From the IMG/VR virus record IMGVR_UViG_3300017745_000006, positions 1 to 59,296 of that record: 59,296 nucleotides of DNA; one strand, 5' to 3'. The position numbers and the translations under genes were made by a program. Within the stretch, counting starts at the first letter, position 1. Every line of letters starts with the position of its first letter. Source of the stretch: a virus. This document shows, piece by piece, positions 1 through 59,296 of this stretch. The notes beneath the pieces were generated by a model. The model made no database searches. It saw only the letters and a list, made by a program, of their open reading frames with translations, and had not been told where the DNA came from.

Positions 1-3000
1 CTTGATGGACAGGAAGGATCTTATTATACTGGTTATACAGATACCGCAATTGCTAACCTTATTGATTCATCACCTGGTACTCTTAATACTCTTAATGAGT
101 TAGCAGCGGCTCTTGGTGATGATGCAAGTTTCTCTACAACAGTAACTAATAGTATCGCTACTAAGTTACCAAAATCTGGTGGACAGATGACAGGGAACAT
201 AACGTTCTCTGGGTCCCAAACAGTAGATGGTAGAGATCTTTCTGTTGATGGTTCTAAGCTAGACGGCATTGAGACTGGTGCTACAGCAGACCAAACTGCA
301 TCAGAAATCCTTACGGCTATTAAAACAGTTGATGGGTCGGGTTCAGGACTAGATGCTAATCTACTTGATGGGATTAATAGCGGTAGTTTCTTAAGATCTG
401 ATGCTGATGACACGGCAACAGGAACCCTTACATTTGATGGTCGAGTAAACATTAGAGGTCACATAGACCTATCTGATGGAGAAAACCTAGACTTTGGAAG
501 TAGTGATGATGTAAGAATAAACTATAATTCCAATAACTGGTTATATTGTGATTTTAGGACTGGTAACGGCATTGCTTTTAGGGATAATGGCGTAGACACA
601 ACTATATTAACAGACTCAGGAGTTTTCAGACCACAAGTTAACGGCACAGGGTCTCTTGGTACTAGTAGTATAAAATGGGGTAATGTTCATGCAACTACAT
701 TTACTGGAGCTTTGACTGGAAATGCTACTACTTCTACTAGAGCTACAACTGCTAGTAGACTATCTCCACTGTCTGATGGTAGTTCGACAGTTTCAGTTCA
801 AGGCATGTATACCCAGTGGAATCGCGCTTCTGGAACTGGATCATCTTATTTCATCAACCAAAAAGGCACTGGAGGAGGTGGTTGGAGATTTCTATCTACA
901 ACTACATCAAATGTGGATACTGCTGTCCTATTAATAGAAGAGGATGGTCGCGTCACAATCCAAGGTTCTGATAAAACTGTTGTTGCAGATACATTTACTG
1001 GCACGGCATCTGGAAACCTTCCACTAACTGGGGGAACGTTAACAGGTGATCTCACTACGACTGGTGCGTTAACCATTGATGTTGATAACCAGGCAGCTGG
1101 TGCTCTACGTATTAATGCTAACCAAACGAATCCTCAGCAGGATTTCTATTTTGCACAAGAGATTGTATCAACACTATCCGGTGCAACACCTGCCACAACA
1201 GCCGATCGTGAACAGGGTGGACTTTGGATTGATGTCAACTCCACTGCTACTGCTGGAGATACTACCCATGAACACCGCGCATACGGAGTGTACGTTGACC
1301 TTGATGTCACAGGTGATGCTGATGTTGCTTACGGAATATATGCTGACTCTACTGTCACCCCTACTACGGGAACAGTTTCATTTGTAACTGGAGTTTATGG
1401 TCGTGCAGAAGACAACGGAGGTGCTGGTTCTGTAAGTACTGTTATTGGTGTAAGAGGTGAAGCTTCTTCAGATAATTCTACTTCAGACATTAATAATATG
1501 TACGGAGGTTACTTTAGATCTACTAATGCTGCAGATACTGGACAGATTGCTGCTACTCATGGATGTTACGGTGAAATAGAAGTAGTAAATAATACTGGAG
1601 ATAAGTTCGATAAAATGTACGTATTCCGAGCGGAATTTGATGATAATGATACTTCTGACGATAGTACTCCAATAACTGCTACATCTTACTTATATTATGG
1701 TAACTATGCCGGAACTAAACCGACAACTGCTTTTGGTGTTCATATAGCTGATGATGTACCAAATTATTTTGGTGGTGACATCGGCATCAGCACGGTTAGT
1801 CCTGCATCAAAGCTCCATATATACGGAACACAAAATGCTGGAGGGATTTTAGTAGAAGATAGTAACATCTCCACCCAGGCACCAGCAATCAAAGTCATCG
1901 GAAAGAGATCTGACGCAAACATCGGACATAGTTTCTCTGGGAAGTTACTATTAGCAAGGAATTATACAGGTGGTAAGATAACTTCTAATATTACACTAGG
2001 CACATTAGGATTCGGAGGGAATCATACTGATGGCACCATGGCCAACATCTTGTATGCCGCTTCGATTCATGGCATTGCAGAAGACAGTTTCGATAGTGCC
2101 ACTGACATGCCAACGGCGTTAACATTCCATACTGGTGCCATCGGACGAAGTGGAGATACAAATAACGTGACTATTGGTACAGAAAGACTCCGTATAGATT
2201 CAAGCGGCAACGTCGGCATCGGGACTAATAATCCAGCCGCAAAACTAGACGTAAATGGAAACATCCATGGTACAAAACTTGCTGTTGGAACAGCATCTAA
2301 CCCTGGAACTAACGTAGATATTTGTTTAGGTGCTGATAACGATACTGGATTCTCATGCCCTTCTGACGGTAATTTGAAGTTTTGGTGTAACAATTCTGAA
2401 GTTGCTTCATGGACAGCTAGTACTCTGACTTTTGCCAAGGACACAGTATTTAATGGTCGTGTCAATATTCGTGGGCACCTAGACTTTGCTGATGAGGAAT
2501 ATGCTTACTTTGGTGACAATGACGATACAAGCATCAGACATAACAGCAACGGTTGGACATACGTTGACTTCAAACAAAATGGCATTGCCTTCCAAGACAA
2601 TGGTGTAGACACAACTATATTAGAAAACTCAGGGATTTTTAGACCACAAGTTAGTGGCACAGGGTCTATTGGTACTAGTACAAGATACTGGGGCGATTCT
2701 TACTTTACTTCAGGAACATTCTCAACTAGTGGCAACCAATTATTGATCCACAATCCAGATGATGAAACTGTTATTCATAGAAATGATGGAGGTATTTACT
2801 ATATATTGTTGAGTGCTGCAGGAGCAAATCCATCAGGAACATGGTCCACCATGAGACCATTTTTCATTAACCTACAGGATGGTAAGTTAAATTCACAAAA
2901 CGGTCAAACGTTTAGAGGTGGCACATTAATTGAAGATTCTAATTTAACTGTTGAAGGCAACGTTGGCAACTCTATTACATTAAGCACAAAAGTTGGCAAT

Positions 3001-3723
3001 GGTAATGATTCAACATTTATAATCCAAAAATCCAGGGGTGGATCTGGTGGCCCATCACAAATCACAGCTGGTGATTCTCTGGGTCAAATCTTATGGAAAG
3101 GATATGATGCAGATTCGTACAATGGTGCAGCATCTATCACGTGCGTTTCTACTTCTAATACTGGTGATTTTAATGCAAACCTTAACATCGGTGTAGGAGG
3201 CACTACATCTACATTCTCATCTAGTGGGCTTGCAGTTGGAGGTAATATATATTTAGCAGATAACGAATATCTCTATTTTGGAACTGATAACGATGTTGAG
3301 CTCCACTGTGATGGATCCCATATGTATATGGACCTTAAGAGCGGAATTGGAAACTTCTACATTAGAGACGGTACGACAACGCGATATACGTTTGACGATG
3401 ACGGTAGTTTCACTGCAACTGGAAACGTTACTGCATATTCTGACATTAAATTAAAAGAGAACATTGAACCTATTGCAAACCCTCTTGATAAGGTCAATCA
3501 GATCAATGGCGTAACATTTGACAGAATAGATACTCCAGAACTCGGAAGACAGATGGGAGTTATCGCTCAAGATGTCGAAAAAGTCTGTCCCGAACTTGTT
3601 TCTACTAACGACGAAGGAACTAAGTCTGTTGCATATGGAAACATGGTTGGTTTGCTTATAGAAGCAATTAAAGACCAACAAAAACAAATCGACGAACTTA
3701 AATCAAAACTGGAGGAGAAGTAA
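1..3723 (+). CDS. Tail fibre protein with C-terminal S74 chaperone (5' end outside window)
   Basis: The reading frame is open from base 1, so the N-terminus lies upstream; the ATG at 187 is internal. The protein is rich in Ser, Thr, Gly and Asp, with beta-structured fibre motifs such as SGGQMTGNITF and VGIGTNNPAAKLDVNG that are typical of trimeric tail fibres. The last ~95 residues are a peptidase_S74 (endosialidase-type) intramolecular chaperone. The cleavage serine of a YSDIKLKEN motif is encoded at 3439, followed by GVIAQDVEK and a C-terminal coiled coil. In this family the chaperone trimerises the fibre and cuts itself off. A module of about 90 residues occurs twice (433-720 and 2449-2712). 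It overlaps the next gene by one base (TAATG). Role: host recognition at the virion surface. The family is clear; the receptor is unknown. Confidence 0.9.
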   Translation, partial: LDGQEGSYYTGYTDTAIANLIDSSPGTLNTLNELAAALGDDASFSTTVTNSIATKLPKSGGQMTGNITFSGSQTVDGRDLSVDGSKLDGIETGATADQTASEILTAIKTVDGSGSGLDANLLDGINSGSFLRSDADDTATGTLTFDGRVNIRGHIDLSDGENLDFGSSDDVRINYNSNNWLYCDFRTGNGIAFRDNGVDTTILTDSGVFRPQVNGTGSLGTSSIKWGNVHATTFTGALTGNATTSTRATTASRLSPLSDGSSTVSVQGMYTQWNRASGTGSSYFINQKGTGGGGWRFLSTTTSNVDTAVLLIEEDGRVTIQGSDKTVVADTFTGTASGNLPLTGGTLTGDLTTTGALTIDVDNQAAGALRINANQTNPQQDFYFAQEIVSTLSGATPATTADREQGGLWIDVNSTATAGDTTHEHRAYGVYVDLDVTGDADVAYGIYADSTVTPTTGTVSFVTGVYGRAEDNGGAGSVSTVIGVRGEASSDNSTSDINNMYGGYFRSTNAADTGQIAATHGCYGEIEVVNNTGDKFDKMYVFRAEFDDNDTSDDSTPITATSYLYYGNYAGTKPTTAFGVHIADDVPNYFGGDIGISTVSPASKLHIYGTQNAGGILVEDSNISTQAPAIKVIGKRSDANIGHSFSGKLLLARNYTGGKITSNITLGTLGFGGNHTDGTMANILYAASIHGIAEDSFDSATDMPTALTFHTGAIGRSGDTNNVTIGTERLRIDSSGNVGIGTNNPAAKLDVNGNIHGTKLAVGTASNPGTNVDICLGADNDTGFSCPSDGNLKFWCNNSEVASWTASTLTFAKDTVFNGRVNIRGHLDFADEEYAYFGDNDDTSIRHNSNGWTYVDFKQNGIAFQDNGVDTTILENSGIFRPQVSGTGSIGTSTRYWGDSYFTSGTFSTSGNQLLIHNPDDETVIHRNDGGIYYILLSAAGANPSGTWSTMRPFFINLQDGKLNSQNGQTFRGGTLIEDSNLTVEGNVGNSITLSTKVGNGNDSTFIIQKSRGGSGGPSQITAGDSLGQILWKGYDADSYNGAASITCVSTSNTGDFNANLNIGVGGTTSTFSSSGLAVGGNIYLADNEYLYFGTDNDVELHCDGSHMYMDLKSGIGNFYIRDGTTTRYTFDDDGSFTATGNVTAYSDIKLKENIEPIANPLDKVNQINGVTFDRIDTPELGRQMGVIAQDVEKVCPELVSTNDEGTKSVAYGNMVGLLIEAIKDQQKQIDELKSKLEEK
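433..720 (+). repeat. Duplicated fibre module, copy 1
   Basis: It encodes GRVNIRGHIDL, NGIAFRDNGVDTTIL and FRPQVNGTGSLGTS. The same blocks recur at 2449-2712 in the same gene. DNA identity is high around the NGVDTTIL and FRPQV blocks, which suggests an internal duplication. Confidence 0.75.
2449..2712 (+). repeat. Duplicated fibre module, copy 2
   Basis: It encodes GRVNIRGHLDF, NGIAFQDNGVDTTIL and FRPQVSGTGSIGTS, matching 433-720. A more degenerate third version (YLYFGTDNDVELHCDG) lies near 3260-3340, just ahead of the S74 domain. Confidence 0.75.
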
Positions 3724-4553
3724 TGGCATTACAGTCATCCGGAGCAATCTCTCTAAACGACATCGCTGGGGAATTTGGTGGATCTACTCCCCATAGTTTA
3801 AGTGAGTACTACGCTGCCGCTTCTGGTGTACCATCCAGCGGTGCTATAGATTTTGCTGATTTCTATGGCACTGCTTCAGGTCCAGCAACAAATGGACTAA
3901 TATTTAATCTCGATGCCAGAAATAGTAGCTCCTACACAAGTAATGCTACTACATGGTATGACCTCACAAGTAATAATAGAGATTTTAGTCTTTATGGTTC
4001 ACCTACTGGTGTCACTAATGCTATTTCATTTAGTGGGTCTAGCCAACATGCCTACATTGCAGATGGAACTTGGATTCCAGAAGGAACATCTGCAAAATCC
4101 TTTGAGATGATGATACAAATCGGTAGTCCTAGATGGGGAAGTTATGATTTGTTTGTTTCAAAAACTTCTGCAAATAATCAAAGTTTTAGTTTCGGACTTG
4201 ATCATACCACAGCTAATCCGAAGCTAGTTTGTGGAACTCAAGGTGGTGGTTCTTTTATAGGCTATTCGAGCGCAATATACACTCTTCCTTCAAGTTTTAA
4301 TTCTACGACTGCATTCCATCATTACGCTTTTACATACGACGGAAGTGTCCTCAAAATGTATGTTGATGCAAGCCTTGTATACACATCTGGGAGCGGAAAA
4401 TCCCTCCATTCCAATACTGCAAATTTACGACTGATGTGTTTCAATCCATTGATTGGATATTACTACTGGCCCGTGGATGGAGATGTGAGGTTCGCTAGGA
4501 TGTATAACAGGGCACTAAGTGCTTCAGAAATAACTTCAAACATGAACGCATAA
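3723..4553 (+). CDS. Virion protein with LamG/concanavalin-A-like domain
   Basis: 276 aa. Residues 1-55 hold two copies of a SSGAISLNDIAGEFGG / SSGAIDFADFYG segment, an N-terminal feature I associate with phage structural proteins. Residues ~57-276 look like a laminin-G/concanavalin A-like jelly roll: LIFNLDARNSSSY, TTWYDLT, ISFSGSSQHAYI, HHYAFTYDGSVLKMYVDASLVYT and a final VRFARMYNRALSASEI. This fold usually binds glycans. The ATG overlaps the TAA of the tail fibre gene, and a GGAGGAG ribosome site lies inside that gene's end, so the two are translationally coupled. A role as adhesin or fibre tip is inferred. Confidence 0.8.
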   Translation: MALQSSGAISLNDIAGEFGGSTPHSLSEYYAAASGVPSSGAIDFADFYGTASGPATNGLIFNLDARNSSSYTSNATTWYDLTSNNRDFSLYGSPTGVTNAISFSGSSQHAYIADGTWIPEGTSAKSFEMMIQIGSPRWGSYDLFVSKTSANNQSFSFGLDHTTANPKLVCGTQGGGSFIGYSSAIYTLPSSFNSTTAFHHYAFTYDGSVLKMYVDASLVYTSGSGKSLHSNTANLRLMCFNPLIGYYYWPVDGDVRFARMYNRALSASEITSNMNA

Positions 4554-4573
4554 TTTTTATTTAATAAATCACA

Positions 4574-4891
4574 ATGACACAACTTACAACAACTTGGACG
4601 GTTAATTACCTTACCCGCAGATTATCCGATGGATGGGTATTCTTTGCTGAATTTAATGTAACAGCCACTAAAGATGACACAACAGTAAGCACTAAGGGTT
4701 CAGTTACTTTTAAACAACCAGATGATCTAATTCCCTACGAAGACCTAACTGAAGAAACAGTTTTGGAGTGGATTAAAACTGAATTAAATGATGTTCCAGG
4801 TGCTGATGCAGTTATAAATATTGAAAATGAACTGCACAAAAGAATCGAAATGGCTCTGAATCCCACGGAAGCTACTGGCTTACCGTGGTAA
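4574..4891 (+). CDS. Conserved-looking small protein, tail fibre region
   Basis: 105 aa, function not recognised. It is a soluble acidic protein. The N-terminal half appears beta-rich (WTVNYLTRRLSDGWVFFAEF, GSVTFKQP). The C-terminal half appears helical (LTEETVLEWIKTEL) and ends GLPW. It follows the lectin-like gene by 20 bases on the same strand, with no clear promoter between, so it probably belongs to the tail-fibre transcript. Accessory fibre or assembly roles are possible, but nothing in the sequence proves them. Confidence 0.7.
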   Translation: MTQLTTTWTVNYLTRRLSDGWVFFAEFNVTATKDDTTVSTKGSVTFKQPDDLIPYEDLTEETVLEWIKTELNDVPGADAVINIENELHKRIEMALNPTEATGLPW

Positions 4892-4938
4892 AACAATATC
4901 AGAGTTCCAAATCATATACAATTTACAAAAATCCTATT

Positions 4939-5220
4939 ATGACAATTACTTACACAGCACCAGCAGCATCAGAAATCGCATCTGAAGACAACACTGTAGA
5001 AGTTATCTACACTAATGATTCTGGATTTACTTATACTCGTAATATTAACGTTCCACGACTAGAAAATGGTTCTGTTGATGAAGAGTACTACCAAGAGATC
5101 CTAGAAGGTCAGCTTCGTGGAGTCGAAAATAAAATAGTAGTTGGTGCGATTAGCTTTACTGACCCTAACGCTGTGTCGGAAAACGCTGAAACTTCAGGCG
5201 AAGAAGCTCCTGTAGAATAA
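4939..5220 (+). CDS. Small acidic protein of unknown function
   Basis: 93 aa from the ATG at 4939 (MTITYTAP). A GTG at 4885 in the same frame would add 18 residues, but it overlaps the end of the preceding gene and gives an atypical basic extension. Residues ~15-80 alternate beta strands and helix (NTVEVIYTND, TYTRNINVPR, EYYQEILEGQLRGVENKI). The tail is Glu/Ala-rich (AETSGEEAPVE). It resembles no family I can name. It lies at the end of the tail-fibre cluster, 47 bases after the gene at 4574-4891. Confidence 0.7.
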   Translation: MTITYTAPAASEIASEDNTVEVIYTNDSGFTYTRNINVPRLENGSVDEEYYQEILEGQLRGVENKIVVGAISFTDPNAVSENAETSGEEAPVE

Positions 5221-5242
5221 TGCGGGTTTCCGCATGTAGGGG

Positions 5243-5271
5243 TGTACAAAATCTATCTTTTGGTTTAAAAT
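5243..5271 (+). promoter_or_regulatory. Promoter: TGTACA-N17-TAAAAT, overlapping a GTTTAAAA box
   Basis: TGTACA at 5243-5248 and TAAAAT at 5266-5271 are 17 bases apart. The -10 overlaps GTTTAAAA (5263-5270) followed by TATAG, a near match to the phage's recurring late motif. Either or both could drive the gene at 5299. Confidence 0.5.
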
Positions 5272-5298
5272 ATAGATGTACATATTTAACGTTAACGT

Positions 5299-5535
5299 AT
5301 GGAACCCACTGAACTTAAGACTAATTTCACCGAGCAACTCGAGAAGCTCAACAAGGAGATCGGGCAGCTACGCCAGGCCCTGGCCCAACGCCAAGAACTA
5401 GCTGTGAAACTCACAGGGGCTATTGAGGCTATGCAACTCCAGCTTGGCGAAGAGCCGGGTGCAGAGCCTGAGCCTGAGGCAGTTGCCGCAGCAACCGAGG
5501 TTGTAGAAGAGACCGCAGAAGTCCCTGCAGCCTGA
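5299..5535 (+). CDS. Small coiled-coil protein with acidic Ala/Glu/Pro tail
   Basis: 78 aa. Residues ~5-50 form a heptad-rich amphipathic helix (LEKLNKEIGQLRQALAQRQEL), a probable coiled coil. From about residue 51 the chain is a disordered acidic tail (GEEPGAEPEPEAV, EVVEETAEVPAA). It has its own promoter at 5243-5271 and a terminator at 5586-5619, so it is a one-gene transcription unit. Its GC content is visibly higher than its neighbours. The function is unknown; coiled coils of this size often act as small scaffolds or binding proteins, but that is only a possibility. Confidence 0.75.
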   Translation: MEPTELKTNFTEQLEKLNKEIGQLRQALAQRQELAVKLTGAIEAMQLQLGEEPGAEPEPEAVAAATEVVEETAEVPAA

Positions 5536-5585
5536 TAGCAGATAGGGCTCAGGGAGCCCATCTGATCCAGCTTATATAAAGAAAG

Positions 5586-5619
5586 GCGGGCGGGGAACTT
5601 AATCCTTACCCGCTTTTTT
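5586..5619 (+). terminator. Rho-independent terminator
   Basis: GCGGG (5590-5594) pairs with CCCGC (5609-5613), followed by TTTTTT. It closes the gene at 5299-5535. The reverse strand has a weaker T-rich end, and the T-run overlaps the stop codon of the converging gene at 5618-5881, so it may work in both directions. Confidence 0.8.
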
Positions 5620-5881
5620 ATTGCTTAATTACAATCTCTGGTGTTCCAAGTTTAGGGCTTAGCCTACCTCCTATTACCCATATCCTTTTAACTTTCTTGC
5701 CGGCGTCATGGTAGAGATCAAAAATGTCTACCATAGTATGCCCTCTGGCAACATCTGTGTACACAGTTAAGTTCTCTTCTGAAACATACTCGACTCCGTG
5801 GCAGTCTGTAGTTAACTTAGAAAGATCAAGGCTGGGTATCTCAACCATCTCGCCAACGATCTTTACTTTTGCTTTTCCCAT
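5618..5881 (-). CDS. Small protein of unknown function
   Basis: 87 aa, mostly beta strands by eye (KVKIVGEMVEIPSL, VEYVSEENLTVYTDV, VKRIWVIGGRL). It has one Cys-His pair (DCHG) and no signal peptide or membrane segment. Its ATG overlaps the TAA of the upstream gene at 5881-6210, so it is the last gene of a three-gene minus-strand operon. A TGATATAAT box within the upstream gene (5903-5911, minus strand) could also give it a private promoter with a very short leader. I recognise no family. Confidence 0.7.
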   Translation of the reverse strand: MGKAKVKIVGEMVEIPSLDLSKLTTDCHGVEYVSEENLTVYTDVARGHTMVDIFDLYHDAGKKVKRIWVIGGRLSPKLGTPEIVIKQ

Positions 5882-6210
5882 TAAGATACTCGTTCTGACT
5901 GTATTATATCAGAAATCTTAGAGATATTGTCAATTGTGAGCTGAGTCCATCTTCGATCTTCTTTATTTGCTCCTGCTAAGGCCATCATTTCTCCTAAGTC
6001 AAAGCTTGCCTCAGAAGGGGTCGGCCAGCCATCTTTAAGATAGTCAAGAAACCACTCTCTTACTTCCGGTTTTAAGAATCTGCCTCCGACTATCGTCCAG
6101 ATTCCCCTGCACCAAGCAAAAGCGTCGCCGTTAGAAAGAACAACAAGATCTCCTGGGTCCCTTTCTGAGGGAAACTGAGCATTGCCTCTTGGTAATCTTG
6201 TTATTTTCAT
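5881..6210 (-). CDS. Protein of unknown function
   Basis: 109 aa. The N-terminal half is beta-rich with Trp and Gly (LVVLSNGDAFAWCRGIWTIVGGRF). A helical part follows (VREWFLDYLKDGWPTPSE). The last ~35 residues are mixed (KEDRRWTQLTIDNISKISDIIQ). No catalytic motif is evident. The start codon is one base after the stop of the 56 aa gene upstream, and its stop overlaps the start of the gene at 5618-5881, so the three genes are coupled. Family not recognised. Confidence 0.7.
   Translation of the reverse strand: MKITRLPRGNAQFPSERDPGDLVVLSNGDAFAWCRGIWTIVGGRFLKPEVREWFLDYLKDGWPTPSEASFDLGEMMALAGANKEDRRWTQLTIDNISKISDIIQSERVS
5903..5911 (-). promoter_or_regulatory. Possible extended -10 promoter inside a gene
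   Basis: The minus strand reads TGATATAAT within the 3' end of the gene at 5881-6210, 22 bases before the next ATG. It matches the extended -10 form used elsewhere in the window. The coding context makes it less certain. Confidence 0.3.
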
Positions 6211-6211
6211 G

Positions 6212-6382
6212 CTATTCTGTAATCTCTACCTGAGGTGTTTCCACAGTATCTTCTGGGAAAATTTCGTTAAGAACTGCTTCTAGTTGCCTGATCATTGTAT
6301 GAATAAGGACTTTATTTTTGCTAGCTTTTGCATCTGCGTAAGCGTCAATAATTTCTGCAACGCTTTCTTTATTGATTGCCAT
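6212..6382 (-). CDS. 56 aa protein, first gene of a three-gene operon
   Basis: It starts MAINKESVAEIIDAYADAK and ends VETPQVEITE, followed by TAG. It is mostly helical, with a basic middle (KASKNKVLIHTMIRQLEAVL) and an acidic tail. I found it by reading the minus strand. It is supported by an intact frame, an ATG just inside the divergent intergenic region, and one-base spacing to the next gene. The function is unknown. The small helical fold could suit a regulatory or inhibitor peptide, but nothing proves it. Confidence 0.65.
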   Translation of the reverse strand: MAINKESVAEIIDAYADAKASKNKVLIHTMIRQLEAVLNEIFPEDTVETPQVEITE

Positions 6383-6395
6383 AAATTCCTATGAT

Positions 6396-6412
6396 GTTTA
6401 AAGTTACATAGA
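6396..6412 (+). promoter_or_regulatory. Late-promoter-like box GTTTAAAG
   Basis: GTTTAAAG at 6396-6403, then N5 and TAGA at 6409-6412. It lies 50 bases upstream of the ATG at 6446 in a short divergent intergenic region. It is one of about a dozen copies placed ahead of likely virion genes. Confidence 0.6.
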
Positions 6413-6445
6413 CCTATAAACTAAAAACCTGGGGTTTATTTCTCG

Positions 6446-6754
6446 ATGGCGTCTAATATTAAAGACTTTGAGATTTCAAAAACGTTTAGTAACGTTATTC
6501 TCACAACAGTAACAGGATCTCCTGACACTGACGGAGTACCCTCGCTTTCTATTCCGTCTACCTTAACGGGGTACACGGCTCTTCGTGACCAAGGCCGTTT
6601 ACAAGATGGCTTCGGAACTGAAATTCCTCTTGTGCTTTCCCGTAACCTTGTAGAGGTAGAAGCAGAACCCAACTCTGTTATTTCCGTAATCAGACGGCAG
6701 GATATTCGTGCTTCAAGGGCACAACAATTTATCTCAAATATAATCTGGAGCTAA
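6446..6754 (+). CDS. Small virion-region protein
   Basis: 102 aa, likely beta-rich (FEISKTFSNVILTTVTGSP, LVEVEAEPNSVISVIRRQDIR). A 33-residue central loop carries YTALRDQGRLQDGFGTEIP. It is the first gene of the plus-strand structural cluster and lies behind a late-type box at 6396. The family is not recognised. Its position suggests a minor tail or baseplate component. Confidence 0.7.
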   Translation: MASNIKDFEISKTFSNVILTTVTGSPDTDGVPSLSIPSTLTGYTALRDQGRLQDGFGTEIPLVLSRNLVEVEAEPNSVISVIRRQDIRASRAQQFISNIIWS

Positions 6755-6762
6755 CATAAAAA

Positions 6763-7179
6763 ATGGCGAACGTTCTTTTACCTGAAAATATTTCCAAAAA
6801 CACTTTATTTCCTAATATCCCTAGAGAAATAAATCTTAGCGGAACAAACTACGCGGTAGTAGTTCCTGCGGCTACTAATGTCATTAGAGAGTCGCAAAAA
6901 AACTTTGCTCTTGTTACTTCTATTATTGTTACCAATAAGTCTTTAAGATCTATTCCTATTTTTGCTAAAGTAACAAACGACGTTGATAGCAAGACTGCTT
7001 TCCTTCTTTACGGAGTAAACATTCCTCCCGGCACTGCTTTTGAAGTGATCCAAGGAAATAAGTTTATCTTGTCTGAAAATGACAAGTTATATGTTTACCA
7101 CACAGATACTGCAGAAGGCGTAGCAGACGCAATGGTATCTTATGTAATTCATAAGCCAGAGGCTGAGTACACAGTTTAA
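6763..7179 (+). CDS. Small virion-region protein, beta-sandwich-like
   Basis: 138 aa with alternating strands (INLSGTNYAVVVPAATNVI, FALVTSIIVTNKSLRSIPIFAKVTN, TAFLLYGVNIPPGTAFEVIQG, KLYVYHTDTAEG). The pattern resembles short phage proteins describing a beta-sandwich (IPPGTAFEV type turns), often attached to tail structures. It starts 8 bases after the preceding stop, and its TAA overlaps the next ATG, so the three small genes at 6446-7382 are coupled. A structural role is inferred from context. Confidence 0.7.
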   Translation: MANVLLPENISKNTLFPNIPREINLSGTNYAVVVPAATNVIRESQKNFALVTSIIVTNKSLRSIPIFAKVTNDVDSKTAFLLYGVNIPPGTAFEVIQGNKFILSENDKLYVYHTDTAEGVADAMVSYVIHKPEAEYTV

Positions 7180-7382
7180 TGGTTTCTAATTTATTAGACG
7201 GGGTATACTTGTTTGACGGGCTAATACCTGATCCCGACCAAGTACTAAAAAACTTTAACTCTGCGTCTGCAGAGGACAAGAAAAGATTTTTTGTTGAATT
7301 ACAAGACTCAGGATTATTAGGTAATCCTATGATACGTAATGCGATTGAAAAATACGAGCGCGGTATGGCTTTGTATTCCTGA
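7179..7382 (+). CDS. Small helical protein in structural cluster
   Basis: 67 aa. The start overlaps the previous stop (TAATG). It is largely helical (DPDQVLKNFNSASAEDKKRFFVELQDSGLLG, MIRNAIEKYERG) with a hydrophobic N-terminus (LLDGVYLFDGLI). The function is unknown. Tight coupling to the gene at 6763-7179 suggests the products work together, perhaps as an assembly factor. The next gene has its own late-type box six bases after this stop. Confidence 0.65.
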   Translation: MVSNLLDGVYLFDGLIPDPDQVLKNFNSASAEDKKRFFVELQDSGLLGNPMIRNAIEKYERGMALYS

Positions 7383-7387
7383 AAAAA

Positions 7388-7404
7388 GTTTAAAGTAATA
7401 AAGA
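7388..7404 (+). promoter_or_regulatory. Late-promoter-like box GTTTAAAG
   Basis: GTTTAAAG at 7388-7395, followed by N5 and AAGA. It lies 30 bases before the ATG at 7418. Confidence 0.65.
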
Positions 7405-7417
7405 CATATTGCTAGAC

Positions 7418-9757
7418 ATGAGATACGTACCCTCTACAGGCAGTCGATTTGTACTTCAGGTTCCTGAGGATAAAAACTCTTATATTAACGTAAAGAACCT
7501 TGATGCAAGAGGACTTTCAACAGTATTTGAAGGAAAAATTTCTAACGGAGTGGCGAGTGGGTCTGAAAACCAACTCACTATTAATGAAATCCAAGACGAC
7601 GCCGGCTTGACTTTTGATCAATACAGACCTGTTTTATCTGCAGGAATTGAAATTCAGATGTTTGCCTACGCCAATGTTGGCTTAGGATCAGGCTCTGAAT
7701 CTACCTCGGTAGGAGTTAACAGCTTAGATGCTGTAGGAATTAATTTTTCCGATAAAACCTCAACCTCAACCGAGTTTGTTGGGCCTTTAAAATATTATAT
7801 TTTTGGCTACGACGTAGAAACAGGAAAGATGCCAAATGCAGTTACTATTGTGGGCGAGGACCCAGAGTATAATGCAATTCTTGACCCTTCTAAGTGGAAC
7901 GAAGACCAGTACTTTGAAATAGGGCTTACCAGAACAAGTACCACCACTATACCAATAATATATAGAGTATGGAATGGAAATGTAGAATTTCTCGGCCTTA
8001 TAGGAAACAATAAAATTGGAACAGGATCCCTATCTTTTAAAGATTTTGGTAATAGGCAAATTCCTTCTTGGAACCAAAACGAAATCGCCTGGTCCCCCAG
8101 CTTTTTAGAAGACGTAATTCAGATTATTGGTGGAGTTCCTGTTCAAAGGAAAAAAATTATCGGAAAAGAGCTTTTAAAGATTAAGCCCATTACTGAAAAC
8201 TCGGCTCCTAACTACATAATCGCAGAAACCATAGCTGGAGGAAATCTAGCAAACGGCACAGATTATCAAATAGGAAACACTGTTAAGTTTATTATTGATG
8301 ATACGGCTCGCATTTTAGAAGGACTGTCTCTTGCTTCTGCAGGAAACATAAAAGAGCTGTTCTTTCCGGCAGGCACATATAATATTAGAGACATTGCTTT
8401 AGAAAACTCTTCTTTTGTAGACTATAGCAATATTTCTCTTAGAGGAGTGGGAGAGAGTTCTGTTATTAAAAGATTACCTTCTCACGGATCAAATAATACT
8501 TTCCCTTGCTTACTTAGCTTCTCCGGCACGAGCAGCAAGCCGGTTCAAGGTTTGAGGTTTAGAAGTATTGTATTTGATGGAAATAAAGAAGATAACGCGT
8601 CTGTTAGTCCAGCCGGTGGAGGATACGAGGATGGAAGATATATCTCTGAGGGTTTAGTTTTCTTATCCAGAGCCGAAAATATCACGGTAACAGAATGTAG
8701 ATTTATAGACGCTGCTGGCCCTGGTGTCCATTCAGAGTTTTCAACTTCTGTTCTTTTAAACCAAAACATATTTTCAAGGCTAGGAAGAAACTACGAGACG
8801 ACCGTAAGACCGGTTGAAGTCTTTGAAACAGACAATAACATTGTTCAAGGAAACATATTTGAGTTCTGTACCGCAGGTCCTTATTTCTTTGGCGTTGAGT
8901 TCTCTACAATTAACAACAACATTGTTAGATCTTGTGGAGATGACGGAGTTGTTCTAGAAACTTCTTATCAATGGAGCGCAACTAATAATCTTTCTTATTC
9001 CGATAGTGACTCGCTGATTAAGAGCGTGGATCAATACAATAACGAGTATTCAAAAGCTCCTATAGAAGTAAGAAGAGGAACGGCTCTAGAGCCCATATTC
9101 TTTACCGTTACAAATGGCGGTGAGGCTGTAGGATTGGCCGCGGATTCCATACAGGCCGACATCTATAAGTTAAATGTAAACGGTTCAAAGTCTTCTACCA
9201 AAGTAGGATCTTTTAAAGTAAATCAAACTTCTGATCAATTAGAAGCAGGGATCTTTTCTGTAACTCTTCCAGGTAATGACTCTGGATTAACTACTACGGC
9301 TGGGCTTTTTATCCCCGGAACTGGCGGGCTTTCCTTACTAGATCCCGATAATAACCAATATGGTTACATGTACGAGATATCCGCCACAGCCTTTTTAGGA
9401 GGAGGTGGAAGGGGATTTGTCCCAGTGTCTGTAGCCGAAACAACCATCGGAAGTACTGAATATCTTTCTATTAAGTTAAGAAACACTTCTGATATGCTTT
9501 CCTTTATAGCAATAGAAGAGGGATTTAGTGGTAATGATTTCATTACTATTACGGACTTTACAAATGCTAACGAAGGTATTAATACCTTAAAGGACAATGC
9601 TTATCAAATATCTTCTATAGACACAAACACAAACTCAGTGCTAATTCTACCTGTGACCGGCGTTACTCCTGGAAGTGGTGTTGACTTTAGCGGAGGCAGT
9701 CTATTCATCCGTCGCGAAAACTACCAAATTGCCGACGGCAATATAATCGTTCACTGA
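7418..9757 (+). CDS. Virion protein with parallel beta-helix (pectate-lyase-like) domain
   Basis: 779 aa from the ATG at 7418 (MRYVPSTGSRF); a TTG at 7409 would add three residues. Residues ~280-540 have the spacing of a right-handed beta-helix: IRDIALENSSFVDYSNISLRGV, LRFRSIVFDGNKED, ENITVTECRFIDA, STSVLLNQNIFSRLG, NNIVQGNIFEFC and INNNIVRSCGDDGVVLE. This fold is common in tailspikes that bind or cleave surface polysaccharide. No catalytic site can be assigned by eye. The N-terminal ~280 residues probably attach the protein to the virion, and the C-terminal third is beta-rich. It could be an active depolymerase or a purely structural spike. Confidence 0.8.
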   Translation: MRYVPSTGSRFVLQVPEDKNSYINVKNLDARGLSTVFEGKISNGVASGSENQLTINEIQDDAGLTFDQYRPVLSAGIEIQMFAYANVGLGSGSESTSVGVNSLDAVGINFSDKTSTSTEFVGPLKYYIFGYDVETGKMPNAVTIVGEDPEYNAILDPSKWNEDQYFEIGLTRTSTTTIPIIYRVWNGNVEFLGLIGNNKIGTGSLSFKDFGNRQIPSWNQNEIAWSPSFLEDVIQIIGGVPVQRKKIIGKELLKIKPITENSAPNYIIAETIAGGNLANGTDYQIGNTVKFIIDDTARILEGLSLASAGNIKELFFPAGTYNIRDIALENSSFVDYSNISLRGVGESSVIKRLPSHGSNNTFPCLLSFSGTSSKPVQGLRFRSIVFDGNKEDNASVSPAGGGYEDGRYISEGLVFLSRAENITVTECRFIDAAGPGVHSEFSTSVLLNQNIFSRLGRNYETTVRPVEVFETDNNIVQGNIFEFCTAGPYFFGVEFSTINNNIVRSCGDDGVVLETSYQWSATNNLSYSDSDSLIKSVDQYNNEYSKAPIEVRRGTALEPIFFTVTNGGEAVGLAADSIQADIYKLNVNGSKSSTKVGSFKVNQTSDQLEAGIFSVTLPGNDSGLTTTAGLFIPGTGGLSLLDPDNNQYGYMYEISATAFLGGGGRGFVPVSVAETTIGSTEYLSIKLRNTSDMLSFIAIEEGFSGNDFITITDFTNANEGINTLKDNAYQISSIDTNTNSVLILPVTGVTPGSGVDFSGGSLFIRRENYQIADGNIIVH

Positions 9758-9780
9758 TCTATTAATCACTATCTACTACC

Positions 9781-12700
9781 ATGGCAAATAAAAGAACCAT
9801 TATAGGAAAAACGGCGCCTGTGCCCCTAGGTCAACAAAAGTCCGTTAACTCTTTACCCGTAGTTTTCGCAGAAGATCAACCTGCGATTCCTGTAGAAGAG
9901 CAAAATAAAATTCAATCAGAAGTTGCTTTATCGCTCTTAGGCATTCCTAGAGCTGAAGTCGCACTGGGCATTTTTGCAGACGTTAATACTTATGACATCA
10001 ACCCTTCTGAGTGGTCTCAGTTTCCTATTGAAAATGCACTTGATTCTAGCAAAGTCACCACTACTGGGTTAAACCATCTTAAAGAAGAAGCCGGTGCTGA
10101 ACTAGTAGCTGCCACAGGCAAAACCACCATTCTTACCTCTAAGAGATTCTTCCGTTATCAGCCTGGTCGCGTATCTTCTTCCACCATGGGTGTGAAGATG
10201 AACTTGACCGCCAATACTCAAGAATTATCAGAGAAAGATGATGCTGTTAGTATTGCAAGGTCCGCTAAGATGAAAGGCGCTCCTTCTATTAAGAAGTGGG
10301 GTATTTTTGATAAGTTTGATGGGTATTATTTTGAAGTAGCTAATGGTGGCCAAGAAAATGACTTTAGATGCGTAAGAAGAACCCAGGCTCTTTCTTACGA
10401 CGAACCGGCGGGAGTTGATAGCACAAGCGACGCTTGGAACGCGGTTGCACCTGGCCTAGAAGACGGAAAAGAATGCAATATAAAAAGCGGTAACTGGGGA
10501 GTATTTGGCGAAGATCCAGTGATTTTTAGAAACGGACTTTGTTACATTTCTGCGGCGATCAACGATCCTTCTCTTGTGTATAGCCCTGCAAACGTAAAGG
10601 CTATACAAGACGGAGAGGACGTAAACGACTATGAATATGACGAACGTTTTGCTCTTAGATTGGCTTATAGGGACGGGTCAAGTATTGTAGAGCACATGAG
10701 TGGTAGACATTATCAGTTCCCGTTTGACCAAAAAGAAATTGATAAGTCTTCTTCGGAGTACATCGGATGGGAAACCGCCGAAAACGGAGGGACTTCAAGA
10801 TTTTTAAAACCTGTTGGAGTTGCAAACGGTACCGATTACATCAGGTTGGATGCCCATTGCAAATGGCAAGACATTTTAACAAACCTTAGCAGAGGAGGGG
10901 ACTCAGGCTCCGGTGCCGGAAAGTCAGACGACTTTACCGCGGAGCTAAAGATCAAGAACTTCGGTGATATAACCAGAGTTATATACGAGGATACCGAGGC
11001 TCAGATTGAATCTAGTAATGCTAGATGGGGCATGGATCCTAAGCCCAGCCCGGATTTTAGCTCTTCAAAAGTCTGGAATTTATTAGTAACTACACAGGGC
11101 GGAGAGTATCCCTCTACAGCAGACTTTACTGGTCTTGCAGGAAACCATAGAGCCACTGGTTTTGGGTACGATGGATCCGACACAACTGCTTCTAACATAG
11201 GACAATATAACTTAACTCTAAAAGAATGGTTTAAATGCTGTGTACCTAAAGAGTACCGCAAAGTATACGAGTGGAGACCCGTTAGAGCAATGTTCTCTGG
11301 TGACCAACTAAACGGCTCTAGTGATAACGTAACTCGTTGGAGTGATGTTTCAACTGCTAACGTTGATCCTACTTTAATTGGTACTAAGAGACCCGGAGAT
11401 CCAGTTGAGCTAGATGGAGACAATCTTAAGTCTAAGTCAGAGTACAATGTAGATTTCTCCAAAGTAACCATGTGGAAGGTAGATTTCTCTTGGTACGGAG
11501 CTGTTGGTGCTTTATTCTTATGCTATGTACCAGTTGGTAACGGAGAGGCCAGATGGGTGAGAGTTCACCACATGCGCGCATCAAACCAATTAGACGTTGC
11601 TTCTCTAGGTAATGCTACTTTGCCCATCACTTACCTCACCCACGGAGGTTTGGAAAACGGTTTAAGTAATGGCAATAGGCTCGTTAAGTACGGCGCTTCT
11701 TATTATATTGATGGTGGGGACAAAGGAACCGTAAAGCTATTATCTAAATCTACTGATTATCCTAAGCCTGTTACTTTCGGACAGTTTGTTGGGACTGTAG
11801 TGGCAACTCCAACCGTAAACTCTATTACAGTAGATCTTGGAAGTGCTGCACCAGCTCAAAGAGAAAGAGACCAATTTATTGGATCGTACTTAAAGTCCGA
11901 TACAACAAAACAGGTAATTTGGGCGAAGTTGGATACTAGTAATACTGTGGAGTTATTCTTTAATGCAGAGCACGGTTTGTCAAGTTCAGACGTTTTCTCG
12001 TTGATTGTTCCTAGAAAGCAAAGAGCTCAGTTAGCCTTAAGGGCAAAAGATAACGTTGTTAATACTACGGGAGATTCTATAAGGAACAGAATTCAGCTTT
12101 ATCCTTTAAAGTACGGAGTTGGACTAACCGATAATAGTCCTGATTACGAAAACATTGTTTCTCTTAACTTTATTAAAAATCCGCTTTTAATCACTAACAA
12201 CTTAGCAAATGGTAATCTAGGTAATGATTCCACATATTATGGAGGCTTGAACGTAAAAATATTTACTGATAATACTAACGCCACTTCAAAAGATAAAGGC
12301 CTAGAAATGGGTAGCGGAACGGTTCCTGTGGAAATAGTAGACACAACTAACGTAGATGATATCGGAGACTTTAATACCTTACTAGGAGCTAATGGTAAAT
12401 ACTTCTATGCCTACGCTAGAGGATTAATTACAACAGAGGTTCCAACCAGCGGCTTCCCAGGCGAAGCCAGTATATCGGTTCAAGAGTTTCCGGCCCTTGT
12501 AAGAGTGTATAAAGACTCAGTGGAGAATAAATTTTATATACAAAATTACGAGTCGTATGCCAACAATATTTCTATTCAAGGTCCGCTAATGTTTGTTAAC
12601 ATGTACGAATACAGCACCACCGGCGAACTCACAAGATTTGCAGGAGAGATAGGAGCCGGTACAACCAAGCATAATAAATTTGAAAACCAAAGAAAGTGGG

Positions 12701-13020
12701 ATACAGCGGAAGTAGGAACTTGGGAATCTATAGCGGCTCTATCGGGTGCAAAGGTCTCTCAGGACTTTAAATTAGCTCCTGTCGCAAATACGGGATCGAA
12801 CGTCTTCTCTATCTACGCAAATAAGGGAGGTAGCTCTTATGACCTTTCTGATTATTTTGCATATAACAAAGAATATATTTCTTTCCCTCTTACAAACGAA
12901 GTTGATCTCTTAGGAGTTTATGCAAATTGGGAATCAACGAGTAAATCCATTAGTGCTCCAGGTGATGTCCCGACTAGTACCATAGAAATTGTGAACTCTT
13001 TAACCTGGGAGGAGCAGTGA
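9781..13020 (+). CDS. Large cyanophage-type structural protein (FRYQPGR family), paralogue 1
   Basis: 1,079 aa. The N-terminus (EVALSLLGIPRAEVALGIFADVNTYDINPSEW) and a central domain from FRYQPGR (10141 on) through KVTMWKVDFSWYGAVGALF, GEARWVRVHHMRASNQL and KYGASYYIDGGDKGT (to ~11735) are closely matched by the next gene. I recall this FRYQPGR/WYGAIGA/YKYGASYYIDG block from cyanophage virion proteins of unproven function. There are no transmembrane segments. The gene sits 23 bases after the beta-helix gene and one base before its paralogue, so all are co-transcribed. A tail or fibre structural role is inferred. Confidence 0.8.
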   Translation: MANKRTIIGKTAPVPLGQQKSVNSLPVVFAEDQPAIPVEEQNKIQSEVALSLLGIPRAEVALGIFADVNTYDINPSEWSQFPIENALDSSKVTTTGLNHLKEEAGAELVAATGKTTILTSKRFFRYQPGRVSSSTMGVKMNLTANTQELSEKDDAVSIARSAKMKGAPSIKKWGIFDKFDGYYFEVANGGQENDFRCVRRTQALSYDEPAGVDSTSDAWNAVAPGLEDGKECNIKSGNWGVFGEDPVIFRNGLCYISAAINDPSLVYSPANVKAIQDGEDVNDYEYDERFALRLAYRDGSSIVEHMSGRHYQFPFDQKEIDKSSSEYIGWETAENGGTSRFLKPVGVANGTDYIRLDAHCKWQDILTNLSRGGDSGSGAGKSDDFTAELKIKNFGDITRVIYEDTEAQIESSNARWGMDPKPSPDFSSSKVWNLLVTTQGGEYPSTADFTGLAGNHRATGFGYDGSDTTASNIGQYNLTLKEWFKCCVPKEYRKVYEWRPVRAMFSGDQLNGSSDNVTRWSDVSTANVDPTLIGTKRPGDPVELDGDNLKSKSEYNVDFSKVTMWKVDFSWYGAVGALFLCYVPVGNGEARWVRVHHMRASNQLDVASLGNATLPITYLTHGGLENGLSNGNRLVKYGASYYIDGGDKGTVKLLSKSTDYPKPVTFGQFVGTVVATPTVNSITVDLGSAAPAQRERDQFIGSYLKSDTTKQVIWAKLDTSNTVELFFNAEHGLSSSDVFSLIVPRKQRAQLALRAKDNVVNTTGDSIRNRIQLYPLKYGVGLTDNSPDYENIVSLNFIKNPLLITNNLANGNLGNDSTYYGGLNVKIFTDNTNATSKDKGLEMGSGTVPVEIVDTTNVDDIGDFNTLLGANGKYFYAYARGLITTEVPTSGFPGEASISVQEFPALVRVYKDSVENKFYIQNYESYANNISIQGPLMFVNMYEYSTTGELTRFAGEIGAGTTKHNKFENQRKWDTAEVGTWESIAALSGAKVSQDFKLAPVANTGSNVFSIYANKGGSSYDLSDYFAYNKEYISFPLTNEVDLLGVYANWESTSKSISAPGDVPTSTIEIVNSLTWEEQ

Positions 13021-13021
13021 T

Positions 13022-16000
13022 ATGCCCGGTCCATCAGAAAGACCCGAAATTCAGCAGGCAAGACCTGCTGCTCAAGCAAGATCTTTTAGTGCCGATGACG
13101 TAGAGTACGTCTCTGGTTCTTCTATAAGGGCAGAAGAGACAACTCCTAGGAAGTCTAAGTCTACAAAGCGAATGGTAGACTTCAAGGGCTTCCCTTTGTC
13201 TACCGAAGAAGGAAACCCCCTATCTACAGATAAGCAAGTATATCCAAAGTACGAGTACGGCGCCGATCAGGCTCCGTCTGTTGTCTTAAATTCAGAAAAC
13301 TATCTTAAAGAAGGAAGATCAACACAAAATAAATTTAGTAAAAAGAACCCAGCAGCACTGCCTATCGAAGAGCAATTTCAAGATACGTCTGAAGTTGCAA
13401 GGTCGTTATTAGGCATAAACAGAGAGACTACTCAGCAAGGCCTATTTGGCAACGTTAGTACGTACGGACTAGACGAAAAAGATTGGATGGTTAGCGGAAC
13501 GGCAGAAGAAAGACCGTTTTATTGGTATAGCCGGCCTTCTTCTTCTGGGAACTATTTTATAAACAGGTTTACTGAAGATACCGAAAACTCAGCCCTGGCA
13601 ATCAATAGCATGCCTAGCCCTTTCACACCCCCCGGCAAGCCTGATTTACAGTCTCAGCTTATTAACCCCGGAGAGGCCGTGATTACGGGCTGGGGGCAAT
13701 ATTTAAACTCCATAGTAGCTTTGTACTTGATGAAGTACATGGTAGAAGAGTTTACTCCTGCCCAACGCACAGAATATAACCTAGATTTTTTACTTTCAAA
13801 GTATCCTCTTAAGATAGCCACAGACGGCACAGTAAGTTTTGATGAGCTTTATTGGGATAAAATTTGGTTGGATATCGAGCAAAATAGATTCGGTGCAGAA
13901 GAAAACTATCCTCTGCTCCCCGTAGGAACCGCATACAATTTTATTGAACCTGCTGATGGAGCACCCACCCTTGTGTTACCGATAGGAAACGGAGTCGGTG
14001 CCGCGGACCTTTGGGCGGAACCTGGCCAAGAAGCCAATGTACTTATATCAGCAGCGGCGGCGTCTCTTCCTGCGTTGATCAATGTGCAATGGGACAGATT
14101 TTTCTTTAATACTAGAGTTTACTATCCTCAAGGAGATGATGATAACTATGGCCACTATAGACTTCAAACAAACCCTTCACGAGAGCTCTGGGAAGAGTAC
14201 TTTGGGCTTAATTGGGACTACGTAAGAACCGATTTAAAAAACTGGAAGTTTACGATTCATAAAGATGCTTCTACAGTAACTCAGGTAGAAAAGGACTTAA
14301 AGCTTCCGTACTTTGTACTATCTAGCAATACGAAAGCCGACTCAAATAACATATTTAGTACGACCTGGCCGCAGGCTTTGATTGCAAGTACAACTAGGCT
14401 CCCGACGTCTAAGAACAAAATCGGTGGTAGACCGGGAATAAGATCTCAGATTAGTATCTCTTCGGTAAGGTCTTTTAGATACCAGCCGGGCAGAATTAGT
14501 GGATTTACTTACGGATCCAAAGCCTCTGAGATAGGAGCGGGCCCTGGAACAACTATCGAGTGGGGAGTTGAAAATGACACAGACGGGTATTTCTTTAGGC
14601 TGGCAGATGGCGCCGATTTCCAGATAATAAGAAGGTCTATAATTCCATTAGATGAGACTCAATTTTTGGAAGATGCCGGGTACTTAGGCAACGCTACTAA
14701 AGTAGTTACTCGCAATGGATACAAACAATATGAGACTATAATAGAACAAAAGAATATGAACGGCGACCCTCTTAACGGCGAGGGCAAAAGTGGTTATATA
14801 CTTGATCCTGATACAGTTACCATGTATAAGATTGAGTTTGGTTGGTACGGTGCTATTGGAGCCAGATTCTATGGCTACATTCCTCAAGAAAACGGGGAGT
14901 GCAGATGGGTAGCTTTACATACCTTGGTAATTGAAAACCAATTAGGCGCGCCGTGCTTAGGAGACCCGTTCTTCTTCTTTAAGTATAGATTAATTATTGG
15001 AGATTCCTCTAAAATCAGAGTCAATCAATTTTTATACAAATTTGGTGCTTCTTACTATATTGATGGCTACGATAAGGGTACGTTGTACTCATCAGCTGCA
15101 AAGTCTAAAGTAAGACTATTAAACGATCCAAAATTTTCTAGTGTTGCACCAATTAAGAATTACTTGAATGCTATTGACTATACTACTTTAATTGGAGTAA
15201 AACCTAAGCAATATCTATATAATAGGTTTGGCGAAGAAGTTTACAATAAAAAAGAAATTTTTCCAAAGAGCATATCTATTTTTTCTCAAGAAGATGCAGA
15301 AATAAAAATTATACGTCAAGAGGCCTGCCCAGAGTTTGCTTACACCCACCAAGAGGGCTATAAATGGGAACTACTACCAGAGACAAGGAGAATTAAAGGT
15401 TTATTTACTGTTAAGAACTGGGAAGATGAAGATGACACAGACTTAGGCATTTCTAAAGATGATGCTGCTACGCATAGCGCTACTATGGCTCAGACGGGCG
15501 TAATCGACGGGGAATGGAGAAGCCCAGCAGAGTACTTGATAAGTAGCGGAGAAAGTGACTGGAGAGGATCTTTAAATATTTCTGATGGAAGTGACGCTAA
15601 TACAGATAGCAAAAATATTGTTAGACTCGCAGGAGATCAACTATATCAGTTAACTTATGGGGAAACTGACTCTACCTCCAATAAATTTAAATTACTTAGG
15701 ATAGAAGACACAGGAGAAAGGATGCTTACTACCTCTGTAAGACCCGTGTTAGATAGGACACAAGTTTACTTACCATTTACTTACGCCCCTAGAGGCTCAT
15801 ATGTAAATGGCTACGCGGTAGAGTTTGATTATTTTAGAAGAGACCAGACTTTAATTTCCGACATTGACATTATCTCTAGCGAATTTTATTTATTTTGGGT
15901 GGGAGGAAATGCACGTGGTGTTGATGCCGATCACGACGGAACAATGAGAATCGGTTTTGCGTGGCCAAAAAACAATGCCGGAATTTTAGATAAAAGCAGA

Positions 16001-17341
16001 AAGGCTGGTGGGAAGTGGGGTATTCAAACTTATGCTGATGGGAACGTATATGGTACTACAGTGGGTACTAACAACGGGGTAGAGTATATTAACTACGACG
16101 ACGAAAAATTCTATGAAGGACTACCTGTAGATTTTGCTAACCACTTCCCCGACAATTGTCTCTGGATCGAAACAAATACTCATTTAGAGATAGACACTAA
16201 GAGCGTAGAACAAAAACATTACAATTATCACAACGATCTGTGGGATTTCGTAAACGCTGATTTAAGTGTACCAGGAGCAGAAGGTGGGAACTGCCATGGC
16301 TTAGGATTTAAAGCTGGCCGTGAAATCAGAGAAGGAATTGTTGCTAAGTACGATATAGAAAATAGCGAAGGAATCCCTAAGAGCGGTTGGTATATAAGAT
16401 CAACAGATAATTCTCCCTGGCCTAATCTAGGCAGCGGTTCGTTTAATATCACTGTTGCTAAAGACGGGGATTCTAAAGATTTTCCTGTTACTGCTTCTGT
16501 TTCTGTCTCGTCAGACGGCGGAGAAACAGAATACTTATTGTATATAGGATCTGCTGAAGAGGAAGCTGACCCGCCTGCTCCACTTGAAGAAGGAGGCTTG
16601 GTCGATGTGGTATATAGCGTAACCTACATTGCATCAATTGGTACAAAAAATCAAATTAGGGCCATATTTGTAAGCAAAGTGGGATCTGCAGACTTTGATT
16701 TTGCTAGAATGTTTGTTCAAGCAAAACAAGGCGCAAGAATGGGGGGGATGTGGATTGGCCAAAAAACAGCTCAGGGGATTGTGTTAGACCCATTTACTCC
16801 CAACGGATCGGTTGTTAATTTAAGAGACGGAGGCCAAACCGAGACAAGTGGCCAAAATCTTGTCACTAATACCCCAACAGACGGGGCGCTTAAAGTTATT
16901 ACCACAATAACCCAAGCAGACGAATATGGCCTCTCAACCGCACCTACAGAGTCAGTGGACGGTCTTGGAGTAACCAACTCTCTTAAATCTTCAGATAGTG
17001 ACAATAGTCTTAACTTAACTTTTGCACCAGAGCGGGCAAAATGCGGTAGTTTCTTATCCCAAAGAGGGACTGATCCTGCGGGCATTTTAACTCCTTCTGA
17101 CTATCCTATTAGGTACTTAACAAACAAGAATTCAGCGTTGCCATTAGGCACTTTTTACATCTCAAAAAATGAATCAGTTGAAATTTCTTTAGAAGGTATT
17201 TTTAATGTAAATGCTGAGTCGATTATCAACTCCGCCAATGCAAATCTAGCGACGATATTTATCGCTAGAAGTTTAAATACGCACAATCCAGCCGATTCTA
17301 AAAAAGAAATCTACTTGACACTTAACTACGACGAGCAATAA
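13022..17341 (+). CDS. Large cyanophage-type structural protein (FRYQPGR family), paralogue 2
   Basis: 1,439 aa. A basic N-terminal extension of ~115 residues (SERPEIQQARPAAQARSFS, PRKSKSTKRM) precedes the part matching the preceding gene (SEVARSLLGINRETTQQGLFGNVSTYG). The FRYQPGR domain runs from about 14465 to 15085: TIEWGVENDTDGYFFRLADG, VTMYKIEFGWYGAIGARFYGY, CRWVALHTLVIENQLG and YKFGASYYIDGYDKGT. The C-terminal ~600 residues are not shared. A GGAGGAG ribosome site lies inside the preceding gene and the genes are one base apart. Probably a long virion protein; the precise location is unknown. Confidence 0.8.
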   Translation: MPGPSERPEIQQARPAAQARSFSADDVEYVSGSSIRAEETTPRKSKSTKRMVDFKGFPLSTEEGNPLSTDKQVYPKYEYGADQAPSVVLNSENYLKEGRSTQNKFSKKNPAALPIEEQFQDTSEVARSLLGINRETTQQGLFGNVSTYGLDEKDWMVSGTAEERPFYWYSRPSSSGNYFINRFTEDTENSALAINSMPSPFTPPGKPDLQSQLINPGEAVITGWGQYLNSIVALYLMKYMVEEFTPAQRTEYNLDFLLSKYPLKIATDGTVSFDELYWDKIWLDIEQNRFGAEENYPLLPVGTAYNFIEPADGAPTLVLPIGNGVGAADLWAEPGQEANVLISAAAASLPALINVQWDRFFFNTRVYYPQGDDDNYGHYRLQTNPSRELWEEYFGLNWDYVRTDLKNWKFTIHKDASTVTQVEKDLKLPYFVLSSNTKADSNNIFSTTWPQALIASTTRLPTSKNKIGGRPGIRSQISISSVRSFRYQPGRISGFTYGSKASEIGAGPGTTIEWGVENDTDGYFFRLADGADFQIIRRSIIPLDETQFLEDAGYLGNATKVVTRNGYKQYETIIEQKNMNGDPLNGEGKSGYILDPDTVTMYKIEFGWYGAIGARFYGYIPQENGECRWVALHTLVIENQLGAPCLGDPFFFFKYRLIIGDSSKIRVNQFLYKFGASYYIDGYDKGTLYSSAAKSKVRLLNDPKFSSVAPIKNYLNAIDYTTLIGVKPKQYLYNRFGEEVYNKKEIFPKSISIFSQEDAEIKIIRQEACPEFAYTHQEGYKWELLPETRRIKGLFTVKNWEDEDDTDLGISKDDAATHSATMAQTGVIDGEWRSPAEYLISSGESDWRGSLNISDGSDANTDSKNIVRLAGDQLYQLTYGETDSTSNKFKLLRIEDTGERMLTTSVRPVLDRTQVYLPFTYAPRGSYVNGYAVEFDYFRRDQTLISDIDIISSEFYLFWVGGNARGVDADHDGTMRIGFAWPKNNAGILDKSRKAGGKWGIQTYADGNVYGTTVGTNNGVEYINYDDEKFYEGLPVDFANHFPDNCLWIETNTHLEIDTKSVEQKHYNYHNDLWDFVNADLSVPGAEGGNCHGLGFKAGREIREGIVAKYDIENSEGIPKSGWYIRSTDNSPWPNLGSGSFNITVAKDGDSKDFPVTASVSVSSDGGETEYLLYIGSAEEEADPPAPLEEGGLVDVVYSVTYIASIGTKNQIRAIFVSKVGSADFDFARMFVQAKQGARMGGMWIGQKTAQGIVLDPFTPNGSVVNLRDGGQTETSGQNLVTNTPTDGALKVITTITQADEYGLSTAPTESVDGLGVTNSLKSSDSDNSLNLTFAPERAKCGSFLSQRGTDPAGILTPSDYPIRYLTNKNSALPLGTFYISKNESVEISLEGIFNVNAESIINSANANLATIFIARSLNTHNPADSKKEIYLTLNYDEQ

Positions 17342-17346
17342 AATCT

Positions 17347-20300
17347 ATGGCCAATGAATTTTACGGATTTGGACAACTTACACGTCCTGATATTGGTCTG
17401 CTTGCAGACAACGTTCAGAACCTTGCGGAAATATACACGTCAGATCAACCTGACGCTTTAAGAAATATCTCTTTAACCCCCGAAGTTCTGGACATTATTC
17501 ATGAAGTTTCAGAGACCATAGGAGCCGAAGACCTTAGAGCTACAAGTGACTTATCTACGCTACTTTTAACTACTCTTCATTTACAGTTTGAAACTCTCGA
17601 GCGCATCGAAGAAAATATATTTTATGACGGTATTTATGCAAGTACTTTAGATCGAATTGGAGTTGATTCTAGTAACACCAGTCTTACTGGCAATCAGGCC
17701 AGGGCCGAGCATAGCATTATTTTTAACGGAGCTATTCAATGCTACGGAGCAAAGTACAGAGAAAATAAAATAGACGAAGGCCAAAACTTATTTACTGCAA
17801 AAACAGTAAACTCTTTTCTTTCTACGTCTAGAGCTAGTCTATTAAGTTCAGAACTAGACGACTCAGGTCACTTTGCATCTGCCGAGTTTCCTGGATCGAT
17901 CAGAGTAAGAAAAAGATCTCATGTAAATACTATAAAAGTAAATCCTCTATCTTTCACTCCAGCTCCTGCAGTCGTAGAACAGCCATCTAAAAGAATTAGA
18001 TGTAATATTAAAAATGGAAGCACAGAGATCCCAGCTTGGCTTTTAGCAACTGCAAATTCTCCTCTTAAAATTCCTTGCGCTTTGAATAAAGGAAAGATTA
18101 TCTTCAAATTTAATACTTCCTCTGTTCAGAGCTTTTATGGCGTTCAGATACAGCCCCAAACTTCAAAACCGGGCTCTCCTCCTATTTTTCTTGCTCAGGA
18201 CCCCCAGCCGCAGAACCAAATCAAGCCGGGTAATTTTGACCTCACTCACACTGTCAATATAGATATATCAGCCACTGGATACCAAGATACATACGACTTA
18301 TATATGTATTTGTACGTGAATCCCGAGGCCGTTACAAGCATAACTTTTCAAGGCATAGAGATAAAAGACTTCTTTGACAAGAAAGATTTTGGGCTAATTG
18401 GGTTTAAAAACTTAGAAAATTTTTCTTTTTTAATAAATAATCCTGGCGGGCGCTCGAGCTCTTTTACGATCCTGCCAATTTGGCTTAAGACTTTAGATAA
18501 CAAATTAAAAACTTTCGATATTGCTAATACTGGCGACGTCTGGGCCGCTAAAAGCCAGATGAAGTGGTTTGATTACAGAAAAAATAACATTGTTTCGGCT
18601 GCTTTTGCTAACCTACCCTACTACACTATGTCGGGGTATTTGAGTATCCCTAAAAGGGGAGTTACCGTTAATATTCTTGGCGATGGCTTCAATGGCGGAG
18701 AGACTGAAAAATTTGCAAAATATATCCAGTCTGCGGTCCCCTCAGGTGCTGATATTCCTACATCAGGTGGAGCCAAAGCCAGCGGATGGTACCGAACGCC
18801 AGGAGCTGAGTTCAGAGAGTTCGATGCTATGAAAACGTTAAACTTGGGAAGTAGAGTCTATGGCTACAACGCAAGGCTCGATGATGTGTTCCCACAACTA
18901 ACTAGTTTGACGTGGACGGGGCACAAATATCGTGTTCCTTTAATTGGCACACCCCCTAAAATTTCTAACCATGGCGGGCAAATTGATGTATACAACATAT
19001 CACAAAACTCTTTTTTAAGTAGTGTGTCTATATACGATATAGGAACAGCTGCAGCAAATGCCTCTGTTGACAAAAACAGTACGGGTACTAATAGCCTGTG
19101 CCATATATCTAAGTACAATATTAAAAGTTTTAATATAAGTGGAAGAACGGGGAGACATAGCAAAATATCCGGGTGTATTGGCGGTAGACCTGGGCAAGAA
19201 ACGGCCACAAGCTCTCCTCTAACGGAAAGTGAGTGGGCGACATGGTACACTAATACAACGACAGTTAATTTGGGTCACTGCGACAACCTCGAGTTTAATT
19301 TTCAACCTGCTGCTGATCACTGGAAATTATTAACCACTTTAGGCACTAGACACACAAAAGTTTACTTTAGAGCCGCAACAGGGATCACCGCCTCACCATT
19401 TAAAATGCCTCGAGTCGGAAGCATAGACCTAGACTACGCACAAGTACAAAGTGGAGTTCTGCCTAGCATGAAGAAAAGTACAACAGGCTCAGACTTTGTA
19501 AACTTTAGAATTGAAGGAATAAAGAACTTAACTTTATTTACGGAACGTGGCGAAAGTTATCTTTTCCCACAGGACTTCGCAACAGAAGGCGGGTCTTCTG
19601 GGTACTTACTTTCTAGAATCGAAGCACATCACACAACTTCTTACGCGCCGGCACACGGGGTGAGGATGAGAAAAGGAATGTTTGATGAGTGCCCAGAGTT
19701 GAGCACTATAGTGCTCTCTGATAGTAACTTTACTGGGGAGTTTGTCAATATACCGCCAAGACCTAACACGGATGAACCTGAAGGCGAAAAAGAAATAAAC
19801 GTGTCTATTTACGAAGCAGACTTTCATAGCCTTACTAACCTTAGCATTAACGGATCTAGTGGCCACCTTGCTCGCGATTTAAAATCATTGATCGCTCACA
19901 ATCAAAATAAATCCCAGGGCGGGTGTTTATTACCGGATTATCAAGGAGCTGCTAACTCGAAAATACAAAGTGTTCATTTAAATAATAATTTGCCCACAAC
20001 CTACCCGAGTAGCTGGGAGATCGGCAGTTACGCCTCGGGTGATATTATCGAAGATAGCCACGCTTCAACTACTCTTTCGGGCATGGATTATCATAAAGTA
20101 CCTAATACAGGCGACGAGTTTTATTACTTATCTTTATCTGGTTCTTCTAATCCTAATCTTAAAAGAAAAGTGCTAGTTAACGACAAGATCGAAATAGGAG
20201 GAAAGACTGCAACAGTGATGAGCGTATATAATGATAGAGTATACGTTGACAAAGACCTTGCCCTTCCTTCTTCTGGCAATACCATTACATTTGTAAGGTC

Positions 20301-21096
20301 TACTAAAGATATCGGGACGTGGTTCCAAGAAGGATTTAGCAAGTTACAATATTTTAGGGCCGCAAATTGCAGACTTTCAGGAACATTAAATATAAGAGCA
20401 AATTTGAAGTTAAAAAACGCGCCCAGCACCAACGCTCTTGAGTTATCAACAAATAACATCGGAGGAGTTACTGAAGGTACTTGGAAGAAGATATTTAGTG
20501 GAGGAAACAGAGCTCTTACTGTAAATCTGGCTATGAATAACTTAAACGTTGATACTATAAGGGCAAGCATTCGTACTTTATACGAAATTGCGGGAACTAC
20601 TGGATGGTCGAGAGGGAAAGTGATTCTTTCTGGTAATAAAAAAGTTAATAGAAGATATCAGTCCTGGTCTCAAAACGAGCTTTTCCCCGTGGGTACAAAA
20701 AATCTCCCCGATCAAGAAATAAATCTAACAAGGCGGGAAGAAATTAAGGTCTATAGAACAGTAACAACAGTAGACGAAGACGGAAACGAAACCACAAGTA
20801 GGGTGCAAGAAGGTACAAGATTTGTTGTTGTACCTGGCAAAAAAGTTGGGACTGAATACTTTGGTAAAAAGACTTTGTCTAGGACCGGTTCGTCAGAAAA
20901 CGAGCTAGGGCTTAAATTTAGAAGGATGAGACTAGTGATAAGCTTAGGATTTACTTATAGGGTACCCCCAAGTGGATCAACAGTTACAGGAGAAACTCTT
21001 GGTGACTCTTACGGAACAGGGGACACCGGAAGACTAGCATCTGCGCAAGTAGCTCTTGGTAGTTCTTTTGCCCTCTCTGACTTTGCCGATTCTTAG
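17347..21096 (+). CDS. Virion protein with leucine-rich-repeat-like segments
   Basis: 1,249 aa. The N-terminal ~120 residues are helical (LTPEVLDIIHEVSETIGAEDLRATSDLSTLLLTTLHLQFETLERIEENIF). The long middle shows irregular leucine-rich-repeat-like spacing: FDAMKTLNLGSRVYG, FPQLTSLTWTGHKY, FHSLTNLSINGSSG, IQSVHLNNNLPTT, LQYFRAANCRLSGTLNI, NALELSTNNIGG and LTVNLAMNNLNV. The C-terminus is beta-rich with RTVTTVDEDGNETTSR. Leucine-rich repeats usually bind proteins or glycans, so an adhesive tail role is possible. It starts 5 bases after the paralogue at 13022-17341. The LRR reading is by eye and needs a structure prediction. Confidence 0.7.
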   Translation: MANEFYGFGQLTRPDIGLLADNVQNLAEIYTSDQPDALRNISLTPEVLDIIHEVSETIGAEDLRATSDLSTLLLTTLHLQFETLERIEENIFYDGIYASTLDRIGVDSSNTSLTGNQARAEHSIIFNGAIQCYGAKYRENKIDEGQNLFTAKTVNSFLSTSRASLLSSELDDSGHFASAEFPGSIRVRKRSHVNTIKVNPLSFTPAPAVVEQPSKRIRCNIKNGSTEIPAWLLATANSPLKIPCALNKGKIIFKFNTSSVQSFYGVQIQPQTSKPGSPPIFLAQDPQPQNQIKPGNFDLTHTVNIDISATGYQDTYDLYMYLYVNPEAVTSITFQGIEIKDFFDKKDFGLIGFKNLENFSFLINNPGGRSSSFTILPIWLKTLDNKLKTFDIANTGDVWAAKSQMKWFDYRKNNIVSAAFANLPYYTMSGYLSIPKRGVTVNILGDGFNGGETEKFAKYIQSAVPSGADIPTSGGAKASGWYRTPGAEFREFDAMKTLNLGSRVYGYNARLDDVFPQLTSLTWTGHKYRVPLIGTPPKISNHGGQIDVYNISQNSFLSSVSIYDIGTAAANASVDKNSTGTNSLCHISKYNIKSFNISGRTGRHSKISGCIGGRPGQETATSSPLTESEWATWYTNTTTVNLGHCDNLEFNFQPAADHWKLLTTLGTRHTKVYFRAATGITASPFKMPRVGSIDLDYAQVQSGVLPSMKKSTTGSDFVNFRIEGIKNLTLFTERGESYLFPQDFATEGGSSGYLLSRIEAHHTTSYAPAHGVRMRKGMFDECPELSTIVLSDSNFTGEFVNIPPRPNTDEPEGEKEINVSIYEADFHSLTNLSINGSSGHLARDLKSLIAHNQNKSQGGCLLPDYQGAANSKIQSVHLNNNLPTTYPSSWEIGSYASGDIIEDSHASTTLSGMDYHKVPNTGDEFYYLSLSGSSNPNLKRKVLVNDKIEIGGKTATVMSVYNDRVYVDKDLALPSSGNTITFVRSTKDIGTWFQEGFSKLQYFRAANCRLSGTLNIRANLKLKNAPSTNALELSTNNIGGVTEGTWKKIFSGGNRALTVNLAMNNLNVDTIRASIRTLYEIAGTTGWSRGKVILSGNKKVNRRYQSWSQNELFPVGTKNLPDQEINLTRREEIKVYRTVTTVDEDGNETTSRVQEGTRFVVVPGKKVGTEYFGKKTLSRTGSSENELGLKFRRMRLVISLGFTYRVPPSGSTVTGETLGDSYGTGDTGRLASAQVALGSSFALSDFADS

Positions 21097-21099
21097 TTG

Positions 21100-21117
21100 A
21101 TTTAAAGTTATTATAGT
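21100..21117 (+). promoter_or_regulatory. Late-promoter-like box ATTTAAAG
   Basis: ATTTAAAG at 21100-21107, followed by N6 and TAGT. It is 31 bases before the ATG at 21131, immediately after the stop of the previous gene. One base differs from the GTTTAAAG consensus. Confidence 0.55.
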
Positions 21118-21130
21118 ATAGCATGTAATT

Positions 21131-23377
21131 ATGGCCGGACTTTATATTAAAAATAATTTAGGAGAAGACAACCTAAATCTAACAGATGCCGTTCAAAAAC
21201 TTTACAAAACAGGCATTAACAACGACATCAGGCTCTTTAGATTTGCCAAATCTTTATTTTCAGAGATCCGCTCGCCTTACGTTTTTGACGGGACAAGCCC
21301 TCAAACTGCAGAAATAAAGGGATTTTTTAATGAGTCTTTTACCACAAGCGATAATATTTTAATTAACAGGACAAAGTTTTTAACAAACAAATACACTTTT
21401 TCCTCTGATAACTTTGTTTGGTTTGAAAGAATTAATAACACTGGTTCTTTTCAATTAGACAGGAGACCTTCTTTTTATTCTGTTAATTTTAGCGGGGACG
21501 TTGTTGTTGGTGATGACGCTAACACAATAAAGTTAGACCCTAACGATTCTAGAGTTCTAGAATCTTCTGTAAATAGACTGATAGGAAAAAGTGCAGACTT
21601 AGTAACTACATACACTTATTTTGTACTAGGTGGAACAATAAGTTCTGGAGCGTCTTTTAAAATTAGTGCTTCTTTAGACGGCCCTGAGATAACAGGTGGT
21701 AACTTAACTACGGCTATTGCGAATCTTGGTACAGACAGGCAGGCCTCAGTTAAATACCTAAGGCCCGAAGGTTCTCCTGTTATTGTTTCTCAAAATGGAT
21801 CTATAGTCTCTCTTGAGATAGCATCTATAGGGAGTAACTATAGTATAGAAACTTTCCATGAAAATAACTCATTTATAAACGGCAGAGCCTACACGATCTC
21901 TTTTGTAGGAGATATGGACTGGAACTCAGTTGGTGTTGCTTCTGGAGTTGATCCAATAAAAGGTTTGTCTTTTACCGCAAATGCTACTGGCGACGGTGAC
22001 GCCACCAAAACTGGTAGAGCCTCTACAATATTGCAAGATAGCGATTACACAGGCGATAATGATACTCTGCCGATCCAAATAAACTTACTAGGAGAAGACT
22101 CTTCGGCCTCAAATGCCATTGCAGAGGTGTATCTTAATAAAGGAGGAAGCCTAGATGTCACTAAAAAACCTAAAATAATTGCCGGAGGTTCTGGGTACTT
22201 TGAAGACGAGAGATTAATTATATTACCTCATTGTAAAGAAAATAGGTACGGAGAGTTTGAAACTTCATTTACCACCCAATGCATAATTTATCCAGAATCG
22301 GGCAGCAGACTTATTTACACTAACTTTAAATACGATGTAATTGCGGATGGCCTTGGAACCCCTGATGAAAGTACTATCGAGGTGGGACGAGAAGCCGCAT
22401 TGTACGGCCAAAAATATACCTACGAAGTTAAATCGGCCACCGAAGAAGGATTCTTTTTATATAACGTTGACAACGAAGAGTTTGTATATCTAGGAAACTT
22501 TTATGACACTCAGCAAGACATACCTTCGGCCTCTGACGATCAACCGCTTCTTTTGATGAAAAGGAGCGATGTTATTACAGACACAAATCTTTTAAACATC
22601 GCCTCTCTTGACTCTCAGTCATTTATTTTTACTCACGACAACGCGGAGGGCTTTCAAAGTGGCTCTAATTTAGCAGATAAGCTAAGAAGCCAGAGTCTTA
22701 ATGTAAAGGAGGTAAGAAATAGCTTTAAATACGTTGTTCAAAATACCACCAGACAGAGAAAAGTTGAAGACGCTTTAAACCCTCTCCCAACGCAATATAA
22801 CATTTTTGAAGGGAAAAATTTTGACAGCACTTTTAGGTATATTCTTAGGGACCCCGACGGAGTTCTAGACGCGACAGGCGCAAACGAAGTTACCTTCAGC
22901 GATTTGGGAGCGCTCGTTGCCGATGATCAGATAGAAGTTGAACGGGGCGGGGAGAAAATTATTTGCCCTGGCATTTATTTAAAGTCTGGTGATAAATTTA
23001 AAAGGACTTTTTCTACAGACACCAAGCCCTTCTATAGCCAAAAAGGCGGGTTTAGAGTTCTTAGCCCATCAATATACGAAAAAACGGATGGGGATTACAA
23101 CACAGGAACTTTTGGGCTAGTAATCGCGGGAGGGGGAAGATACTCCCTTAGCGCCTCGTATTACAAAGGCGGAGCTTCAGATATTATTAAAGGCTTTGAT
23201 TCTTATGTAGGCAGCCTTGTACAAAACCTAAGCGTTGCAACAAATCTCGGAGGCTTTGCTTTTTCTAGCGAAAAACCCATCGTAGACATTGTCGGAACAA
23301 CTGTTAAATCGTTCCCTCTAATATCTTACGACTTCGAAACAACCACTTATAGCCCTAGATTTTTGTACGTGCTGTAG
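21131..23377 (+). CDS. Large structural protein of unknown fold
   Basis: 748 aa, beta-rich, with many Asn, Ser and Gly and no transmembrane segment. The N-terminus (MAGLYIKNNLGEDNLNLTDAVQKLY) looks helical. The middle has KIIAGGSGYFEDERLIIL, a GSGY-type segment of the kind seen again in the gene at 29432. The C-terminus (GGFAFSSEKPIVDIVG) is beta-rich. It has its own late-type box and is the last gene of the plus-strand cluster. Its TAG is one base from the stop of the converging 1,303 aa gene, leaving no room for a terminator. A tail or baseplate structural role is inferred. Confidence 0.7.
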   Translation: MAGLYIKNNLGEDNLNLTDAVQKLYKTGINNDIRLFRFAKSLFSEIRSPYVFDGTSPQTAEIKGFFNESFTTSDNILINRTKFLTNKYTFSSDNFVWFERINNTGSFQLDRRPSFYSVNFSGDVVVGDDANTIKLDPNDSRVLESSVNRLIGKSADLVTTYTYFVLGGTISSGASFKISASLDGPEITGGNLTTAIANLGTDRQASVKYLRPEGSPVIVSQNGSIVSLEIASIGSNYSIETFHENNSFINGRAYTISFVGDMDWNSVGVASGVDPIKGLSFTANATGDGDATKTGRASTILQDSDYTGDNDTLPIQINLLGEDSSASNAIAEVYLNKGGSLDVTKKPKIIAGGSGYFEDERLIILPHCKENRYGEFETSFTTQCIIYPESGSRLIYTNFKYDVIADGLGTPDESTIEVGREAALYGQKYTYEVKSATEEGFFLYNVDNEEFVYLGNFYDTQQDIPSASDDQPLLLMKRSDVITDTNLLNIASLDSQSFIFTHDNAEGFQSGSNLADKLRSQSLNVKEVRNSFKYVVQNTTRQRKVEDALNPLPTQYNIFEGKNFDSTFRYILRDPDGVLDATGANEVTFSDLGALVADDQIEVERGGEKIICPGIYLKSGDKFKRTFSTDTKPFYSQKGGFRVLSPSIYEKTDGDYNTGTFGLVIAGGGRYSLSASYYKGGASDIIKGFDSYVGSLVQNLSVATNLGGFAFSSEKPIVDIVGTTVKSFPLISYDFETTTYSPRFLYVL

Positions 23378-23378
23378 G

Positions 23379-26300
23379 CTATTGTAACCCGGCCATTTTG
23401 CCAGAGCTCGGGTTCGTTGCTGTTACATACCCGTTTACAAATAAAGAGTAAGTGCTTTTAACGAGTTCTAGGTTTCCTATGTGCTGTAGTACATCCTCGT
23501 CTTTGCCGGGAGTAAGCGGGAATCCTACCTTGTACCTATGAGAGAAGTTCTCTGCCTTTAAAGCTGGGCCAGTGTAGTCTTCTATTATATCACTCTCTTG
23601 AATAGCACCGCCGCTCTCAGCTCCTGAGAGGTCGTCTGTTGAGTAAGAGAAATCTATCTGCCGAGTAATATTCAAACTCTTTCCTCCTAAATCAGACTGA
23701 GTGCTATCTCCCCAGAACACGTCGTAGTCTGTGCCCGATGCCTGGTACAAGCCGCTCCCGCCAGAGTCGCCAATTGCGGTGTTTTTTAACAACGAATCAG
23801 CCGTGGTGTATGGAGGGTAGCATAAGTCGGCGCCAAATAGCGGATTGTCTTCTCCAAATGGAGTCATTCTAGCCGAGGCCGGTTTCGGAACTTCGCTAGT
23901 TCCGGCTACAAAATTACCGCCATCATAGGTAATCTTAAGCACATCAGAGAAAGAAATTGACTTTCCAGAATCAACGTTCGCGTATTGGAAGGCGATGTCT
24001 TTTGCATCGTCGTAGTACTTAATAAATTCTCCACCGAGCCCACCAGTGTAGTCATTACCATCTGCGCGTGGGGTGCCTACCGGAGTATTAGCACCAGCCA
24101 CCTCATTTACTTTCTCTATACCAGAAGAGAAAGCAATAAGCCATATCTCGTCCCCTATAAGAGCGCTCGTTTGGTCAGTTGGGAAGTTATTAGCGGTTTT
24201 ATCCCATTTAACTCTTTCCACTGCTAAGGAAATAGGAGCAGCGAATCCTTGCTCAAAACCAGGAGACCCAGCACCGCCACCTGAAGTTAAACTTCTACTC
24301 ACAGCCGATGCACTAATAGAACCTAGCCAAAAATCAGAAGTAAGAGCTTCGTATACTCCTTGGAATCCAGTAGTAGTGTCATCAGAAGCCGTAACAGCAT
24401 TAAGATCAACATGAAGATAGAACTTATCGGCTAATGGGCTATCTCCTTTATTACTTCCGCTTCCGGCCACTAGCCCTCCTCTCCAGAACATCTGTTTAAT
24501 TATAGGTGTAAGACTTTGAACAACTGTTTTGTTATTTGTTCCGCCTCCTAAATCATTTGCCTCAAGGGCCTTGTTTCTTATATCAGTAGAGCCACTGTAA
24601 TCCTCCAGCGCGTTATTAATAGGCATTGCGGACGAAACAAATTGTCCGCCATCACCCAAGTCGTTTGGTTCTAGTCTAATTCCTATATAATTTTCTGAAT
24701 TTTTATTAGCTGTGCTATACTTTGCTTCTCCGAGGATTAAATTTTTTCTTGTTGTGTAGGTATAAGATCCGTTGCCATAAAGCCCTACTTGGTAAGCATT
24801 AGATTTTAATGTGTCTTTAAAATAATTACTTTCCCATCCGTCCAAAGGGTTATTTTTAGCTGTTATGTCTTCAATAGCGCCATCGCTGTAGGCAATGTAT
24901 CTTTGACCCTCTAGCGTTTTCCAATAATCTTCTTTATCCTCAAAAGCTTTTTTAAAGACGCTAGGTTCAAATGTAGTTTCTGAAACTTCAACAAGATCTT
25001 TATACCCTCCGTAGCCTTTTTTCGGAGAGACTATTCTAGAGGACCACAATAGCGAAGAGTCATCATCAAGGTTTGCATAGACAGACCTTTTAGGTTTAAT
25101 TCTTAACTTAAATTTTGCTAACGGATTGTCGCCGATCCAAGGCAAACTTCCATCAGCAGTATCAAATACTGTGGTGTACGCGTCGTCGTTTGTATAGGCT
25201 ATTAGATCGGTGCTGTTATCTCCAGAGGTAGCATTCTGTAATTGAATAGTCTGTACACTACCCCCTTCTAGTACTACCTCTACTTCCCTTGTAAGGTTTG
25301 TTTTAAGTACGTACTTAACTTTAGGATCTGCGTTTGATCCGTTATTACCCAGCTTATTTCCTTTATACTCAAACTCTGCATCTTCTGTTATATTTTCTCC
25401 GCTTGCAAATTCTTCTATACCGGTTACGTTTCCGCCTGCTTCCACCGTGACTGTAAATGTAGGGAGTTTTGACGGAACCTGATCTGCGTCTCCTGTACCT
25501 TCTACCCAAGAAAACTCTATATTTTCATAAACACCCGGCGTAAAACCTGAACCGAACGTTTGAGGGTCATATATAAAGCCTTCTAATCCTGCTAGATTTT
25601 TATAGTAAGAGATTATTTCATAAACGATATCAAAAGACTCGGCGCTTGTGGCCATACCATTTGCCGTCTTTTGTATGGTTGAGTCATTTTCAAACTTAGT
25701 GGCACCATCTGGCTTTTTAATAATCCCTGATGTGGTGGTTATGTTTATATCGAACTCTTCGCCAAAAAACTTGCTAACTTTAGTATCATCTACAACACTA
25801 CCAGTCTTTATAAAAATATTTGGCTCAAACGGAGTAACCTCCTCTAAATTAGCTTTATCAGCTCTTCCGTGCCAGATCCTCAGGGAAATTGGTACATATC
25901 TATAAGATGCCCCTGACGCTCCGTCTGTAGTTCTATAGTAGATAAACTCTTCTGGTAAGTCATCTAGAGTAAAAGATTCTTTGGAGAAATATCTAAGTCC
26001 TCTCTCTCCTTGATCATCGTCGGATAAAAAGCTCGCAGAGTTAGCTGAGTCTAACGTGTCTATTACGTTAGTCCATACAGGAGAACTTACGGATCCGTCC
26101 GTTAAAACATCAATTTTTACTCCGATATTTGTTTGTACCTCAAATACGTATTTAAGATCATCGGTGTCCCGGTCCATCCTTAGATATCCATCCCATCTAA
26201 CCCCCCAGTTATCAATATTATCCCTTAGAACTCTAGGAGCTCTTTCCCACACCAGGTTGGAGTCTTTTACAATGTTATCTCCGTCGTAATCATTTTGGTG

Positions 26301-27290
26301 GATTACAGGGATTCTGTAAGAAATGTATTGATCTGCGTTATAATAATCTTCTTCTATATAGAAACTTGAGACTCCTCTTTCATAAGAAAGTATTGCGTTG
26401 CTTGTTTCTGGGTTTTTATCGTCTGGACCATCGGCTCCTGTTAATTCGGCAGAACTAGCTCCGGGGCTAGTTGAGTACCACTTTGGTAAGTTAACAGAAG
26501 AGTACTCTCTTTCAAGTTTAAATACTATACTCTCAAAGTTTGTACCGTAATTAAGTTTTAAATTTTTTAATTGTGCTACAGACTCAACGTCTCTTGCGGT
26601 CCAAGTGGCCGCATCGTAGTCAACAAGCACAAAGACATTAAGCCCTGCAAGGCTCAGTGTTTGGCTTGCAATAGCCGGGTTTTCAAACTCAGTTAGTACA
26701 TAAGCAACTACTCCGGTAGTTGGCAAAGTAAAATCGCTATCTTTACTAAAAGTAAATCCTGCGGTTATCTCTCCAGAAACGTCATTAAATCCGTTGGTTA
26801 ATTTTAAGGTCCCTACTAATTGTCTTTTGCTAGGTGCAATGCTATAAAATATTGCATTAGCGCCTTGATGAAGATTATTTAACTGGCCTCTTCCAGTTAG
26901 CCCGTCAATATCTTTTAGCCTATCTTCTATTCTTATTCTAGGAAAAATATCAATTTCTGAGCCTTCATCAGTAACACTAACATCCTTCAGAGGAGTTAAA
27001 AAGCTTGTTGTAATGTCGTTTTCAACAAATTCTTTTGTGATATTAAAGTCATCAGTGGAGTATATGCCATAGATAGACCTTTCTGCTCTATCTGTAACTC
27101 TTGTTAAGTAATTTAGTACGTTTAATAACGCCTCGCCCCTGTCCGTAAGATCACTTAGAGCGTTATTTCTAACAGCTCCAGTGTATCTAATCTCATTAGA
27201 CTTCCTTCCTCCCCTCCTCTTTAAGTAAGAAAGAAGGTTCGTACTATCGAGGTTTAAGTTATGTACTTTTTTATCAATTCTTGTTGCCAT
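23379..27290 (-). CDS. Giant virion protein with PA14-like segment
   Basis: 1,303 aa. Around residues 360-410 the sequence WGVRWDGYLRM, YVFEVQTNIGVKIDVLTDG and WTNVID follows the pattern of PA14 domains (glycan-binding beta-barrels: wet/GxLxxPxxGxYxF...DDGxxLxxDG...W). The rest is beta-rich and full of Asp, Asn and Ser, with no membrane segment. The N-terminal ~120 residues (IRYTGAVRNNALSDLTDRGEALLNVLNYLTRV) are helical and may be the virion attachment. A late-type box lies 33 bases upstream of its ATG. It converges with the preceding plus-strand gene with one base between stops. Probably a fibre or baseplate-associated adhesin; the PA14 call is tentative. Confidence 0.7.
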   Translation of the reverse strand: MATRIDKKVHNLNLDSTNLLSYLKRRGGRKSNEIRYTGAVRNNALSDLTDRGEALLNVLNYLTRVTDRAERSIYGIYSTDDFNITKEFVENDITTSFLTPLKDVSVTDEGSEIDIFPRIRIEDRLKDIDGLTGRGQLNNLHQGANAIFYSIAPSKRQLVGTLKLTNGFNDVSGEITAGFTFSKDSDFTLPTTGVVAYVLTEFENPAIASQTLSLAGLNVFVLVDYDAATWTARDVESVAQLKNLKLNYGTNFESIVFKLEREYSSVNLPKWYSTSPGASSAELTGADGPDDKNPETSNAILSYERGVSSFYIEEDYYNADQYISYRIPVIHQNDYDGDNIVKDSNLVWERAPRVLRDNIDNWGVRWDGYLRMDRDTDDLKYVFEVQTNIGVKIDVLTDGSVSSPVWTNVIDTLDSANSASFLSDDDQGERGLRYFSKESFTLDDLPEEFIYYRTTDGASGASYRYVPISLRIWHGRADKANLEEVTPFEPNIFIKTGSVVDDTKVSKFFGEEFDINITTTSGIIKKPDGATKFENDSTIQKTANGMATSAESFDIVYEIISYYKNLAGLEGFIYDPQTFGSGFTPGVYENIEFSWVEGTGDADQVPSKLPTFTVTVEAGGNVTGIEEFASGENITEDAEFEYKGNKLGNNGSNADPKVKYVLKTNLTREVEVVLEGGSVQTIQLQNATSGDNSTDLIAYTNDDAYTTVFDTADGSLPWIGDNPLAKFKLRIKPKRSVYANLDDDSSLLWSSRIVSPKKGYGGYKDLVEVSETTFEPSVFKKAFEDKEDYWKTLEGQRYIAYSDGAIEDITAKNNPLDGWESNYFKDTLKSNAYQVGLYGNGSYTYTTRKNLILGEAKYSTANKNSENYIGIRLEPNDLGDGGQFVSSAMPINNALEDYSGSTDIRNKALEANDLGGGTNNKTVVQSLTPIIKQMFWRGGLVAGSGSNKGDSPLADKFYLHVDLNAVTASDDTTTGFQGVYEALTSDFWLGSISASAVSRSLTSGGGAGSPGFEQGFAAPISLAVERVKWDKTANNFPTDQTSALIGDEIWLIAFSSGIEKVNEVAGANTPVGTPRADGNDYTGGLGGEFIKYYDDAKDIAFQYANVDSGKSISFSDVLKITYDGGNFVAGTSEVPKPASARMTPFGEDNPLFGADLCYPPYTTADSLLKNTAIGDSGGSGLYQASGTDYDVFWGDSTQSDLGGKSLNITRQIDFSYSTDDLSGAESGGAIQESDIIEDYTGPALKAENFSHRYKVGFPLTPGKDEDVLQHIGNLELVKSTYSLFVNGYVTATNPSSGKMAGLQ

Positions 27291-27310
27291 AATAGGGGCA
27301 CTAAATACGA

Positions 27311-27330
27311 TCTATAATTGTACTTTAAAC
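27311..27330 (-). promoter_or_regulatory. Late-promoter-like box GTTTAAAG
   Basis: The minus strand reads GTTTAAAG (27330 to 27323), followed by a TATAGA ending at 27311. It lies 33 bases upstream of the ATG at 27290, in the short gap after phoH. Confidence 0.65.
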
Positions 27331-27331
27331 C

Positions 27332-28063
27332 CTACGCGGCGTATAAATCTGCGTATTCTCTGATGACTGATTTTACAAAGCCAGATCTCACGATCTCGTT
27401 AAATCCAAATTCAACGTGACCAACTTCATTAAGCTTGGATAACCTTTTTGCTGCATCAGATAATCCATCTCGTCCAAACTTTCCATCAAGATCACGTTGT
27501 ACAACATCACCAAGTAAAGCAACTTTGCTATCATTTCCTAACCTTGTAAGTACTGTGAGTACAGAGTGGGGTATCGCATTTTGCATCTCGTCTGCAATAA
27601 TAAAACACTTGGCCAGACTCCTCCCTCTGAGATGCTCTAAAGGCACGAACTCAATGACTTTCTTCTCAATAAGGTAATCTGCCTTGCCTTTGGGCATAAA
27701 TACCGATAAAGCGTCTTTTAGTGGTGCAATATGCGGAGCAGTCTTCTCATCTATTTCTCCTGGCAAGAAGCCAAGCCCTTGTTCTCCCACCACATCCACG
27801 ATGGGTTTTACATAATAGATTTTGTCGATTTCTCTTTTTTGAAGAGCTTGACATGCGGCGTATACAGAGAGGAGTGTTTTTGCAGTGCCGGGTGGCCCTG
27901 TTAAAATTGTTAGAGTCTTTGTTTTAAGGTAATTGAGCGCATCCACTTGAGATGGGTTACGGGGCATTACTATTCTGACCTGGTCCTGTTCTCTATTTTG
28001 TGGCATATAAGATTGTTCTGTGCGGATTTTTTGTCTACGGGTGTTCTTTACTTTACGTGCCAT
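27332..28063 (-). CDS. phoH: PhoH-like P-loop ATPase
   Basis: 243 aa from the ATG at 28063, which has a GGAGA ribosome site; a GTG at 28096 would add 11 residues read through a hairpin and is less likely. Walker A is GPPGTAKT (residues 56-63), Walker B is FIIADEM (Asp158, Glu159), and a sensor-like GDVVQRD follows at 185-191. PhoH proteins are cytoplasmic ATPases tied to the phosphate-starvation regulon in bacteria. They are very common in marine cyanophages, though their biochemical role in infection is not settled. It is a stand-alone gene here. A terminator-like hairpin lies directly upstream, with a TATAAT and a late-type box beyond it. Family assignment is firm. Confidence 0.93.
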   Translation of the reverse strand: MARKVKNTRRQKIRTEQSYMPQNREQDQVRIVMPRNPSQVDALNYLKTKTLTILTGPPGTAKTLLSVYAACQALQKREIDKIYYVKPIVDVVGEQGLGFLPGEIDEKTAPHIAPLKDALSVFMPKGKADYLIEKKVIEFVPLEHLRGRSLAKCFIIADEMQNAIPHSVLTVLTRLGNDSKVALLGDVVQRDLDGKFGRDGLSDAAKRLSKLNEVGHVEFGFNEIVRSGFVKSVIREYADLYAA

Positions 28064-28079
28064 AGGGTCTCCATATAGC

Positions 28080-28113
28080 AAAAATCCCCAGAGCACATTT
28101 CTGCGCTTAGGGG
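28080..28113 (-). terminator. Terminator-like hairpin in the phoH leader
   Basis: On the minus strand CCCC...GGGG (28113-28110 with 28089-28086), with partial inner pairing AGC/GCT, is followed by ATTTTT. It would end transcripts of the small fibre gene at 28183-28755. It sits only 17 bases before the phoH start, so it could also attenuate phoH. Confidence 0.55.
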
Positions 28114-28128
28114 ACTCTGCTCAAACTA

Positions 28129-28134
28129 ATTATA
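28129..28134 (-). promoter_or_regulatory. Possible phoH promoter -10 (TATAAT)
   Basis: The minus strand reads TTTATAAT with the hexamer at 28134-28129 and no recognisable -35. A start about 7 bases on would place the whole hairpin at 28113-28080 in the 5' leader. Confidence 0.35.
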
Positions 28135-28174
28135 AAGTGACGAAACATTAAGCGAGGGATCTTAATTAATGTTC

Positions 28175-28188
28175 GTATAACTTTAAAC
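28175..28188 (-). promoter_or_regulatory. Late-promoter-like box GTTTAAAG containing a stop codon
   Basis: The minus strand reads GTTTAAAG (28188 to 28181), followed by TTATACG. The TAA stop of the fibre gene at 28183-28755 is part of the box. It could drive phoH, about 118 bases downstream, if transcripts pass the hairpin at 28080-28113. Confidence 0.45.
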
Positions 28189-28755
28189 CCACGTGCTAAT
28201 AGCGGCTCTTTTCCAAGTATTGTTTGCTACACAAATATAAATAAATCCGATATCCCAAGCAACATCACCCACTACTCCTGCGGAACCCGCGTTAGCTGGA
28301 GGTTGAGAAGGTAGGTTTACTTTGCCTGCAACTGTAAGATCACCAGCTTTAGATAGAGAAAGCTTAGAAGACCCATCTACGGCAACCTCTAAGGGTTTTG
28401 ATCCTGCGCCCGAGGAAGTATCGGTTATGGACAGTTTTAAGGCATACTGGTCTACGGTATTGTCGTTCCAAGTAGTTGCGACCTCTAGAGGAGATGTAGG
28501 GGCAGAGAGTCCAATACCCACCTTACCTGCAGAGTAATAAGCGTCTGAACCGGTCTTAGCCCATACTCCCGCGAGCTTCTTAGCAGTATCATCAGAATGA
28601 TCTACATAGTATACTTCTTGGAGGTTCTCGTTGAGGAACAACTCTCCTGGTTGAGCAAAATCATTATCGTTTGTGTACTGCGTTTGAATATATGCTAGGT
28701 TCTTGGCAGAATCGGACGAATATCTAATCCCCCACCTATGATTCGGAGTTGTCAT
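28183..28755 (-). CDS. Short tail-fibre-like protein
   Basis: 190 aa. The N-terminus has RWGIRYSSDSAKNLAYIQTQY and PGELFLNENLQEVYYVDHSD, a pattern seen in phage fibre proteins. Residues ~80-150 contain KVGIGLSAPTSPLEVAT and SLSKAGDLTVAGKVNLP, the same fibre-type phrasing as in the tail fibre at 1-3723. The C-terminus GDVAWDIGFIYICVANNTWKRA is a recurrent cyanophage fibre ending. A late-type box lies 28 bases upstream. Probably a small virion appendage or capsid/tail decoration. Confidence 0.75.
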   Translation of the reverse strand: MTTPNHRWGIRYSSDSAKNLAYIQTQYTNDNDFAQPGELFLNENLQEVYYVDHSDDTAKKLAGVWAKTGSDAYYSAGKVGIGLSAPTSPLEVATTWNDNTVDQYALKLSITDTSSGAGSKPLEVAVDGSSKLSLSKAGDLTVAGKVNLPSQPPANAGSAGVVGDVAWDIGFIYICVANNTWKRAAISTWV

Positions 28756-28772
28756 GTGACTATAACAAAATA

Positions 28773-28790
28773 TCTAATCTAGCTTTAAAC
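28773..28790 (-). promoter_or_regulatory. Late-promoter-like box GTTTAAAG
   Basis: The minus strand reads GTTTAAAG (28790 to 28783), followed by N6 and TAGA. It lies 28 bases upstream of the ATG at 28755. On the other strand it occupies the -35 position of the promoter at 28803-28811. Confidence 0.65.
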
Positions 28791-28802
28791 TCTAACTATC
28801 TG

Positions 28803-28811
28803 TGATATAAT
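28803..28811 (+). promoter_or_regulatory. Extended -10 promoter (TGaTATAAT)
   Basis: TG at 28803-28804 and TATAAT at 28806-28811, 24 bases before the ATG at 28835, with no consensus -35. Host sigma-70-type extended -10, divergent from the late-type box at 28783. Confidence 0.65.
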
Positions 28812-28834
28812 TATACATATAACGCTTGTAATTA

Positions 28835-29401
28835 ATGAAGCCAAAAATTTTTGCTGTGCTGGGGGCTGACCGTGTTGGAAAAAGCACCTTTATAGAAAAT
28901 TCTTTTCATATTATCAAACAATTTAATTCTAAAGTAGAAAAGCTTCATTTTTCTGGACCCAAGCCTAGCCATAATAACCCAATAGATCAGTATGTATTTC
29001 CGCTTAACGACTTAATGAGAGGAAGCTCTCCTGAGTATGTTCTTTGTGACCGAGGATTTTCAGAAGTTTGTTTCTACGAGAGGTTTAGGAGAAATATTAT
29101 AATTTCAGAAGAATGGGCTATAGCCGCAGAATCTTATTTCAAAGCAGTTAGCTCGGAAATTAATGTCTTGCTTATTAACCGAGACTGGGAATGGAGTCAG
29201 CCAAAACACGTTGAGGAAGTAGATCAGTTATTTCCCGAAGCCTCAAATTATTTTAAAAGGACTCAAATGCTTGTTAGGGAAAAAGAACACGTAAGTTACT
29301 ACGAATATATGCCAAAGTACCTAAAAAATATCTCTACCCTTCCCTATCAAATTATCCAGCCTAAGCTAGGAGAGTCTGTCTTGGATTACATTCTGGTTTA
29401 A
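28835..29401 (+). CDS. Deoxynucleoside/dNMP-kinase-like P-loop protein
   Basis: 188 aa. The P-loop GADRVGKST (residues 10-18) is at the N-terminus. A CDRGFSEVCFYERF motif near residue 70 matches the DR[ST/G] motif of thymidylate and deoxynucleoside kinases, which contacts the nucleotide base and phosphate. Length and motif order fit the deoxynucleoside kinase/thymidylate kinase superfamily. It would phosphorylate nucleosides or nucleotides for phage DNA synthesis; the exact substrate cannot be read. It has a host-like promoter, unlike the structural genes on both sides, consistent with early expression. The stop codon TAA lies inside the late-type box serving the next gene. Confidence 0.75.
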   Translation: MKPKIFAVLGADRVGKSTFIENSFHIIKQFNSKVEKLHFSGPKPSHNNPIDQYVFPLNDLMRGSSPEYVLCDRGFSEVCFYERFRRNIIISEEWAIAAESYFKAVSSEINVLLINRDWEWSQPKHVEEVDQLFPEASNYFKRTQMLVREKEHVSYYEYMPKYLKNISTLPYQIIQPKLGESVLDYILV

Positions 29402-29412
29402 AGATAACTAGA
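29396..29412 (+). promoter_or_regulatory. Late-promoter-like box GTTTAAAG containing a stop codon
   Basis: GTTTAAAG at 29396-29403, followed by N5 and TAGA. Its TAA (29399-29401) is the stop of the kinase-like gene. It lies 29 bases before the ATG at 29432. Confidence 0.65.
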
Positions 29413-29431
29413 TTTGTTATAAAGCAATACT

Positions 29432-30160
29432 ATGGCTAATATTCTAAACGAGGGCTTATCTCGTACCCTGGGTATTGGATTTGAATTTAAACTCAAGTTA
29501 CAGACTCTTCTTGCAGAGTTTAAAGACGACCCGATTGTCCAAGCTGAAACAACTGAGGCTGCCGCTGCAGCCGCCGCTCTTACAAAATTTATTAAGTGTG
29601 GTCCATCGATGGGATTTGAAGCTAAGCGTAATGCCTACGCTTGCTTTGAGCAGATTGTAACTGCTCTTAAAAATTCCTCCTCTGTCCCCGCCTCAGACGA
29701 CACCGCGCTTACCACAGAACTTGTAAATGTTACTAAGTTTGTTGGTTTAGAAGGCGAAGAAGACTTCCACTTTATGGTTGCGGCCTTCAATCTCTGCGAA
29801 CTCATCTCTGGTGTAGTTGGCGAAGTTGAAACTGAAGTCGTTGAAGGAGTTGCCGCTACCGGCGGAATCACAACACTCGTCCTTCTCGATGGTGGATCTG
29901 AATACACTGTCGACGGCGCAGACGAAGACGAAGATCCTTACTCCGTGCTCCTTTCCGGTACAGAAGATACTGGAAACGGAACTGGAGGCAAAGCAAGCGT
30001 GGTTCTTGCCGGTGGTATTATCACCGCAATCAACTCTGTTACTGCTGCGGGCTCTGGATACTCTGTTGGCGACATCCTTACCTTGGAAGTCGATACAGGA
30101 GTACATGCTTCTGGAGATCTTGGAACACAGGCGCTCGTCGAAGTTACTGCAATTTCCTGA
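29432..30160 (+). CDS. Structural protein with helical N-domain and GSGY-type beta domain
   Basis: 242 aa. Residues 1-135 are helical and Ala-rich (ETTEAAAAAAALTKFIK, NAYACFEQIVTALK). Residues ~145-242 form a beta domain with DGGSEYTVDG, GGKASVVLAGGIITAINSVTAAGSGYSVGDILTLE; similar GSGYxVGD segments are common in phage virion proteins. The gene has its own late-type box and a terminator-like hairpin after it, so it is a one-gene unit. That arrangement often goes with abundant proteins such as tail tube or sheath-associated subunits, but the identity is not established. Confidence 0.7.
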   Translation: MANILNEGLSRTLGIGFEFKLKLQTLLAEFKDDPIVQAETTEAAAAAAALTKFIKCGPSMGFEAKRNAYACFEQIVTALKNSSSVPASDDTALTTELVNVTKFVGLEGEEDFHFMVAAFNLCELISGVVGEVETEVVEGVAATGGITTLVLLDGGSEYTVDGADEDEDPYSVLLSGTEDTGNGTGGKASVVLAGGIITAINSVTAAGSGYSVGDILTLEVDTGVHASGDLGTQALVEVTAIS

Positions 30161-30183
30161 TAAAAAACTAAATAATACTTTAT

Positions 30184-30213
30184 CCCTCAGGAGGAGATCC
30201 CTTCTGGGGGTTT
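30184..30213 (+). terminator. Probable terminator abutting a late-type box
   Basis: CCCTCAG (30184-30190) pairs with CTGGGGG (30204-30210), with inner pairing GGAG/CTTC, and is followed by TTT. The T-run is short because the next box, GTTTAAAG, begins at its last G. Confidence 0.5.
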
Positions 30214-30226
30214 AAAGTATCTATAG
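30210..30226 (+). promoter_or_regulatory. Late-promoter-like box GTTTAAAG
   Basis: GTTTAAAG at 30210-30217, followed by N6 and TAG. It lies 25 bases before the GTG start at 30242. Confidence 0.65.
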
Positions 30227-30241
30227 CCATATCATACGCTC

Positions 30242-33235
30242 GTGAGTAGTTTGTACCGTTGCCGCGCAAGAGTGGCATATAAGCCAAAGAAAAGCAAGAA
30301 AATAATTATATTTGAGGAGCAGCAGATTGCCTCAATTATAACAAAACTTGAAGTTCCTTTTAGCGGAGCGGATCAAAACGTATCTGGTTCTTTAGAGGGC
30401 GCGTTTAATAGGGAGGGTAACACTTGCACCGTTGTCCTTAACGATCCCTTTTTAGACGGGGTGGTGTGGCGAGCTCTTAGGGATGTCGATAGAGCTGCAT
30501 CAATGAGCAACGTGGCCTCGTTGGAAGGAGTGTTGTTACCTCAGTGCAAAGAAGGAGAAAGCCCGGAAACTACAAAATGTGCAAAGTACTCATTTCTTGA
30601 CGATCCTGCTACAGGAGACGTGTATGACAACGAACCAATTTTAATAATTACTCTGTGGTACACTTTAGAAGGGATAAATGAGACAAACTCTATCACTCTT
30701 TACTACAAAATAGTAGGTGTAAAAGCTACTCATGGCGCCGGCGTTGATCCGCAGGTTACGTTAAACGGGAGAAGCGTTTACGAAGTTATTTTTCAGGAAA
30801 ACGTGAATCCTAAGTTTTTTGAAAAAGATGCAGTGCTTGTTGACGAACTTAATAAAAAAGTATTTAACCCACAAGGATTTAAAGTGGAAGATGTTTGTGC
30901 CACTCCTGCCGACGAGATAAAAAATGAAAGGACATATAGAGTTAACGGGCTAACAAGCAAAGAGATGATAAATAAATTTTTATCAGAAACAGAAGATTCC
31001 CAAGTTTTAAACCTTCCTACAAAAGAATTCGGAAATAATATCCAGATCTGCTCAAAGGGAGATAGCACTTGTTATGGCTCTAGGGTGTTTTATCTGGGCA
31101 AGGGGCTTTATAACAACTACAAGATTAACTCACAGATCCCCTCAAGTAAGGCAGAACGAGTCGTCTCTCAAGCAACTGTCCCTCCTTCTTTGCCTGGCGA
31201 GGCAAAAACAGGAGATAAGAGAGAGTACCAGCTAAGCGCCGGGATGGACAAAAAAACTACAAAAGAGAAGCTAAGTAAAGTATCTCCTCAGGCTTTTGTA
31301 AAGCCAGCAAATCTATTTAAAAACCTAGAGGATTATGGTACGGGAGACGGAGGAAATGGCTGGAAAGGCTCTGGTAAAGGTGACTCTTTTTCTTTAGAAA
31401 AGATAGAGAAGAAAAAACTATTTGGCTCTGTGGAAAGCTCGGAATCATTTCTAGGTGGTGAAGTAATCGAAGTTGGGGAAGCATTTATAAAAATACGCAC
31501 TGCATATTATATCCACTTATGCAACGAGAGCAGAAAATGTTTTAGGCTGAATGTGCACGAAGAGTACAGAAAACTCAAGTCGGTCTCTGTGAAAGAAAAA
31601 GATATAATAGAACCAGGTGGGTCTATAGGCGAGGCGAATACCGAAGACCCTCAGGAATCTACAGAATTCAGATACTTTGCCAACGCAAAGAGCGAAGGCT
31701 TTATTGTTCTAGACCCTGGGTCTTTAAAAGACGCAATGACTGTGTCTGAAAAGGGGTCAATAGACAACATTGAAGGGGCACCTACAAACAATTCTGCAGA
31801 CGGGGTTTTTGTTGGTAACGTTGGAAGTACAGGTAAATCGGAAGGGCCGCATCTTCACGCTGAGCTGGGTCCATTTACAAAACCTGGAGGAAGAGGACAA
31901 CCTCTAACAGCCGCTGATGTCGATCCTTATGTCCGCATTGGTGGCCTACCAGCAAGTAAATGGGGAGGGGTATATTCTCCGTATGGACCGAGAAGAAGCG
32001 GGTTTCATTACGGCATAGACATTTCTGGCCCCGGGCCCGGTGGCAAAAGCATTAATGGCCAACCGATAACTATCGGAGGAGGCGCAACTATTGTCGTGTC
32101 GGGGTCCGATGGCGGATACGGTAACAAGGTGATTATTAAAAGACCAGACGGAAGGGAGTTATTACTCGCTCACCTCCAAAACGATTCTATTCCTGCAGAT
32201 CTTCCTAAAAACTCTACAGGTACATTTTCAAATACCGGGAAACCGCAAGGTGGCGGGCCGGGAACTGCAGGGGTGGCAAAAGACGGCGTAAAGCTTGAAA
32301 CTGAATTTAAAGGAGTCCCTAAGTCCCTAGAGATACTACCAGGTCGTACTGTGCTCTCTTTTATCTCTAATTATGATAGTTGGATTGAGAACAATAAGTC
32401 TAACACGGTTGATCCTGGAGTCTGGATCCCAGAGCTCTATAAAAACTGGATGGTTACTGGTACGACCTTTAATTGGGACAACGGAGACTTAAAAGTCAAA
32501 CTCTCTTGTAATAGAAAATGGAATGTTTCAAGAGACACGTTTTTAAATAATATTCCTAGCTTTGCCCAGTATAACTCTGATGGCAAATATTCTGACTATT
32601 ATGACTATATAAGATCGAGTGGGGATCTATGTTACACAACTGCCGGCGGCAAGAACTCCTGCGCAGAATTTTGTAGGAAAAAAGAGAGCTCAAGTAGTAC
32701 CGGGGGCGGAAGTGGGTCACCAGACGTAACTACTTCTTATCCGCAAGGCAAATTTATTTACACATGCAATCAATACAACTCTGGTAAGGTCCAGGCTTTA
32801 TTAGATGCAGGATCAGCTCTAGGAGTGACTAATAAAGCAGGTCTGGCAGGTATCGTTAGCGGAGCGCTGCAAGAAAGTACTTCTGCTTTAGACCCTACGA
32901 TTATAAGTGGAGTATCTGGAGAAAGTAGCCAAGGTATATTTCAATGGAACCCAGCTGTTGGCCGCTTACAGGATCTTAAGAAGTGGGCGAGCGACAACGG
33001 ATTTAACTATCTAGACTTTAACACCCAGGTAAATTATTTTGTATATGACGTTAAGCGTGGCTATCCTAACTTAGTCCCAGCTTTAAATAGCGCAACTACT
33101 CCCTTCGGTGCTGCAAACGCGTTTGACGTAAATTACACTATCTCTGGGGATAGAGACAAGGGGCCTAACTGGCCACAAAACCAAAACCGGACCGCTTTTG
33201 TTAATAACATACTAGAGTGCATGACTGAACCATGA
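30242..33235 (+). CDS. Tail hub/hydrolase: permuted M23 endopeptidase plus tail lysozyme domain
   Basis: 997 aa with a GTG start. The N-terminal ~330 residues (GSLEGAFNREGNTCTVVLNDPF) are probably a tail-hub-type region. Residues ~525-660 carry M23 peptidase motifs in unusual order: GSTGKSEGPHLHAE with His537 and His539 comes first, then FHYGID (His589, Asp593), GGYGNKVIIKRPDG and LLLAHL (His644). Canonical M23 domains end with HxH, so this one looks circularly permuted. Residues ~860-990 resemble the phage tail lysozyme family (GLAGIVSGALQES, GIFQWN), with Glu878 a candidate catalytic acid. M23 enzymes cut peptide cross-bridges and lysozymes cut glycan strands, so the protein could open peptidoglycan during injection. 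It overlaps the next gene by 4 bases. Confidence 0.8.
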   Translation: MSSLYRCRARVAYKPKKSKKIIIFEEQQIASIITKLEVPFSGADQNVSGSLEGAFNREGNTCTVVLNDPFLDGVVWRALRDVDRAASMSNVASLEGVLLPQCKEGESPETTKCAKYSFLDDPATGDVYDNEPILIITLWYTLEGINETNSITLYYKIVGVKATHGAGVDPQVTLNGRSVYEVIFQENVNPKFFEKDAVLVDELNKKVFNPQGFKVEDVCATPADEIKNERTYRVNGLTSKEMINKFLSETEDSQVLNLPTKEFGNNIQICSKGDSTCYGSRVFYLGKGLYNNYKINSQIPSSKAERVVSQATVPPSLPGEAKTGDKREYQLSAGMDKKTTKEKLSKVSPQAFVKPANLFKNLEDYGTGDGGNGWKGSGKGDSFSLEKIEKKKLFGSVESSESFLGGEVIEVGEAFIKIRTAYYIHLCNESRKCFRLNVHEEYRKLKSVSVKEKDIIEPGGSIGEANTEDPQESTEFRYFANAKSEGFIVLDPGSLKDAMTVSEKGSIDNIEGAPTNNSADGVFVGNVGSTGKSEGPHLHAELGPFTKPGGRGQPLTAADVDPYVRIGGLPASKWGGVYSPYGPRRSGFHYGIDISGPGPGGKSINGQPITIGGGATIVVSGSDGGYGNKVIIKRPDGRELLLAHLQNDSIPADLPKNSTGTFSNTGKPQGGGPGTAGVAKDGVKLETEFKGVPKSLEILPGRTVLSFISNYDSWIENNKSNTVDPGVWIPELYKNWMVTGTTFNWDNGDLKVKLSCNRKWNVSRDTFLNNIPSFAQYNSDGKYSDYYDYIRSSGDLCYTTAGGKNSCAEFCRKKESSSSTGGGSGSPDVTTSYPQGKFIYTCNQYNSGKVQALLDAGSALGVTNKAGLAGIVSGALQESTSALDPTIISGVSGESSQGIFQWNPAVGRLQDLKKWASDNGFNYLDFNTQVNYFVYDVKRGYPNLVPALNSATTPFGAANAFDVNYTISGDRDKGPNWPQNQNRTAFVNNILECMTEP

Positions 33236-33837
33236 TACCAATAACAGCACTCGCTCAGTTTGTATTGGGTATGGCCTTAGATTCTGCTAAAGATGCTTTT
33301 AAAAATCAAGCCAAAGAGCTACAAAAAGACCTAGAAAGACGCCAGCAACTCCAAGTTGCCAAGGCACTAATCGCAGAGCAAGTTGCCCGAGCGTATTCCG
33401 ACCAAGTCAAAACAATATCTGAAGGGTACATAACTGCACTCCAAAACTCTACGCTAGATTTAGAATTTTCAGAAAATGAAGGAGATAAACTAACACTTTT
33501 AGCCGAGGGTGCCCTACGTAAACTCGAAGTATTTCTTGATAGGCAAAACCCTGAAGGCCCTATAATCCAGTTTCTTCAAAAGAGATACGAAGAAGAAAAT
33601 ATTAGGCGGATAACAGGAAGGTTATTTGCGGGACACTACGTAAACCGCAAAGGAACAGGGTTGTATAGCATATATAATAAGATGGGGTACGCTCCTATAG
33701 TCGATAAAAATAAGCCGTGGCTAAGCAGCGGGACAACCGCCCAAGGCATCGGGGAAATAGTAGCGGAAAAAGCAGACGAGCTATTTGAGCAAGCTTTTAA
33801 TATCGATCTTACAGAAGAAGAGGTCAGAAGAACTTAG
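33232..33837 (+). CDS. Helical tail-region protein
   Basis: 201 aa with ATGA overlap to the hub/hydrolase gene. Residues 1-20 are hydrophobic (ITALAQFVLGMALDSA) but not a clear signal peptide. Residues ~20-60 are a charged helix (KNQAKELQKDLERRQQLQVAKALIAEQVARAY), a probable coiled coil. The rest is mixed (LRKLEVFLDRQNPEGPIIQFLQKRYEEENIRRITGRL). Coupling to the hydrolase suggests a partner, chaperone or baseplate component. Its stop (TAG) overlaps the stop (TAA) of the converging gene. Family not recognised. Confidence 0.7.
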   Translation: MIPITALAQFVLGMALDSAKDAFKNQAKELQKDLERRQQLQVAKALIAEQVARAYSDQVKTISEGYITALQNSTLDLEFSENEGDKLTLLAEGALRKLEVFLDRQNPEGPIIQFLQKRYEEENIRRITGRLFAGHYVNRKGTGLYSIYNKMGYAPIVDKNKPWLSSGTTAQGIGEIVAEKADELFEQAFNIDLTEEEVRRT

Positions 33838-34544
33838 CCATAGTACTTAGATCCTTTCTTTAGGTTCTCTGTGGCGTTAAGAACTTGCAGCGAGGCATTC
33901 ATCATGTGGTAATCAAAGAAAGACTCCGCTAAGTCGGTGTCTTTGAAATAACATTTTGTTCCCCTACAATACACATCAACGTTTTCTAGGTCTATTTTAT
34001 AGTCTCTGCAAAACTCCTCTACAATGTTTTTAAAAGCGTACCTATGGTCAATATGAAATTCCCCCGCGTTAATTACTTGCCCTGAGACCGCGCATTTAAT
34101 TTTATGCCCAAGCGGCCCTTGAAGCTGACGCAAGACGCTTTTCCTATATGAAATTATTTGCGGCTCTATGATTTGTCTCATGGCCACTAGAGCTTCTTTC
34201 TTGTTCTTTTTATACTCGGGGATCTCTTTCTTTCTAGGAAACAGCTCCTCTACAATCTTTCCCTTACCGAGCCACACCTCTCTTTTAGAACGGGGGGTGA
34301 TCATCACTACACCTCTTACGGCTCGGCCTTGGAACTTCTTATTTCTTATTTTATATCTAAGCCCTTCTCTAGAATGAAGCGTTTTCCACTTCTCAATCTT
34401 ACCCACTACATCATGGATAAAATCAAGATCTGGAGGTTTTACAAAGTAGTTGCATTCCGTGCTTTTGACGACTTGGCTCCACTTTTCTTCAAACTTTGTT
34501 TTTGTATAGTCTTGTCCCAAGACTCGAACGACTTGTCTGCCCAT
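33834..34544 (-). CDS. DUF3223/HNH-like protein
   Basis: 236 aa, basic. The C-terminal half has KIKCAVSGQVINAGEFHIDH followed by FKNIVEEF and NASLQVLNATENLKKGSKYYG. I associate the arrangement C..SG.....HIDH...F..IV..F with DUF3223 and HNH-like nucleases. The N-terminal half (KGKIVEELFPRKKEIPEYKKNKKEALVAMRQIIEPQI) is helical and positively charged, suitable for nucleic-acid contact. The first 106 bases overlap the 3' end of the sigma factor gene in another frame; no later ATG occurs before about residue 80. It is the last gene of the thioredoxin-sigma operon. Nuclease activity is inferred, not shown. Confidence 0.6.
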   Translation of the reverse strand: MGRQVVRVLGQDYTKTKFEEKWSQVVKSTECNYFVKPPDLDFIHDVVGKIEKWKTLHSREGLRYKIRNKKFQGRAVRGVVMITPRSKREVWLGKGKIVEELFPRKKEIPEYKKNKKEALVAMRQIIEPQIISYRKSVLRQLQGPLGHKIKCAVSGQVINAGEFHIDHRYAFKNIVEEFCRDYKIDLENVDVYCRGTKCYFKDTDLAESFFDYHMMNASLQVLNATENLKKGSKYYG

Positions 34545-35227
34545 AAGATGTAGTTGATTAGCTTTGTCGAGTACGACTTAATATCATCAATGTTTTTAAG
34601 ATGAGAGTTTTTACGAAGCAAAGTGGAAACCGACCTTTTCTTAACAAGATAATCTATTAAAAACGTCTCGTCGTTCTTCTCTAGATCTGTGATCCTAAAT
34701 AAAAGTTCTTTATGATTGGTTAGTAGTTCTCCAAAGCCAATTTCAGAATCTTCTGTTGAATCCATTACACAGTTTTGTTCTGTTACTGGATTAAAACTCA
34801 TGGTAAATGCAGTACGAACCGTGTCTACTTTTTTAACCGGTATTTGTAAGTCGTCCGCAATTTCTTGGTTTGTTATATTAGGATTCTTAATCAGATATTT
34901 CCTAATCTTTAAATATAAGTCAGAATAAGACCTAGGCATCTTTACTAACCTAGAGCTATCTCTGAGATAATTTAACATGTGAAACTGTAAGCATCTATTA
35001 ACCCAGGTGGAAAAGTTTGCTCCTTTACTCTGATCCCAGGTATCATAAATACGTACAATGTACTCTAAAGCTGCATCCCTGAGCTCTTCAAACGGCAACC
35101 CTGTAAAGTTAGAAATCTTTCTAGCAACCTGATCAGCCTTCCACATCTGTGATATGATATGCTCATCTCGAAGATCTCGGGCCCTTTTTGACCTAATTCT
35201 AGGCTTTGCTATAGGCACATCATTCAT
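34439..35227 (-). CDS. Sigma-70-family RNA polymerase sigma factor, probable late sigma
   Basis: 262 aa. Residues ~48-92 match sigma region 2: DAALEYIVRIYDTWDQSKGANFSTWVNRCL followed by MLNYLRD, the part that binds core polymerase and melts the -10. Residues ~105-140 (IRKYLIKNPNITNQEIADDLQIPVKKVDTVR) resemble region 3 with its helix-turn-helix. A canonical region 4 is not obvious. T4 late sigma gp55 is about 185 aa, so this is longer. It lies in an operon with thioredoxin (8-base overlap) behind a host-like extended -10 promoter. I infer that it directs RNA polymerase to the GTTTAAAG-box promoters ahead of the structural genes. Confidence 0.82.
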   Translation of the reverse strand: MNDVPIAKPRIRSKRARDLRDEHIISQMWKADQVARKISNFTGLPFEELRDAALEYIVRIYDTWDQSKGANFSTWVNRCLQFHMLNYLRDSSRLVKMPRSYSDLYLKIRKYLIKNPNITNQEIADDLQIPVKKVDTVRTAFTMSFNPVTEQNCVMDSTEDSEIGFGELLTNHKELLFRITDLEKNDETFLIDYLVKKRSVSTLLRKNSHLKNIDDIKSYSTKLINYILWADKSFESWDKTIQKQSLKKSGAKSSKARNATTL

Positions 35228-35537
35228 TTTTAATTGCTTCCAGTATAAAAGTTTTGAGCTGACCCGCAGGCATAATGCCTTCAGTATTCAGCCCAAGAAG
35301 AGTTCCTTCGTTGTTGAAAATAGCAAAGTTAGGAGTGCCATCGCACTCGATTTTATCACAAAATTCCCAGTCATCGGAAGTAACATCCCATTCACCAAAA
35401 CCCGCGTTGTAATGCGGGAATTCTTCGCTAACTTCGTTAGCAACTTGAGCCCAGATAGGGCGCATAGCTTCACAAGCTGCACAGCTTGGTTGCTTAAAAA
35501 ATACTATTCTGTATTTAAATTTAGGTTTTTCTGACAT
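35220..35537 (-). CDS. Thioredoxin-like protein
   Basis: 105 aa. The active site is CAAC (after FFKQPSCAACEAM, residues ~19-22), and the cis-proline is in TPNFAIF near residue 70, giving a standard thioredoxin fold. The WCGPC of bacterial thioredoxin is replaced by SCAAC. Cytoplasmic disulfide reductant. In phages such proteins can serve ribonucleotide reductase or act as a polymerase processivity factor; here the distance from nrd genes leaves the partner open. It is the first gene of the operon that also encodes the sigma factor, with the promoter at 35606-35614. Confidence 0.85.
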   Translation of the reverse strand: MSEKPKFKYRIVFFKQPSCAACEAMRPIWAQVANEVSEEFPHYNAGFGEWDVTSDDWEFCDKIECDGTPNFAIFNNEGTLLGLNTEGIMPAGQLKTFILEAIKNE

Positions 35538-35605
35538 AATTATTACTTATAAGTAAATAAACGCGTGCGCTCGTCGTTATTGTATAAAAACCTACGACTT
35601 TTCTA

Positions 35606-35614
35606 ATTATACCA
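35606..35614 (-). promoter_or_regulatory. Extended -10 promoter (TGgTATAAT) for thioredoxin-sigma operon
   Basis: The minus strand reads TGGTATAAT (35614 to 35606), just past the terminase stop and 69 bases before the thioredoxin ATG. No -35 match. It is the same class as the promoters of the nucleotide-metabolism genes, so the sigma factor would be made early. Confidence 0.65.
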
Positions 35615-35618
35615 TGCG

Positions 35619-37214
35619 CTAAAGATAACGCACACCCCCGGCGTTTCTTACATTTCTCTTATCTCCGAGCAAATTAGATAGAGAAGAAGACTTCCTAGGA
35701 TTAGAAGACGTAGAAGAGTCGTAGGCCAATTTAGGTAAAGAAGACCTAATACCACCAGAGCTTAATTTACCTCCCATAAGCTCGTCTCTATACACTGTGA
35801 CTCCGTATACAAATGCATCTACAAAATCATCATTTTTAATAAAAGGGAAAGAAGTTAGTTCGTTAATTCTATCTTGTAGATTGGGGATATTTTCGTAAAG
35901 ACTTACGGCACCTTCTTCTACAAGAGGAGCAACAGAGTTTGCTCTTAGTACTTTATCTTTAGACGGTATGATTTCTTTGATCTGGATAGATAGAGAACTT
36001 CTAAGCGATTGTATCAAAGGAACCCCACTAGCCCTTCCTTCAATGTACAAGCATCTAATTTTCCATTGTTTTACAACTTGAGGTATAAGTTTTTGAAGGT
36101 CTGGAAACTCCATTCTCTCCATAACAACGTGCAAGAGCCTTAAGCTCTTATCTTTTGCTAATCCCCAAACACAAATAGCAGTAAAGTCATTCATACTAGT
36201 TGCTTTATAAGCCGTGTCCACAGTTGCGTAGATATAGGAGTATCTCTCTTGTTTCTCATAGGTTCCTAGCCAGTGTTCTTTAAATATAGCACCGGCATCA
36301 CCTGCAGGTTGGCCTTGGTACAACGAGTTAAAATCCCTCTCCCCAATAGACTTTTTAATTGCGTTTAAGTTCTCTAAAGGGAAAAACTCTGGCCAATGAG
36401 ACTCACCTAACTTTCTGCCTAGCGAGTCGTTTTCCTCATCGACACAGATCGCTGGGACATTAAGCTCTCTCCAGTTATCCCTGTCGGCACTAAGCAGTCG
36501 GCCAATCACATCATCGCAATGAAACCTTGTGCCCATGGAGATGATCGCATGGTTTGGCAGACCTCGAGTCAAGAACTGAGCCTGAACCCAGCTAAATGTG
36601 CTCTCCATAATAGTCAATGAGTTACCATCAGCCAAAAGGTCATCAAGTAGACCGACACCAGGTAGGTCCTGGTCGTCGATGACTCCATATCCAAATCCGG
36701 TGACGCTACTTCCTGCAGAAGCAACCTTGATCAACCCTCCGTTTTCTGTCCTAAGAGCGGTAAGGTTGCACTTCTCTTTATTAACCTCGCATTCTGGAAA
36801 TATCCAAGCAAACTTCTCAGAAGTTATGTAGTCCATCACCGCCCTAGAGTTCTCTGTAGACAGACCTAAAGCGTAAGAGCTCATAATAAACTGAGCCGTA
36901 GGACTTCGCCCTATCTGCCAGGCCGGAAAAATCCGGCTAATAAGCATGGACTTACCCGTCCTTGGTGGGAGAGATATAGCGCTCCGCATGTAATCTTTAT
37001 TACCATCTCCAATGTTTTGAAGATAGGTACATATGAGTTCGTGGACTGGATAAGATTTAAATTGTAAGTCTGTAATTACTTTTGCAAAAGCAACAAAGTC
37101 TGTACGGCACTTAAGCCTAAGAAGCTCTTCTTTGTCTTTTGAAGAAAGGCTGTTGCCCTTCTTTTGCATATCAGCTACAATCTCCTTCTCCTTTTCTAGC
37201 TCTTTCTTGTTCAT
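35619..37214 (-). CDS. Terminase large subunit
   Basis: 531 aa from the ATG at 37214 (MNKKELEKEKE); an ATG at 37241 would add nine residues and lengthen the overlap with the spike gene. Walker A is LPPRTGKS (residues ~82-89). A GFGYGVIDDQDLPGVGLLDDLLADGNS segment holds the acidic Walker B region. The C-terminal RNase-H-like nuclease shows ATVDTAYKATSMNDFTAICVWG, IEGRASGVPLIQ and DDFVDAFVYG. The protein packages DNA into proheads using ATP and cuts the concatemer. It resembles terminases of non-T4 phages more than T4 gp17. It is the last gene of the baseplate operon; no small subunit is seen nearby. Confidence 0.9.
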   Translation of the reverse strand: MNKKELEKEKEIVADMQKKGNSLSSKDKEELLRLKCRTDFVAFAKVITDLQFKSYPVHELICTYLQNIGDGNKDYMRSAISLPPRTGKSMLISRIFPAWQIGRSPTAQFIMSSYALGLSTENSRAVMDYITSEKFAWIFPECEVNKEKCNLTALRTENGGLIKVASAGSSVTGFGYGVIDDQDLPGVGLLDDLLADGNSLTIMESTFSWVQAQFLTRGLPNHAIISMGTRFHCDDVIGRLLSADRDNWRELNVPAICVDEENDSLGRKLGESHWPEFFPLENLNAIKKSIGERDFNSLYQGQPAGDAGAIFKEHWLGTYEKQERYSYIYATVDTAYKATSMNDFTAICVWGLAKDKSLRLLHVVMERMEFPDLQKLIPQVVKQWKIRCLYIEGRASGVPLIQSLRSSLSIQIKEIIPSKDKVLRANSVAPLVEEGAVSLYENIPNLQDRINELTSFPFIKNDDFVDAFVYGVTVYRDELMGGKLSSGGIRSSLPKLAYDSSTSSNPRKSSSLSNLLGDKRNVRNAGGVRYL

Positions 37215-40077
37215 TGTTAATTTGCTGTAGTAAAGAATCAAACTCGCCAGAGTTAAGTTGGTTTGTAGAAAGGGAGTTAATTATGCCTCCGGTTTTGCTT
37301 GTGAAATCTTGGTAGATGTAATTGACTGTATCTTCTTCTGGCTGATTTAAATTTAATTTCGCTGATAGTGAGTCGTTAAGCACTTTAGACTCATTATTTC
37401 TTGTTGTAAGATCGCTGAATGGGGCATCTAACGTGGGGTCAAGCGTAGAGAGTATTTTTAAAGCCTCTAGAATCGTTTTAATTAGGTTTAAAATTGCTTT
37501 TGTTCTAGATTTCTTATAGTAGGCTGGGATTGTTTTAGTATGGGTAAAAGTCTTTGCAAGAGCAGGTGTAATTACAGCCATACCCCTTCCCCCCTCTTTT
37601 TGCTTATCTAACTTCAAGACTATCTTGTAAAGATCTCTAATAGCCTGCGCCTGGGTAGCTGCGTCCGTGGTCACGTTTGTAAGTAACGCTTCCTTCCCCC
37701 CAGTTATCAGGTTGTTCATGAAATTCTTAGATCCTAATAGCTCAAGATTTTGTATGAGTTCCATCAAACTCATGTTGTTGTCCGCTACTTTAAATACTTT
37801 TTCAATCGCCTCCATTGAGTAGATTATCTCAGCGTCGCGGTCTTCTCCCTCAGCACCTCCCTTAAAGGCCGCTTCAAGTTTCCCACTTAAATCGTTAACT
37901 CTATCTACAGACTCGATTATGGAAGTAAGGTTAAATGGATTTTTAGGTATGAGTTCTCCTCCTATCCCAGTGGAAACCAACCCTAAGGCTTTTGCTAGAG
38001 GGTTATCTAGGTTATTTAAGATATCGTTGCCGGCTAAATACACATTAGAGTTATCTAGAGTAACATTACCACAAGGATCCAACAGCCTATTCCCGTCGCT
38101 ATCTACCCCGTGCTCTGTTTTTCTGCACTTAGGACTACATGGGCACGGATCACCGCCCCCACCACCAAACAAACCTCCAAGGGCTCCAAGAGCTCCTCCC
38201 CCGCCTAATATCGAAGCGAGCGGATTCTTTCCGCCTAGTAACGCGGTAACGGCAGTGAATCCTAAACCTCCTGGTAAGGCCAATGCCAAAGGTCCGCCCA
38301 GCCCGGCGGCTCCTAATAAGGAGGAGGCCGTGGTAGGAAGGCCGGGCACTAGTGATGCAAAGGTACCGATATTACTAAAGTCTTGGAAAAGTTTTCCTAC
38401 TTCGCCAAATGACCCAGAGCCGATCGCGCTTGTGAGTCCTTCAAGATCAACTCCTCCAAAATCTATACCACCTGCGATGCTATTTACAACTTCAGACAAA
38501 CCTCCGTTTGTTGCTGATTGAAGTATTGCATTTAAATCAGCCGGGGCGTTTCCTAAATCTAATCCACTAATAGCAAACTTAACTGCTTCGTTTACTGGGA
38601 AGGGTATTATGTCGCCGGCGTTAGCGACCGCAGCGTTGAGCCCGCCCAATGGTCCGTCTACCAATGTAGCATTAATTATACTACCTACCTGCGGAGGGAA
38701 AGAACCTATTGATTGGTTAGTCGCGCTAGACCCTGTTTTTTGTAAAATGCCTCCAAGATTTCCACCTGCAGAAACAATCTGAGCGATCTCTGGGCCAAGC
38801 TTATCAAGAAAGTTTTGAGCCGTTGCCACATCACCACTTCTAAGTATAGCATCAAGGCCGGATATATTTAAATCTTGGCTTTGGAGAAACCCGGCAGCTA
38901 CCTGCGTTGCTAAATCTACTGGAAGTTGTCCAGTAGCCAAGCCCTCCACGGCGTTAAACGCTTGAGCAATAGCTTCATTTGTAAACCCTGGGACCGCGCC
39001 AGAAAGAGCCTGTTCTATCATCCCTCCAGCTAAGTCCATATTTCCTATAATAGGACTCGTAACGGCGCCTGAAGCAAATTCCAACCCCAAATTTAAAAGA
39101 GTATTAGGTTTTACAGGGGATTTACCCCGCCCTAATATCTCTGTTTTCGCCATCACGGGGTCTTTATCTTCAAACTTAAGCGCGGTTCTTGTGCCGTACT
39201 TAACCCACTTCATCTTTCTATCTACCCTAAGGCAAATCGTCATCTCTGAGTTACCGCCATCGTCTGCAATAGATGTCATCCCATGAATTTTTTCTGTGCA
39301 CTTGGGCAGAGTACCTCTTGCGTTCCATGGCAAAGTACTGGCGCTCACCCAGGCCCAGTCTTTATTCTCGTCTCTGCGACAAACTAGGGTTTTCTGAGGT
39401 AAGTCTCTATCTTCAGAGTATTCGATCATCTCGCCCGACAGAGCCTCAGAACATGTCGGTTGTGGCCTTTTTTGGTGAACTACATCGCTCCCCTCTGCGG
39501 TTTTGGGGTCGGTTTCTCTTTCAATTATCAAGCCACGAGTTAAGTTCTTCCATTCCCAAACATCTTTATCAGGACCAGTTTGTCTGTTGTTTCTTCTAAT
39601 ACAAACTTTCAGATCTTGGGTGACGTTTCCAGAAAAAATATACGCCCTACCTTCGTTGTTCTTGTTGCATTTAGCACCTGGATCTTCTGTGTTTGTTATA
39701 TCAGAGACATCTATAGTCGGGATTGTAATAGGTGTCTGGGATATCACCTGATTATACGTTGTGTCGTTAAATAACCCGGCCACCACAGAGTTGTCTGGGC
39801 TCCCGCTTATCGCAATTACAATACATTTCGACCCTATATACTGAGTAGATAAAATGCCTCTTCCTACTCCAAGAACAGGGATCCAATCGGACTTAGCATC
39901 TACAGAGTCCTCTCCAAAAAGAACCCTGACTCTTCCTAAATTTTCTGGGTCTTCTACATCGGAAATAGTTGCAGGTAGGTTTAAAATCTCGGTATCCAGC
40001 CCTCCGGTACTCTTAACGTAGCGTTCAAGGGCCGCACTAACACCTACTAGATTAGAGGCTATTTGTGATTCACTCAT
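37171..40077 (-). CDS. Baseplate spike protein with gpV/VgrG-like OB domain
   Basis: 968 aa. Residues ~33-105 (LPATISDVEDPENLGRVRVLFG, DWIPVLGVG, IGSKCIVIAISGSPDNSVVAGLFND) match the OB-fold of gpV/gp5/VgrG spikes that form the membrane-piercing tip. Residues ~330-640 are Gly/Ala/Leu-rich (GGGGALGALGGLFGGGGGDP). A Cys cluster, PCPCSPKC (Cys645, 647, 651), with further Cys near 670, follows and could bind a metal. The C-terminal quarter is helical. It overlaps the genes on both sides (8 bases with the gpI-like gene, 44 with terminase), so translation is coupled. It is much longer than a plain gpV, and the extension is not recognised. Confidence 0.8.
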   Translation of the reverse strand: MSESQIASNLVGVSAALERYVKSTGGLDTEILNLPATISDVEDPENLGRVRVLFGEDSVDAKSDWIPVLGVGRGILSTQYIGSKCIVIAISGSPDNSVVAGLFNDTTYNQVISQTPITIPTIDVSDITNTEDPGAKCNKNNEGRAYIFSGNVTQDLKVCIRRNNRQTGPDKDVWEWKNLTRGLIIERETDPKTAEGSDVVHQKRPQPTCSEALSGEMIEYSEDRDLPQKTLVCRRDENKDWAWVSASTLPWNARGTLPKCTEKIHGMTSIADDGGNSEMTICLRVDRKMKWVKYGTRTALKFEDKDPVMAKTEILGRGKSPVKPNTLLNLGLEFASGAVTSPIIGNMDLAGGMIEQALSGAVPGFTNEAIAQAFNAVEGLATGQLPVDLATQVAAGFLQSQDLNISGLDAILRSGDVATAQNFLDKLGPEIAQIVSAGGNLGGILQKTGSSATNQSIGSFPPQVGSIINATLVDGPLGGLNAAVANAGDIIPFPVNEAVKFAISGLDLGNAPADLNAILQSATNGGLSEVVNSIAGGIDFGGVDLEGLTSAIGSGSFGEVGKLFQDFSNIGTFASLVPGLPTTASSLLGAAGLGGPLALALPGGLGFTAVTALLGGKNPLASILGGGGALGALGGLFGGGGGDPCPCSPKCRKTEHGVDSDGNRLLDPCGNVTLDNSNVYLAGNDILNNLDNPLAKALGLVSTGIGGELIPKNPFNLTSIIESVDRVNDLSGKLEAAFKGGAEGEDRDAEIIYSMEAIEKVFKVADNNMSLMELIQNLELLGSKNFMNNLITGGKEALLTNVTTDAATQAQAIRDLYKIVLKLDKQKEGGRGMAVITPALAKTFTHTKTIPAYYKKSRTKAILNLIKTILEALKILSTLDPTLDAPFSDLTTRNNESKVLNDSLSAKLNLNQPEEDTVNYIYQDFTSKTGGIINSLSTNQLNSGEFDSLLQQINNEQERARKGEGDCS

Positions 40078-42346
40078 GTATTATTTCGGGGTTAAAAAAT
40101 GCGTCACCTTGTCTCCATAGGTCTGCCGCAAGAAAAGCGTATTGTACTCTTGAATTTAACTTTGACTCTGTCCAATACTCAGAGATCGATTGAACTGCCC
40201 CCCAAGTTTTTCCGTTTCTGTTGTAGTAAAATGGTAACCTAAAAAATATGTTATTAGAGTCTTCTAGAGTTGCAATTGCGGTCTCGCCGGCAACTAGCTG
40301 GTTTCTAAAAGAAGCAGATCCGCTATCAACTCTGTTACCAAGACTATCTAGCTCCTCTGCTCCTACTTGGGCCAAAGTAAATTTTGTCGGCAATAAAGTT
40401 GGAGCATTAACTTCATTTCCCCTGAGCCCACTCTTTACTTTAAACGTTCCGTCAAGATTTTTTTCTATCTCTTCTTTTGTATGGGCCTTTACGTTAAACA
40501 AACTAAATAAAAACACAAGGGACAAAATACTACCTTTTGATTCCATCAGACCGTCCCACTCCGCTTTATATGCAGAAAAATTACCTGAGTAGCCTATAGA
40601 GGCCAAATCTACGTTAGAAAGATCTGTACTTCCGTCTGTTATTTCCTCTGTAGAACGCCAAGGACTAGAATCAAAAGGACTTAAGTCTAAGACTTCTCCT
40701 TTTATAGTCTTATACTCGGTCTCTGCAACGGTTTGACTAAGTTCTTTTTCAAACCACCCAAGCGCGTTTCTAATAAGAGTTCTTTTATATTTTTCGTTCC
40801 AATTCACGTTCCAAAAAGGCCTAGTAAGACCCGCGTGCTGTGCTAGCCAGTCTAAGTTTTTAGGGCTGCATTCATTAGGATCTAAATAGGTATAATAGAA
40901 CGATTCTATCTCATGTTTCTTTTCTCTTAAAAACTCATCGGCACCGGCTAAAATCCATTTGGCAATAGGAGCTCTAGGTAGCCTATCTTCTGGTAATTTG
41001 TACCAAGATTCTATGTCTTTTGGGGAATAAAGTTCAGATTTTGTTCTATCTGATAGCACAGGAGACATGCCTAAAGCCCTCCTTTCTTCTTCGTCAAAAA
41101 TAGTTCTAGGAAGAAACTGATAGGCAATTAATCGGTCGCTAGTTGCAACAACAGTGCCTACTTCTAGCGCAGAAATGGGTATATTAAGTCTTTCGCCCTC
41201 ATCCGCCACTAATAACATCTGCTCTGATTCTTCAGGGCGATAGCTTAGAGACGCTGATGGTAACCTTAAATAGATGGGGCGAGTATTTTCATCAGAGATA
41301 GATCTAATTTTTGATTGCTTTAACCCAGATCTAGTAATCTGAATACAGTTAGTAAAAAGCGACCTAAGTTCTCTAAATACAAAAGATATAAATTGCCTAT
41401 TTGTCTCGTGCTTTGCAAAACGATTTTCCCATCTTTGAGCCATTATTTCAGAAATTTTTTCTTTCCAAATCTCGTTAATTTTAAAAAGCGTGTCTTCTAC
41501 CGCAGTGTATACTTCTTCAGACAGATCTGTATCCGCAAGAGAAGAGTACCTAGGGCCAGTTTCGATATAAGGTAAGTTTTTATACGCTAACTTTAAAACT
41601 CTTACAATAAAGTCTTCTTCTGGAGTTATAATGCCGCTTAAAGTCTCTGGGCCATCTAGAGAAAAAGCGTTATTAAATATTTTTAAAACATCGTCCGAAA
41701 AAATATTTTCTAAATAGTTAGCAGGAGGAAGGAGAATTGTAGTTGCTTTACTGGCGGGCTTGTCTATTTCCAATACAGAGCCATCTAAATTTTTATATCT
41801 TCCTCTAATAATTGTTTTTAACTCTACTACCTCTTTACCACCAACAAAATACTCAACAGCAGCCCCGTTATAATTAGACTCAGAGGTGTACTTCCACTTA
41901 AAGTTGGAAACTTTCCTAAGCCTTCCTATAAGGCATTTTCCGGGCTTGCAGTTGGTGCTAGTGCCGTCTGTACAAATTAAGCCTTCTGTCGCGCAATTTT
42001 CATTACCTCCTAACAAGTCTCCTGGAACAGAAACGCCGTGAGAGAGTATCTTAAATTCCCCCGTAGCTTCTGCGTTTATTGCTTCTGGCTCTGGAGAGTA
42101 TACATTGCCAATGCTTTCGTACTCAAAGCCTGAAGAGTTTATCTTTTTAATATCCCTAGAAATAACTTTATTTCTGTTATCATTTAACTCTTTTTTAAAA
42201 TCAAAATTAATTTCTGCGAGGGTGTGCTCTGCTATTTTAAGTTTTTTCGTTCTAGCAAACTCTATAGTAATCTTTCCAGAAGAAAACCCTCTACGAATAA
42301 AGTTTCTATTTTTTTGGTCCCAGATAGATATGTTTTCCATCGTCAA
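40070..42346 (-). CDS. Baseplate protein with P2 gpI-like segment
   Basis: 758 aa. Residues ~470-535 (ESFYYTYLDPNECSPKNLDWLAQHAGLTRPFWNVNWNEKYKRTLIRNA) match the phrasing of P2-type tail protein I (DPxxCPxxLLPWLAxxxxxxxWxxxWxExxKRxxI), a wedge component of contractile baseplates. The N-terminal ~450 residues are unrelated to short gpI proteins and include a Cys group (CATEGLICTDGTSTNCKPGKCLIG). It lies directly downstream of the J-like gene, the same J-then-I order as in P2, with ATGA overlap. A baseplate wedge is the best reading. Confidence 0.75.
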   Translation of the reverse strand: MTMENISIWDQKNRNFIRRGFSSGKITIEFARTKKLKIAEHTLAEINFDFKKELNDNRNKVISRDIKKINSSGFEYESIGNVYSPEPEAINAEATGEFKILSHGVSVPGDLLGGNENCATEGLICTDGTSTNCKPGKCLIGRLRKVSNFKWKYTSESNYNGAAVEYFVGGKEVVELKTIIRGRYKNLDGSVLEIDKPASKATTILLPPANYLENIFSDDVLKIFNNAFSLDGPETLSGIITPEEDFIVRVLKLAYKNLPYIETGPRYSSLADTDLSEEVYTAVEDTLFKINEIWKEKISEIMAQRWENRFAKHETNRQFISFVFRELRSLFTNCIQITRSGLKQSKIRSISDENTRPIYLRLPSASLSYRPEESEQMLLVADEGERLNIPISALEVGTVVATSDRLIAYQFLPRTIFDEEERRALGMSPVLSDRTKSELYSPKDIESWYKLPEDRLPRAPIAKWILAGADEFLREKKHEIESFYYTYLDPNECSPKNLDWLAQHAGLTRPFWNVNWNEKYKRTLIRNALGWFEKELSQTVAETEYKTIKGEVLDLSPFDSSPWRSTEEITDGSTDLSNVDLASIGYSGNFSAYKAEWDGLMESKGSILSLVFLFSLFNVKAHTKEEIEKNLDGTFKVKSGLRGNEVNAPTLLPTKFTLAQVGAEELDSLGNRVDSGSASFRNQLVAGETAIATLEDSNNIFFRLPFYYNRNGKTWGAVQSISEYWTESKLNSRVQYAFLAADLWRQGDAFFNPEIIHE

Positions 42347-43653
42347 GCTCTAAGGTACTGATCGTAGTCTGTATTCAAAAATGTGTATGTCAGCGGTGAT
42401 TGGGTGGATACGTCAATAAAGCTTACAGTTGTTTTATAAGTTCTAAAAGATCTGACAGGGTTCGTATTTTTAAAAATTGTTTCTACAGAATTAATTCTTT
42501 GCTCCAGCGTATTGATACAAACGTCGTTTACTTCTGTTGATTTAAATGGCAAGTTGCAATTTACTTCTCCGACGTCGTTTCCTCCTGTTAACTGAAGCAG
42601 GTCCATTGATAGAGTTTTTACTCTACTTACAACGTTTAAAGCGTATATGCTATTAAAAATACTCTGATAATTTAGTTCTCCTCCTAATCCAATAGCGCTC
42701 GGGGAAATCTCTTCCAGTAGTAAATTATTTATTACGTTCGCAAATGCTCCTATCCCGCCATTAAATTCTTCGCCATTGTACTCTACCACCACTGTGGTTT
42801 CTACGGGCGTAATTACAGGAGAGATAAGAGAAACATTAGTACCAATAGGAACTTTTTTTCTCAAGGCTTTTAGCACATTTGACCTAGTAACCTGCTCAAG
42901 CGCAGATCCGTCAGAGTCACCTACACAGACCACTACAACTCCAGAAGGTGCTGTTTCTTCTATATCGAATCTTTCTTCGTAGCTTAAAACTTTAATTATA
43001 GAAGAGCTAGGTGCTAGAACTCCCACCTCATCCTCATAGTCTTGTGCAGTAATCAAGCCTCTTCTTTTTAACAAAGAAAAAGCTTTTGCTTTCATACTCT
43101 CGATAGACTCCAAGTCTTTACCACCTTGGATAGGCGACTCATTTGTTACTCGGTCTAATCCTAAGATATTTACATTTATTTTTTCAATAGAATTAGAGTC
43201 TAGGTTGTAGGCCGCACCCCATTTTTCTGCCGTTACCATACCTTTGCCGGAAACTAGAGAGTCTCCTATTCTTACTTCAGACTTTAGTACAAAATTAAGT
43301 CTGTTTGCTGTGCTAACAATAGTTCCGGCCGGGATAATTACGGTACGATTAAAATTATTAGTTTTTATAAACGTGACGTCTGTTACAGCTTTTGCACCAA
43401 TGGACCTTTGAATACCTAACTGTCTGAGCCATTGAAGAGTATAAGCTTCTGGAAGAGCGTTCAAGTAATAAAGTAATTCGCTTTGTGCGTAAGCCTGCCC
43501 CTCCACAAGTGCAGAGAGAGGAGAAGCCGGACTAAAATCATTTAGTTCTCCGCCAGACTCAAGAAAAACTTTAGTCTGCATGTCTCGAACTAAAGCCGGA
43601 GTGTTTCTCGGGTCAAGCTGTAGAGGTAAAATTGGTCCGTAGATATCAGCCAT
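42343..43653 (-). CDS. Baseplate J-like wedge protein
   Basis: 436 aa. It fits the Baseplate_J family (P2 gpJ, T4 gp6): an N-terminal TPALVRDMQTKVFLESGGELNDFSPASPLSALVEGQAYAQSELLYYLN block, an IPAGTIVSTANRLNFVL block, and the central GKDLESIESMKAKAFSLLKRRGLITAQDYEDEV with LRKKVPIGTNVSLISP. The protein forms the ring of wedges that joins the tail hub to the fibres. It overlaps by one base the gene before and by four the gene after. Confident at family level. Confidence 0.88.
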   Translation of the reverse strand: MADIYGPILPLQLDPRNTPALVRDMQTKVFLESGGELNDFSPASPLSALVEGQAYAQSELLYYLNALPEAYTLQWLRQLGIQRSIGAKAVTDVTFIKTNNFNRTVIIPAGTIVSTANRLNFVLKSEVRIGDSLVSGKGMVTAEKWGAAYNLDSNSIEKINVNILGLDRVTNESPIQGGKDLESIESMKAKAFSLLKRRGLITAQDYEDEVGVLAPSSSIIKVLSYEERFDIEETAPSGVVVVCVGDSDGSALEQVTRSNVLKALRKKVPIGTNVSLISPVITPVETTVVVEYNGEEFNGGIGAFANVINNLLLEEISPSAIGLGGELNYQSIFNSIYALNVVSRVKTLSMDLLQLTGGNDVGEVNCNLPFKSTEVNDVCINTLEQRINSVETIFKNTNPVRSFRTYKTTVSFIDVSTQSPLTYTFLNTDYDQYLRA

Positions 43654-44543
43654 TAATTCGTACCAAGGTCAATTGTTGTAAAATCTATATTATAAATAGC
43701 CTGTTGTGTAGGAAACACATTAAAATCGTCTGACAAGTTACTAAGCGCAGAAGACCCTAGATAGTTAAGATCTACGTTTTCGTACCCATCTGGATTTAGT
43801 AAACTTTCACCTAATAGAGAGACTAGAGGGTATCCTACGTACCCTTGAACTACTGATTTTTTAATAGAGGATCCTTCATTTTTATAGGCTACACCTTTGT
43901 AGTAATCTACAGGAGAGATTGTTCCATAAACCCTATCTACTCCCCTTGAGTCTTTTGTAGATACGCCTTGCACATCTAGCCTTACTAAATTGTCAGGAGG
44001 AGCACTTGTAATTTTTGTGTTTGGGTTATTAATAACCAGTACTAAAACACTAGAAACGTCCTCCCCAACGTACCCAAATTTTATAAATTCTTCTTCTATT
44101 TTAGAAGATAACGTTATTGAGTCTATTTCTAAATCCGAATTAGCATTAAACCTATATACAGTTTTTTCTACACTATCAGAAAAAATAGTACTAGGAGAAA
44201 TAGAATATGTTGAGTATTCGTCTATGCTAGACAAAAATATTTCTAATAGCGTCGAAGAAAATGTACCAACGTCAGATGCGTATAAGTCGATAAAATCTGT
44301 TATAATCTCTTCAGAGTCGTACTCTGATTGAATTACAGACTTAAATACGTCTAAGACAAAGTTTTTTGTTCCTACAAAATCTAAGAAAACTTGAGAAGGT
44401 CTTTGGCTATCTATAGCCTTTGTCTTAGATCCTCTTTTTATCTGATCTGCTACTGTAGGAAAAAGAGAAGAAGACCCGTAGGCTACGGCCGCTAATCCTC
44501 CTGTTGTAGAGAAACTGTCAGTGAGAAAATTGCTTTTGGCCAC
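43653..44543 (-). CDS. Baseplate-operon protein, unknown
   Basis: 296 aa, first gene of the five-gene baseplate-terminase operon. Segments include SQVFLDFVGTKNFVLDVFKSVI (helical), LVLVINNPNTKIT and VYGTISPVDYYKGVAY. No family recognised. The place directly before the J-like gene suggests a baseplate wedge part or a gp25/gpW-like role, but no motif of those families is visible. The start overlaps nothing. A late-type box lies 27 bases upstream. Confidence 0.65.
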   Translation of the reverse strand: MAKSNFLTDSFSTTGGLAAVAYGSSSLFPTVADQIKRGSKTKAIDSQRPSQVFLDFVGTKNFVLDVFKSVIQSEYDSEEIITDFIDLYASDVGTFSSTLLEIFLSSIDEYSTYSISPSTIFSDSVEKTVYRFNANSDLEIDSITLSSKIEEEFIKFGYVGEDVSSVLVLVINNPNTKITSAPPDNLVRLDVQGVSTKDSRGVDRVYGTISPVDYYKGVAYKNEGSSIKKSVVQGYVGYPLVSLLGESLLNPDGYENVDLNYLGSSALSNLSDDFNVFPTQQAIYNIDFTTIDLGTN

Positions 44544-44559
44544 ATTTGAAATGTATCAA

Positions 44560-44577
44560 TCTAATATAGCTTTAAAC
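44560..44577 (-). promoter_or_regulatory. Late-promoter-like box GTTTAAAG for the baseplate-terminase operon
   Basis: The minus strand reads GTTTAAAG (44577 to 44570), followed by N6 and TAGA. It lies 27 bases before the ATG at 44543. With the box at 44589 it forms a divergent pair 11 bases apart. Confidence 0.7.
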
Positions 44578-44588
44578 CGTGGAAAGCA

Positions 44589-44606
44589 GTTTAAAGGAAG
44601 TATAGA
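44589..44606 (+). promoter_or_regulatory. Late-promoter-like box GTTTAAAG for the second fibre cluster
   Basis: GTTTAAAG at 44589-44596, followed by N6 and TAGA. It lies 32 bases before the ATG at 44628. Confidence 0.7.
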
Positions 44607-44627
44607 CTAAGTACAATAGAATTGTAA

Positions 44628-45176
44628 ATGAGTCAAGCATCTATTCAAATTCTGACCTCTAACATAACTGGAGAGGAGCCTTTCATCGGGGACCTGGATG
44701 AAGGGGAACTTTTTGCCAATAACGCAGACGGCAGAGTCTGGATGGGAGATTCTATTGGATCTCCTATAGAAATAGGCGGAGCTGTTAAAAACAGTCCTAT
44801 GGGCTCATTACGCCTGGCTAATTATTTGTCAGTTGACGTAAGTAACGCCGAAAATCTGCCTATTTCAAATACTAATCCTTTACTCATACCTCAAGGATTT
44901 TATAGAGAAGCGAGAGTTTTAATTACTTTCCCGCAAGATCCCGTGTCAAGTGTAGTCTATTTTGATTACCCCGTAGACTGGGGCACCCGAGACTCCTGGA
45001 TTTTAAGATCGACAGGAGTTACCTGGGGAGAAGGCCTAGTAGCATTCGACGAAGATGCAAATAATCCTATTGATGCTTATAGAGCAAAAGATAGACAAAT
45101 GATGGTGGAGCTTAGCTCCTTTGGCCCTAATGATTCCTGGATGGGCAGATTACTCTGGATCAATAATATTTCATAA
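44628..45176 (+). CDS. Fibre-associated structural protein
   Basis: 182 aa. The N-terminus SNITGEEPFIGDLDEGELFANNADGRVWMGDSIGSPIEIGG is a common phage tail-fibre N-terminal phrase (DGRVWxGDxxGxPIEIGG). The C-terminal ~120 residues form a beta domain (REARVLITFPQDPVSSVVYFDYPVDWG, DRQMMVELSSFGPNDSWMGRLLWINN). The gene is 11 bases ahead of the 1,671 aa fibre, so it is probably a virion adaptor or short fibre part in the same appendage. Confidence 0.72.
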   Translation: MSQASIQILTSNITGEEPFIGDLDEGELFANNADGRVWMGDSIGSPIEIGGAVKNSPMGSLRLANYLSVDVSNAENLPISNTNPLLIPQGFYREARVLITFPQDPVSSVVYFDYPVDWGTRDSWILRSTGVTWGEGLVAFDEDANNPIDAYRAKDRQMMVELSSFGPNDSWMGRLLWINNIS

Positions 45177-45187
45177 TTTGAACTCCA

Positions 45188-48100
45188 ATGCTTGACAAGA
45201 TTACGTTCGTTAACGGAACAATCGTTACCAAGGAGTATCTCAATGAGGTACAAAACGGTACAGACTTCTCTGGCGCACCTGCCAGAGATAATTTCTATGC
45301 AGCAACAGACGCAGAAAAAGCTTCTTGGGGCATAGCTCAGAGAGACAAACTTAAAGACTACGAGATTGCTAATCCGCGCGAAGAAGGAGAAACAGCAATT
45401 GGTAGGCTAGCTCATGATGGAATTATCTTAGGGCATGGTGTAACTGACTTTACTGGCTGGTCAATTGCGGACGCAACTTTCACCGCTCCAGAGACTGTTC
45501 CTGTAAACATCGGCGACGATCAAACCATCACAGTTGACCTAAGTGGAACTCCTGAAAGTTATGCAGTTGTTGTAGAAGCCGGAAAGATTGTCCTTTCGAC
45601 AGGCGCTATCCTTAAGTGGTTTAGACAGTTTGTAGGGTTGGTTAACACAAGTGGAGATAACTATCTCTATGTTTTAGAAGAAAGCGCAGACCCTGCTGAG
45701 CCTAAAATTGCAATTAGTAACGCGTTCCCTTCTGCGTCTTCAGTACCTCATATTCCTCTTGCAAAAGTTAGTGTTTCTAACGGTCAGATAAACGTAGATG
45801 GAGTAGTAGACTACCGCCCCAGTCTATATATAGGTGCACTTAACAACTACTCAACGGGTGTATTAAAAAATACTCCAATCCTTAGTGCATCCGAAACTAT
45901 CAATTCTTGGGATAGAGCAATTCTTGATACCAGAAACGGATCAGTAATTGTCACTCTCCCTGCATCTCCTACAGATAGCGATAGAGTTGCTATTGTTGAC
46001 TTAGAAGGTTCGTTTGATCGTTATCCTGTAGTCCTAAGACCTTCTGACGGCACAAAAATTAACAACTCTGTTGATGACTGGATCATTAACATCCGCGACT
46101 CTAACATCGAGCTGTTCTACAACGAATCAACCGCAGAGTGGAGATTTGAAGAAACCCCCGGATCTGAATGTAACCCTAGACTGGGTACCTTCATTAGTTG
46201 TGGCGGTAGAGAATTTCTCGGAGTTAGAGAGGCAGGTGAATGCCCTGATGGCCAGGCTGTTCCTGGCGAGTATCCAAACCCTTCAGAAGGAGTATATCGT
46301 TTTGAAGCAGCTACTACAAAGTGCTATAAAGAAGTTAACACAACTGTCGCAATTTATTCAGACGGTGAAGGAGGCCTAATCAAGGTATTTGGTGCAGACA
46401 AATGTAAAAAAGTCGGTGCGGGCGGAACGTCTGCTGGGTCTGAAATTGCAAAAAATATAATTTACGTTGACCCTGCCGTGGGCGACGATAGAGTAATTAA
46501 TAGTGGAACAGACTCAAATAGACCTTTTAGAACTCTTGAAAGAGCAATTTTAGAGGCCGCGAGAGGAAGCAGAAGAACCGAGGGCCTTGATGCTTACGAC
46601 ACCACTGTTATTGAACTAGCACCCGGCGATCACTACATTGATAACTTTCCTGGATTAAATGCAGTTGGCGCAATTTCTTCAGGAGATTCGTACATTAAGC
46701 AGGTAACAACTGGCGCTACTTGCTTAAAAGACTGGACAAAAGAATCTCCTTATATCTCTATAACGACAAACAATAACGCTGCAACTCAGCCTCCCGTTGC
46801 TTTTTCTTTAGGAAGATCTCTATATACGGCCTCTGGAGCTGTTGGCACTATATACAAAATAGAGAAAGAAAGCATTAACTCTGTTGAGTGGAAAATCTAT
46901 CTACAATACGTAAATGGATCTTTCTCTCTAGGCGACGAAATCTTTATTAATAGACTTTCTGATGTCAACCCCTCGTCAGGTGGACTAATCGTCCCTAGAG
47001 GTATTTCTATCAATGGCGTTGACTTAAGAAAAGTTCGTGTCCGTCCGATGTACGTTCCGGCTTTAACACCAGGGCAAAATACCGCACAAGATAAAAGAAC
47101 TTATATATTCAAAGTAACGGGTGGTACTTATATATCCCTGCTTACTTTTACAGACAATCAGCAAATACCCAGGACTCACAACACAGTCACTTGCGTCGGA
47201 TACGCTTCTGAAGAAGAAATTAAAGGATCTCCTGCTGAAACTTCTTTCTACACTAAGATCTTTTCATTATTTTCTGGCATTGATGGCTGGGGATCTCAAG
47301 ATGGCATAAGCGAGGTAGGCGCGGAAACTACAATCGTTGCCCCTCTTGCAGCAAGTAAAGAAGATAGGTCTCAAGATACTGAGCAAAACGTAACAGGGGT
47401 CAAAACTCCTGATATTAATGCCACAGTCCCAGAGTATCCCGGTGGCATTGCTCTTTCTACAATAGACGGAGGAGCGGCAAGTACCTACAAACTTCCAGAC
47501 GTTAACTCTACAAGATCGTCTTCCCCGTACGTATTTAATTGCTCTGTTAGATCCATATTTGGTCTTAACGGAATGTGGGTAGATGGCTCTAGAGTCTCCG
47601 GCTTTAAGTCGATGGTGGCGGCAAACTATACGCAGGTTTCGCTACAAACCGACCCTAATTGCTTTGAAACTCCTACGGTAGAATACTATAACGACCCTCC
47701 TACTAACAAGCAAACTGGCTCAGGTAAGAGATACAGAGGAAGCACTGCTGATCCTTTCAAGTACCGCCACTGGGGCTTTAGATCAAGCAGCGACGCTCAA
47801 GTTCAGTTAGTTTCTTGCTTTGTTATCGGTAACGCAGATCATTTCATTTCAGAGTCCGGTTCTGACTTATCTATTACGAACTCTTGTTCTGACTTTGGAG
47901 ATATCTCGCTAAGAGCGCTGGGATACAAACCAGAAGCCTTCTCTCAAGATAAGGGCGTCCCCTCCGGTACATACGGCGGAACTAGAATTACTCAGATAAT
48001 CCCGCCTCTGCCTCTTTCTTACTCTCCTCTTGCTGACGGAAGTAAAGCAACATTAACAGATACATCTATTAACACGGGATTAGTCTTAGACTATCAAAAA

Positions 48101-50203
48101 ACTCTAGATTATGTCGTCGCAGCAAAAACTAGTAGTAATAACGCACCAAGTGTAATTAGAATCTATGTAAAAAATTCTAATAACGCTTCACCATTTACAT
48201 TAAAGAACGCCCCTAAGGCAAACGACGTTGCTTTTGGTCAGTTCTCTTACACAAAAAAGACAGAGAACGGGGAGTATATTTTAGCAGGTGGCAAGAAAAG
48301 AACAAACAGGCAGAGAATCTATATATCTGGTTTCGACGAAACAGGTACTTCTATTCAGTACACCGGAAACATCCAAGTTGTCGAGGAAGGCAACTCTGGG
48401 TACCAAGAACTAGATGACAGATCTAAAATCTTTATCTGGGACACCTCAAAGTCCGCGTGGTACATCTCGGTTAAGACCTCAGGGATTACAGAAGAGACAT
48501 ATAATAAAAACGCAGAAAATAAAGGAGATCTTGATGGCGACGGCTTCTTGCTTAAGAGATTCAACCACGCGTTTAGATTTAAATTAAATCCTGATAGTGG
48601 TAGTAATGCCACTTATGCGAACGTAGACTTTATATTTGATAAAGCGCCGGTCAAGCTCATAAGAGGAGTTGATGGCAGAACAGACCGCCAAAGGGTTTAC
48701 AAAGTCTTATTAGAAGGATTTAATAGAGACTTCGGCTTAAGAAAGCCTCAGAGTTACTATATTCTAGAAAAGCAAGTTGGACCTTTCTTGAACAGCGGAA
48801 CAGAGCTAACATCCGATCCTCTCACAGTAACTCAAGTAATTTCTTATAAAGACTTTTATAATGTAGAGGAGTCCGAATCTACTAAAGGAAAATATATTTC
48901 CTACCTAACTCAGTCTTCTGTTGCCAGAGACGTGTTTACCGGAGACTTTGTCCCCACACGAGACGCTGACGAGCCAGAAGCTACCGAAGATCCTGCAAAC
49001 TCAATCACTCGTACGGCTCTGGTCAAGATGAACAATCGCCCTGGAGTAACTTATGCTATTGACTCAATTGGTCCAGGCGTAAATCCGATTAACATCTTGG
49101 TTGATAGCAATTCAACCGTACCCGGTTTCCTAGTTGGTTTGCATAGACCTTCTGTTATTAGATCTTCTGGCCACACTTGGGAGTGGACAGGATACCTTAA
49201 TTACGACACTGCTTTCCCTAAATTCCAAGGCGATCCGCTAGAGCAAGACTTTGCTCTTGGTAAGACAATCGTAGAAGAAACCGGTGGTAGGGTTTATGCT
49301 ACAGGTATGAACGAAGAAGGTAATTACTACTTAGGCACAACTGTATTCGACCTTCGCTCCGGTGAGCAATTCTCCATCCCTCTAAAGGCAGAAAATGAAG
49401 TTGGAAATATATCTAACCAAGTACTTGCTAACGTAATTGTTAAGAACACTCTGTTAATGCAAGATGAGTCTTCGCTGGTGTTTGGAAACGGGACCTCAAT
49501 TCTGTTTGGAGCAGACACAGAACTAAAAGGAACAACTGCAGGTGTACTAAACGCAGAAAACGCTGGAAGCCTCTCTGTATATGCAACTGAGTCCACAGCA
49601 GGATTTGTTCAACTTGCGTCTGAAGATACAATTAGAGGAGCCTTTAATGAGGGTAGTATAGGTATCGCAGATAAGGTTGCAGTTACAGCAGCAAACCTTG
49701 CAACAGAACTACAATTTAGAGAGAGTTCAGCATTGCAAGCCGGAACAGGGGTCTCAATTATTACTTCTGCTGAAGGCATAGAAAGGCCCGGTGGCGATCC
49801 AAACGACGATTCTGATAATTTCTTTCCTCAGATCGTTTCTATTGGCCAAGATGTATCAACATCTGCAGATGTTAATTTTGCTTCCGTAAAAGCTACTGGG
49901 GACGTTATTGCTTATTATGTTGCAGGGTCATCTGACGCTAGACTAAAGAACAATGTTATTTCCTTGGATGGATCTCTGAGCAAAGTAGAGTCTTTACGTG
50001 GGGTATCTTTTGAATATAAGCAATATCCTGGAGTACCTAGGATCGGATTTATTGCCCAAGAGGTCAAAGAAGTTATACCAGAGGTTGTAAAAGCTGATAA
50101 AGACACAGACATGCTTTCTGTAGCTTATCAAGATTTAGTACCGGTGTTAGTCGAGGCTATTAAAGAGCTCTCTGACAGAGTTAAAAAACTAGAGCAAGGC
50201 TGA
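45188..50203 (+). CDS. Giant tail fibre/spike with beta-helix and S74 chaperone
   Basis: 1,671 aa. The N-terminus MLDKITFVNGTIVTKEYLNEVQNGTDFSG is a fibre-attachment type phrase. Around residue 422, IIYVDPAVGDDRVINSGTDSNRPFRTLERAILEAARG is the standard opening of a pectate-lyase-like beta-helix. The C-terminal ~90 residues are an S74 chaperone, SSDARLKNN with the cleavage Ser1582, then GFIAQEVKEVIPEVV and a final coiled coil. The family self-cleaves after trimerisation. This is the second S74 fibre in the window and differs in sequence from that at 1-3723. It may carry a depolymerase-like body, but active residues cannot be assigned. Confidence 0.85.
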   Translation: MLDKITFVNGTIVTKEYLNEVQNGTDFSGAPARDNFYAATDAEKASWGIAQRDKLKDYEIANPREEGETAIGRLAHDGIILGHGVTDFTGWSIADATFTAPETVPVNIGDDQTITVDLSGTPESYAVVVEAGKIVLSTGAILKWFRQFVGLVNTSGDNYLYVLEESADPAEPKIAISNAFPSASSVPHIPLAKVSVSNGQINVDGVVDYRPSLYIGALNNYSTGVLKNTPILSASETINSWDRAILDTRNGSVIVTLPASPTDSDRVAIVDLEGSFDRYPVVLRPSDGTKINNSVDDWIINIRDSNIELFYNESTAEWRFEETPGSECNPRLGTFISCGGREFLGVREAGECPDGQAVPGEYPNPSEGVYRFEAATTKCYKEVNTTVAIYSDGEGGLIKVFGADKCKKVGAGGTSAGSEIAKNIIYVDPAVGDDRVINSGTDSNRPFRTLERAILEAARGSRRTEGLDAYDTTVIELAPGDHYIDNFPGLNAVGAISSGDSYIKQVTTGATCLKDWTKESPYISITTNNNAATQPPVAFSLGRSLYTASGAVGTIYKIEKESINSVEWKIYLQYVNGSFSLGDEIFINRLSDVNPSSGGLIVPRGISINGVDLRKVRVRPMYVPALTPGQNTAQDKRTYIFKVTGGTYISLLTFTDNQQIPRTHNTVTCVGYASEEEIKGSPAETSFYTKIFSLFSGIDGWGSQDGISEVGAETTIVAPLAASKEDRSQDTEQNVTGVKTPDINATVPEYPGGIALSTIDGGAASTYKLPDVNSTRSSSPYVFNCSVRSIFGLNGMWVDGSRVSGFKSMVAANYTQVSLQTDPNCFETPTVEYYNDPPTNKQTGSGKRYRGSTADPFKYRHWGFRSSSDAQVQLVSCFVIGNADHFISESGSDLSITNSCSDFGDISLRALGYKPEAFSQDKGVPSGTYGGTRITQIIPPLPLSYSPLADGSKATLTDTSINTGLVLDYQKTLDYVVAAKTSSNNAPSVIRIYVKNSNNASPFTLKNAPKANDVAFGQFSYTKKTENGEYILAGGKKRTNRQRIYISGFDETGTSIQYTGNIQVVEEGNSGYQELDDRSKIFIWDTSKSAWYISVKTSGITEETYNKNAENKGDLDGDGFLLKRFNHAFRFKLNPDSGSNATYANVDFIFDKAPVKLIRGVDGRTDRQRVYKVLLEGFNRDFGLRKPQSYYILEKQVGPFLNSGTELTSDPLTVTQVISYKDFYNVEESESTKGKYISYLTQSSVARDVFTGDFVPTRDADEPEATEDPANSITRTALVKMNNRPGVTYAIDSIGPGVNPINILVDSNSTVPGFLVGLHRPSVIRSSGHTWEWTGYLNYDTAFPKFQGDPLEQDFALGKTIVEETGGRVYATGMNEEGNYYLGTTVFDLRSGEQFSIPLKAENEVGNISNQVLANVIVKNTLLMQDESSLVFGNGTSILFGADTELKGTTAGVLNAENAGSLSVYATESTAGFVQLASEDTIRGAFNEGSIGIADKVAVTAANLATELQFRESSALQAGTGVSIITSAEGIERPGGDPNDDSDNFFPQIVSIGQDVSTSADVNFASVKATGDVIAYYVAGSSDARLKNNVISLDGSLSKVESLRGVSFEYKQYPGVPRIGFIAQEVKEVIPEVVKADKDTDMLSVAYQDLVPVLVEAIKELSDRVKKLEQG

Positions 50204-50217
50204 GGAGGAAATAAACT

Positions 50218-51510
50218 ATGGGCAGCGCCACTATAACCCACGTATTCAACGACATTACCAACGCCAGGATCTCTGGTCCAAGCTCAAGCTCCACAGAAGT
50301 TGGTGTACAAGCATTAAACTTAGGGGCCACTGGAGGCGGAAATGGTCGTAGTGAAAAACATTATAGGCTTACTTTTAATATCCCCAACGTACCTATAACC
50401 GCTGCCAACGTCAACAAAGTTTCATTTAGCACAGGAGGCGCGACAGCATCTAACCCCCCGTCTGGAGTGGCTCCTGAGGGCAGCACGACCAGCGGACTTT
50501 CTTTCAGTAGCTACCACGAATTAGACGGTGACAATAAGGTACGCGTTTGGTTTTCTAACGGTGGTAGTAATAGCTTTGTAAGGTCTATAACTGTGAACTA
50601 CCCTAGCAATTCTGGTGATACACCTGGTGAACTCGATTGTGTTAATGGGCCTTGGATTCCTGCGCTCCCTCCCGCCGGATGCCCTTCTCTCCCTTCCTCT
50701 GGGTCTGGTGGGTCTGGTGCGTTGTTATTAACTCGGAATGGATCTAATGGCGTTACAGTAAACTTAGAAAATTATCCAAACAAACTTGTTACCCTGGAGC
50801 TTGTGGGCGATTTTGGTGGGTCATCTTGGTCGAACTCTTGTGAAGTTGTCGCCCCTAACTCTTCTGATATACTTGTTGGTGGCTCACCCGTTGGTGGTAG
50901 TCCTTACTCAAAGGCAAATCTTACACAAACTAGCAGTTTTAACGCAAAAATATATAATATAGATGGGGGAAGTAGTTTTACAGTAGAGAGCAGCTCAACA
51001 GACGGAATTCGGCCTGAAAGACTAATAAGTGAAGAAGTTTGCACCACATCTGCTCCAGACGCCGACGGTAACACAGTCACTTCATGCGTTTGCGTAGAGC
51101 GCACTGAATACTATTCCCCCTGGCTTCCTTGCACTAAGGGGGTACAAATTGGTACGTCTAGTGGCAGCACAGTGACTTGGGGATACACTGACGGCAACGG
51201 AGGGTCGACTCCAGCCCAGTCGTTTACACTTAGAGTCTTAAGTACTAAGGACGTTTTGCCATTTACAGGCCCAGTAGGTATGGAAGACGTACAAAACTAT
51301 TGTTGGGTTACTCCATCAGACGACGCTTACCTAGACTTGGCGTTAGATGATAACGGCGAACCAGGCCATTCTGCCGGCGATTACTACAGGCACCCTAACA
51401 AAGAAAGATTTAGGAGCCCGTCAGAACAAGCCTCCAGAACAAACATTAACGCAGGTGGTATAATATACCAGGAGTTTAGAGGAGTGGCAGGAGCCGAACC
51501 ACCTTCTTAG
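50218..51510 (+). CDS. Virion protein, glycine/serine rich
   Basis: 430 aa, with a strong GAGGAGG ribosome site 8 bases before the ATG. The N-terminal ~130 residues form a beta domain (SEKHYRLTFNIPNVPITAANVNKVSFSTGG). A Pro/Ser/Gly linker follows (PSSGSGGSGALL), then two beta domains with several Cys (SCVCVERTEYYSPWLPCTKG). The end is hydrophilic. It follows the 1,671 aa fibre by 14 bases and is probably part of the same appendage. No family recognised. Confidence 0.7.
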   Translation: MGSATITHVFNDITNARISGPSSSSTEVGVQALNLGATGGGNGRSEKHYRLTFNIPNVPITAANVNKVSFSTGGATASNPPSGVAPEGSTTSGLSFSSYHELDGDNKVRVWFSNGGSNSFVRSITVNYPSNSGDTPGELDCVNGPWIPALPPAGCPSLPSSGSGGSGALLLTRNGSNGVTVNLENYPNKLVTLELVGDFGGSSWSNSCEVVAPNSSDILVGGSPVGGSPYSKANLTQTSSFNAKIYNIDGGSSFTVESSSTDGIRPERLISEEVCTTSAPDADGNTVTSCVCVERTEYYSPWLPCTKGVQIGTSSGSTVTWGYTDGNGGSTPAQSFTLRVLSTKDVLPFTGPVGMEDVQNYCWVTPSDDAYLDLALDDNGEPGHSAGDYYRHPNKERFRSPSEQASRTNINAGGIIYQEFRGVAGAEPPS

Positions 51511-51524
51511 TAGTTAAATAGAAA

Positions 51525-51827
51525 ATGAAATTAACTTTAAAATCATCTAGTGGCAAGAAAGCAAGAGCTCCTAGATGGTGGCAAAACGCAGTATCTAAAT
51601 TACCTAAGGTTTCTTTGCCCTTCATTGGGCCTAAAGTTTGGAATAAAAAACTCGCTTATAAGTGGGTAAACTCAGTGCCAGATAAATGCCCGTTCGAGAG
51701 ACAGCTTTGGCTAGGAGAAACCCTTTTGCTTTATATACCGCCTTTATGCCCGTTTAATCCTGTGTCAGAGCAGCTCTATAGAATAAAGCTAGAAGCTAAG
51801 ACTTACCTCTACAACCTAGAGAAGTAG
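51525..51827 (+). CDS. Mo-dependent nitrogenase C-terminal-like small protein
   Basis: 100 aa. Residues ~50-98 (VPDKCPFERQLWLGETLLLYIPPLCPFNPVSEQLYRIKLEAKTYL) fit the Mo-nitro_C family, with the signature CPFE and IPPLCxxNPxxEQ. The family is known from cyanobacteria and cyanophages, often outside any nitrogenase setting. Its function is unknown despite the name, and nothing here suggests nitrogen fixation. The N-terminal 30 residues are basic (KLTLKSSSGKKARAPRWWQN). It lies 14 bases after the fibre cluster and just upstream of a strong promoter. Confidence 0.75.
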   Translation: MKLTLKSSSGKKARAPRWWQNAVSKLPKVSLPFIGPKVWNKKLAYKWVNSVPDKCPFERQLWLGETLLLYIPPLCPFNPVSEQLYRIKLEAKTYLYNLEK

Positions 51828-51846
51828 GTTAAAGAGAGATGTGGGG

Positions 51847-51875
51847 TTGACATGACGTCTTTCCCATGATATAAT
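51847..51875 (+). promoter_or_regulatory. Perfect sigma-70 promoter with extended -10
   Basis: TTGACA at 51847-51852, 17-base spacer, TATAAT at 51870-51875, preceded by TGA, so both hexamers and the extended -10 match consensus. It lies 58 bases before the ATG at 51934. It should be very strong with host RNA polymerase. Confidence 0.9.
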
Positions 51876-51933
51876 AATTAAGTGAGCTAAGAGAGATCTT
51901 ACTCCAAAGGACCTATTACTAAAAGGATAAAAC

Positions 51934-52860
51934 ATGTCTTTTCAAATCAACACGATTGATATTTCTACTAACGCGCCTTCTCTAGCACCGCTTGCAGGCC
52001 GTGAGTATACCAGTGAGTACACTTCTCTACCTAACGCCAACCTTCCAAAGGTGATGCGTAAAGACCTCGATACTGTCTTCCAGTACCTAACCAAAGAAGA
52101 GCTTCCTCTCGATGAGAATACCTTCTTGATTAAGTCTCGTGATAGCATCTACTTCCGTCTCTTTGGCCCAGTCCTTAAAGTCGGCACTGAGGGCGTAGAA
52201 GATACTAAGGACGGAGAGCTCTACATCCAGTGGGGTCCCCGATACATCCCCGTTAGCCTTGGCAAAGATGGCTTTAAAACCACCGATGGCCGAGAGATTG
52301 AAGCCGAGTTTGGGTCGTATAACTTCTCAGGCCGCGGCGAAGACGCAGCGCTCTTCATGGCAGTAGACGTAGAAGGTGGTCAAACTGTCCTTCCAGTTGC
52401 TGTTCGTTTCACAGACTGGGAAAACCCTCTTGAGCCTAAAGCAATGAACGCTTTGGCTAAGAAGAAGCCTGCTGATATTGTCGGCTTGCTTCAGAAGATC
52501 ACCGCTAAGGGTAGTGGAAACGGAACTCGAATCGAGCCAACCGATGAAATCGACTTCCGTGAACTTGAGATCAATACACCTTATGAGGTAATTGGATATT
52601 ACCCATGTAAGACTTCTTATGGCTTAACCTATCGCATCTTGATCAATAACTGCCCTGAAGAGGGTAAGATTGCAGGAGCCTGGGCTCATAGCTCTATCCG
52701 TCCTCTCCTTGCTACTAAGCCTGAAATCAATCAGGAAAAAGCTGCTACGCTAACCCTTCGTAGCAAAGAAGAAATGGACAATGGACGCATTCGCATCCGC
52801 TCCACTCTTCTCTTGGCTCAGCAAGAAACGTCTGAAGAAGATCTTAACTTAGATTTCTGA
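51934..52860 (+). CDS. Abundant early protein, possible ssDNA-binding protein
   Basis: 308 aa. It is not recognised as T4 gp32. It has beta-rich blocks (DSIYFRLFGPVLKV, ELYIQWGPRYIPVSLG, TLTLRSKEEMDNGRIRIRSTLLL) and ends in an acidic tail with hydrophobic tip (QETSEEDLNLDF). The tail resembles that of single-stranded DNA-binding proteins, where it recruits replication partners. The gene has a perfect host promoter, a good terminator and codon use visibly richer in C-ending codons than its neighbours, all signs of high early expression. It stands at the start of the nucleotide/replication block. The SSB proposal is inference; other DNA-binding or host-takeover roles fit as well. Confidence 0.7.
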   Translation: MSFQINTIDISTNAPSLAPLAGREYTSEYTSLPNANLPKVMRKDLDTVFQYLTKEELPLDENTFLIKSRDSIYFRLFGPVLKVGTEGVEDTKDGELYIQWGPRYIPVSLGKDGFKTTDGREIEAEFGSYNFSGRGEDAALFMAVDVEGGQTVLPVAVRFTDWENPLEPKAMNALAKKKPADIVGLLQKITAKGSGNGTRIEPTDEIDFRELEINTPYEVIGYYPCKTSYGLTYRILINNCPEEGKIAGAWAHSSIRPLLATKPEINQEKAATLTLRSKEEMDNGRIRIRSTLLLAQQETSEEDLNLDF

Positions 52861-52890
52861 TATAGATATAAAAACTTAATAGTTCTATCT

Positions 52891-52920
52891 CCCTGTGACT
52901 ACAATCACGGGGATTTTTTT
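52891..52920 (+). terminator. Rho-independent terminator
   Basis: CCCTGTGA (52891-52898), loop of six, TCACGGGG (52905-52912), then A and TTTTTTT. It ends the gene at 51934-52860. The next late-type box starts at 52921. Confidence 0.9.
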
Positions 52921-52928
52921 GTTTAAAG
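52921..52928 (+). promoter_or_regulatory. Late-promoter-like box GTTTAAAG
   Basis: GTTTAAAG at 52921-52928, directly after the terminator T-run and 25 bases before the ATG at 52953. No TAGA follows. Confidence 0.5.
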
Positions 52929-52952
52929 GAAAGTTACCGCACAAAATAAAAC

Positions 52953-53135
52953 ATGGAAGAAAAAGAGCTAATAGTCCCTGAGGGCTGGAGTGCTTACTCT
53001 GAAGAAAATGCCGGGATGGTAGACCCAGGACCACAAACAGGTGAGGATGAGTATCATTCTCAGTATGTAGATCCTGACGGCAAATACGGAGCAGCCAAGT
53101 CCGACAAGCCCGATGTCAGTTCTTATGGTGGCTAA
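52953..53135 (+). CDS. Small acidic Gly-rich protein
   Basis: 60 aa (MEEKELIVPEGWSAYSEENAG... ending DVSSYGG). It is polar, probably disordered, and contains three Asp-Pro/Pro-Gly turns. VPEGWS is also found at the N-terminus of the HNH protein at 55160 (VPEGWSDF), perhaps a shared short motif or chance. It is a single gene between a terminator/late-type box and the promoter of the phosphoesterase. Function unknown. Confidence 0.65.
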   Translation: MEEKELIVPEGWSAYSEENAGMVDPGPQTGEDEYHSQYVDPDGKYGAAKSDKPDVSSYGG

Positions 53136-53141
53136 TAGCTG

Positions 53142-53170
53142 TGTACACTTTGTCTAGGCCATGATAGAAT
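53142..53170 (+). promoter_or_regulatory. Promoter TGTACA-N17-TAGAAT, extended -10
   Basis: TGTACA at 53142-53147, spacer 17, TAGAAT at 53165-53170 preceded by TGA. It lies 22 bases before the ATG at 53192. Confidence 0.65.
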
Positions 53171-53191
53171 AGCTTTATCTACAGGCCACTG

Positions 53192-53929
53192 ATGCCGGAA
53201 AACATCCTTTTAATCTCAGACATCCATTCACGAGATGATGCTCTCCCCCGGCTCATAGACAACCTCTCTGCCCAACTCAACAACAAAGCCCACCTTGTTT
53301 TTCTAGGGGACTTAAATGATTGCAGAGATAAATCCTATCAAGACAAGTGCAGCTTTCAGAAGATCTACACCTTAGTTCGTCAGTTATGCGACGAAGGCTA
53401 CGCCACCCTAGTCCATTCAAATCATTCACAAAATCTTTGTGACCACTATATTGGCCGAAGAAAAGTAAGAAAGAACATAATGGGGTTCAAGCACACCTTA
53501 GCAGAGCTAGACAAACTAGAAGATACATACAGAGAAGATATGATAGAGTGGCTGGATACCAGACCTCTCGGAGTAAGTTATACCCTAAATAACGGAAAGC
53601 ATTACCATATTGCCCACGCGTACCATGACCGAAATTTAGATTACACTAACTCTTCTTTATTATCTCTTGACGAAGTTAATCGTACCCTAAGAGGGATTAA
53701 AACTAGCTGGCTTTACCAAGGTAAAAAATATAGCAAACACATCGGCTTCTGGCGTAATCCCAAGAAACGAGGAGCAGTTGATAACCATGTTTTATGTGCA
53801 GGACATTGGGAACAAGTGATTGTTACTGATAATTGTGTAGTTAATGACCCTGGTGGCCATGAAACTAACGGAAGGATCGGAGTCTACAACGCTTTACAAA
53901 ATGATATTACTATTTACGAAAACAAATGA
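53192..53929 (+). CDS. Calcineurin-like metallophosphoesterase
   Basis: 245 aa. Metal motifs in order: DIH (LLISDIHSRDD, residues ~9-11), GDLND (GDxxD, ~39-43), SNH where most have GNH (VHSNHSQ, ~75), AHAYH and CAGHWEQ (GHW, near the C-terminus). These place it in the metallophosphoesterase family that includes the lambda Ser/Thr phosphatase. It would hydrolyse phosphoesters using two metals in the cytoplasm; the substrate is open (protein, nucleotide or nucleic acid). The replaced Gly in the third motif is a small oddity. It overlaps nrdB by 4 bases (ATGA). Confidence 0.85.
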   Translation: MPENILLISDIHSRDDALPRLIDNLSAQLNNKAHLVFLGDLNDCRDKSYQDKCSFQKIYTLVRQLCDEGYATLVHSNHSQNLCDHYIGRRKVRKNIMGFKHTLAELDKLEDTYREDMIEWLDTRPLGVSYTLNNGKHYHIAHAYHDRNLDYTNSSLLSLDEVNRTLRGIKTSWLYQGKKYSKHIGFWRNPKKRGAVDNHVLCAGHWEQVIVTDNCVVNDPGGHETNGRIGVYNALQNDITIYENK

Positions 53930-54921
53930 CGAGTATACTAGAACATGACCCTATGCTATTCAAGAAGGACGGAGGCTTTGACTTCCCAGAGTTCTACGAA
54001 TATTATGAGAAAGCAGTAGCCAGCGTCTGGCGCCACCAAGAAGTGGCCATGGAGTCCGATCTTCGCGATTGGCAGTTCAACTCAACTCCAGAGGAACGCA
54101 ATGTTATCGCCGGGATTCTCAAAGGGTTTGTTAGTGCAGAGTTAGGCATCGGTTGCTACTGGGCTGATAAAGTATGCTCTATTTTTCCTAAGCCAGAGAT
54201 CCAATCCATGGCCCGTGCGTTTAGTTTCTTTGAGACGATCCACGCCGGAGCCTATTCTTACCTCAACGATATCTTAGGCCTCGACGAGTATGATGAGTTC
54301 ATCAATGATGAAATCGCTCGGAGAAAGGTCGAGACATTCTTTAGTTCCTACTCCGATAAGGTCTCCCTAGGAGTGTTTTCCGGTGCAGGAGAAGGAGTAA
54401 GTCTATTTAGCTCTTTTTCGGTACTCTTAAGCTTTAATAAGGATGGCAGGTACAAGGGTTTGAGCCAGATCATTTCATGGAGCGCCATCGATGAACAGAT
54501 TCACTCAGAAGCTGGGTGTAAGCTGTTCAGACATCTCGTGGAAGAGACCGGGTTGTCCGCCGAGGAAGAAGCGGCGGTTTATGAGGGTTTTAGATTAGTG
54601 GTTGACAATGAAGAAGCCTTCATAGATAATATCTTTAATGGTTATAAGCTGACCACAATTGACGCCCAAGAGTTGAAGGCTTACATAAGGAATCGTGCAA
54701 ACGAACGCCTTCTTCAACTCGGCCTTGATCAAATTTTTAAATTGTCTACTGACGAGCTATCTAAAGCAAAGTCTATAGCCTCGTGGTTTGATCCTACAAT
54801 TCGTGGTGCTAGTAGCCATGACTTCTTTGCTCAGTCTAAAGATGGATCAAACTACACAGCTAAAGTCTCTCAAGATTTTATGTCAGTAGATTTATCTTCT
54901 TTAGAACTCGCAATACCATGA
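53926..54921 (+). CDS. nrdB: Ribonucleotide reductase class I beta subunit
   Basis: 331 aa. It holds the radical-generating diiron site: ETIHAGAY gives Glu103, His106 and the radical Tyr110; GAGEGVS gives Glu156; DEQIHSE gives Glu190 and His193. The first ligand, Asp84 in E. coli, aligns with Glu72 here. The protein supplies the tyrosyl radical to NrdA to make dNDPs. It overlaps the phosphoesterase and the following 50 aa gene by ATGA. nrdA follows after two small genes and an HNH gene. Family is certain. Confidence 0.95.
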   Translation: MTSILEHDPMLFKKDGGFDFPEFYEYYEKAVASVWRHQEVAMESDLRDWQFNSTPEERNVIAGILKGFVSAELGIGCYWADKVCSIFPKPEIQSMARAFSFFETIHAGAYSYLNDILGLDEYDEFINDEIARRKVETFFSSYSDKVSLGVFSGAGEGVSLFSSFSVLLSFNKDGRYKGLSQIISWSAIDEQIHSEAGCKLFRHLVEETGLSAEEEAAVYEGFRLVVDNEEAFIDNIFNGYKLTTIDAQELKAYIRNRANERLLQLGLDQIFKLSTDELSKAKSIASWFDPTIRGASSHDFFAQSKDGSNYTAKVSQDFMSVDLSSLELAIP

Positions 54922-55070
54922 TTAAAGAACCTATCTTTGAACCAAAGCTTCAGAAATGGATCGTAGATTGCGGCGACCACGTCCATTACTTCGGTGATGG
55001 CGAAACTGCCGACGACTTTTATTTACTTAATAACGCTAGACAAAATGAGACCAAGAACCCCCGAAGTTAA
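54918..55070 (+). CDS. 50 aa protein overlapping nrdB
   Basis: Its ATG overlaps the nrdB stop (ATGA). The frame runs MIKEPIFEPKLQKWIVDCGDH to ETKNPRS and ends in TAA. It is hydrophilic with one Cys and several His. Translation is probably coupled to nrdB. Function unknown. The next gene probably starts within it. Confidence 0.6.
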   Translation: MIKEPIFEPKLQKWIVDCGDHVHYFGDGETADDFYLLNNARQNETKNPRS

Positions 55071-55194
55071 CCAGAAGGTTATGCAGCAAGCTACTGGAAG
55101 TTTGTATTTAATTACTGACCCCCGAGCTGACATTTATATCAAACAATCTAAAGAACAAAATGAGCAACTACAACGTACCAGAGGGATGGTCTGA
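55045..55194 (+). CDS. 49 aa protein between nrdB and the HNH gene
   Basis: It starts MRPRTPEVNQKVMQQ and ends QRTRGMV; earlier starts at 54994 (GTG) or 54997 (ATG) are possible but lie deep in another gene. It overlaps the preceding gene by 26 bases and the HNH gene by 35. It is basic and helical with SLYLITDPRADIYIKQSKEQ. Function unknown; weaker support than its neighbours. Confidence 0.5.
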   Translation: MRPRTPEVNQKVMQQATGSLYLITDPRADIYIKQSKEQNEQLQRTRGMV

Positions 55195-55519
55195 CTTTGC
55201 TGAAGAATGGAAACAATGGAAAAAGTCTCCATATTATGTCAGCAACAAGGGTAGGGTTAAGAGAGACGGAGAAGTTCGTGCTTTGCGCGATGACGACCGC
55301 GGCCACTACAGAGTCAACTTAACCTACGATGGTAAAAGAGAAGAGCCTAAGGTCCATCAGATGGTCATGGATCTCTTCGGCCCTTCTAAGCCTTCTGGCA
55401 GCCCTGTCATCATGCATAAGAACAATAACGGGCAAGACAACAAGATCTCTAACCTCAAATGGGGTACTAGACAAGAGAACACTCAAGATGCCTACGATGA
55501 CGGCCTCATTGACAAATAA
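55160..55519 (+). CDS. HNH homing-type endonuclease (NUMOD4-HNH)
   Basis: 119 aa. NUMOD4-type start PEGWSDFAEEW...SPYYVSNKGRVKRDGE, then the HNH_3 pattern: HYRVNLTYDG, KVHQMVMDLFGP with the first His, and VIMHKNNNGQDNKISNLKWGTRQENTQDA with the second His and Asn residues. These free-standing or intron-encoded nucleases cut DNA at a specific site and spread by homing. It is inserted between nrdB and nrdA, a common place for phage homing genes. It is probably a selfish element; intein or intron boundaries are not seen around it. Confidence 0.85.
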   Translation: MSNYNVPEGWSDFAEEWKQWKKSPYYVSNKGRVKRDGEVRALRDDDRGHYRVNLTYDGKREEPKVHQMVMDLFGPSKPSGSPVIMHKNNNGQDNKISNLKWGTRQENTQDAYDDGLIDK

Positions 55520-55523
55520 TCAA

Positions 55524-55558
55524 TCTATCGATTAAAGATAGAAAAATTTTGATATAAT
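55524..55558 (+). promoter_or_regulatory. nrdA promoter (TGaTATAAT) with inverted repeat over the -35
   Basis: TATAAT at 55553-55558 with TGA before it and no -35 match. TCTATC (55524-55529) and GATAGA (55537-55542) form an inverted repeat with 7-base spacer, right where a -35 would be. It could be an operator, or the hairpin and TTTT after it a weak terminator for the HNH gene. Confidence 0.55.
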
Positions 55559-55580
55559 AGACTAACAAGCCACTTTAAAT

Positions 55581-57491
55581 ATGACGCTACAGGTTCCTGA
55601 ATGGATGAGCCAGGAAGCCGTTGATACATTGTCACGCGGTTATCTTTGGCAGGCAGAAACCCCACGAGGTATGTGGGAGAGGGTGGCTAATAACGCCGCC
55701 CGCATTTTAAAAAGAGATGACATCGGAGCAGATTTATTTGAAGCTCTATGGAACGGGTATATTGGCCTTGCGACTCCAGTAGCTGCTAACTTTGGAGTGC
55801 CACGAGGTCTTCCAATCTCCTGCTATTCTGTCCATCTATCTGATTCTGTGCAGTCTATCTACTCTCATTTGAAAGAGGTGGCGGCCTTGTCTAAGAATGG
55901 TGGCGGGGTAGGAGTTTACTTCGGAGACATCCGTCCGGCCGGAGCTCCTATCACTGCCGGAGGTAAGAGCACCGGGACCGTACCTTGGGCCCAGCAGTAT
56001 GACCTTGCTGCCAGTGTCGTAAGCCAAGGTGGAGTTAGGAGGGGTAGCTTTGCTATCTACATCCCGATCACCCACCCCGACTTACCTGAACTCCTTCGTT
56101 CTAAAGATCATTCTCAGGGCGACCCTCGTAAGTTCATTGACAGCAACTTAGCAGTGACAGTAGATGATGAGTTTATCAACTCTATGCTTGCTGGTGATTT
56201 AGATAAGCAGAAGCTATTTGGCGAGGTGATGAAGATCCGCATGGTTAGTGGGTCACCTTATATAGTATATATTGACAATGCTAATAGACAAAACCCAGAG
56301 TGCTATGACCAACGAGGGCTGAAAGTCTCTACCTCTAATCTCTGTTCCGAGATCTTCTTACATACTGACGAGAGCCACTCTTTTGTCTGTGTACTTAGCT
56401 CTCTCAACCTAGCAAGATATGAGCAATGGAAAGATTGGAAAGCTCCTAATACAGGTAAGACTGTGCCGGAACTCGTAACCTACCTACTTGACGCCGTTGT
56501 GGAGGAGTTTTGCCATAAAGCCGATCGCTTGCCATCTATGGGACGAAGTGTACGTTTTGCCAGGAAATCAAGGGCGCTAGGCATCGGTACAATGGGACTT
56601 CATGCCCTCTATCAGTCAAAAGGATATGCTTTTGAATCTAAAGAAGCCAGGGAGCTGAATATCGAGTGTCATAAGTTTATTAAGGATAACGCAGAGAAAG
56701 CTTCTAGGCAGATGGCCAAGGAGTACGGTGAGCCTGAATGGTGCAAAGGCAACGGGATGCGGCACACTCATTTGATCGCTATAGCGCCGACTAGGTCTAA
56801 TTCTGTGATCAGTGGCGCGATCTCGCAGGGTATTGAGCCGATTGATGCAAATTACTACGTAGCAAAGCAGGCTAAAGGTACGTTTATTAGGAAGAATCCT
56901 TATCTTGTGTCCCTTCTGGACGATATCAGTAGAAACACAGATGAAGTGTGGGAAAGCATCCTAGAGATGAGGGGATCAGTTCAGCATCTTAAGTTCTTGA
57001 CTACAGACCAAAAGAAAGTATTCAGGACTGCAAGAGAGATCGATCAATTTGAGCTTATCAAACAAGCAGCAGAGCGACAACCATTTGTTTGCCAAGGGCA
57101 ATCTCTCAACTTATTTGTGGATCCTGAGGCCGACCCCGGATATATCTTCAAGCTCCATCTTAGCGCCTGGAAGAGTGGGCTAAAGAGTTTATATTATTTA
57201 AAGAGCTCTTCTATTCTTGTTAAGAAGAAGGCGCCTAAAGTTGCAGAACAAAGAGCAAAAATAATTACAAAGGATGACTGCCCTTACTGTGTAAGAGCAA
57301 AAGCACTTTTCTCGAAAAATGGAATTTCCTATCAAGAAGTCGATAGAAAAAATGTTGAGGACTTTCCTTACAAGACTGTTCCGCAAATATGGCTTGATGG
57401 GGATTACGTTGGCGGGTATAACGAGCTCGTTGAAAAGCTTGAAGGGGTCGCTGAACCAGAGTACAAAGAATGCGCGGCTTGTGAGGGATAG
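55581..57491 (+). CDS. nrdA: Ribonucleotide reductase class I alpha subunit with embedded glutaredoxin
   Basis: 636 aa. It makes dNDPs from NDPs with NrdB. Active-site residues: Cys81 (PISCYS), Asn253-Cys255-Glu257 (NLCSEI), Cys270 (FVCVLS), and radical-path Tyr538 and Tyr539 (LYYLK). The sequence starts near the catalytic domain and lacks an N-terminal ATP-cone, so dATP feedback inhibition through a cone should be absent. After residue ~545 a glutaredoxin domain follows: CPYC (567-570), TVPQIW (cis-Pro601), GGYNEL. The chain then ends ECAACEG with Cys631 and Cys634, the swinging reductant pair of NrdA. So glutaredoxin sits between the core and its own substrate tail, probably making reduction intramolecular or in trans within the dimer. 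Promoter at 55553. Confidence 0.95.
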   Translation: MTLQVPEWMSQEAVDTLSRGYLWQAETPRGMWERVANNAARILKRDDIGADLFEALWNGYIGLATPVAANFGVPRGLPISCYSVHLSDSVQSIYSHLKEVAALSKNGGGVGVYFGDIRPAGAPITAGGKSTGTVPWAQQYDLAASVVSQGGVRRGSFAIYIPITHPDLPELLRSKDHSQGDPRKFIDSNLAVTVDDEFINSMLAGDLDKQKLFGEVMKIRMVSGSPYIVYIDNANRQNPECYDQRGLKVSTSNLCSEIFLHTDESHSFVCVLSSLNLARYEQWKDWKAPNTGKTVPELVTYLLDAVVEEFCHKADRLPSMGRSVRFARKSRALGIGTMGLHALYQSKGYAFESKEARELNIECHKFIKDNAEKASRQMAKEYGEPEWCKGNGMRHTHLIAIAPTRSNSVISGAISQGIEPIDANYYVAKQAKGTFIRKNPYLVSLLDDISRNTDEVWESILEMRGSVQHLKFLTTDQKKVFRTAREIDQFELIKQAAERQPFVCQGQSLNLFVDPEADPGYIFKLHLSAWKSGLKSLYYLKSSSILVKKKAPKVAEQRAKIITKDDCPYCVRAKALFSKNGISYQEVDRKNVEDFPYKTVPQIWLDGDYVGGYNELVEKLEGVAEPEYKECAACEG

Positions 57492-57512
57492 AAAATATAA
57501 TCAAATGGGGTC

Positions 57513-57540
57513 TGTACAAACCTCTTTTTTATGATATAAT
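57513..57540 (+). promoter_or_regulatory. Promoter TGTACA-N16-TATAAT, extended -10
   Basis: TGTACA at 57513-57518, spacer 16, TATAAT at 57535-57540 preceded by TGA. It lies 26 bases before the ATG at 57566. Confidence 0.65.
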
Positions 57541-57565
57541 ATCCTGAGAGACTTTCTAAAAGGCT

Positions 57566-58027
57566 ATGTTTGACTACGTTGAGTTCATTAATGAAGGGTA
57601 CCTCCACCAACAAAAATATGCTAAGGCCGCAGGTCAACCCGGTCCTTTTGACTATATGGATAAGGAAGTGCGATACGCAAAGGTCATTGAGTACCTAAGC
57701 CATCTCATTGAAGAAACCATCGAGGCCCGTGTCTATGTTCCCCGGCGTAGCTGGAAGAACAACGAGCCCTCCTACATGGACAACAAAGAACTCCGAGAGG
57801 AGTTTGTAGCAGAAATGTTTGACATTCTTCTCTTCCATCGAGCTGCTCTTGCATATGCAGGGATCGACGGCAATGAGTTTGTAGAAATCGCAGAGAAAAA
57901 GATGAACTACAACTCTAAAAGGAAAGACCATAACGTAAATGGTACTGAATCTGCATCTCAAAACCCGGCTGAAGAGCTCCAAGGCAACTGCGCTTCGGCA
58001 GACTTTAGTAAAGATGAAAAAAACTGA
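57566..58027 (+). CDS. All-alpha NTP pyrophosphatase, dimeric dUTPase-like
   Basis: 153 aa. The acidic metal-binding motif LIEETIEARVYVPRRSWKN (EExxE type, residues ~50-70) pairs with EEFVAEMFDILLFHRAALAYAGIDGNEFVEIAEKKMNYNSKRKDH (second ExxD motif), the layout of dimeric dUTPase and MazG-type enzymes. It would convert dUTP to dUMP, keeping uracil from DNA and feeding dTMP synthesis. The C-terminal ~35 residues (GTESASQNPAEELQGNCASADFSKDEKN) are a low-complexity tail. It overlaps the next gene by 14 bases. Substrate could instead be another NTP. Confidence 0.8.
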   Translation: MFDYVEFINEGYLHQQKYAKAAGQPGPFDYMDKEVRYAKVIEYLSHLIEETIEARVYVPRRSWKNNEPSYMDNKELREEFVAEMFDILLFHRAALAYAGIDGNEFVEIAEKKMNYNSKRKDHNVNGTESASQNPAEELQGNCASADFSKDEKN

Positions 58028-58196
58028 TAACAGTAACGAAACAGAGTACAGAGCATTTGGTCCAACCAAGTGCCACTACTGCGACGGCAGAGGATTTCAA
58101 ATAATCCAATGCACAACTTTAGAAGGAAAGATACTGCCCAACTTGGTAGAAGACTGCGAACGGTGTAATGAAACAGGCGTACTTAACCGAGATTAA
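58014..58196 (+). CDS. Small zinc-ribbon protein (DnaJ-type CxxCxGxG)
   Basis: 60 aa from the ATG at 58014. An upstream in-frame start at 57939 lies inside the dUTPase gene and is unlikely. Two Cys pairs, KCHYCDGRGFQ (CxxCxGxG) and DCERCNETGVL (CxxCxxTG), resemble the zinc-binding repeats of DnaJ. It could bind one zinc and a protein or nucleic acid. Overlaps of 14 bases with the dUTPase gene and 29 with the HNH gene show translational coupling. Function unknown. Confidence 0.7.
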   Translation: MKKTDNSNETEYRAFGPTKCHYCDGRGFQIIQCTTLEGKILPNLVEDCERCNETGVLNRD

Positions 58197-58662
58197 TAAA
58201 TTAGCTAAAGAACAAATTCTCGTTCTTAACGCCTCATACGAGCCAATAAATATTACTTCTTGGAAAAGAGCATTTGTTCTCTTGCTCAAAGAGAAAGCTT
58301 TGGTTATTAGCCAGAAAGTCATTCGCCTAGTTAATTTCATTAAAATTCCTTTTAACAAGATGATGAGGGCCAAGCCAAGCAGAAGCTCCATTTACACAAG
58401 AGATAGCAACAAATGTCAATATTGTGGCTCTGCTAAAAGACTCACAATAGACCACGTTGTTCCTAAATCAAAAGGAGGGACAGACGACTGGGATAACCTA
58501 GTTGTTGCATGCTCCTCCTGTAATACAAAGAAGAGTAATAAACTGCTAGAGCAGAGCGGGCTAAAGCTAATTAAAAAACCGGCAAGGCCAAGAACGTATC
58601 TAGACCTTACTATTTTTCAAACTAAGTGCGAAGAATGGAAAGAATATTGCTTTATAGTTTAA
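58168..58662 (+). CDS. HNH endonuclease, cyanobacterial/phage type
   Basis: 164 aa. The N-terminal region ILVLNASYEPINITSWKRAFVLLLKEKALVI, then SIYTRDSNKCQYCGSAKRLTIDHVVPKSKGGTDDWDNLVVACSSCNTKKSNK. The DH and N residues of the HNH core and the two CxxC zinc pairs are present. It would nick or cut DNA. Many tailed phages carry an HNH protein needed for packaging, but this one lies far from the terminase gene, so a homing or repair role is also possible. Its stop codon lies in a GTTTAAAT box. Confidence 0.85.
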   Translation: MKQAYLTEINKLAKEQILVLNASYEPINITSWKRAFVLLLKEKALVISQKVIRLVNFIKIPFNKMMRAKPSRSSIYTRDSNKCQYCGSAKRLTIDHVVPKSKGGTDDWDNLVVACSSCNTKKSNKLLEQSGLKLIKKPARPRTYLDLTIFQTKCEEWKEYCFIV

Positions 58663-58674
58663 ATACAAATATAG
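58657..58674 (+). promoter_or_regulatory. Degenerate late-type box (GTTTAAAT) upstream of riboswitch
   Basis: GTTTAAAT at 58657-58664, followed by N6 and TAG. Its TAA (58660-58662) is the stop of the HNH gene. A start soon after would put the riboswitch directly at the 5' end of the message. An ordinary -10 reading (TAAATA) is an alternative. Confidence 0.35.
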
Positions 58675-58685
58675 AGGAAGTGTAA

Positions 58686-58757
58686 AACTTACTACGCTTC
58701 TTCCGTTCATCTCACTTTGTGAGACGCAAGTAAGTCGCGCAACGGAACGTTGATCCC
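58686..58757 (+). promoter_or_regulatory. Glutamine-II (Downstream-peptide type) riboswitch
   Basis: The leader contains CGTTC (58704-58708), a hairpin TCTCAC-TTT-GTGAGA (58710-58724), then ACGCAAGTAAG (58724-58734), then GGAACG (58744-58749). This order, CGTTCA / hairpin / ACGGAAGTAGG-like / GGAACG, is the shared core of the glnA and Downstream-peptide RNAs, which bind glutamine in cyanobacteria. P1 is CGTTC with GAACG. ACTTAC (58688-58693) can pair with GTAAGT (58730-58735), crossing P1 as a pseudoknot. The likely ribosome site GGAAC lies in the 3' P1 strand, 9 bases before the ATG at 58758, so ligand binding could occlude it. One core base differs (ACGC for ACGG). Confidence 0.8.
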
Positions 58758-58919
58758 ATGGTAGAATTTTTATTATATTCATCACTCACATGCGCTCAAG
58801 CCGACGCAATTATGCTAAGGATGAAAGCAAACGAGAATATCTCCGCCGCTTTTAAAATTGAGTTAGTAGAAACCGTAAAGGAATCTGTACCTGAGTGTTA
58901 TTGGGACGCAAACGACTGA
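58758..58919 (+). CDS. 53 aa downstream peptide, riboswitch-controlled
   Basis: It reads MVEFLLYSSLTCAQADAIML, then RMKANENISAAFKIELVETV, and ends KESVPECYWDAND. I recognise this type: small cyanobacterial and cyanophage proteins lying after Downstream-peptide RNAs, with FLLYxSMxCxxADAI and a final WDAND. I found it by reading the plus strand. Two Cys (residues 12 and 47) are conserved in my recollection of the family. The role is not known to me; control by a glutamine riboswitch suggests a link to nitrogen metabolism, perhaps host glutamine synthetase or its regulators. It ends 42 bases before the next gene. Confidence 0.85.
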   Translation: MVEFLLYSSLTCAQADAIMLRMKANENISAAFKIELVETVKESVPECYWDAND

Positions 58920-58961
58920 AGGAACGGGGCCTAAAAATCCAACTACTTCAGGAGTACCACA

Positions 58962-59126
58962 ATGAACACACTCGACATCATCAAGAAGCAGATCAACAAA
59001 GCATCTGCACTTCACGACGCACAGATCGCTCACACCGCATACCGCGGAGTAGAGTACGAACTATGCGGCAAGGCCGAAGAAACCCATGGCACATTCTGCT
59101 ATAGAGGTCGTACTTACAGCCGATGA
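58962..59126 (+). CDS. 54 aa DUF4278-like protein
   Basis: MNTLDIIKKQINKASALHDA, then HTAYRGVEYELCGK, and FCYRGRTYSR at the end. The paired YRGVxY / CYRGxxY segments resemble DUF4278, a cyanobacterial and cyanophage family of unknown function. A GGAG ribosome site lies 8 bases before the ATG, and a clear terminator follows. It was found by direct reading. It may be co-transcribed with the riboswitch peptide. Confidence 0.75.
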   Translation: MNTLDIIKKQINKASALHDAQIAHTAYRGVEYELCGKAEETHGTFCYRGRTYSR

Positions 59127-59131
59127 TAACT

Positions 59132-59154
59132 AAGGGCCTAACGGCCCTTTTTTT
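59132..59154 (+). terminator. Rho-independent terminator, probably bidirectional
   Basis: AAGGGCC, loop TAAC, GGCCCTT, then a T-run. The minus strand also has adenines that become a short T-run, so it can serve the converging gene at 59153. Confidence 0.85.
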
Positions 59155-59296
59155 ATACGCCCCAGATAGGCTCCATTGTTTTCTTAGAGACTACGTTAGA
59201 TTGACGCAAGATCTTTGGAGTACCATCGTCCTTGAGCTCAGGCTCGATCCAATCACGGTTGCCATCGAGAGCCGCTGCGATTTCACTAATCCAGTC
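59153..59296 (-). CDS. C-terminal part of an unidentified gene (5' end outside window)
   Basis: The minus strand is open from the right edge for 47 codons and ends in TAA at 59155-59153. The visible residues run DWISEIAAALDGNRDWIEPE, then DDGTPKILRQSNVVSKKTMEP and IWGV. They are helical and then charged. Too little is visible to name the protein. The terminator at 59132-59154 ends both this gene and the converging one. Confidence 0.6.
   Translation of the reverse strand, partial: DWISEIAAALDGNRDWIEPELKDDGTPKILRQSNVVSKKTMEPIWGV

Follow-up and report, generated by a model that had tools for sequence, protein, structure and literature searches.

We found that positions 58704 to 58927 of the window probably form a single glutamine-I-type aptamer that is split by a protein gene and may work as a two-gene glutamine toggle. 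The window, the whole 59,296-nt stretch of DNA that was analysed, represents part of a T4-like cyanophage genome, with S-TIM5 as the nearest relative at 79%. Comparison with related phages showed, as far as pairing can be predicted from sequence, a nested architecture, a dual constraint on RNA and protein, and an alternative CUGAAG/CUUCAG helix. In the proposed structure, the outer helix P1, hairpin P2(1), loop E (AGUA/GAA) and P3 would make up the ligand fold. P3 would enclose a second three-way junction, formed by hairpin H together with helix P2(2). The P2(2) loop would hold a complete gene for a 53-aa peptide, whose last five codons and stop codon would belong to the RNA core. The features of the locus are as follows.

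58704–58708, + strand: P1 5' strand CGUUC; the aptamer begins here; partner strand at 58922–58926
58710–58724, + strand: P2(1) hairpin UCUCAC-UUU-GUGAGA; variable, covarying stem
58725–58732, + strand: core 1, CGCAAGUA; loop E strand AGUA together with the G and C of the ligand site
58733–58737, + strand: P3 5' strand AGUCG; pairs with 58913–58917
58740–58752, + strand: inner hairpin H, CAACG-GAA-CGUUG; precedes the start codon
58754–58758, + strand: P2(2) 5' strand UCCCA; final base is the A of AUG; covaries with 58902–58906
58758–58919, + strand: 53-aa peptide gene, phrog_504; in the P2(2) loop
58902–58906, + strand: P2(2) 3' strand UGGGA; within codons Trp49–Asp50
58907–58912, + strand: core 2, CGCAAA; within codons Asp50–Asn52
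58913–58917, + strand: P3 3' strand CGACU; ends on the U that opens the stop codon UGA
58916–58921, + strand: switching strand CUGAAG; pairs with 58946–58951; overlaps P3, loop E, the edge of P1 and the stop codon
58918–58920, + strand: loop E, GAA strand; shares bases with the stop codon
58922–58927, + strand: P1 3' strand GAACG, followed by the G that takes part in the long-range C:G pair
58946–58951, + strand: CUUCAG; adjoins the Shine-Dalgarno sequence AGGAG (58950–58954) of the DUF4278-like gene
58962–59126, + strand: DUF4278-like protein, 54 aa, phrog_545 (E 5.5e-32); likely the controlled gene
59132–59156, + strand: intrinsic terminator; closes the two-gene unit

The initial annotation had described a leader with a glutamine-riboswitch-like core. 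The core was present at 58701–58754, and, at relaxed limits, covariance models of both glutamine families matched at the leader, but the scores in the window were below the curated thresholds: RF01739 gave 24.6 bits (threshold 35) and RF01704 gave 23.5 bits (threshold 33). The leader match had an E-value of 3.2e-5 (one family, whole record), and no Rfam family reached threshold in the window. The core was nearly invariant upstream of the gene in about 80 distinct relatives, indicating that the match in the window was not due to chance. The leader consensus of these relatives, CGTTCATC-hairpin-GACGCAAGTAAGTCGCG(G/C)AACGGAG-CGTT(C/G)ATCCC-ATG, was almost unchanged outside the hairpin. None of 34 ORF-bearing relatives reached the RF01739 threshold and none reached that of RF01704, because of the long embedded gene. 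Three ORF-less elements, L228, L212 and L204, scored 42.9, 40.3 and 38.4 bits with RF01739 (threshold 35) and aligned with it end to end via nested P1 and P3. The absence of any ORF-bearing member at the curated threshold, together with the replacement of GAA by AAA in a third of cases, could also point to a drifted or protein-bound relic, that is, a structured leader controlling how both the peptide and the DUF4278-like protein are translated but no longer able to bind glutamine. We consider such a loss quite unlikely, since the ligand-contact bases and the long-range C:G pair were invariant or nearly so and ORF-less members exceeded the threshold.

The RNA had been thought to end before the gene. 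Instead, we found its 3' half at 58902–58927, across the 3' end of the ORF. It lies 182 nt downstream of the leader half and overlaps the last five codons of the peptide plus the stop codon. In the window, the 3' motif reads TGG GAC GCA AAC GAC TGA AGGAACGGGG, which is where the peptide gene ends. Among phage loci that had 700 nt of downstream sequence and were not selected for a 3' half, 175 of 176 had the 3' half following the 5' half. The spacing between the halves was 41–56 nt without an ORF and 182–284 nt with one, and 174 of 181 embedded ORFs stopped at the identical base of the RNA core, with TGA or TAA. Four relatives lack the peptide; in them, CGTTCATCCC-TTCG-GGGACGCAAACGACTAAAGGAACGGGCC, the sequence of L211, or a similar one reads straight through.

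Covariation then indicated how the two halves pair. P1 had been placed within the leader, which covariation contradicts: by this measure, the CGUUC at the leader's 5' end pairs with GAACG at 58922–58926, and the leader's CAACG pairs instead with the CGUUG just 5' of the start codon. The nested helices P1, P3 and H were paired in all 147 distinct elements, where the 3' strands of P1 and P3 had been anchored by a motif search that tolerated two substitutions. A compensatory P1 type, CGUUU/AAACG, was found in L080, L177 and L243, and P3 showed only G-U changes among the 147 paired elements. The near-invariance of P1 and P3, whose support is mostly agreement rather than covariation, counts against the split-aptamer reading. 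No AGUCG loop variant, on which covariation of P3 could be judged, was found among 2.9 million viral contigs. The closing pair of hairpin H, GNAACG(1)/CGUUN(2), underwent a GC-to-CG double change (124 G-C vs 23 C-G, zero exceptions). Parsimony gave 16 changes in H, near the shuffled value of 20, on a short and probably recombining tree; the change arose more than once, but how often independently is uncertain.

P2(2), which spans the gene, showed exchanges of UA/CG, CG/UA/UG and CG/UA/GC/UG, with the strand variants UCCC/GGGA, CCU/AGG, CUC/GAG and, with Asp changed to Gly, ACCCC/GGGGC. In four relatives, UCCC/GGGA became CCCC/GGGG and the encoded residue changed from Asp to Gly; the base 5' of AUG thus covaries with the D/G residue of 'W(D/G)AND'. 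Both P2(2) strands were replaced in L230 (GAUUAUGGU/ACCAUAAUC, GAUUA/UAAUC), and its peptide frame no longer yields DAND. In 30 spliced rows, 96.7% of the cells of the nested structure were paired and 12 pairs showed double changes, with the P2(1) 5' strand chosen partly by pairing. The covariation score was 0.241 for the nested structure, vs 0.074 for shuffled and at most 0.058 for slid alignments, and it was lower for a tandem version.

In that tandem version, two ordinary aptamers would follow each other, with CGUUC(1)/GGAACG(1) before the gene and CGUUC(2)/GGAACG(2) around it, and would touch via their complementary AGUCG and CGACU loops. Every ligand-contact base is present in each unit, and 157 doublet glutamine riboswitches are known (PMC9481103). 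Unit 2 alone of ORF-less L204 reached the RF01704 threshold (34.0), the only such case. However, both closing pairs of the tandem form were mismatched in 23 of 147 distinct elements, in which the nested pairing was perfect, and the CGUUU/AAACG of L080 fits only the nested form. Simple tandem aptamers are therefore unlikely, and we rejected them as the main form for their lower pairing and covariation; the tandem form may be an alternative conformation. The phage element resembles the tandem riboswitches of PMC9481103 in having conserved half-sites in two copies but differs from them in its interleaved strands and intervening ORF, an arrangement that the survey excluded (PMC9481103).

In energy folding without constraints, the nested structure, with its P1/P2/P3 three-way junction also evident from covariation, had the lowest energy for two RNAs: ORF-less L211 and a version of the window in which a tetraloop replaces the ORF. 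Two other folds count against the split-aptamer reading. The predicted fold of ORF-less L212 kept P3, H and both P2 helices and lacked P1. When the full window was folded without ligand, the probability of P1 and P3 was near zero, which matches what the model would lead one to expect of the unbound state and is not a proof.

We then compared the element with known glutamine riboswitches. Its assignment to the glutamine-II class was correct as to glutamine-riboswitch kinship, but the glutamine-I class, with its loop E three-way junction, describes the element better. Loop E had AGUA in 147 of 147 distinct elements, facing GAA in 100 (the window included) and AAA in 47; the AAA third also counts against the split-aptamer reading. 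Core 1 (CGCAAGUA) was invariant in all 147 and agrees with the RF01739 core, and core 2 had CGC in 145. The bases corresponding to the glutamine-I ligand contacts C1, G2, G22, C58 and G59 (PMC6698751) were invariant or nearly so, and the glutamine-I crystal construct, CGUUGACCC...GGGCGGAAGUAAGG...CCUGAAGCAACG (PMC5393176), maps piecewise onto the phage strands. An ACGC-for-ACGG change had been feared to abolish binding; it is compensated by the G after GGAACG, giving C:G in 145 of 147 distinct elements, and glutamine-II RNAs have such a long-range pair in C19:G41 (PMC6698751). The possible pseudoknot did not hold up: a 3' hairpin that could pair with the 5' CGUUC was not found, the nested helices account for these bases, and the RF01704 alignment had broken pairs at the pseudoknot hairpin position.

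Like glutamine-I RNAs (glnA, type 1; RF01739), the phage element has the P1-P2-P3 junction, loop E AGUA/GAA, the ligand-contact bases, the link to DUF4278/gifB genes and the expected ON logic. Unlike them, it has a second junction and an entire gene within P3, its long-range pair is C:G rather than G:C, and its ORF-bearing form is sub-threshold. It shares with glutamine-II RNAs (Downstream-peptide, type 2; RF01704) the CGCA core, the C:G long-range pair, nearby small-peptide and DUF4278 genes, and the picocyanobacterial setting; it differs in that the peptide lies inside the RNA and not after it, that no pseudoknot hairpin was found and that the score is sub-threshold. A glutamine-II RNA with a downstream peptide was rejected on the basis of the model scores and the covariation.

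The gene had been attributed to the peptide family that follows glutamine-II RNAs. A phrog_504 gene is present, the peptide matching that profile over residues 1–53 of 53 (E 1.7e-29), but it is located inside the aptamer and not simply downstream. Codons 2–46 had a median dN/dS of 0.23 (401 pairs), indicating that the peptide is conserved as a protein. At codons 49–53, synonymous sites were nearly frozen, in contrast to the free codons before them: the Ala51 codon was GCA in 83 of 84 peptides, and Asp50 was never GAT. Peptides as unlike as MVEFLLYSSLTC..., MKFLLPLLLL... and MLSLALIFFSHV... share a DAND or DAHD end. AlphaFold gave a low-confidence two-helix hairpin (residues 12–24 and 30–43, pLDDT 71), and Cys12 and Cys47 would lie at the same end of this predicted hairpin. 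The H loop lacked GGAG in about a dozen elements (GUUC/GAA types, the window included); as regards initiation of the peptide, these loops count against the split-aptamer reading.

Other genes were found in the remaining loops. The P2(1) loop of 33 relatives (L173, L088, L126 and 30 others) contains a second ORF of about 65 aa with a hydrophobic start and the pattern MSCERF...C; its start codon abuts the stem, and its stop codon lies inside the 3' strand of the stem in most. Its two-cysteine pattern resembles that of the 53-aa peptide (profile comparison E 6e-5, probability 65%). The H loop of L104 holds a GIY-YIG-like gene (1638–2450), and L249 and L290 carry deletion remnants of such a gene there. 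Thus, all three hairpins, P2(1), P2(2) and H, are gene slots. Homing endonuclease genes sit in group I intron loops, where protein genes likewise occupy peripheral loops of a folded RNA; the phage RNA differs in that it would be a metabolite switch and in that the gene shares core bases. As the same slots hold differing ORFs, none, or a GIY-YIG-like gene, the flanking motifs might be sites at which small genes and homing endonucleases recombine or are exchanged as cassettes, with incidental pairing. This is very improbable, because four helices have compensatory changes and no DNA-level model predicts the link between stop codon and Shine-Dalgarno sequence; cassette exchange may occur in addition to RNA structure.

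The second gene of the unit is the putative target of the switch. The window protein scored 17.0 bits against DUF4278 (PF14105), for which the Pfam gathering score is 25.3, and 13 of 13 relatives had a DUF4278 match at E ≤ 0.1 (best E 1.2e-5). In the 6-bp alternative helix next to its Shine-Dalgarno sequence, CUGAAG or CUAAAG faces CUUCAG or CUUUAG; the covarying pair was AU in 45, GC in 61, GU in 32 and AC in 0 of 138 (Fisher p 1e-15, uncorrected for kinship). In the ligand-free energy model, this helix had a pair probability of 0.94–0.97 and P1 and P3 were near zero, indicating that helix and aptamer are alternatives. The target of this anti-Shine-Dalgarno helix is most likely the DUF4278-like gene, which was absent from the initial annotation. 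Glutamine riboswitches are ON switches and typically control DUF4278/gifB genes (PMC6316151; PMC6698751). We infer a candidate switch by which glutamine would turn DUF4278 on and by which the folded RNA would mask the start of the peptide. At high glutamine, the aptamer would close and block the alternative helix, so that DUF4278 would be translated while the peptide start would be masked between H and P2(2). At low glutamine, the aptamer would open, the DUF4278 Shine-Dalgarno sequence would be partly paired and the peptide could be made; ribosomes translating its gene would hold the aptamer open. The outcome would be a two-gene glutamine toggle.

It is also possible, if doubtful, that the element is a nested double aptamer, in which two back-to-back glutamine pockets on a shared P3 would cooperatively choose between peptide and DUF4278. 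The outer aptamer would be canonical; the inner one would be circularly permuted, hold the peptide gene and consist of hairpin H as P1', P2(2), the CGC core and the G after GNAACG.

A sigma-70 promoter was found at P1 in 133 of 168 relatives and ended 7–9 nt before P1 in most, so the RNA is expected to begin with the aptamer. No such promoter was found in the window (58680–58703), which counts against the split-aptamer reading. The same interval carries GAAGTGTAAAACTTACTACGCTTC with GTA-N8-TAC, an NtcA-site-like sequence that also occurs in L174, L185, L190 and L257. An NtcA site 5' of P1 was rejected, as it fits the window and a few others; in most relatives, an inverted repeat whose sequence is unrelated takes its place. 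In relatives such as L117 and L211, the -10 box lies within an inverted repeat that varies in sequence (for example AGGTCTATAATAGACCT and TGTCATGCTATCATGACA). Arms of at least 5 were found in 131 of 144 distinct upstream sequences vs 28 in shuffles, and the repeat looks like a structure rather than a single operator. In the window, an HNH endonuclease gene (58168–58662) stops about 40 nt 5' of the aptamer and may have replaced the usual promoter.

The claim that phages carry glutamine-riboswitch-like RNA holds, and phage-borne glutamine riboswitches were already known (PMC9964418; PMC9004378). The phrog_504 peptide was found in 311 phage records, all from named cyanophages or phages of Synechococcus or Prochlorococcus, and a near-exact search found the RNA core in 290 GenBank phage records. 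The phage family of the element is very common among marine cyanobacterial viruses. Phage ACG-2014j has an intact peptide gene without annotation (KJ019089.1, 187719–187877). A scan of bacterial and archaeal genomes with the exact core gave four matches, all outside cyanobacteria, and found no copy in a cyanobacterial host. One match (L296, Nonlabens xiamenensis NODE_6) was rejected as a host copy; it is 98% identical to cyanophage P-TIM40, indicating contamination. The other three (L295, L297 and L298) are metagenome bins in which the same element is present. All four appear as cyanophage-type sequence within non-cyanobacterial assemblies.

The literature searched yielded no prior account of a riboswitch aptamer that contains a gene; one is possible in Ames and Breaker 2011, Klahn 2018 or the Weinberg 2010 supplement. 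Other riboswitches are coupled to upstream ORFs, as in the B12/ppe2 system of M. tuberculosis, where a downstream gene is under the combined control of a riboswitch and a small ORF, perhaps through translational coupling; that ORF is not reported to lie in an aptamer loop or to provide aptamer bases (PMC11260477). In an aptamer built around a protein gene, where the stop codon and C-terminal residues double as aptamer bases, the usual division between sensing leader and coding sequence breaks down. The shared RNA core explains the DAND ends of differing peptides, and the split architecture explains the failure of Rfam to detect the element in hundreds of cyanophages. Split, gene-bearing members are conceivable in other riboswitch classes. 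For marine viruses, the element is a candidate route to read the nitrogen status of the host during infection.
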